The notes below the pieces were generated by a model, which was not told the DNA's origin, made no database searches, and was given only the letters and a program-made list of their open reading frames with translations. From positions 1 to 23,035 of IMG/VR virus record IMGVR_UViG_3300025423_000091: 23,035 bases of DNA. One strand, given 5' to 3'. Shown here one piece after another: positions 1-23,035 of the stretch (position 1 is its first letter; each line of letters starts with the position of its first letter). Both the position numbers and the translations under genes were made by a program. This DNA comes from a virus.

Positions 1-7
1 CAAGAAT

Positions 8-403
8 ATGGAAAACAACAAGACTTTCTCATTGACTTTATCACCTCAAATGATACTGGGGATAATCTTGACCGCATTGCCGATTATAGGTGGCGGAGCT
101 TACTTGGCAATAACCCGTTACAACGAAATGGTTTCAACGATTGAATCTGTTAAAGGTTTGGAGGATATTCAAACCCGCATTAACACATTAGAAGTTCAAT
201 CTAAATCACAACAAGAACGTATTGCATCATTACAAGATACCTCTGTCAGAATGCAAGAAAAATCATCTGATGCACTAGCAACTTCAAGAGAAGCTATTGC
301 TATGGCAAAAGGTAATACACAAGAAGTTAATGCTGCCATTACTTCAATGAATGAGCAAATGAAAGCATTACGTAAGGCCACAATAAATCCTTTAGGAAAC
401 TAA
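8..403 (+). CDS. Membrane-anchored coiled-coil protein of the lysis region
   Basis: 131 aa. A single hydrophobic segment (about residues 13-35) follows a short polar N-terminus. The rest is a charged, Gln/Ser/Glu-rich stretch with heptad-like spacing (about residues 40-120), so the protein probably has one membrane anchor and a long coiled coil. It lies 1 nt before a holin-like gene and heads the lysis cassette, so a role as holin, antiholin or lysis accessory is reasonable but is inferred from position only. The ATG at 8 is the first in the window; most of any ribosome binding site would lie at or before the window edge, so an earlier start cannot be excluded. I do not recognise a named family. 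Confidence 0.75.
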   Translation: MENNKTFSLTLSPQMILGIILTALPIIGGGAYLAITRYNEMVSTIESVKGLEDIQTRINTLEVQSKSQQERIASLQDTSVRMQEKSSDALATSREAIAMAKGNTQEVNAAITSMNEQMKALRKATINPLGN

Positions 404-404
404 T

Positions 405-635
405 ATGAATAAACTCATTAAAGACATCTTAACTGAAGACGATAATCAAACATTTTGTATTGCTAGATTTGTAGCAATTGTAGCTGTACTCACATTTTCA
501 GCATGTGCATTGGTTCATGTATTTCATGGATCATCATTTGACTTTTCACAATTAGGCATTGGATTTGGTTCAGTGTTAAGTGGAAGTGGTGTAGCTATTG
601 GTGCTAAAGCAGCAACACAAAAAGATAAAGAATGA
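405..635 (+). CDS. Putative holin
   Basis: 76 aa small membrane protein. A polar N-terminus is followed by a strong hydrophobic segment (about residues 18-40), a loop, a second Gly/Ala/Ser-rich hydrophobic segment (about 48-68) and a basic tail ending KAATQKDKE. Size, two membrane passes and a charged C-terminus fit small phage holins, which open the inner membrane so that endolysin reaches the cell wall. The spanin pair and endolysin directly downstream support this. Its end overlaps the next gene by 4 nt (ATGA), which indicates translational coupling. The holin role is inferred from topology and neighbours, not from a recognised motif. Confidence 0.6.
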   Translation: MNKLIKDILTEDDNQTFCIARFVAIVAVLTFSACALVHVFHGSSFDFSQLGIGFGSVLSGSGVAIGAKAATQKDKE

Positions 636-1039
636 TCCTTCTATATATTAGACTTGCATTCTTTGGTATAGCTATCACAGGTGCAGCTATAGGTGGATGG
701 TATGTAGAACATTTACGATTTGTAGCATTTAAGACTGATGTTGAAGCTCAAGGAAAAATCCAAGAAGAACACAACAAAGTCGTATTAGCTCAACAAAAAG
801 AAATAACAACAAAGGTAACAGACAACTATGAAAAAAAGCTTAATTCTCTTCACGCTTATTATGACGGGATGCACAAGCCTAGTTCCAGTGGCAGTGCAGT
901 GTCCGACACCAGCAACACCTTCAGACTCCCTAATGGCTCAACCAAAGACTATTTATCTATTACCAGAGACTGTGCAGACGAGACAGAACACGTCATCAGC
1001 CTCCAAGAATTCATCAACCTCCAATTAGGTGTTAAATGA
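632..1039 (+). CDS. Inner-membrane spanin (Rz-like)
   Basis: 135 aa. The N-terminal hydrophobic segment (about residues 3-24) acts as an uncleaved anchor. It is followed by a periplasmic helical region rich in Lys, Glu and Gln (about 33-75), as in Rz-type i-spanins. The second half is Ser/Thr-rich and ends in a region that also encodes the next gene in another frame. A complete lipoprotein gene nested at 828-1028 in the +1 frame is the hallmark of Rz/Rz1 pairs. The i-spanin and o-spanin join inner and outer membranes and fuse them in the last step of lysis of Gram-negative hosts. Start and stop both overlap neighbours by 4 nt. Confidence 0.72.
   Translation: MILLYIRLAFFGIAITGAAIGGWYVEHLRFVAFKTDVEAQGKIQEEHNKVVLAQQKEITTKVTDNYEKKLNSLHAYYDGMHKPSSSGSAVSDTSNTFRLPNGSTKDYLSITRDCADETEHVISLQEFINLQLGVK
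828..1028 (+). CDS. Outer-membrane spanin lipoprotein (Rz1-like), nested in Rz
   Basis: 66 aa, read in the +1 frame relative to the spanin gene that fully contains it. The signal peptide MKKSLILFTLIMTGC ends in a lipobox (MTG-C, Cys15), so the mature protein would be a lipoprotein on the outer membrane. The mature part has several prolines (PVAVQCPTPATPSDS) and no second hydrophobic segment, as expected for Rz1. No strong ribosome binding site precedes the ATG, so expression may depend on coupling to the enclosing gene. It is easily taken for a shadow frame, but the lipobox and proline content in exactly this position argue that it is real. Confidence 0.75.
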   Translation: MKKSLILFTLIMTGCTSLVPVAVQCPTPATPSDSLMAQPKTIYLLPETVQTRQNTSSASKNSSTSN

Positions 1040-1623
1040 ACGAATCTCAATTACAAGAGCTTGGTATAGACTTAAAATGGCTTGACCCTATCAATCAAGC
1101 ACTTAAAAAATATGCTTTAGATTCTAATAGACGTATTGCTGCATTTATTGGTCAATGCCAACATGAATCTGGTAACTTTAAGTTTGTAAAAGAAAACCTT
1201 AATTATAGTGCTGAATCACTTATGAAAACATGGCCTAGTCGTTTTCCTGATCTTGATACAGCGAATCAATATGCCCATAATCAAGAAAAGATTGCTAATA
1301 AAGTTTATGCAGGACGTATGGGTAACACGGAGGATGGAGATGGATTCAAATACATTGGTCGTGGTGTTATACAAATCACTGGTAAAGATAATTACAAGAA
1401 TTGTGGAGAAGCATTGGGCTTGGATCTTTTGGATAATCCTGACCTTATTTCTGAACCTACTGGGGCTGTATTGTCTGCTGGCTGGTTCTGGAACAAACAT
1501 GGGCTAAACATTTTAGCTGATGCACAAGACTACACAAATATGACAAAACGCATTAATGGCGGTATACTTGGCCTTGATGATCGTGTTATGAAAATTAATA
1601 AGGTATTAGACGTACTAGAATAA
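1036..1623 (+). CDS. Endolysin, glycoside hydrolase family 19 (chitinase-like)
   Basis: 195 aa. The fold signature of GH19 lysozyme/chitinase-like endolysins is visible: QCQHESGNF (Glu44, proposed catalytic acid), EDGDGFKYIGRGVIQITGK at about 99-117 (Glu99, proposed second carboxylate, plus the G-R-G-x-x-Q-x-T-G core), the Asn-Tyr pair that follows, and a C-terminal WFW and RINGG (substrate cleft). It cuts the glycan backbone of peptidoglycan. No signal peptide is seen, so it needs a holin for export, consistent with the gene at 405. It overlaps the spanin gene by 4 nt. The length is typical of a single-domain phage GH19 enzyme without a binding domain. Confidence 0.9.
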   Translation: MNESQLQELGIDLKWLDPINQALKKYALDSNRRIAAFIGQCQHESGNFKFVKENLNYSAESLMKTWPSRFPDLDTANQYAHNQEKIANKVYAGRMGNTEDGDGFKYIGRGVIQITGKDNYKNCGEALGLDLLDNPDLISEPTGAVLSAGWFWNKHGLNILADAQDYTNMTKRINGGILGLDDRVMKINKVLDVLE

Positions 1624-1624
1624 T

Positions 1625-3982
1625 ATGCCATTACAAAAACTCACATATAGACCAGGCGTTAACCGAGAAGGTACTGATTACAGTAACGAAGGTGGATTTT
1701 ATCTTTCTGATAAAGTTCGTTTTAGATCAGGTCTTCCAGAAAAAATTGGTGGCTGGGTTCAGGTTAATCCAAGCCAATATGTAGGCGTTTGCCGTGCTTT
1801 ATGGTCATGGATTAATCTTAATGGTCTTTCAAGCTATATTGGTGTTGGAACAAGCTCCAAGTATTATATTTACTTTGGTGGTACTTATAATGACATTACA
1901 CCTATATCCTACACAAGTTCTCTTACAGCTGCTATTGCTACTGTTGCTTCTTCATATGTGTTAACTATTACAGATGGTAATTATTCACCTAATGTGGGTG
2001 ATTATGTTCTTCTTTCAGCCACATCAAATGTAGGCGGTATTAACATTGCTACTTCTGGTATTAATGCTAATAACGAATATATTGTTGCATCTGTTTTGAA
2101 TGCTACTCAATATACAGTCACTTCATCTAATGCGGCTTCTTCTACAGCCACAGGTGGAGGCACAGTCACAGCTCAATATGAATATCCAGTAGGTCTAGTC
2201 ACAGAAACAGTAGGCACGGGATGGGGATCTGGTCCTTGGGGCGGAGATACTACAGCACCCGTCTTAATGAGTGCTAATCCAATTACGACCACTGCATCAA
2301 GTTCTACAGTTACTATTGCTTTCCCAAATACTTTTATTGTCAATGCAACCGCTTTAGTCGTAGGTCAACAATATCAAATTGTAGCGTCTGGCACAACAAA
2401 CTGGACATCTATTGGTGCATCTTCAACAGCAGTAGGCACCGTCTTTACTGCTACTAATGTTGGTACAGGTTCAGGCACCGCAGCTATAGTTACCGTAGCA
2501 TTGAGTGGAGCAGCTTCTGTAGGAGGCGTTCCTGCCGCTGTACTTAATAATACATTCCAAATATCCAACATATCAGCTGCTGGATTTACAATTACTTTAC
2601 CTAATTCATACAAAGCCACATCATCAGCTACAGGTGGTGGATCTTCTGTTTATATTAATGTGCAAGAAGGATCTCGTGGTTGGGGCACAGGTTATACATC
2701 TGGTATAGCTCTACAATTAAGACTTTGGACAAATGATAACTATGGTGCAGACTTAGCCATAGCACCTCGTGGTGGACCTATTTACTATTGGGTAGCTGCA
2801 AATGGCGTATCTACTCGTGCTGTAGCTTTAAGTAGCTTAGCATCTAATTCTACTGTACCTGGAACATCTTATACCTATCAACAGTTTGTTCCATTAGAAA
2901 CTAATCAAATTTTATCAGCTCCTATCCAACAATTCTTAATTGCTATGGGTGCTAATTCTTATAACCCATCAAACCCAAACACAGCATTCAATCCCATGCT
3001 TGTACGTTGGTCAGATCAAGCTAACCAATTTACTTGGGTACCAAGCACCACAAATCAATCTGGTGAGTTCCAATTGACGAATGGTTCTTACATTATGCAA
3101 TCTCAAACTACACGTCAAGAAATATTGATTTGGACTGATTCCTGCTTGTATTCTATGCAGTACATTGGATTCCCATATGTTTGGTCATTCCAAGTATTGA
3201 TGGATAATATTTCTATCATGTCACCTAATTCAGCAGTCACAGTTAATAACGTAACTTATTGGATGGGTAAAGATAAATTCTATATGTATAACGGTACTGT
3301 TTCCACATTACCATGTTCATTACGTCAGTATGTATTTGATGACATCAATACTAACCAATCATTCCAAGTCTTTTCTGGATCTAATGAGGGCTATAACGAA
3401 GTTTGGTGGTTCTATGTAAGTAACTCAAGTGGTTCAAATCAAATTGACAAATATGTGATTTACAACTATTTAGATAAGGTTTGGACATATGGAACAATGG
3501 CTCGTACTGCATGGTTACAATATGGTATTAACCCATACCCAGTAGCAGCAGATTATAATAATAGGCTTCTTTATCATGAGGTTGGTACAGATGATGTTTC
3601 AACATCAAGCCCACAACCTATTACTTCTTACATACAGTCTTCTGATTTTGGTATTGATGCTGGAGACCATTTAGGCTTTGTATGGCGTATGTTACCTGAT
3701 GTAAACTTTAACGGATCTACAGTCAATAATCCGTCTGTCACCATGACCTTATATGGCCGTCAAAATTCAGGTGCTACTGTAGTTACTTCAGATGTTGATT
3801 CTGTGATAAGTGCAAATAACTATACATCAGTTTCAGAGTATCCAATCCAACAATTTAGTGGTGAAGTTTACACACGTATACGTGCTCGTCAAATGGCATT
3901 TAATATTACATCCACAGGATTAGGTGTAGCATGGCAACTTGGTGTACCTCGTATTGATGTTAAACCAGATGGTAGAAGATAA
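1625..3982 (+). CDS. Virion protein, P22 gp10-like DNA-stabilisation/tail hub type
   Basis: 785 aa. The N-terminus (GVNREGTDYSNEGGFYLSDK, then VRFRSGLPEKIGGW) is typical of the large phage proteins related to P22 gp10, which plug the portal and form the tail hub after packaging. Residues about 105-190 and 222-345 look like two copies of a beta-rich domain, each ending near SSATGGG. The second copy is interrupted at about 242-286 by a different module (VVGQQYQIVASGTTNWTSIG then VGTVFTATNVGTGSGTA), a type of segment known in phage surface proteins. The remainder is rich in Trp, Tyr and Asn, as in beta-propeller-like tail proteins. Its stop overlaps the next start (TAATG). The virion role is confident; the exact P22 equivalence is less so. 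Confidence 0.7.
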   Translation: MPLQKLTYRPGVNREGTDYSNEGGFYLSDKVRFRSGLPEKIGGWVQVNPSQYVGVCRALWSWINLNGLSSYIGVGTSSKYYIYFGGTYNDITPISYTSSLTAAIATVASSYVLTITDGNYSPNVGDYVLLSATSNVGGINIATSGINANNEYIVASVLNATQYTVTSSNAASSTATGGGTVTAQYEYPVGLVTETVGTGWGSGPWGGDTTAPVLMSANPITTTASSSTVTIAFPNTFIVNATALVVGQQYQIVASGTTNWTSIGASSTAVGTVFTATNVGTGSGTAAIVTVALSGAASVGGVPAAVLNNTFQISNISAAGFTITLPNSYKATSSATGGGSSVYINVQEGSRGWGTGYTSGIALQLRLWTNDNYGADLAIAPRGGPIYYWVAANGVSTRAVALSSLASNSTVPGTSYTYQQFVPLETNQILSAPIQQFLIAMGANSYNPSNPNTAFNPMLVRWSDQANQFTWVPSTTNQSGEFQLTNGSYIMQSQTTRQEILIWTDSCLYSMQYIGFPYVWSFQVLMDNISIMSPNSAVTVNNVTYWMGKDKFYMYNGTVSTLPCSLRQYVFDDINTNQSFQVFSGSNEGYNEVWWFYVSNSSGSNQIDKYVIYNYLDKVWTYGTMARTAWLQYGINPYPVAADYNNRLLYHEVGTDDVSTSSPQPITSYIQSSDFGIDAGDHLGFVWRMLPDVNFNGSTVNNPSVTMTLYGRQNSGATVVTSDVDSVISANNYTSVSEYPIQQFSGEVYTRIRARQMAFNITSTGLGVAWQLGVPRIDVKPDGRR

Positions 3983-4266
3983 TGGCTTTTGATAACAAAC
4001 TAATTCCAACTATTGCACCTAACTTACCGTTAGCACCACCAGAATACAGTGCATTAACACAAGATAAGTTCTCTAACGCATTACGTCTTTACTTTAATAC
4101 AATAGATAGCTTTACTCGTGCAGTGGTAGTTCCAGCATCTGGAACGACTGCAAATAGACCTAATAAAGGTCTTTCTATCGGACAAACATACTTTGATACC
4201 ACTTTAGGCATCCCAATCTGGTATAACGGCACAAATTGGGTGAATTCTAGTGGCACAACTGTGTAA
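3982..4266 (+). CDS. Small fibre-type virion protein
   Basis: 94 aa. After a proline-rich N-terminus (about 8-22) comes a helical stretch, LRLYFNTIDSFTRAV. A C-terminal unit contains RPNKGLSIGQTYFDTTLGIP and IWYNGTNWVNSSG, the pattern GQ-x-YFDT-x-LG-x-PIWY-x-G-x-WV. This pattern is common in phage tail-fibre and attachment proteins and probably forms a small beta unit. It is coupled to the gp10-like gene by a 1-nt overlap, which suggests a partner in the same tail assembly. No enzymatic motif is present. A fibre-associated or decoration role is inferred. Confidence 0.65.
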   Translation: MAFDNKLIPTIAPNLPLAPPEYSALTQDKFSNALRLYFNTIDSFTRAVVVPASGTTANRPNKGLSIGQTYFDTTLGIPIWYNGTNWVNSSGTTV

Positions 4267-4283
4267 AACCCTGTAAAATATTA

Positions 4284-4289
4284 TATAAT
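4284..4289 (+). promoter_or_regulatory. Possible internal late -10 element
   Basis: The 32-bp gap between the fibre-type gene and the next virion gene contains a perfect TATAAT at 4284-4289, 10 nt before the ATG at 4299. No good -35 lies 16-18 nt upstream, and the leader would be nearly absent, so this may be a chance match in AT-rich DNA. Confidence 0.2.
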
Positions 4290-4298
4290 GGTGAAATT

Positions 4299-5840
4299 AT
4301 GAGTCTACATTTAGCAGCCCAACATTTACAATCCCAAGGTCGTGGAGATGATGACCACTTAGTCCATATGACGACTGGGGAATTACACGCCCTTAATGAA
4401 CTTGCTAAAGCTCATGGACATTCACTAACTGTTAATCCTAAAACAGGACTTCCAGAAGCTGGATTCTTAAGTGCTATTTTACCAATGGCATTAGGTGCTT
4501 TAGGTGCAGTGACTCTTGACCCTGCTTTAGTAGACGCTGGTTTAACAGCATCACAAGCTGGATTATTAACATCTGCTGCTATTGGTCTTGGTGACTATGC
4601 TATAACAGGATCTTTAGGACAAGGCATTATGGCTGGTTTTGGTGCTTATAGCGGTGGTCAATTAGGTTCAGATCTTAGTAATTTTGGAGCAGCTCCAGTA
4701 GAAACTCCACCACCTACATCTACACCAGCTCTTGATCCAACTACAGGTCAACCTGTTTTAACTCCTGATGCACAACCACAGATCGCACCAAACTACAATA
4801 CAACACCACAAGGGCTTCCTTCTGCAACACCGACTGCTACACCTACTGCAGGTCCAAATACACCTAGTTTAAATAGATTGGGTTCTGGAATTGTAAACGC
4901 TGTAACGCACCCAGGAGACTTTTTATCTTCTGGACCAGGTGTTGGAATGGACGTATTAAAATCATTAGCTCCTGCAGCTTTGGCTGGTTTACAAGGATTA
5001 TCTTCTTCACAAACAAGTGGTCCTGTAGCTACTCAATCAAGCGTGCCTTCTGCTAATCAATTAAAATATAATTCGCCTAATTTTCAACCCATGCTCCCAG
5101 CACAACCCAATCCAGCATATCAAGCTACTTATGCTAATTATGCTGCAAGTCCTTATAATCCATATGCAGCTAAAAAAGGTGGACTTATGGATGTGCATAA
5201 ATATGCTGATGCTGGAGAAACAGATTTAAGTGACATTGCACCATCAAGTAAAAAAGATGTATTAGCAGCAGAAAAAACAGCTATTGAAGATATTAACAAA
5301 GGTGCTGGAATGTTTAAACGGACTGCTAAAGAAATGCCTAAGGTTGAATCTACAGTTTATGTAGACAAAAATCCAAATACTGCTAATCTTAGTGCAGATC
5401 AAGCTGCTGCATACCTTGCATCAGCTAATGCAATAACAGCTCAAATGCCATCAAGTTATTTTGCAGGTATGCAAAAATTCCCAACTTTAGGTGCTATTAA
5501 TACAAACCCTATCATTCCAAGTCAATATGCACATGGTGGTGAATTACACGGACTACCTGATTACCATTTAGGTGATTATTCAGATGGTGGAAGACTTTTA
5601 AAAGGACCTGGTGATGGTGTATCAGATTCTATTCCTGCAACGATTGGTCATAAACAACCAGCTCGTTTAGCAGAAGGTGAATTTGTAATACCAGCTAGGA
5701 TTGTTTCAGAACTTGGTAACGGCTCAACAGATGCTGGAGCTAAACGTTTATATGATATGATGGATCGTATCAAAGCTAAACGTGCTAAAGCAAAAGACAT
5801 AGCAGCCGACACCAAAGCTTATAAATTATTACCAGCTTAA
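4299..5840 (+). CDS. Virion-associated protein of unknown function
   Basis: 513 aa. The N-terminal block (HLVHMTTGELHALNELAKAH, then SLTVNPKTGLPEAGFL) and a hydrophobic Gly/Ala-rich stretch (about 55-120) are followed by a Pro/Thr/Gln-rich linker (about 130-290). The C-terminal block contains GDGVSDSIPA, then RLAEGEFVIPARIVSELGNG and AKRLYDMMDRIKAKRAK. I recognise this C-terminal pattern from large uncharacterised virion proteins of environmental podovirus-like phages. Its place between tail and putative internal virion genes suggests an internal or ejected component. The hydrophobic N-terminal part could insert into the host membrane. No catalytic motif is visible. Confidence 0.7.
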   Translation: MSLHLAAQHLQSQGRGDDDHLVHMTTGELHALNELAKAHGHSLTVNPKTGLPEAGFLSAILPMALGALGAVTLDPALVDAGLTASQAGLLTSAAIGLGDYAITGSLGQGIMAGFGAYSGGQLGSDLSNFGAAPVETPPPTSTPALDPTTGQPVLTPDAQPQIAPNYNTTPQGLPSATPTATPTAGPNTPSLNRLGSGIVNAVTHPGDFLSSGPGVGMDVLKSLAPAALAGLQGLSSSQTSGPVATQSSVPSANQLKYNSPNFQPMLPAQPNPAYQATYANYAASPYNPYAAKKGGLMDVHKYADAGETDLSDIAPSSKKDVLAAEKTAIEDINKGAGMFKRTAKEMPKVESTVYVDKNPNTANLSADQAAAYLASANAITAQMPSSYFAGMQKFPTLGAINTNPIIPSQYAHGGELHGLPDYHLGDYSDGGRLLKGPGDGVSDSIPATIGHKQPARLAEGEFVIPARIVSELGNGSTDAGAKRLYDMMDRIKAKRAKAKDIAADTKAYKLLPA

Positions 5841-5849
5841 GGAAGAATT

Positions 5850-6437
5850 ATGGGATCAGGAGTAGCTCCAGTTGTACAACAAACAACTTTTTCAATGCAA
5901 AATGGTATGACACCTGTTGGGCAACCTTATGTATTTGGATCAACGCCTAATACAGCAAATCCTAATTTAAATGCTACATCACCATCAAACATTAATATTA
6001 CAAATCCAACAACAGCTACACCTAATGTTTACCAACCAAATTATGGAACACTTGGTGCAAATACAGGATCATCAAGTGGTTTAGCTGGTATTATTACTAA
6101 CTTGGTTAATTCAGGTGCATTTCAAAATTATCAAACTAATCCATACGCTCCACAAGGATCTAATAATCCAGTGAATGTTCCATACGGCAACCAGCAACAA
6201 CCTATGTTCAATATGGGTCAAGTGAATCCATATGGCGGAAGCTTTGGCCAATGGAGTCCATACGGAAATACATATGGTGGATTTAATCAATATGGTAATG
6301 GCTTTGGTGGTTGGAATCCAAACAACACAACCGCTGGTCAAACAAGTAATGTAGCACCTCCACCTAATACAACAGGACCTGATGCTTTAAGTCAACTTAA
6401 TATGATGTCAGGACAAACGCCTCCACCAAACGCATGA
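5850..6437 (+). CDS. Low-complexity Asn/Gly/Pro/Gln/Tyr-rich virion protein
   Basis: 195 aa. Composition is extreme: nearly all Asn, Gly, Pro, Gln, Thr, Ser and Tyr, with very few charged residues. From about residue 90 onward a short irregular repeat recurs (NPYA, VPYG, NPYGGSFGQW, SPYGNTYGGF, QYGNGFGGW). Such sequences are disordered or form flexible fibres. The start is supported by AAGGAAG a few bases before the ATG at 5850. The stop overlaps the acetyltransferase start by 4 nt (ATGA). The setting implies a late, probably structural, protein; no specific function can be given. Confidence 0.65.
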   Translation: MGSGVAPVVQQTTFSMQNGMTPVGQPYVFGSTPNTANPNLNATSPSNINITNPTTATPNVYQPNYGTLGANTGSSSGLAGIITNLVNSGAFQNYQTNPYAPQGSNNPVNVPYGNQQQPMFNMGQVNPYGGSFGQWSPYGNTYGGFNQYGNGFGGWNPNNTTAGQTSNVAPPPNTTGPDALSQLNMMSGQTPPPNA

Positions 6438-6886
6438 TAGTATACGAGGATGTTGACGGAACGCAATTTAAAGAAGAATTCATGAGAGTTCTTCCAGCTC
6501 ATTATGAAGAGCTATGCGTAAGTAAAGAATTTCCATTTGATCCTGATTGGGATTCTTATGATCGTTTTGCACAAGCAGGAATGTTAAGAACGATTACAGT
6601 AAGAAATGATGGTGAACTTATAGGTTATATGGCTTTTTTCATACAATCTAATCCTCATTACAAATCTTGTAAGATGGCTTATGAAGATGTGTATTACTTA
6701 AAGCCAGAATACAGAAAAGGTCGTGTTGGAATCAAGATGTTTCAATATGCAGAAGAAGCGTTAAAACGCATAGGCGTTAATCGTATGTTAATTCATACAA
6801 AAGTCCATTTGGATAATTCAAGGTTATTAGAATATTTAGGTTATAAATTCACAGATAAGATATACACAAAGACAATTCAAGGATAG
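6434..6886 (+). CDS. GNAT-family N-acetyltransferase
   Basis: 150 aa, about the size of a single GNAT domain. Visible elements are the central beta strand ELIGYMAFFI (61-70), EDVYYLKPEYRKGRVGIKMF (84-103) with the acetyl-CoA phosphate-binding loop R-K-G-R-V-G at about 94-99, and a C-terminal LLEYLGYKFTDKIYTK typical of the last strand pair (a Leu-Gly-Tyr/Phe turn). It transfers an acetyl group from acetyl-CoA to an amine; the substrate is unknown. It overlaps the preceding gene by 4 nt and is followed 3 nt later by the 914-aa virion gene, so it is expressed late and may act on a virion protein or a host target. Confidence 0.85.
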   Translation: MIVYEDVDGTQFKEEFMRVLPAHYEELCVSKEFPFDPDWDSYDRFAQAGMLRTITVRNDGELIGYMAFFIQSNPHYKSCKMAYEDVYYLKPEYRKGRVGIKMFQYAEEALKRIGVNRMLIHTKVHLDNSRLLEYLGYKFTDKIYTKTIQG

Positions 6887-6889
6887 ATT

Positions 6890-9634
6890 ATGAAGTTATT
6901 TGGCATAGACGTAGGACATGGAAACTCATTAAAAGATAAGCTTTATTGGCTTGTCAATGGTTTCATGACAAACATGGGCTTTGTGCTATGGGGAGGATCT
7001 CCACCACCAGCATCTGCTCCTACACAAACTACGGTGATGAATACCAATATTCCTGACTATGCACAGCCATATGTTATGAATATGCTTAATGCTGCTCAAG
7101 CACAAGTATATAATCCATCTGGTACAGGCTTTAATGCTTATACGCCATACAGTAATAATCCTGCAAACTACGTAGCTGGTTTCTCACCATTACAACAACA
7201 AGCACAATCTTCTGCTGCTAATCTTCAAGTACCTGGTGCTTATAATCAAGCGATGGGTCAAACCATGGGTGTAAATAGACAGCTTGGTGGATTAGGTCAA
7301 CAAATGGGTATGACTGGTATGAATTACGCAAACCAAGCAACTAACCCAGCTTCTGTTAATGCTTATATGAATCCCTACATTCAGGCTTCATTAGCACCTC
7401 AACTTCAATTAGCTAATCAGCAATATGGTATAGCAGGTCAACAAGAACAAAGCGGTGCAACTCAAGCAGGAGCTTTTGGTGGATCACGTGAAGCACTTAT
7501 GAATTCACTTAATGCACAAAACCAAATGTTAGCTCAAAATCAATTGATCTCACAAGGTTACAATACTGCATTCCAAAATGCACAACAAGCACAACAATTT
7601 GGTGCCAACTTAGGCCTTCAAGGTCAACAAGCTCAAGCTCAAGCACTTGCTTCACAAATGGCTGGTGCAAATCAATTGGCAGGTCTTGGTGGTCAAGAAT
7701 TGGCTGCTCAACAAAGTATTCTTGGCACTCAAGCCCAACAAGGTGCTCAACAACAAACACAACAACAAAACATTATCAACCAAGCTATTCAAAACTACGC
7801 TACAGCACAACAATATCCATACATGCAATTGGGTGTACTTAACTCTATGTTACGTGGTTTACCAATGCAACAATCTACAACGTCTATGTACCAAGCTCCT
7901 CCAAGCCTTATTTCACAAGCTGCTGGTTTAGGTACTGCTGGTATTGGTTTAGCTGGTATGGCTAATGCTACTGGAATTTTAAAAGCTAAAGGTGGAGTTA
8001 TTAAAGCTAAAGAAGGCGGTGTAATGAAAGCTGCTGGTGGTATTCCTATGAGTATGTTTTCACCAGAACAACTTAATGCAGTAGAACAAAGTCAATATGC
8101 TAGTCCTTTAGCTAAATTAGTAGCTAGTGGCTATCAACAAGAAGATCAAAGATTGCAAAATAATCCTATTGCTGTTAAAGCTGCTTTAAGTCCCCCAACG
8201 CCAATTCCTCAAAGAACAGGTGTTGATCAAATTGCAACACCTCCATCTATGACAAAAATGGCAGGTGGTGGTTTATTAGCATTTGCTGCTGGTGATGTTA
8301 CTCCCCTAGTAGATGATACTACAAACTTTAAACTAAGCGATCAGCAATCTTATGATCTTACACATCCTTCATCAAAAAATGTAGATAGTCCAGAATTGAA
8401 AATATTTGGTCAAAAGGTTGATCCAGAGCTTAGATTATTTGGTTATCCAATGAATGAAGCTGCTAAAAAAGCCGATAAAGAATCTGAAGCAAATATGGTT
8501 CCATTAAATAATTCAATTGTTGGTAATGAAGCAAATAGAATGTTTGATCTATCAAGATTTAATTCAACTAAACCAGTTGCTTCTGCTACTGATACTCCTG
8601 GAACTTATGAAAATTTTATAAAAGAAAATACACCTAAAGCACCTGTTGTTGGTTCACAAAATGCCTTAGTAAAAACTGTAAATCCTAATGTAGTAAAAGA
8701 AGCTAATCCAGTGGCTGAAGCTGCTCCTTCTGAGTATGATGACCTTAAAAAAGAACTTTTTGCTCAATGGAAAAATCCAAGTTCCAAAACTTCAGAAGAT
8801 ATTAAAGAACAATTAGCTTCTGTAAACAAACGTATAGCAGAGCGTGAAGCAATTGCTCCTTATGAATCATTAGCAAGAGCTGGATTTGGTATTATGGCAG
8901 GAACATCTCCATATGCTTTAGTGAATATTGGTGCAGGTGCTCCATCTGGTCTTGAAGCTTATGAGAAATCAAAAGCAGCTACTGCTGAAGATCAAAACCT
9001 TATTGACAAATATACCATTGCAGGTCAACAAGCTGATGAAGCTCGTCATCAACAAGTTGGTCTTAACTTACTTAAGATTGGTGAAATGGAACAAGCTAAA
9101 AAGAATGAGCTTGCAACTAAACTTCTTGCAATGCAGGAAGCACAATCAAGATTTGCAGAAAGTCAAGCTACAAAAAATATTTTAGCTGGATTTAAAGTAG
9201 ATTCTGCAAGAGCTGACAAAGCAAGTCAAGTTAATACAGCACTCAACACTTATGATAGTGCTTTAAAAGAAATTGAAAGAATTAGGAATCATCCAGGAAG
9301 ATTTAATGGAGCTAGTCTTGGTAATATTCAATCAAAAGTTCCATTCTTTTCTTCAGATGCTAAAGATTTTTCTATGGGGCTCGAAGGCGTTAGAAATGCA
9401 CAGTTTATGTCTGGTGTTCAAAATCTTAAGGGATCTAATATTGGTAGAATATTAGCTTCTGAAGTTCCTAAAATTCAAGGTTCAACTGGTATACTAGATA
9501 CAAAACTAAGCCGTGAAGAAATGGATAGACAATTTGATAGGGTAGAAGCTCAAATTAAACAATCTAAAGAAAGAGCAATTCGTACAGGCTACCATTATGG
9601 TCTTACACCTGAAGATATGGGAATACAACAATGA
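6890..9634 (+). CDS. Large putative internal virion / DNA-ejection protein
   Basis: 914 aa. Residues about 40-330 are rich in Gln, Ala, Asn and Gly (for example GATQAGAFGGSREALMNSLN) and probably form long helices. A Lys/Gly-rich patch lies at about 363-385. The middle (about 450-640) is a variable linker, and the last 250 residues are charged and helical (LKGSNIGRILASEVPKIQG, LSREEMDRQFDRVEAQIKQ). The C-terminal LKG-x-x-I pattern resembles conserved ends of uncharacterised podovirus-like structural proteins. An ejected or internal virion role is inferred from size, composition and position. AAGGAT lies before the ATG at 6890, and the stop overlaps the next gene by 4 nt. Confidence 0.65.
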   Translation: MKLFGIDVGHGNSLKDKLYWLVNGFMTNMGFVLWGGSPPPASAPTQTTVMNTNIPDYAQPYVMNMLNAAQAQVYNPSGTGFNAYTPYSNNPANYVAGFSPLQQQAQSSAANLQVPGAYNQAMGQTMGVNRQLGGLGQQMGMTGMNYANQATNPASVNAYMNPYIQASLAPQLQLANQQYGIAGQQEQSGATQAGAFGGSREALMNSLNAQNQMLAQNQLISQGYNTAFQNAQQAQQFGANLGLQGQQAQAQALASQMAGANQLAGLGGQELAAQQSILGTQAQQGAQQQTQQQNIINQAIQNYATAQQYPYMQLGVLNSMLRGLPMQQSTTSMYQAPPSLISQAAGLGTAGIGLAGMANATGILKAKGGVIKAKEGGVMKAAGGIPMSMFSPEQLNAVEQSQYASPLAKLVASGYQQEDQRLQNNPIAVKAALSPPTPIPQRTGVDQIATPPSMTKMAGGGLLAFAAGDVTPLVDDTTNFKLSDQQSYDLTHPSSKNVDSPELKIFGQKVDPELRLFGYPMNEAAKKADKESEANMVPLNNSIVGNEANRMFDLSRFNSTKPVASATDTPGTYENFIKENTPKAPVVGSQNALVKTVNPNVVKEANPVAEAAPSEYDDLKKELFAQWKNPSSKTSEDIKEQLASVNKRIAEREAIAPYESLARAGFGIMAGTSPYALVNIGAGAPSGLEAYEKSKAATAEDQNLIDKYTIAGQQADEARHQQVGLNLLKIGEMEQAKKNELATKLLAMQEAQSRFAESQATKNILAGFKVDSARADKASQVNTALNTYDSALKEIERIRNHPGRFNGASLGNIQSKVPFFSSDAKDFSMGLEGVRNAQFMSGVQNLKGSNIGRILASEVPKIQGSTGILDTKLSREEMDRQFDRVEAQIKQSKERAIRTGYHYGLTPEDMGIQQ

Positions 9635-11286
9635 CCGAACAATTATCTCCTGAAGAATTACAACGCATACATGATGAAATAAGTGGTGCCTCAGGCCCAT
9701 CTGTATCATCGGCAATAGTTAACGCAGAACCTTCTTTCACTCAAACACACCCATTAACTATGGCGGCTATTAGTGGTGAATTAGAGCCTGTTGCTGGTCT
9801 TGCTCAATGGATTGGCATACATGAACCTGCTAGATACTTACATGGAATAGAACAAGAAGCAAGGGCTACAGGTAGGCCAGGTGTTGGTGCTGCAAAAATG
9901 GCTGGTGAACTTGGCAGCCTTTTACTTGGAGGTGAATTGTCTCAAGGAGCTAAATACGCTGCTGAAACTAATCCTTTAATGACAGGTGCTATTACAGGTG
10001 GAGTAACTTCTGCCGTTATGCCTACAGAAATGAAAGAAGGCGAAAATTACAGCGACTTCTTAAAACATAAAGCTACAGATATAGCTGAAGGTGCTGCTTT
10101 AGGCGGTGCTTTTGGTAAAGGGTCTCAATTACTTTTTGCTCCTATTGTGGGTCAAAAAATTAAAGCTTTAAAAGATATAGGCATGACACAATTTACCCCT
10201 GGTCAATTATTAAGTGATGTTCCTCTTATTGGTCCCTGGATTCGTGGTGGTGAAGAATCATTATCTGGATTTCCTATACTTGGTGATCTTATTAGAGGTG
10301 GTAGACAAAACGCTGTTGAAGATTTTAATAAAGCCATAGCTAATCTTGTTTTAAAACCCATGGGAAAAGAAACAGCTAAGACAACTAAAGTAGGTCGTGA
10401 ATTAGCTGATGAAGTATATAATACAGTAACTAATGCTTATGATGAAATTGCTCCAAAATTAAACTTTAGTGCTAAATTTGTAAATCCAGAAACCAAAGAA
10501 ACTGCACTTAAATCTCTTAATAATTCTCTTAATGAAATTACAGGAGATTTAATTCCAGAAGATGCTAAGGCTGTAACTTCTGCTTATAAGAAATTTATTA
10601 TTGAACCTCTTGATTCAGATTTATCCATGACAGGAGAAAAGTTTAGACAAGCTGAAAGTAATTTAGGTAAAGCAGCTTATGCTTCTTATAGAAAAGATAA
10701 CTCTGCTATGGGTGAAGCTTATAGAGAATTACAAGCTAAACTTCGTGGAATGTTAGCAGAACAAAATCCAGATAAAGCAGCAGAGCTTGCAGGTATACAT
10801 GAGTCGTTTAAACGTTGGCTTAGATTAGAAAGTGCAGCATCTAAAAGAGGAACTGAAGCTGGTGTATTTGATCCAGCACATTTTGCAAGTGCAGTACAAT
10901 CTCTTGGGGGTAAAACTAAAACAGCTATAGGAAAAGCGTTAATGGAAGAACAATCAGATGCAGCGTCTGCCATATTAGGTAAAAAAGTTCCCGATAGTGG
11001 AACAGCAAGAAGACTTATGTCAGGAGCTTTACTTGCTGGTGGACCATCCATGTTAGCTGGAATACCTATGGGACCTACTTTAGCTGCCTTACCTGCTTAT
11101 AGTAAATTAGGTATGAAGTATTTGACAAAGTTTGCTACAGAAAGACCTAAGTTTGATATTTTTGGTAAGAAAATTGATGTGAGAGAATTATCACCTCAAA
11201 TTCAAACAGTAGCATCGACTGCTGGTGGTGCAGAAGCTAATAACTACAAAGAAGGCGGAATCTTAAAGAAATTTAAGAAGAAATAG
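9631..11286 (+). CDS. Putative internal virion protein (last gene of late operon)
   Basis: 551 aa. Alanine/glycine-rich amphipathic or hydrophobic stretches occur at about 80-180 (LGSLLLGGELSQGAK, GAALGGAFGKGSQ) and 440-480 (LMSGALLAGGPSMLAGIPMG). A central block contains FTPGQLLSDVPLIGPWIRGG and SLSGFPILGDLIRGGRQNAV, then EDFNKAIANLVLKPMG. I recognise this central pattern from uncharacterised virion proteins encoded near the end of late operons in environmental podovirus-like phages. The C-terminus is basic (KEGGILKKFKKK). Membrane-active stretches would fit a protein ejected with DNA, but this is inference. It overlaps its upstream neighbour by 4 nt, and its end overlaps the convergent rusA by 14 nt. 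Confidence 0.65.
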   Translation: MTEQLSPEELQRIHDEISGASGPSVSSAIVNAEPSFTQTHPLTMAAISGELEPVAGLAQWIGIHEPARYLHGIEQEARATGRPGVGAAKMAGELGSLLLGGELSQGAKYAAETNPLMTGAITGGVTSAVMPTEMKEGENYSDFLKHKATDIAEGAALGGAFGKGSQLLFAPIVGQKIKALKDIGMTQFTPGQLLSDVPLIGPWIRGGEESLSGFPILGDLIRGGRQNAVEDFNKAIANLVLKPMGKETAKTTKVGRELADEVYNTVTNAYDEIAPKLNFSAKFVNPETKETALKSLNNSLNEITGDLIPEDAKAVTSAYKKFIIEPLDSDLSMTGEKFRQAESNLGKAAYASYRKDNSAMGEAYRELQAKLRGMLAEQNPDKAAELAGIHESFKRWLRLESAASKRGTEAGVFDPAHFASAVQSLGGKTKTAIGKALMEEQSDAASAILGKKVPDSGTARRLMSGALLAGGPSMLAGIPMGPTLAALPAYSKLGMKYLTKFATERPKFDIFGKKIDVRELSPQIQTVASTAGGAEANNYKEGGILKKFKKK

Positions 11287-11626
11287 CTTCTAAAATTACC
11301 TTACAAGCCCCACCTTTTACCACTTCACCCCTTATAATATGTAGGTCGTCTATTTGAGAATCATTCTCATATACGCCTGCATGTTCCATAGCGTCTAAAA
11401 GACTCTTCATATTGTTATCTATATCACGTTTTCTCCTATCAGGAGGGTATAGGTATACCTTGACCTTTAATCGTGCGTTATAGAGCAATTCTGTGCGTTT
11501 TGAGCATACAATTTTAACATGTTGTCTAAACGCTAAACCAGCCTTACCAATAAACCTTATTTTACCGTGTATACCCCAGTAATGATTTACGCTTGGTGGA
11601 TAAGGAAAGTCGTACTCTATTTTCAT
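11273..11626 (-). CDS. rusA: RusA-family Holliday junction resolvase
   Basis: 117 aa, the usual length for RusA. The motif PPDRRKRDIDNNMKSLLDAM (61-80) followed by ENDSQIDDL carries the acidic residues Asp68, Asp70 and Asp89, with the same spacing as the catalytic Asp70, Asp72 and Asp91 of E. coli RusA. The enzyme is a dimeric metal-dependent endonuclease that cuts four-way DNA junctions, useful for resolving recombination or replication intermediates before packaging. It is separated from the rest of the minus-strand operon by pqqA and a hairpin, and its 3' end overlaps the late operon by 14 nt. No strong ribosome binding site or promoter is evident, so readthrough may supply its mRNA. Confidence 0.9.
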   Translation of the reverse strand: MKIEYDFPYPPSVNHYWGIHGKIRFIGKAGLAFRQHVKIVCSKRTELLYNARLKVKVYLYPPDRRKRDIDNNMKSLLDAMEHAGVYENDSQIDDLHIIRGEVVKGGACKVILEAISS

Positions 11627-11687
11627 GGTTTTCTTGATTTAAATTGTTCTATTTTAGGATACATTTGTACTTGAAAGGAGAACTACT

Positions 11688-11759
11688 ATGTGGAATAAAC
11701 CTACTGCAACAGAAATGCGTTTTGGCTTTGAAGTTACAATGTACGTAATGAATAAATAA
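11688..11759 (+). CDS. pqqA: PqqA, peptide precursor of the cofactor PQQ
   Basis: 23 codons, starting MWNKP and containing RFGFEVTMY. This matches the PqqA pattern (M-W-x-KP, then R-x-GFEVTMY), including Glu15 and Tyr19 in the E-V-T-M-Y core. In known PqqA these two residues are cross-linked by the radical-SAM enzyme PqqE with PqqD, then trimmed and oxidised to PQQ, the redox cofactor of methanol and other quinoprotein dehydrogenases. The ATG is preceded by AAAGGAG at 7 nt spacing, and a strong hairpin follows the stop. No pqqB-E is present in the window, so host enzymes would be needed. It is the only plus-strand gene in this stretch, which suggests an acquired cargo gene. The identification is by motif and length only. 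Confidence 0.85.
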   Translation: MWNKPTATEMRFGFEVTMYVMNK

Positions 11760-11786
11760 CTAAAGGGGCTTATGCCCCTTTGTTAT
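11756..11786. terminator. Hairpin terminator, probably bidirectional
   Basis: AAAGGGGC (11762-11769), loop TTAT, GCCCCTTT (11774-11781) is a perfect 8-bp stem. It extends by five more pairs (ATAAC/GTTAT) if T11761 is bulged. It begins at the pqqA stop codon and overlaps the stop of the minus-strand gene at 11783. T-rich flanks occur on both sides but are broken, so termination may be partial. It could end pqqA or the whole late operon on the plus strand and the long early operon on the minus strand. Confidence 0.7.
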
Positions 11787-11902
11787 AAGTAACAAAGTGC
11801 GTATTCGTAGATAGCTAGAATTCCCTTAAGAAATCCAGCTAGGATGTATATTAAGCACATGACAGTTACAAATGCAACAAAAACATCAGTATTATTTTGC
11901 AA
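11783..11902 (-). CDS. Small membrane peptide
   Basis: 39 aa if started at TTG 11902. GAGG lies 9 nt upstream of this TTG, inside the end of the preceding gene. A hydrophobic helix (about residues 7-32, VFVAFVTVMCLIYILAGFL) is followed by an aromatic tail ending YALCYL. An internal ATG would give only 25 residues. The reading frame overlaps the previous gene by 11 nt, the same coupling style as in the rest of the operon, and fills the otherwise empty DNA between that gene and the terminator. Its stop lies in the terminator stem. No function can be assigned; short membrane peptides of this kind are common in phage early operons. Confidence 0.45.
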   Translation of the reverse strand: MQNNTDVFVAFVTVMCLIYILAGFLKGILAIYEYALCYL

Positions 11903-12074
11903 CTTTAGTTACCTCACCCGTTGACTTATCGAGCTCGTATTCTGCTAGGTCATCGTTATTAAGCTTTTGATCGCTAATCCTTTGACGGAAGATACGGTCA
12001 AAGTTTTCCTCGAACTTCTTTAAATCTGTAGGACGCACTGCATCCCCTTTTCCAGCTTCGTGATGTTTACTCAA
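11892..12074 (-). CDS. Small phage protein with KGD-x-x-RP motif
   Basis: 60 aa, charged and soluble. The N-terminal HHEAGKGDAVRP block resembles a widespread small phage protein of unknown function (H-x-AGKGD-x-xRP followed by a stretch with Phe and Ile). The start is TTG at 12074: AAGGAG lies 8 nt upstream, and no in-frame ATG would keep the conserved block. It overlaps the preceding gene by 8 nt. The C-terminus LDKSTGEVTKVAK is hydrophilic. No catalytic motif is seen. Confidence 0.7.
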   Translation of the reverse strand: MSKHHEAGKGDAVRPTDLKKFEENFDRIFRQRISDQKLNNDDLAEYELDKSTGEVTKVAK

Positions 12075-12252
12075 TGGGAGTTCTCCTTGCTATTTCTTTA
12101 GCTATTTTCATACGTTTCTTACCACGTTCTGTAATCTTCTCTAATAATAGGTAGAGTTGCTTCATAGAAAGAGCTTTTAATCGATCTTTACCCGTTTTAG
12201 TTTTAAACGGATCTTTATGTTTTTTACTTGGGTGTACTTTTGGTTCTGCCAT
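12067..12252 (-). CDS. Basic small protein, unknown function
   Basis: 61 aa with a strong positive charge: Lys/Arg make up about a third of the residues, especially in the N-terminal half (HPSKKHKDPFKTKTGKD) and at RGKKRMKIAKEIARR. The middle (MKQLYLLLEKI) is a likely amphipathic helix. Charge suggests nucleic-acid contact, which is speculative. AAGG lies about 8 nt before the ATG. It is 4 nt from the upstream gene and overlaps the downstream TTG start. Confidence 0.65.
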   Translation of the reverse strand: MAEPKVHPSKKHKDPFKTKTGKDRLKALSMKQLYLLLEKITERGKKRMKIAKEIARRTPIE

Positions 12253-12256
12253 AATT

Positions 12257-12457
12257 TTACCTTTTAACTGTTGGAGTGTTATTTATACAAGCTCCTATTG
12301 CAATAAGTATTAACCATACATCAAGGACATGAATAATTGTTACTGTAATAAAGTTTGGAAATAAATCATTCAATGATCGTAATCCAATCCAAACTGCAAA
12401 AATTTCAATAGCACAAAGGGCTATAACAATGACTAAGTTTTCAATCCAATCTATCAT
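12257..12457 (-). CDS. Small two-pass membrane protein
   Basis: 66 aa, starting [16 protein letters not shown] longer frame reaches 12493, but GGAGG lies 5 nt before the ATG at 12457 and that ATG overlaps the upstream stop as ATGA, so the shorter start is preferred. Two hydrophobic segments (about residues 5-25 and 37-56) are separated by a short polar loop. The position in an early operon suggests a host-membrane protein of unknown role. Confidence 0.65.
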   Translation of the reverse strand: MIDWIENLVIVIALCAIEIFAVWIGLRSLNDLFPNFITVTIIHVLDVWLILIAIGACINNTPTVKR

Positions 12458-12684
12458 AAATCCTCCAAATCTATACCTTTTGATATAAGCCATTTATCTA
12501 ATACTTCATGTGCTTCATCATATAATTCTTCTGGAACTCTTCTTTCAAACCAATCTGTTTCATATTTACACTTAGTTTTTTTACTAACTGGTCCAGTTAA
12601 TTCCCATGCAGAATGATCCCAAACAGGCTCTCCTTCTTTTTGTATTGATGCTAAACCAAAATCTGTTTCTAATACTTTACTCAT
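12454..12684 (-). CDS. Hypothetical acidic protein
   Basis: 76 aa, Trp-rich (4 Trp) and acidic, with a likely helical C-terminus ([20 protein letters not shown], then an acidic tail). No known motif. The ATG overlaps the HNH gene's stop as ATGA, and its own end overlaps the membrane gene by 4 nt. It therefore belongs to the same translationally coupled run. Confidence 0.6.
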
Positions 12685-13178
12685 TTTATCACTCCAAATA
12701 AATTTTTCTTTGCTACATTATCTCTACTGGATAATAATTGCAAGTTGTATTCTACATGCAAACCAGAAACTATTTTACCGTTAAGTGGAATAACATGATC
12801 TACATGGTACTGAATACCCTCAATATTAGATCTTCTTCTAGCTTGAGCATAGATAACTTCTATTGCAGATTTATTAGCCCAAGATGGAGTTTGTAACTGA
12901 TGCATCTTGTTTTTTCTAATTCTGTTTCTTGCATATATACTTGCAATATTATTCTTTCTATATTTCTTATTATATGCAGATACCTTTTCTTTGTTAAGAA
13001 GTCTATATTCTTTAGAGTACGCAAGATCTTTATCTTTACGTTTTGCTCTTGATCTAGCTTTTTGAGCTTTAATCTTTTCAGGGTTAGCAAGTCTCCATGC
13101 TTTCCTTTGTTGAGCAATTTTTTCTTTATTTTTATGATACCAATCTACATGGTATTCATTATATTTTTTACGATCCAT
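12681..13178 (-). CDS. HNH endonuclease, likely free-standing homing type
   Basis: 165 aa. The N-terminal two thirds is very basic with [16 protein letters not shown] and repeated short Lys/Arg/Tyr units, as in DNA-binding arms of phage HNH proteins. The HNH core is at about 124-158: [12 protein letters not shown] (His125, Asp127, His128), [12 protein letters not shown] (Asn145) and RDNVAKKN. It cuts DNA, probably as a mobile free-standing endonuclease. It fits its neighbours exactly, with TAATG at the upstream junction and ATGA at the downstream one. This is unusual for a recent insertion and suggests long residence. No sign of an intron is seen. Confidence 0.85.
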
Positions 13179-13882
13179 TAGACTATTTTACCATTCCATC
13201 TGCCATTTGTATTTAAAACCATTGGAAATAATTTAGGTTGACCATCAAGTATCATTCCTGTTCCAACAATAAAACGGGTCTTAAAGTTTTTAGCATACTG
13301 AAAAGCCAAACTTTTTTGATTAATTAACGATCCAACCTGCATGCCCCATACTAATGCATCAGGGTTAGAGTAATAACCAATACTAAACTTTGTATGGTAG
13401 TGGCCTTGAACAGTATGCATACCATATTGCATAGCTACTTTAAGAACATCAGCAGATAAGCCATGAGTAAAAAAGCAACGAGTGCCATCAGATAAGTCAA
13501 TTGTATGATCCTCCACCCATTTCCAATTACTACTTACACCAAGATACTCATTGTAATCTCTTAGATAGCCTTTTGGAACTCCATGCTTTAATGCACGTCT
13601 AAATAACATCGATGAGTGATTGGAGTGAACAATCGTCATCTTAGGAAAGATCTTTTCTAATTGCTGAATGTATGAAATAGCTGCAGCAAGTTCATGGCCT
13701 GCTGAAAAAAGATCTGGATCTGAATCATGCATAGACATTGCATGCATATCAAGCTCATCACCAATATTGACTACATGGTCTGGCTTATACTTCTTCTTTA
13801 ATGTTTCTAAAAATTTAAACGCATCTGGATGATGGTATGGAATGTGTAAGTCTGATATAACAAGTACTGATTTATATTTCAT
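13178..13882 (-). CDS. Calcineurin-type metallophosphoesterase
   Basis: 234 aa. The metal-binding motifs of the family occur in order: [10 protein letters not shown] (Asp11, His13), NIGDELD (Gly41, Asp42), VHSNHSS (Asn88, His89; the usual GNHD/E is changed to SNHS), FFTHG (His140) and VQGHYHTKF (Gly160, His161, His163). These bind two metal ions and hydrolyse phosphoesters; the target could be DNA ends, nucleotides or protein phosphates. The ATG is preceded by AAGAGAGGAAAAT, an unusually strong ribosome binding site. The gene lies 11 nt after the SprT-like gene. Confidence 0.85.
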
Positions 13883-13893
13883 ATTTTCCTCTC

Positions 13894-14238
13894 TTAAAGT
13901 TCAAGTTTATCCCAACCCATGAGTGTGTTAATTTGTCTCATATGGTTTCTAAATGATTGGTCGTGATGATGATAATTTGCTTTACCTTCTAAATAAAACT
14001 TCATGTGCACAAGTTCATGTGCAGTCGTTCTTAATAGATTTTCTACTGTCGATTGCCTAGCCGATGAAAGACGAATCACTAACGGGTCGCAATCAAATTC
14101 TCCCATAACTTCTGTGGCTGTAGTAACTTCAAAATTTACTTTAGATGGCGGTGGTAGCTTCCATGTATTGAAAGGATAGACAGATCGAAGAAAAACATAA
14201 GTTGCACGTAATGCCTCTTCATTGATAATAGTTTTCAT
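13894..14238 (-). CDS. SprT-like zinc metalloprotease domain protein
   Basis: 114 aa. HELVHMKFY at 74-82 is the zinc-binding HExxH motif with catalytic Glu75. A His-rich stretch (YHHHD, 89-93) can provide the third zinc ligand, as in SprT/Spartan-like proteases. The small size implies only the protease core without a zinc ribbon. Family members cleave DNA-bound proteins, and a phage form could clear host proteins from DNA; that role is inferred. GGAGG is close to the ATG, which overlaps the upstream stop as ATGA. Confidence 0.75.
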   Translation of the reverse strand: MKTIINEEALRATYVFLRSVYPFNTWKLPPPSKVNFEVTTATEVMGEFDCDPLVIRLSSARQSTVENLLRTTAHELVHMKFYLEGKANYHHHDQSFRNHMRQINTLMGWDKLEL

Positions 14239-14462
14239 AGCCCTCCAAATGCCTCAGTTAGTTTTTTAGAGTTATATTTATTTTCTTTATCAAAGACTAC
14301 AGATGAACCAACCTTATCAAGTGCTGATATTTCAACATGTCCAATATCTTTTAGCTTAGATATGTAAGATAAATCGCTTGGAAGTAAATTCCATACATGT
14401 CTTGCTCTTAATTTGCCGTTGGTATCGTACTCTTCGTACAACCATGCTTCTGGCTTAGTCAT
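14235..14462 (-). CDS. Hypothetical phage protein
   Basis: 75 aa from ATG 14462 (a TTG lies one codon earlier). The sequence MTKPEAWLYEEYDTNGKLRA is typical of small phage proteins of unknown function with a beta-rich start. A hydrophilic Lys/Asn-rich C-terminus follows. AGGAG lies upstream. It overlaps the next upstream gene by 8 nt and the SprT-like gene by 4 nt. No catalytic or metal-binding motif is present. Confidence 0.6.
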   Translation of the reverse strand: MTKPEAWLYEEYDTNGKLRARHVWNLLPSDLSYISKLKDIGHVEISALDKVGSSVVFDKENKYNSKKLTEAFGGL

Positions 14463-14667
14463 CAAATGAACTCCTAAATTGTTTTTCTTCTACTAACTGG
14501 TTAAATGTATTCCATAAATAATTAAATTTCATATCATAAAGTTCAATTACTGCTTCAATTCTTTTTCGGTCTATATGGTCATCTTCCATAGGTTCTACAA
14601 TCATTTTTAAGTCTTCTAAGATACCCCAACAAATTGTAATTTGTTCTTCTAAGTCAAATCTATCCAT
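14455..14667 (-). CDS. Hypothetical acidic helical protein
   Basis: 70 aa from ATG 14667, whose first base is the last base of the upstream TGA (TGATG). GGAG lies 8 nt upstream. A GTG one codon earlier is the alternative start. The protein is rich in Glu, Asp, Leu and Ile, mostly helical, and ends FRSSFDD. No recognised family. Confidence 0.6.
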   Translation of the reverse strand: MDRFDLEEQITICWGILEDLKMIVEPMEDDHIDRKRIEAVIELYDMKFNYLWNTFNQLVEEKQFRSSFDD

Positions 14668-14954
14668 CACTTAATCTCCAAATGATTGTTTAAAAATAAC
14701 CATCCTATCGTTTCTCTATGGGCACGTTCCCATACATCAAATCTTTCTTCACGAGTTAAGTCTTTTCCTGAATCTATATTGGCATGGCATTCATGGCATA
14801 ATGCTGCTATTCTAAAGTCATGAGCCTTCAAAGACCGCCCCTTTCCGTCTCGCATTTGATTGGAATGAGCAGCACATACAGTGCCATCTTCAATCCCACA
14901 ATTTTGACAAGGAGATTGACGAACTATTTCCAGAAGTTTTTTGTTCCTGTACAT
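14667..14954 (-). CDS. HNH / zinc-finger nuclease-like protein
   Basis: 95 aa. PCQNCG (Cys16, Cys19), VCAAHSNQ (Cys27, His30) and ALCHECHANIDSG (Cys53, His54, Cys56, His57) form a Cys/His pattern like the small phage HNH proteins related to DUF1364 and Ref-type recombination nucleases. The C-terminal WERAHRETIGWLF also fits that group. It probably cuts DNA or supports recombination; activity is not certain. The start at 14954 keeps the first CxxC, and it means a 65-nt overlap with the DUF1289 gene upstream. Confidence 0.75.
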   Translation of the reverse strand: MYRNKKLLEIVRQSPCQNCGIEDGTVCAAHSNQMRDGKGRSLKAHDFRIAALCHECHANIDSGKDLTREERFDVWERAHRETIGWLFLNNHLEIK

Positions 14955-15102
14955 TTTCCAACCTTTCTAACACTTCACGTTTTTGGTCATCGCTAAAGTC
15001 ATACCAGCTAACTATTTCATACATAGTACGGTGGCAACCTTTGCATTTGTTATCCCATATTTGACATACACCAATACAGGGACTATTTAAAGAATTCGTC
15101 AT
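14890..15102 (-). CDS. DUF1289-family Cys-motif protein
   Basis: 70 aa. SPCIGVCQIWDNKCKGCHRT (residues 7-26, Cys9, Cys13, Cys20, Cys23) followed by EIVSWYDFSDDQKREVLERL matches the DUF1289 pattern of small bacterial proteins with four cysteines, likely to bind a metal ion or iron-sulphur cluster. The C-terminal 20 residues are encoded in the 65 nt shared with the HNH gene, lie beyond the conserved domain and may be tolerated extra sequence. The cellular role of DUF1289 is unknown. Confidence 0.8.
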   Translation of the reverse strand: MTNSLNSPCIGVCQIWDNKCKGCHRTMYEIVSWYDFSDDQKREVLERLENVQEQKTSGNSSSISLSKLWD

Positions 15103-15172
15103 AAATAATAAATCCGATTGCTATGCCACATAGCAGTGAAGCTAGTAGCATATATATAAATAAAGGCGACAT
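15083..15172 (-). CDS. 29-aa membrane peptide
   Basis: A short frame starting MSPLFIYMLLASLLCG with one hydrophobic segment covering most of its length and a charged end (DEFFK). Its ATG overlaps the upstream stop codon by one base (TAATG), and its end overlaps the DUF1289 gene by 20 nt, as in the rest of the operon. GGAG lies about 11 nt upstream. Position and membrane character support it; its size makes it less certain. Function unknown. Confidence 0.5.
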   Translation of the reverse strand: MSPLFIYMLLASLLCGIAIGFIIYDEFFK

Positions 15173-15333
15173 TACTCAAAAAACTCCTCTTTAGGTGGGA
15201 AGTTAATGATCATATTAACCTGAATACCATTAGGTTCCTTTAGTATAACAGAAACTTTAGCACTGTAAAGCGTTGATCCATATACTTTTTTCAAAGCATC
15301 CCATACATCATCTTTAATATCTTTATGGCTCAT
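15172..15333 (-). CDS. Small hypothetical protein
   Basis: 53 aa, beginning MSHKDIKDDVWDALKKVYG, then a beta-rich part (AKVSVILKEPNGIQVNMIIN) and an acidic C-terminus. Its start overlaps the lipoprotein gene's stop as ATGA, and its stop overlaps the next start as TAATG. This continuous coupling on both sides is the main evidence that it is a real gene. Family not recognised. Confidence 0.65.
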   Translation of the reverse strand: MSHKDIKDDVWDALKKVYGSTLYSAKVSVILKEPNGIQVNMIINFPPKEEFFE

Positions 15334-15686
15334 CTTGGTTTACCACCTACAGCTCGCTCAATACGTTCTGCTGACATTTCAATCATAGATAATTTAGCAG
15401 AACAATAAACTTCACTAGGCTTATCTTTTTGGCTAAGCTCATCTACAATAGTATAAAGATTGTTTACAAGTTTGACCGTTGCTTCATTGTTTGGTTGATA
15501 TTGTGAATAGTTCTTTAACGCTTTAATATCATAATTAAGTTTAGCTAAATTATCAGGTGTGCATTTCATAGTTTGTGCATCAGTTCTAATAATATTGACT
15601 AATTGATATTCATTAGGATCATAAGATGCCATATTAAGAATAGAACATCCTGTTAAAGCAATTGCTGCAAAAGGAAGAAATCTCAT
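15330..15686 (-). CDS. Putative phage lipoprotein
   Basis: 118 aa. The N-terminus MRFLPFAAIALTGCSIL is a short signal peptide ending in the lipobox LTGC (Cys14), so the mature protein should be lipid-anchored in the cell envelope. The mature part is helical and polar, with two further cysteines (Cys42 and one near residue 95) that could form a disulphide. A lipoprotein in an early operon could protect the infected cell from other phages by superinfection exclusion; that is inference. It overlaps neighbours by 4 nt at both ends. Confidence 0.7.
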   Translation of the reverse strand: MRFLPFAAIALTGCSILNMASYDPNEYQLVNIIRTDAQTMKCTPDNLAKLNYDIKALKNYSQYQPNNEATVKLVNNLYTIVDELSQKDKPSEVYCSAKLSMIEMSAERIERAVGGKPR

Positions 15687-15886
15687 AGTGCACTCACTAT
15701 CTGAATCACATCTAGTATGATTGTTCTAGCTTGTTGATCATCTTCAAACTGCGATGCATTCTGATCTATTTCTTTAGCAAGATTTAAATCAGACACAAGT
15801 TCTTTGAACTCAACCAGCGATAGCTTACCTGTAATATAAGCTTCTTTATATTCTTTAGCTTTAGCTGCTAGTTCTTGTGCATTCAT
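15683..15886 (-). CDS. Hypothetical helical protein
   Basis: 67 aa, nearly all predicted helix (AAKAKEYKEAYITGKLSLVE, then FKELVSDLNLA), with an amphipathic pattern and an acidic central part. GGAG lies 8 nt before the ATG. It overlaps both neighbours by 4 nt (ATGA). No family recognised. Confidence 0.6.
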   Translation of the reverse strand: MNAQELAAKAKEYKEAYITGKLSLVEFKELVSDLNLAKEIDQNASQFEDDQQARTIILDVIQIVSAL

Positions 15887-16104
15887 TGTCCAATCTCCGT
15901 TTCTTTAAAGTGTTTAAACAGGTTCTTACTTGTTAAATATAACTTCCATTCAATAGGTCTTTCTTTGTGGTAAATGGCAGTATAAGTAAATAATTCTAAT
16001 AATTGTGCAATTTCATAGGCTGTAATATCTTCTGTTGGCATATAGTGCCATTGTTTGCCTTCAATCAAATCTATAAAACTAATATCTGGGTAATTAGGTA
16101 TCAA
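15883..16104 (-). CDS. Hypothetical protein with TTG start
   Basis: 73 aa beginning at TTG 16104. GGAG lies 6 nt before this TTG, which overlaps the upstream stop (TTGA). The next in-frame ATG would remove 21 residues and has no such signal. The protein has an aromatic-rich N-terminal half (YPDISFIDLIEGKQWHYMP) and a helical C-terminal half. Function unknown. Confidence 0.6.
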   Translation of the reverse strand: MIPNYPDISFIDLIEGKQWHYMPTEDITAYEIAQLLELFTYTAIYHKERPIEWKLYLTSKNLFKHFKETEIGQ

Positions 16105-16283
16105 TGCATTCTCCTTTTCTTTTCTGATTCTAGTTTTTTAATGGTAGCCTTCATTTCTTTTACAAGAGCATTATGCAAGAGAACTTGTTTACCAATATCC
16201 TGAATGATTTTACCAAGTTCTGTTCCAGCTACTTTATCCTTTTTATAAAGCTCTTCAGCAAATCTAATAAGTTCATCTAGCAT
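16101..16283 (-). CDS. Hypothetical coiled-coil protein
   Basis: 60 aa, charged and helical throughout, ending in a basic stretch (KKLESEKKRRMH). AAGGA lies 7 nt before the ATG. It overlaps the upstream gene by 11 nt and the downstream TTG start by 4 nt. Family not recognised. Confidence 0.6.
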   Translation of the reverse strand: MLDELIRFAEELYKKDKVAGTELGKIIQDIGKQVLLHNALVKEMKATIKKLESEKKRRMH

Positions 16284-16455
16284 TTCTTTTCCTTTTGATA
16301 GCGGGAAGTCCTACTTTAATAGGTTCTTCCATCATTTTACGAGCCATCTTTTTAGATAGCTCTGGAATATCTTCTAGCTCTTTATCACCGTTAATAATAA
16401 ATCCTAACATAGCCATGCCAGCATAAACAGCTTCTAATTGTTCTTGATCATTCAT
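16273..16455 (-). CDS. Small hypothetical protein with basic C-terminus
   Basis: 60 aa from the second of two adjacent ATG codons. AGAGGTGA places the second ATG (16455) 6 nt from GAGG, but the first (16458) only 3 nt away. A hydrophobic patch (VYAGMAMLGFIING) is followed by an acidic and then a basic segment ending KRKRNAR. Function unknown. Confidence 0.6.
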   Translation of the reverse strand: MNDQEQLEAVYAGMAMLGFIINGDKELEDIPELSKKMARKMMEEPIKVGLPAIKRKRNAR

Positions 16456-16843
16456 CATTCACCTCTTCATTCATGGTATGTATATGTTTTTCTTTTGGTA
16501 TGGTAAAGGTTTCAATAGGAATATCTTTTCTTTTGTAGGCATTGTCACGACCTAATTTATATCCCGCTATCCATGCTTGCCACATCTTTTCATCATCATA
16601 TTTAAGTTCACACATACTAGGGCTTTGTAAAAACACTCTTTCATACCACCATGTAAACTCTTCATTTGGTTCTGGGTTCATTTCTTTAGGTTGTGGTTTA
16701 ATGCGGTATTCCCAATGAGTTGCATCCCAAATTGGAGTTTCAACATATTGCCATTCTTCATTTTCATCAGATAACCATTTAGCTTCAATCTTTTTACCTT
16801 CAGCCCATGCTTTTATTTCTTTATGCCATTTATGTTGTTTCAT
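16448..16843 (-). CDS. Phage protein with KAWAEG / EYRIKP N-terminal domain
   Basis: 131 aa. The first 51 residues (HKEIKAWAEGKKIEAKWL, then W-x-x-x-ETPIWDATHWEYRIKP) match a common small phage domain of unknown function, in which the K-A-W-A-x-G helix leads to beta strands ending in EYRIKP. The second part is Trp- and Lys-rich with a helix (MWQAWIAGYKLGRDNA) and a polar tail. AAGGAG lies 6 nt before the ATG. The first codons form one copy of a 20-bp direct repeat. Confidence 0.65.
   Translation of the reverse strand: MKQHKWHKEIKAWAEGKKIEAKWLSDENEEWQYVETPIWDATHWEYRIKPQPKEMNPEPNEEFTWWYERVFLQSPSMCELKYDDEKMWQAWIAGYKLGRDNAYKRKDIPIETFTIPKEKHIHTMNEEVNDE
16821..16840. repeat. 20-bp direct repeat, copy 1
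   Basis: TTATGCCATTTATGTTGTTT at 16821-16840 recurs exactly at 17089-17108. This copy covers codons near the start of the gene ending at 16448 and just touches the stop of the gene at 16840-17076. The two copies therefore bracket that gene. Confidence 0.9.
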
Positions 16844-17076
16844 AACATGCTCCTTACCTTTTTAAATACTTCTCGTCTATCACTAAATTTAACTTTGCCT
16901 TGTATTTCAACAGGACTAAAAAATGCAGTCCATCCATGATCAGCATGAAATGTTCCTGTAACCTTTTTACCGTTAATAGTATCAAAATAAATCCAAGGAT
17001 AATTGGCAGCAAAGGTTACATCTATACCTAATTTATTGAGTCTATGCACAAATGTTTTTATTCTATATTCATTCAT
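16840..17076 (-). CDS. Hypothetical protein flanked by direct repeats
   Basis: 78 aa. A basic helical N-terminus (IKTFVHRLNKLG) is followed by a beta-rich aromatic region (ANYPWIYFDTINGKKV, HADHGWTAFF) and a basic C-terminus (DRREVFKKVRSML). I have seen the YPWIY...ING pattern in small phage proteins of unknown function. GGGAG lies about 8 nt upstream. It overlaps the next gene by ATGA and is bracketed by the 20-bp repeats, so it may be a gained or exchangeable gene. Confidence 0.65.
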   Translation of the reverse strand: MNEYRIKTFVHRLNKLGIDVTFAANYPWIYFDTINGKKVTGTFHADHGWTAFFSPVEIQGKVKFSDRREVFKKVRSML

Positions 17077-17088
17077 TTATCTTCTCCC

Positions 17089-17108
17089 TTATGCCATTTA
17101 TGTTGTTT
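17089..17108. repeat. 20-bp direct repeat, copy 2
   Basis: Second exact copy of TTATGCCATTTATGTTGTTT. It spans the last codons and stop of the gene at 17098-17313 and the gap before the gene at 16840-17076. Read on the minus strand it reproduces the codons for KQHKWHK of the gene at 16448, but out of any open frame here, so it looks like a leftover or duplicated gene start. Confidence 0.9.
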
Positions 17109-17313
17109 TATTTTGTTTCTCCACTTTTGCTATTTTCTTTTTGAGCCAAAGATAATCAGCCATTGCGTCACCTTTACCCTTGTCATACCAATTTAAAGCT
17201 TGTTTGCTAAATAACTTTCTAATAATCCAAGGCAAGCTTGCATGGAATTGCAACATACTTAATTCAAGCTTTCCTTCTATTAGATTCATTTTTTGTTTTC
17301 TAGTCAATTTCAT
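17098..17313 (-). CDS. Small basic hypothetical protein
   Basis: 71 aa, Lys- and Leu-rich, with an amphipathic helical middle (SLPWIIRKLFSKQALNWYDK) and a helical C-terminus. The last residues and stop lie in the 20-bp repeat, so its C-terminus may have been rewritten by recombination. It starts with an ATGA overlap onto the upstream gene. Family not recognised. Confidence 0.6.
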   Translation of the reverse strand: MKLTRKQKMNLIEGKLELSMLQFHASLPWIIRKLFSKQALNWYDKGKGDAMADYLWLKKKIAKVEKQNKTT

Positions 17314-17597
17314 TTCTTCATCTCCAATCCTTCAATTCTGTGGGTGAGGATTGAACCAAGATCTTTACCTTTGATAGCTACCATCTGTGCTTCTTCACAA
17401 TCATAAACAAGTTGTGCTGCATCTCTAATGGCTTGGTTATATCCACTGTTGTATGCATCGTTACCTTCGATAATCATGGTAATTGCATTACGTACCAATT
17501 CAGATGCCTTACGAGTCTTTGCAATCGCAGTTAACTTTGAATGCAGTTCTTGTGGTAAATATACCGAGTATGGAACTTTCTTTAATTTTGCATCCAC
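17310..17597 (-). CDS. Putative ribbon-helix-helix DNA-binding protein
   Basis: 95 aa from GTG 17597, with GGGAG 8 nt upstream. Residues 8-42 read as a ribbon-helix-helix fold: a strand (VPYSVYLPQE), a helix (LHSKLTAIAKTRK), a turn and a second helix (SELVRNAITMIIEG). Such proteins bind operators as dimers and regulate transcription. The C-terminal half (NQAIRDAAQLVYDCEEAQMV) may be a ligand or oligomerisation part. It could control the divergent promoter region; this is inference. It overlaps its upstream gene by 16 nt. Confidence 0.6.
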   Translation of the reverse strand: MDAKLKKVPYSVYLPQELHSKLTAIAKTRKASELVRNAITMIIEGNDAYNSGYNQAIRDAAQLVYDCEEAQMVAIKGKDLGSILTHRIEGLEMKK

Positions 17598-17995
17598 TGT
17601 TTAAACTCCCTGTTAATCTTATCTAATCTTTGTTGTGCTGCTAAATCAGTTTTAAGTTCTGCTCTTGATTGAATACCAAGATATGCACGCAACCAATCTG
17701 TAGCTGTATCTTCATCTTTTTTAAGGATTTGACTATCTGCATGTAAGAAGTCCCAAAAGTCTTTTGAAGTAGAAAGTATGCCAGCTAACTTCACATGCTG
17801 TTCTCCAACATACGAAGCTTGTTTATCTTCATGAGGACGATCAGTTCTTACAAATACACATTGATAAGCAGCCCCAACGAAGTCCTGTAGAATCTCTATA
17901 GGAAAGTCGTCAGGATGCACAACAAGAGTTAATGAAACGCCATTCTTATCTTGCTTAATGGCAACCTTTTTAGCTTCGAACTGGATTGGCTTCAC
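17582..17995 (-). CDS. Conserved phage protein next to the recombination module
   Basis: 137 aa from GTG 17995. An open frame reaches TTG 18019, but GGAGAG lies 5 nt before the GTG and nothing comparable precedes the TTG. The protein would start MKPIQFEAKKVAIKQDKNG. It continues with a beta-rich N-terminal half (LTLVVHPDDFPIEILQDFVG) and a helical C-terminal part ending FKQWMQN. I recognise the N-terminal pattern from uncharacterised phage proteins encoded near recombinases. It overlaps the upstream gene by 26 nt. Function unknown. Confidence 0.65.
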   Translation of the reverse strand: MKPIQFEAKKVAIKQDKNGVSLTLVVHPDDFPIEILQDFVGAAYQCVFVRTDRPHEDKQASYVGEQHVKLAGILSTSKDFWDFLHADSQILKKDEDTATDWLRAYLGIQSRAELKTDLAAQQRLDKINREFKQWMQN

Positions 17996-18194
17996 GCTGA
18001 CTCTCCAAATATTGAACAATACCGCTTAACTTAATAACCTGATAGTGTAAGTTCATATTCTCCGCTTTTAAAGTATCGTTTTGTTTACGCCACTCTACAC
18101 AAAAAGCATAGAGATCGTGGACCTGAGCTTGCAGGTCCTTGATCAATGCCTCTTGAGGAGTAATGGTTTCTACTGCCTTTTTGGCTTTAGCCAT
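17970..18194 (-). CDS. Hypothetical coiled-coil protein
   Basis: 74 aa from ATG 18194 (MAKAKKAVETITPQEALIKD). A longer frame reaches 18311 but would run far into the upstream gene, while GGGAG lies just before this ATG. Residues 20-60 are a likely coiled coil (LQAQVHDLYAFCVEWRKQ, then LKAENMNLHYQVIKLSG). The stop of the upstream gene is 1 nt away. Function unknown. Confidence 0.65.
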   Translation of the reverse strand: MAKAKKAVETITPQEALIKDLQAQVHDLYAFCVEWRKQNDTLKAENMNLHYQVIKLSGIVQYLESQREANPVRS

Positions 18195-18195
18195 C

Positions 18196-18474
18196 TTAGT
18201 TCTCCCAAGGATTCTTAGCTGGAGCTGAACCTGCTGGTTTTTCATAAGGTTCTGAAGTTGATAATGACAAGAAATCATTACCTGCTTGTGAAGTTTTTTT
18301 CCATGCAGCAATCGCTACTTTAATCGGACCTGATTGATGTTTCTTTAAAAGGTCAATCAATAAGTTACGATCAATGTCAACTGAACCTCTGAAGTCAGGA
18401 TGATTCTCTGATTTCTTTGTATCGTTGTTAAATAATACGCCTGTGTTAGGACGTGCTTCATACACTTGTGCCAT
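18196..18474 (-). CDS. Possible ssDNA-binding-like small protein
   Basis: 92 aa. NNDTKKSENHPDFRGSVDID, then VAIAAWKKTSQAGNDFLSLS and a Pro-rich tail ending NPWEN. This pattern (H-P-D-x-x-G-S, A-W-x-K-T-S-x-A-G-x-x-x-L-S-L-S) is common in small phage proteins next to recombinases and resembles a beta-barrel with an acidic or flexible tail. The neighbouring ERF and exonuclease genes make a single-strand DNA role plausible, but there is no proof from motif alone. It overlaps the ERF gene by 17 nt. Confidence 0.55.
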   Translation of the reverse strand: MAQVYEARPNTGVLFNNDTKKSENHPDFRGSVDIDRNLLIDLLKKHQSGPIKVAIAAWKKTSQAGNDFLSLSTSEPYEKPAGSAPAKNPWEN

Positions 18475-19147
18475 CTTGTTTTTCCTTTTCTAATTTATGT
18501 TTAACTACTGTAAACTGAGTCATCATTTCCTTGTAGAAATCAACATCAGTTAGTTTAATTTCTTCAAATAACAGTTTATTCTTTCTAAAGATAGTCTCTA
18601 AATCTTGAGTTTTTTTAGCAAACTCTAAATGTAAATAAGTACTTTCTTTAATAAGATCTAACCATCCTTGAATATCTCCATCTGGTTTAGCTGGAGCATT
18701 GATTTGCCACTCACCTTTGAGACCTACAATACGTGGACTTTCAACTGTAGGTTCAGCTTTTTTTGAGTCAGATCCTGTGGTCGCATCAAGAGCATCGTGT
18801 TCAACAATCTCCATAGCTACTACCCACAAGTAACGTCTTAAATAAGTCTGCACTGCACCTAAGTTCTGAATTGCATGGCAACCCTTTAACTCAGCAGAAG
18901 ACATTGGTGAAGTAAATGAAACAGATTGACTTGCATCATCTAAATCAACAATGTTTAATGTTGCTAGTTCTGTGCCAAATGAAACAGTTCCACACAAACC
19001 TACCTTAGTAAATATGTTTTGAATCGTAGGTAAAAAATCACCTAACTCAAAATATTCAAATCCTGCAAACTTATTACGACCAGACTTTTTGAGACTAGTA
19101 TTTTGCAGCAGGATTCTTGCTTCCTGTAATTTCTTGTATACACTCAT
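18458..19147 (-). CDS. ERF-family single-strand annealing protein
   Basis: 229 aa. The N-terminal domain carries the ERF pattern: VYKKLQEARILLQ, then NKFAGFEYFELGDFLP (26-40) and HAIQNLGAVQTYLRRYLWV (91-109), with EIVEHDALDA following. ERF proteins bind single-stranded DNA and anneal complementary strands in phage homologous recombination, usually together with an exonuclease and a resolvase; both occur in this operon (19908-20783 and 11273-11626). The C-terminal 100 residues are a variable charged region. GAGG lies about 9 nt before the ATG. The start lies 53 nt inside the preceding gene. Confidence 0.88.
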   Translation of the reverse strand: MSVYKKLQEARILLQNTSLKKSGRNKFAGFEYFELGDFLPTIQNIFTKVGLCGTVSFGTELATLNIVDLDDASQSVSFTSPMSSAELKGCHAIQNLGAVQTYLRRYLWVVAMEIVEHDALDATTGSDSKKAEPTVESPRIVGLKGEWQINAPAKPDGDIQGWLDLIKESTYLHLEFAKKTQDLETIFRKNKLLFEEIKLTDVDFYKEMMTQFTVVKHKLEKEKQDGTSV

Positions 19148-19424
19148 TTGTTTTCACCTCTAATAGTTTCTCTAAATAATGCTTAGCCTTACGTAAATCC
19201 TCTAAGCCTCCCTTTTCTTGATACCTTGAAACATACTTTATAACATTGCCTTCAAGATAACCAAGCTTGTTAGCCACAATAAAATCCCATGGCTGAATTG
19301 TTTTACTAACATAATGTGTTCCTCCAATTTGTGAACTATCCACCATTGGAACTTTTTCGTCAAATATTTTATCGTAATCGTCATACGACATTGACCAATC
19401 ATATTTCATTCCTGCACCACTCAT
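19095..19424 (-). CDS. DUF3310-family phage protein
   Basis: 109 aa. GGTHYVSKTIQPWDFIVANK (34-53) and LGYLEGNVIKYVSRYQEKGG (54-73), then LEDLRKAKHYLEKLLE, are the signature of DUF3310, a small helical family common in phages. Some relatives have been annotated as nucleotide-kinase-like, but no nucleotide-binding loop is seen here, so the function remains unknown. AGGAG lies 5-6 nt before the ATG. The last 17 codons overlap the ERF gene in another frame. Confidence 0.85.
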   Translation of the reverse strand: MSGAGMKYDWSMSYDDYDKIFDEKVPMVDSSQIGGTHYVSKTIQPWDFIVANKLGYLEGNVIKYVSRYQEKGGLEDLRKAKHYLEKLLEVKTNECIQEITGSKNPAAKY

Positions 19425-19432
19425 ATAATCTC

Positions 19433-19921
19433 CTAAACGTGTCTGGCAAATTCGCCATGATGTTTTTCTCTAAATTCTTTTACTGCTTTTGCTGCTTCGT
19501 CAAGTAGTTTAAAAGAACCTAATTCATACTGCTTGCCATTTACATTACATATGGCAAAATACCTTTGTTCTCTTTTTCTCCAACATACTCCTTTCACACC
19601 TGTTTTATTTCGTTTAGATATTCTAATGTTCTGCATATTTTGAGAGTGTGTAGCTTCTCTCAAATTTTCTATTTTATTGTTTGATCGATTAGCATCAATG
19701 TGATCTAAAGATTTAGGCAGATATCCATGATGCATTAAGAATATCATTCTATGAAGAAAGAGCATCTTGCCTCTATAACTCATATGCAAATATCCATACT
19801 TATCTAAGTTACCAACACGATTTCCAAGCTTTACACCTCTTTTACGTTTCTTCCAAAATAGATGGCCTTCTCTATACTCAAAATCTTCTAGTATATAATT
19901 TCTAAGCTCATGGATTTCCAT
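19433..19921 (-). CDS. HNH homing endonuclease with AP2 domain
   Basis: 162 aa. The HNH core is visible at 47-95: MSYRGKMLFLHRMIFLMHHG, then LDHIDANRSNNKIENLREAT (Asp73, His74, Asp76, and Asn82/Asn87). A C-terminal AP2-type DNA-binding domain follows (about 108-152): TGVKGVCWRKREQRYFAICN, then NGKQYELGSF and DEAAKAV. HNH plus AP2 is a known build of phage free-standing homing endonucleases. It lies between the exonuclease gene (14-nt overlap) and the DUF3310/ERF pair, so it has probably entered the recombination module. No intron or broken neighbour is seen. Confidence 0.88.
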   Translation of the reverse strand: MEIHELRNYILEDFEYREGHLFWKKRKRGVKLGNRVGNLDKYGYLHMSYRGKMLFLHRMIFLMHHGYLPKSLDHIDANRSNNKIENLREATHSQNMQNIRISKRNKTGVKGVCWRKREQRYFAICNVNGKQYELGSFKLLDEAAKAVKEFREKHHGEFARHV

Positions 19922-20783
19922 CTTTATACTCCTGATACTGTTTACACCACTTATTCACTAAACAATAGCTTTCACATCGACCACGCTTACCACGTCTTAG
20001 TTGAATCTCATAACCTGCACCTAATTCTTTCTTAGCTGCTTCTGCTAACTCAATTGCATCATGTAAAGACTTAGCACGAGTCGCACCTTGTTTAATGACA
20101 GCCCATACAGGAGGTTTCTCCCACATTTCTGCTGGTGTGCAATCTGTTAACTCGCCATCTGTTTCCATAGCAAAGTCAGCTGCACTATGTTTAGCAATAC
20201 GACCTTTAATAAAGTTTTCTTGTTCTTCATATGTCCATAAAGGAACATTAACCATAGCGACAGGCTTTTGTGGATACTCTGGATTACGATCAGCTTCTGA
20301 CTTACTCCAATCCTTTAGTATTCCTACGATTGTCAAGGACTTTATTTTGACTTTCTTATTGAAAGCAATAAGCCATGCATATATGTTTAATTGTTGTTCC
20401 CATTCTGGCTTATCATTTCTAACAGCCCACACTGATGTTGTTTTGTAATCTTGAATGTGAATTCCATCGCTATCGATGACTTGAAGATCAACAGCACCTG
20501 ATATACTCCAACCATCAAGTTCTGCGAAGAATCTTTCTTCCACGATATGATTCTCATCACCACCTTTTTCCAAGATGCTATGAACTGCTGAACCGAAGAT
20601 GGACCAAATGGTATCTGCTACATCTTGAGTCAACTCACCATCGTGCTTCTTCATCAATGCTACAATCTTAGGACTGTTAAGCAATTGTGTGGCTGATAGA
20701 TGTGCCTTACCTTTTGAGTAAGTAGGATTCTTAGCTATATTCTCAAATGGTTTTGGTAAACCCCATTCATTAGTTATTATCAT
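19908..20783 (-). CDS. PD-(D/E)XK exonuclease with C-terminal Cys cluster
   Basis: 291 aa. Nuclease motifs: GSAVHSILEKG (64-74, helix with His68), SGAVDLQ (Asp99), IQDYKTTS (Asp112, Lys114) and EWEQQLNIYAWL (Gln131, Tyr135). This matches RecB/Cas4-like phage nucleases, which resect double-strand ends for ERF or Red annealases. Cys215 (TDCTPAEMW), Cys270, Cys274 and Cys280 (RCESYCLVNKWC) could bind zinc or an iron-sulphur cluster, as in Cas4/AddB relatives, though here the first Cys is central, not N-terminal. The start overlaps the upstream stop as ATGA. Confidence 0.85.
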   Translation of the reverse strand: MIITNEWGLPKPFENIAKNPTYSKGKAHLSATQLLNSPKIVALMKKHDGELTQDVADTIWSIFGSAVHSILEKGGDENHIVEERFFAELDGWSISGAVDLQVIDSDGIHIQDYKTTSVWAVRNDKPEWEQQLNIYAWLIAFNKKVKIKSLTIVGILKDWSKSEADRNPEYPQKPVAMVNVPLWTYEEQENFIKGRIAKHSAADFAMETDGELTDCTPAEMWEKPPVWAVIKQGATRAKSLHDAIELAEAAKKELGAGYEIQLRRGKRGRCESYCLVNKWCKQYQEYKDGNP

Positions 20784-20947
20784 TCTCTGCCTTTCAATAG
20801 AATATCTGCAAACTTATAAGCAAGACCTACAAGTTTTTCATAGTCCCTATCAAACATAACTGGACATCTTTTTTGTATTTCTGGGTCACTAGTAACTCTC
20901 ATTAATGCTGCAAAAGCCTCATCGGTAATATATTGTCTATTACTCAT
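20780..20947 (-). CDS. Small hypothetical protein
   Basis: 55 aa from ATG 20947 (MSNRQYITDEAFAALMRVTS). A GTG at 20968 opens the same frame earlier but lies inside the upstream gene and has no comparable signal, while GAGG lies 6 nt before the ATG. The protein is helical with a basic, Tyr-containing C-terminal half. It is coupled to the exonuclease gene by ATGA, so it may assist it. Family unknown. Confidence 0.65.
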   Translation of the reverse strand: MSNRQYITDEAFAALMRVTSDPEIQKRCPVMFDRDYEKLVGLAYKFADILLKGRE

Positions 20948-20948
20948 A

Positions 20949-21233
20949 TTAAGCCTCGCAATTGCCACTAGGACACATATTGTTAGTTAACATTACTTCT
21001 TCTAATTCATCGAAGGCTTTATCTTTAGCAATCGCATCTGCTGATCTACTTACATCATCAAGTAGATGATAATCAGTTTCTATGCATCGCATTTTAATTA
21101 ACATACCACGATCACGACCATGATCTGCTAATACAGAAGTAATCCAATCTGTAACTTCTATATTCCATGATTCAACTTCGTTGTATTTCTTTTCATCAAT
21201 TTCAACTTCGGCTAATACTAAAAATCGTTTCAT
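20949..21233 (-). CDS. Hypothetical protein
   Basis: 94 aa. A beta-strand start (MKRFLVLAEVEIDEKKYNE) is followed by an acidic helical part and a Cys-containing end (NNMCPSGNCEA), which may bind metal or form a disulphide. The ATG is preceded by GGAGAGG at 3 nt (AAGGAGAGGATATG) and overlaps the upstream stop as ATGA. Family not recognised. Confidence 0.65.
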   Translation of the reverse strand: MKRFLVLAEVEIDEKKYNEVESWNIEVTDWITSVLADHGRDRGMLIKMRCIETDYHLLDDVSRSADAIAKDKAFDELEEVMLTNNMCPSGNCEA

Positions 21234-21400
21234 ATCCTCTCCTTATCTAATCTATGTTGAACATCTTTTGATTGTTTAATTAATATATCCATTAATAAAT
21301 CTATACGATTGTTTGCTTCTTCAATCTTTTTAGCCATAGCATTCATTTTCTTAGCCATGTTTTCTAATTCGACTCTCATTCCTTGATTAATAATTTCCAT
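21230..21400 (-). CDS. Small coiled-coil protein
   Basis: 56 aa from ATG 21400 (MEIINQGMRVELENMAKKMN). A frame open to 21463 would lie inside the upstream gene, while GAGG lies 5-6 nt before this ATG. The whole protein is a probable coiled coil (AKKIEEANNRIDLLMDILIK). It may self-associate or bind a partner. Function unknown. Confidence 0.65.
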   Translation of the reverse strand: MEIINQGMRVELENMAKKMNAMAKKIEEANNRIDLLMDILIKQSKDVQHRLDKERI

Positions 21401-21402
21401 AA

Positions 21403-21615
21403 TTACCTCGTTATCCAAAACACATAAGCCATAAATGCTGCCCAACAAACGACAAATACCCAAAAGAATACGTTTAAACGCTTCTTCTCTTTACGAGCAA
21501 GCATAGCCGATTGGAACATATACATGTCCAAGTCAATATTTTTGTAGTGATTAGGATAAATGCGACCATTCTCTCTAGCTGGGTCAATAGGATTAATACG
21601 AATATTTTGCTTCAT
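21403..21615 (-). CDS. First gene of minus-strand operon; C-terminally anchored membrane protein
   Basis: 70 aa from ATG 21615 (MKQNIRINPIDPARENGRIY). A frame open to 21675 would start upstream of the promoter's transcription start, so it is rejected. AAGAGAGG lies 7 nt before the ATG. The N-terminal half is polar; the C-terminal part is basic (ARKEKKRLN) followed by one membrane helix (VFFWVFVVCWAAFMAYVFWI). It is the leader gene of the early operon and would be made first. Function unknown. Confidence 0.7.
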   Translation of the reverse strand: MKQNIRINPIDPARENGRIYPNHYKNIDLDMYMFQSAMLARKEKKRLNVFFWVFVVCWAAFMAYVFWITR

Positions 21616-21646
21616 TTCATTTCCTCTCTTAAATAAATGAAACCCT

Positions 21647-21675
21647 ATTATCTTACTAACAAAAACTAATGTCAA
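21647..21675 (-). promoter_or_regulatory. Sigma70 promoter of the minus-strand operon
   Basis: On the minus strand: TTGACA (21670-21675), exactly 17 nt, then GATAAT (21647-21652). Both boxes are near-perfect. Transcription would start at about 21640, giving a leader of about 25 nt with the AAGAGAGG ribosome binding site. This is the best promoter in the window and probably drives the whole early operon. Confidence 0.85.
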
Positions 21676-21729
21676 TAGGTCGTACTCATATTAATTCATG
21701 TGTTAATTATATTTGCCTATAAAAATGGT

Positions 21730-21767
21730 TTTCACTCAAAATACAGACAAATCCCTTTTGAATGAAA
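21730..21767. repeat. 12-bp inverted repeat, possible operator
   Basis: TTTCACTCAAAA (21730-21741) and TTTTGAATGAAA (21756-21767) are inverted copies with one mismatch, separated by 14 bp. The site lies between the divergent promoters, about 55 bp from the minus-strand -35 and 35 bp from the first plus-strand candidate. A dimeric regulator could bind here. Read as minus-strand RNA the mismatch becomes a G-U pair, so a hairpin is also possible. Confidence 0.5.
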
Positions 21768-21801
21768 CACTTACAAGAATTAAACGCAAAAAAGTGATAT
21801 A

Positions 21802-21831
21802 TTGACAAAAACAAAAAAGTCCAATGAATAT
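21802..21831 (+). promoter_or_regulatory. Candidate plus-strand promoter, upstream copy
   Basis: TTGACA (21802-21807) with GAATAT (21826-21831) 18 nt later. The -10 is poor. Its -35 context TTGACAAAAAC is repeated 70 bp downstream (TTGACAAAAC), suggesting tandem promoters or a shared factor. Confidence 0.35.
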
Positions 21832-21871
21832 TCGTTGTACCTTTTCTAACACTAGATGTGGTAATAAATGC

Positions 21872-21900
21872 TTGACAAAACACAAGATATTGTGTAATGT
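21872..21900 (+). promoter_or_regulatory. Plus-strand promoter of the small RNA candidate
   Basis: Perfect TTGACA (21872-21877), 17-nt spacer, then TAATGT (21895-21900) preceded by TGTG (extended -10-like). Transcription would start near 21907 and run into the hairpins and terminator ending at about 22014. Confidence 0.55.
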
Positions 21901-21906
21901 TTTAAA

Positions 21907-22014
21907 TGTCAGATCCCTCTCTGTCTGATGCTTTCCTCTTTGTCTTCTCAGACTATCGGTGCCTCTCTCACCGACCCAAAAACCCTAGACTGATCATCTG
22001 GGGTTTTTTCTTTT
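21907..22014 (+). ncRNA. Candidate small RNA with two CCUCUCU loops
   Basis: About 107 nt between a promoter and a strong terminator, with no useful reading frame. Hairpin 1: TCAGA (21909-21913) with TCTGA (21924-21928), loop containing CCTCTCT (21916-21922). Hairpin 2: TCGGTG (21956-21961) with CACCGA (21969-21974), whose 7-nt loop is exactly CCTCTCT (21962-21968). Between them GTCTGA (21923-21928) can instead pair with TCAGAC (21948-21953), enclosing a pyrimidine-rich loop, so two folds compete. Hairpin 3 is the terminator. The loop sequence is the complement of AGAGAGG, the ribosome binding site of the genes starting at 21615 and 13882. A regulatory RNA is inferred. Confidence 0.5.
21978..22014 (+). 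terminator. Rho-independent terminator
   Basis: A-tract plus CCCTAGA (21978-21989) pairs with TCTGGGG plus T-tract (21997-22008): 12 pairs including one G-U, loop CTGATCA, followed by a T-rich tail TCTTTT. It ends the small RNA and separates it from the next promoter. Confidence 0.85.
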
Positions 22015-22021
22015 ATACCTA

Positions 22022-22049
22022 TTGCAAAAATTTTCAGTTTGTGTATTAT
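22022..22049 (+). promoter_or_regulatory. Promoter of the rightward operon
   Basis: TTGCAA (22022-22027), 16-nt spacer, TATTAT (22044-22049) preceded by TGTG, an extended -10. It lies just after the terminator, and transcription would start near 22056, at the beginning of the hairpin-rich leader. Confidence 0.6.
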
Positions 22050-22055
22050 TGTCAT

Positions 22056-22405
22056 TGAGAGTTTGAATGAGAAGATATTAAGAGGATGATTGGCCGCTTT
22101 GGCTCGTCTATCTCTTTTCGTCTTCACATAAAAACTATCCGTACTCCAAACGTTATCAATGAACCTAAATGGGTTGCGTGGAAGAATACATAGGCTCGAT
22201 TACACCTGTCGGCACGCCTCGTGATCTTAAATGGGTATCACACAAGTTTACTAGTCATGGGGTGGTTGGTCTTTGCCTCTAGTAAATGAGTCAACATTAA
22301 CTCAGTGTAGGATTGGTATTGAGTAGCAGTAATATCTCAGTATGGGTCAAAGGCGGTCATTACCACCCTTGGCAGAGCTATTGTCTAAAAATATGTAAAT
22401 AGGAG
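22056..22405 (+). ncRNA. Hairpin-rich leader or noncoding RNA, unassigned
   Basis: About 350 nt without a convincing gene, ending at the ribosome binding site of the first rightward gene. GC is about 44 percent over 22141-22380 (my count) against about 20 percent in a 60-nt coding sample just downstream (22561-22620). Stems seen: 22071-22084 with 22112-22125 (11 of 14 paired, with a further GATGA/TCGTC helix inside); GCGTG 22176-22180 with 22213-22217; GTGAT 22221-22225 with 22237-22241; TTTACTAG 22247-22254 with 22279-22286; TGAGT 22287-22291 with 22300-22304; TATTGAG 22317-22323 with 22336-22342; GGCGGT 22352-22357 with 22362-22367. It matches no riboswitch, ribozyme or tRNA I can recognise. 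Confidence 0.5.
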
Positions 22406-22410
22406 GAAAT

Positions 22411-22578
22411 ATGAGTTGGGAGAAACGTAAACTACACATAAACGATAATTGGTTTTGTCAAGTTTGTAATTCGTACAATAAAGTGTATGATAAGAAACTG
22501 AGAGTAGTAATTAAAGAATGTAAAGAATGTAAGGCTTCTATTCACCCAAACATAGAGATTAATAAAAATGAAGCTTAA
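22411..22578 (+). CDS. Small zinc-knuckle protein
   Basis: 55 aa. Two CxxC pairs, FCQVCN (Cys16, Cys19) and ECKECK (Cys37, Cys40), 17 residues apart, form a likely zinc ribbon. The rest is basic and polar. AGGAGG 5 nt before the ATG is one of the strongest ribosome binding sites in the window. It is the first gene of the rightward operon after the long leader and overlaps the next start by 11 nt. A nucleic-acid-binding or regulatory role is inferred from the zinc ribbon. Confidence 0.75.
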   Translation: MSWEKRKLHINDNWFCQVCNSYNKVYDKKLRVVIKECKECKASIHPNIEINKNEA

Positions 22579-22774
22579 AGACCTAAAGAAAAATAATATA
22601 GAAAATGTAGTAAAGTTTGAAGATGGTCTTCATGGAGATGTCATCATGCATGACCTAAAAAACAATATGTCTTTTGTATTATTTGATGCAGAGGATATGG
22701 ATGGAAATGAATGCATTGGAACAAGAATTTATTATAAGGATCTATACGATGAATTTCACTCACGCAGTTGTTGA
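22568..22774 (+). CDS. Small hypothetical protein
   Basis: 68 aa, beginning MKLKDLKKNNIENVVKFEDG and followed by a beta-rich acidic part (HDLKNNMSFVLFDAEDMDG) and an aromatic C-terminus. Its start lies in the end of the zinc-knuckle gene, and its end overlaps the next gene by 26 nt. Family not recognised. Confidence 0.6.
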   Translation: MKLKDLKKNNIENVVKFEDGLHGDVIMHDLKNNMSFVLFDAEDMDGNECIGTRIYYKDLYDEFHSRSC

Positions 22775-22922
22775 TGATGGAGATATTATAAGAAAATACC
22801 GATGGTCAAAGAGGGAAGCCAAATGGTATAAAGATAGTCACCCAGATATAGAAGTAGTAGAATTACCAAAAGAGAAAATCAAACCATTTAACACTAACGA
22901 TTATGAGGAGGCACCATATTAA
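22749..22922 (+). CDS. Small hypothetical phage protein
   Basis: 57 aa from ATG 22749 (MNFTHAVVDDGDIIRKYRWS). An earlier in-frame ATG at 22674 lies deep in the preceding gene and is less likely; AAGGA lies 8 nt before 22749. KYRWSKREAKWYKDSHPDIE is a basic, Trp-containing helix followed by VVELPKEK, a pattern I associate with small phage proteins of unknown role. The stop overlaps the next start (TAATG). Confidence 0.6.
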   Translation: MNFTHAVVDDGDIIRKYRWSKREAKWYKDSHPDIEVVELPKEKIKPFNTNDYEEAPY

Positions 22923-23035
22923 TGGCTGAATCAAAGAAAACAATTATTGTAGAAGATGTAGTAGTCAAAGGTTATATTAAACACGCCAATGGCCGTAAGA
23001 CCGTATTTGAATTTAATAAGAAAGACTTTAAACCA
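22922..23035 (+). CDS. Unknown protein, cut by the window end
   Basis: The first 38 codons are present: MAESKKTIIVEDVVVKGYIK, then a basic part (HANGRKTVFEFNKKDFK). GAGGAGG lies 10 nt before the ATG, and the upstream stop overlaps the start by one base. Beta-strand-like alternation (TIIVEDVVVKGYI) suggests a small domain, but too little is visible to assign a family. Confidence 0.6.
   Translation, partial: MAESKKTIIVEDVVVKGYIKHANGRKTVFEFNKKDFKP

Follow-up and report, generated by a model that had tools for sequence, protein, structure and literature searches.

A putative small RNA of uncultured phages with loops complementary to ribosome binding sites of the phages' own genes

How phages control their own early genes has been learned mainly from proteins and from a few antisense RNAs of model phages. 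The c4 antisense RNA of P1 and P7 has loops that are thought to pair around the ribosome binding site (RBS) of the phage ant mRNA, blocking its translation (PMC12197685). The c4 RNA and its target derive from one transcript, out of which c4 is processed, and C4 is an Rfam family. VpdS of phage VP882 and PreS of lambda are phage-encoded, trans-acting small RNAs (sRNAs), described with Hfq and with mainly host targets; an influence on the levels of phage mRNAs is also ascribed to VpdS (PMC12197685). Bacterial systems of related design are also described: the LhrC sRNAs of Listeria bind the Shine-Dalgarno region through repeated CU-rich loop sites (PMC4132741), while the alpha-r14/NfeR1 and "cuckoo" RNAs of proteobacteria consist of several hairpins with variable stems, each loop showing the same unpaired anti-Shine-Dalgarno motif (PMC10746234). 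Alpha-r14/NfeR1 pairs over about 8 nt at the start region through redundant motifs and blocks translation (PMC10746234); for both LhrC and NfeR1 the effect described is repression (PMC4132741, PMC10746234).

The window, that is the whole stretch of DNA analyzed here, is a virus record of 23,035 bases. Its structural genes run rightward, one of them matching a virion structural protein family, and its leftward genes include an exonuclease, an Erf-like annealing protein and a metallophosphoesterase; no integrase was found in five records examined, all of which may be fragments. Between the leftward operon and the rightward genes, which start from 22411, lies a non-coding stretch of about 800 bases containing the putative sRNA gene (Table 1). 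Its relatives are treated below as clade A, to which the window belongs, and clades B and C.

As in the alpha-r14 and cuckoo RNAs, repeated hairpins of the phage RNA show one motif on variable stems. Unlike them, it lacks the motif CCUCCUCCC in its loops (CCUCUCU, UCCCUUUC and UCCCUCG), phage G032 having CCUCCUUUCU only, and its motif is rewritten between clades; moreover, the alpha-r14 and cuckoo RNAs are chromosomal and target host transporter and ntrBC mRNAs, whereas the predicted targets of the phage RNA are the phage's own genes. With LhrC it shares CU-rich loop copies complementary to Shine-Dalgarno regions, two in clade A and up to three in clade B, but not the UCCC motif, the bacterial gene family or the host targets. 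Like c4, its loops are complementary to the RBS region of phage genes; unlike c4, it is a separate gene with its own promoter and terminator, on the strand opposite gene 1, and with several unlinked predicted targets. Rfam backs none of these likenesses, be it to alpha-r14/cuckoo, LhrC or c4: neither the window nor 12 related loci gave a match at gathering level, only chance-level hits (E up to 5). For VpdS and PreS, no RBS motif shared by the phage's own genes is described in the part of PMC12197685 consulted. By analogy, the sRNA would work like LhrC, alpha-r14/NfeR1 and c4, yet the tests applied place it in none of these groups: it has no Rfam match, a different motif and a gene of its own. 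No phage sRNA with an RBS tag common to several own genes was found in the literature searched, with most subscription journals outside the scope of the search.

Table 1. Positions of the predicted features in the window.
Feature	Position	Strand	Remarks
RBS AGAGAGG of metallophosphoesterase (13178-13882)	13888..13894	-	predicted target
RBS GAGAGG of 94-aa gene (20949-21233)	21236..21241	-	weaker predicted target, 6 nt
Gene 1, first gene of leftward operon	21403..21615	-	70 aa, no known family, hydrophobic C-terminal part
RBS AGAGAGG of gene 1	21623..21629	-	predicted main target; 7 nt to both loops, 8 nt in V3 and V4
Leftward (early) operon promoter	21647..21675	-	TTGACA-17-GATAAT; 11/12 consensus positions
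sRNA promoter, sigma70-like	21872..21900	+	TTGACA (21872-21877), 17 nt, TAATGT (21895-21900); alternative TGTAAT 21893-21898; read from sequence
Small RNA gene (putative)	21904..22012	+	about 105-110 nt; promoter, two hairpins and terminator
Hairpin 1	21908..21929	+	loop CCCUCUCU (21915-21922)
Hairpin 2	21956..21974	+	loop CCUCUCU (21962-21968)
Intrinsic terminator of sRNA	21978..22012	+	also delimited as 21978-22008
Second rightward promoter	22022..22049	+	TTGCAA-16-TATTAT; directly after sRNA terminator; conserved in clade A
Conserved structured RNA, rightward operon leader	22139..22385	+	about 230-250 nt; synteny anchor for the sRNA across clades

The anatomy of the gene is evident at the level of sequence. 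The predicted fold has an energy of -30.2 kcal/mol (z -4.51), equaled by none of 200 shuffles, and both loops are predicted to be at least 0.99 unpaired. The sRNA promoter was missing from the list of a consensus promoter scan because its second hexamer is a poor match; the clade A variants retain TTGACA as well as the TAAT core, and clade B has TTGACA-17-TATAGT and similar promoters at its own RNA. That the region is transcribed is an inference, and a length of 105-110 nt is plausible judging only from the positions of promoter and terminator. A peptide product was considered and rejected, the short open reading frames of variants V1 and V2 beginning at different places.

The sequence-only reading had described this hairpin fold, an RNA of about 107 nt, two loops carrying the exact complement of AGAGAGG ahead of gene 1 and of the metallophosphoesterase, and a near match before 21233. 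The fold and the matches held, the last being the 6 nt GAGAGG, and the length is plausible, in the absence of expression data. It had also proposed that a competing fold (21923-21928 with 21948-21953) could switch the first loop, which is not supported as a conserved feature: the competing helix exists in V1, where it costs 3.5 kcal/mol, and the four other variants checked have no TCAGAC following hairpin 1.

CCTCTCT occurs four times in the window, in the two loops (21916-21922 and 21962-21968) and at the RBSs of gene 1 and the metallophosphoesterase. The expectation on both strands is 1.72, and the bare count is weak evidence because 3 of 100 shuffles had four or more copies. Since Shine-Dalgarno sequences are purine-rich, pyrimidine loops find some sites anyway: with permuted loops of the same letters, the number of sites matched at 7 nt gave P values of 0.11-0.57 in five clade A phages, and gene 1 taken alone gave 0.035-0.11. 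The other genes of the window mostly carry different Shine-Dalgarno forms, and GAGAGG is absent before the 94-aa gene in V6 and V3. Permuted loops being nearly as good, the window alone does not settle RBS targeting.

Clade A relatives were collected by pattern and protein searches and provided six distinct versions of the sRNA (V1-V6). The pattern search for the sRNA returned 22 loci, of which 12 belong to clade A, and none of the other 10 resembled this RNA gene, although L119 and L123 have a loop rich in pyrimidines. Locus L068, which sat in one comparison set, is clade A and was not counted as clade B. Across the six variants the loops keep CCUCUC, while the stem of hairpin 2 (CGGUG/CACCG, CGCUG/CAGCG or GGUGU/ACACC around a constant loop core) and the linker diverge; the pairs of hairpin 1 are maintained, including one A-U/G-U change, and the terminator stem changes its letters among relatives with pairing maintained. 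Two variants extend the match with gene 1 to 8 nt: in V3, CCUCUCUA in loop 1 faces UAGAGAGG at the RBS, and in V4, UCCUCUCA in loop 2 faces TGAGAGGA. A lengthened stem would be another reading of the V4 change in loop 2, which therefore counts as one event and no proof. GAGAGG precedes 18 of the 249 called starts of five clade A phages, against 0 of 241 in three clade B phages. Gene 1 was detected at 13 loci, exclusively in phages with this type of sRNA, and the sRNA is present in all 11 that reach its position. No relatives of gene 1 or of the region were found among 50,697 phage records, and a search of prokaryote genomes gave a single match, 11 residues long and regarded as chance.

A query with the core of the structured RNA that follows the sRNA gene identified 33 loci. 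Upstream of this core, other phages likewise carry a short RNA gene, with different loops. Relatives with other gene neighborhoods were considered as sRNA-free; this was rejected, the sRNA being found upstream of the conserved RNA. A scripted promoter-plus-terminator rule was met at 15 of 21 loci; of the six that failed, L148 and L152 were delimited by eye and L140, L147, L156 and L159 were excluded from all counts. L157, which resembles L141, was also excluded, and G022, which resembles G016, was not used. The clade B RNA (10 phages used) has three hairpins with the loops UCCCUUUC, a variable CU-rich loop and UCCCUCG, G030 and G032 differing in part, and ends in a terminator of the same kind as that of clade A, with similar sequence. 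Hairpin 2 of clade A (UCCCUCUCU in V3) resembles the third hairpin of clade B, the one with UCCCUCG. In clade C (six phages used, G017 and G019 sharing near-identical sites) the RNA contains CCUAGCAG, which several predicted folds place in a small hairpin.

The metallophosphoesterase, which is 85-88% identical between clades A and B, shows how binding sites follow loops. Its RBS is AAGAGAGG, containing AGAGAGG, in V1 and V2; CGAGGGA in G014, G029 and G033; GAAAGGGA in G015, G030 and G031; GAAAGG, a 6 nt match, in G028; and CGGGGGA in G013 and G027. In 8 of 11 phages the RBS matches the phage's own loops over 7-8 nt, through three different motifs, as against 6 nt at most with the loops of the other clade (A or B). 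G013 and G027 have only 4 nt of exact match to their own loops; reading the letters, CGGGGGA could pair with UCCCUCG over seven positions with one G-U. Gene starts were assigned by a mechanical rule, not always correctly; those of the metallophosphoesterase were corrected by the protein start, with the exception of G027, where the start lies a few codons upstream.

Clade C has a different motif. CTGCTAGG is found ahead of open reading frame starts 3, 5, 3, 4, 4 and 1 times in its six phages, versus an average of 0.00-0.16 and a maximum of 2 for 255 other NNNNTAGG 8-mers; the reversed pattern occurs 0-2 times per strand in 11 records searched. The targets predicted by sequence include the exonuclease in G016 and G018, and one gene carries the site in five of the six phages, located behind the structured RNA in G018, G020 and G021. 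Two small genes have CTGCTAGG sites in clade C and GAAAGGG instead in clade B. Overall, four families of orthologous genes have own-loop matches in two clades, with an RBS motif that differs between the clades. For this ortholog comparison the clade C loop was trimmed around CCTAGC after the motif had already been noticed, and the unbiased figure is that of the whole-RNA test.

That test covered 1360 start regions of 21 phages and took the whole RNA without its terminator. Complementarity of at least 10 nt was found at 22 sites with the phage's own RNA against 2.7 with the RNAs of other clades, and none of 5000 permutations, in which RNAs were swapped among phages, reached 22. With loops only, at 7 nt or more, clade B had 43 sites with its own RNAs against 9.7 with those of other clades, and clade A 14 of 247 against 8.9. 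For clades A and B together, the permutation was not significant with the whole RNA (P 0.23 at 7 nt and 0.37 at 8 nt); loops only gave P 0.019 for 7 nt and P 0.18 for 8 nt. Phages within a clade are related, so the counts are not independent events. The strongest support thus comes from clades B and C, and it extends to the window by homology (place, terminator sequence and likeness of hairpins).

By sequence, complementarity and the joint change of loops and RBSs are shown across the three clades. As a check, the sequence-only reading had suggested a search for paired changes of loops and RBSs in related phages, and this outcome is in its favor. It would have been refuted by conserved stems with unconserved loops, the opposite of what clade A shows, where loops persist while stems and linker change; or by matches no more frequent than in shuffled sequence, which is nearly the case in clade A but not across the family. 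Its proposal that loop pairing shuts down early translation is supported by the comparison as a reading; the shut-down itself is inferred, no effect having been measured.

The element is thus likely to be a phage-encoded, trans-acting sRNA that keeps ribosomes from binding several mRNAs of the phage itself, with expression and direction of the effect being inferred. According to this model, host RNA polymerase would make the sRNA from its own promoter, ending at its own terminator; given the host-type promoter, its synthesis may begin early in infection. Its loops would then pair with the Shine-Dalgarno region of several early phage mRNAs, in the window those of gene 1, which belongs to the divergent operon, and of the metallophosphoesterase, with 7 bp each, and that of the 94-aa gene, with 6 bp, and pairing there would hinder 30S binding, capping or switching off the target genes. 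Also inferred are repression as the sign, the timing (a shut-off of early genes) and any requirement for a chaperone such as Hfq.

Other explanations were weighed against this model. The pyrimidine loops might fit purine-rich Shine-Dalgarno sequences merely by composition, the RNA doing something else such as binding a protein. The clade A counts, close to those of permuted loops, speak for this possibility; it is nevertheless unlikely, as the predicted clade C pairing of 8-12 nt involves CTGCTAGG, a sequence unlike a generic Shine-Dalgarno, three RBS motifs of the metallophosphoesterase each fit their own loops, and the GAGAGG counts given above separate clade A from clade B. Also improbable is a generic anti-Shine-Dalgarno RNA directed mainly against host mRNAs, freeing ribosomes for the phage. 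The loops do contain CCUC, the core of the ribosomal anti-Shine-Dalgarno, and many targets are described for bacterial sRNAs of this kind (PMC10746234); however, the perfect anti-Shine-Dalgarno CCUCC is avoided by the loops of clade A and of 9 out of 10 clade B phages, and the loops track special RBS motifs of phage genes, with the reservation that the host is unknown and only phage genes were compared.

Two further alternatives appear very unlikely. The element stands at the start of the rightward operon, its terminator preceding the genes, as would an attenuated leader in which the terminator is regulated and the hairpins act in cis; but a second promoter lies right behind this terminator and is kept in the clade A alignment, and a joint change of loops and distant RBSs is not predicted by cis attenuation. 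Alternatively, the RNA started at the second promoter could be the main partner of the sRNA, as target or sponge, with RBS pairing secondary. Matches to the own sRNA near its start reach 12 nt in G032, 11 in G015, 10 in G016 and 9 in G017; however, only 8 of 21 phages reach a shuffle P of 0.05 or less, and clade A matches do not exceed 8 nt.

Within the preferred reading of a trans-acting sRNA, a bolder version can be put forward, although we would stop short of favoring it: a rewritable RBS code, in which phages of one freshwater family mark a set of their mRNAs with a shared, extended RBS tag read by one syntenic sRNA, tag and loop being replaced together between clades (AGAGAGG; GAAAGGG(A) and CGAGGGA; CTGCTAGG), perhaps as an escape from cross-control between co-infecting phages, and with the adjacent structured RNA, which at its 5′ end likewise matches the sRNA in several phages, as antagonist or partner. 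The comparative data suggest that uncultured phages have a translational switch that is read by RNA, acts on several genes and has targets that can be named, and the natural pairs of loop and RBS variants are ready-made compensatory mutants.

The adjacent structured RNA probably represents an undescribed family of freshwater phages: it has long invariant stretches, 16 of its 39 consensus pairs are changed on both sides, and it has no Rfam family match. The complementarity to the own sRNA mentioned above lies at the 5′ end of the second-promoter RNA (loci L150, L145, L141 and L146 for G032, G015, G016 and G017, respectively), which may be a sponge or a further target. The structured RNA is also held by MW202674.1 (L194 4550-5330), a named phage record from Manatee Spring; several genes of this record share the RBS ATATAGGTGA, and no clear match of loop and RBS was seen upstream of its structured RNA. 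As a separate observation, two unrelated contigs, L119 (301-390) and L123, carry a long hairpin with the pyrimidine-rich loop CCTCTCTCTCCTCTCTC ahead of a terminator; a T-A pair in the stem of the L119 hairpin is C-G in L123, and the hairpin possibly belongs to a separate RNA of similar design. L119 encodes PhoH- and ThyX-like proteins, as judged by eye.
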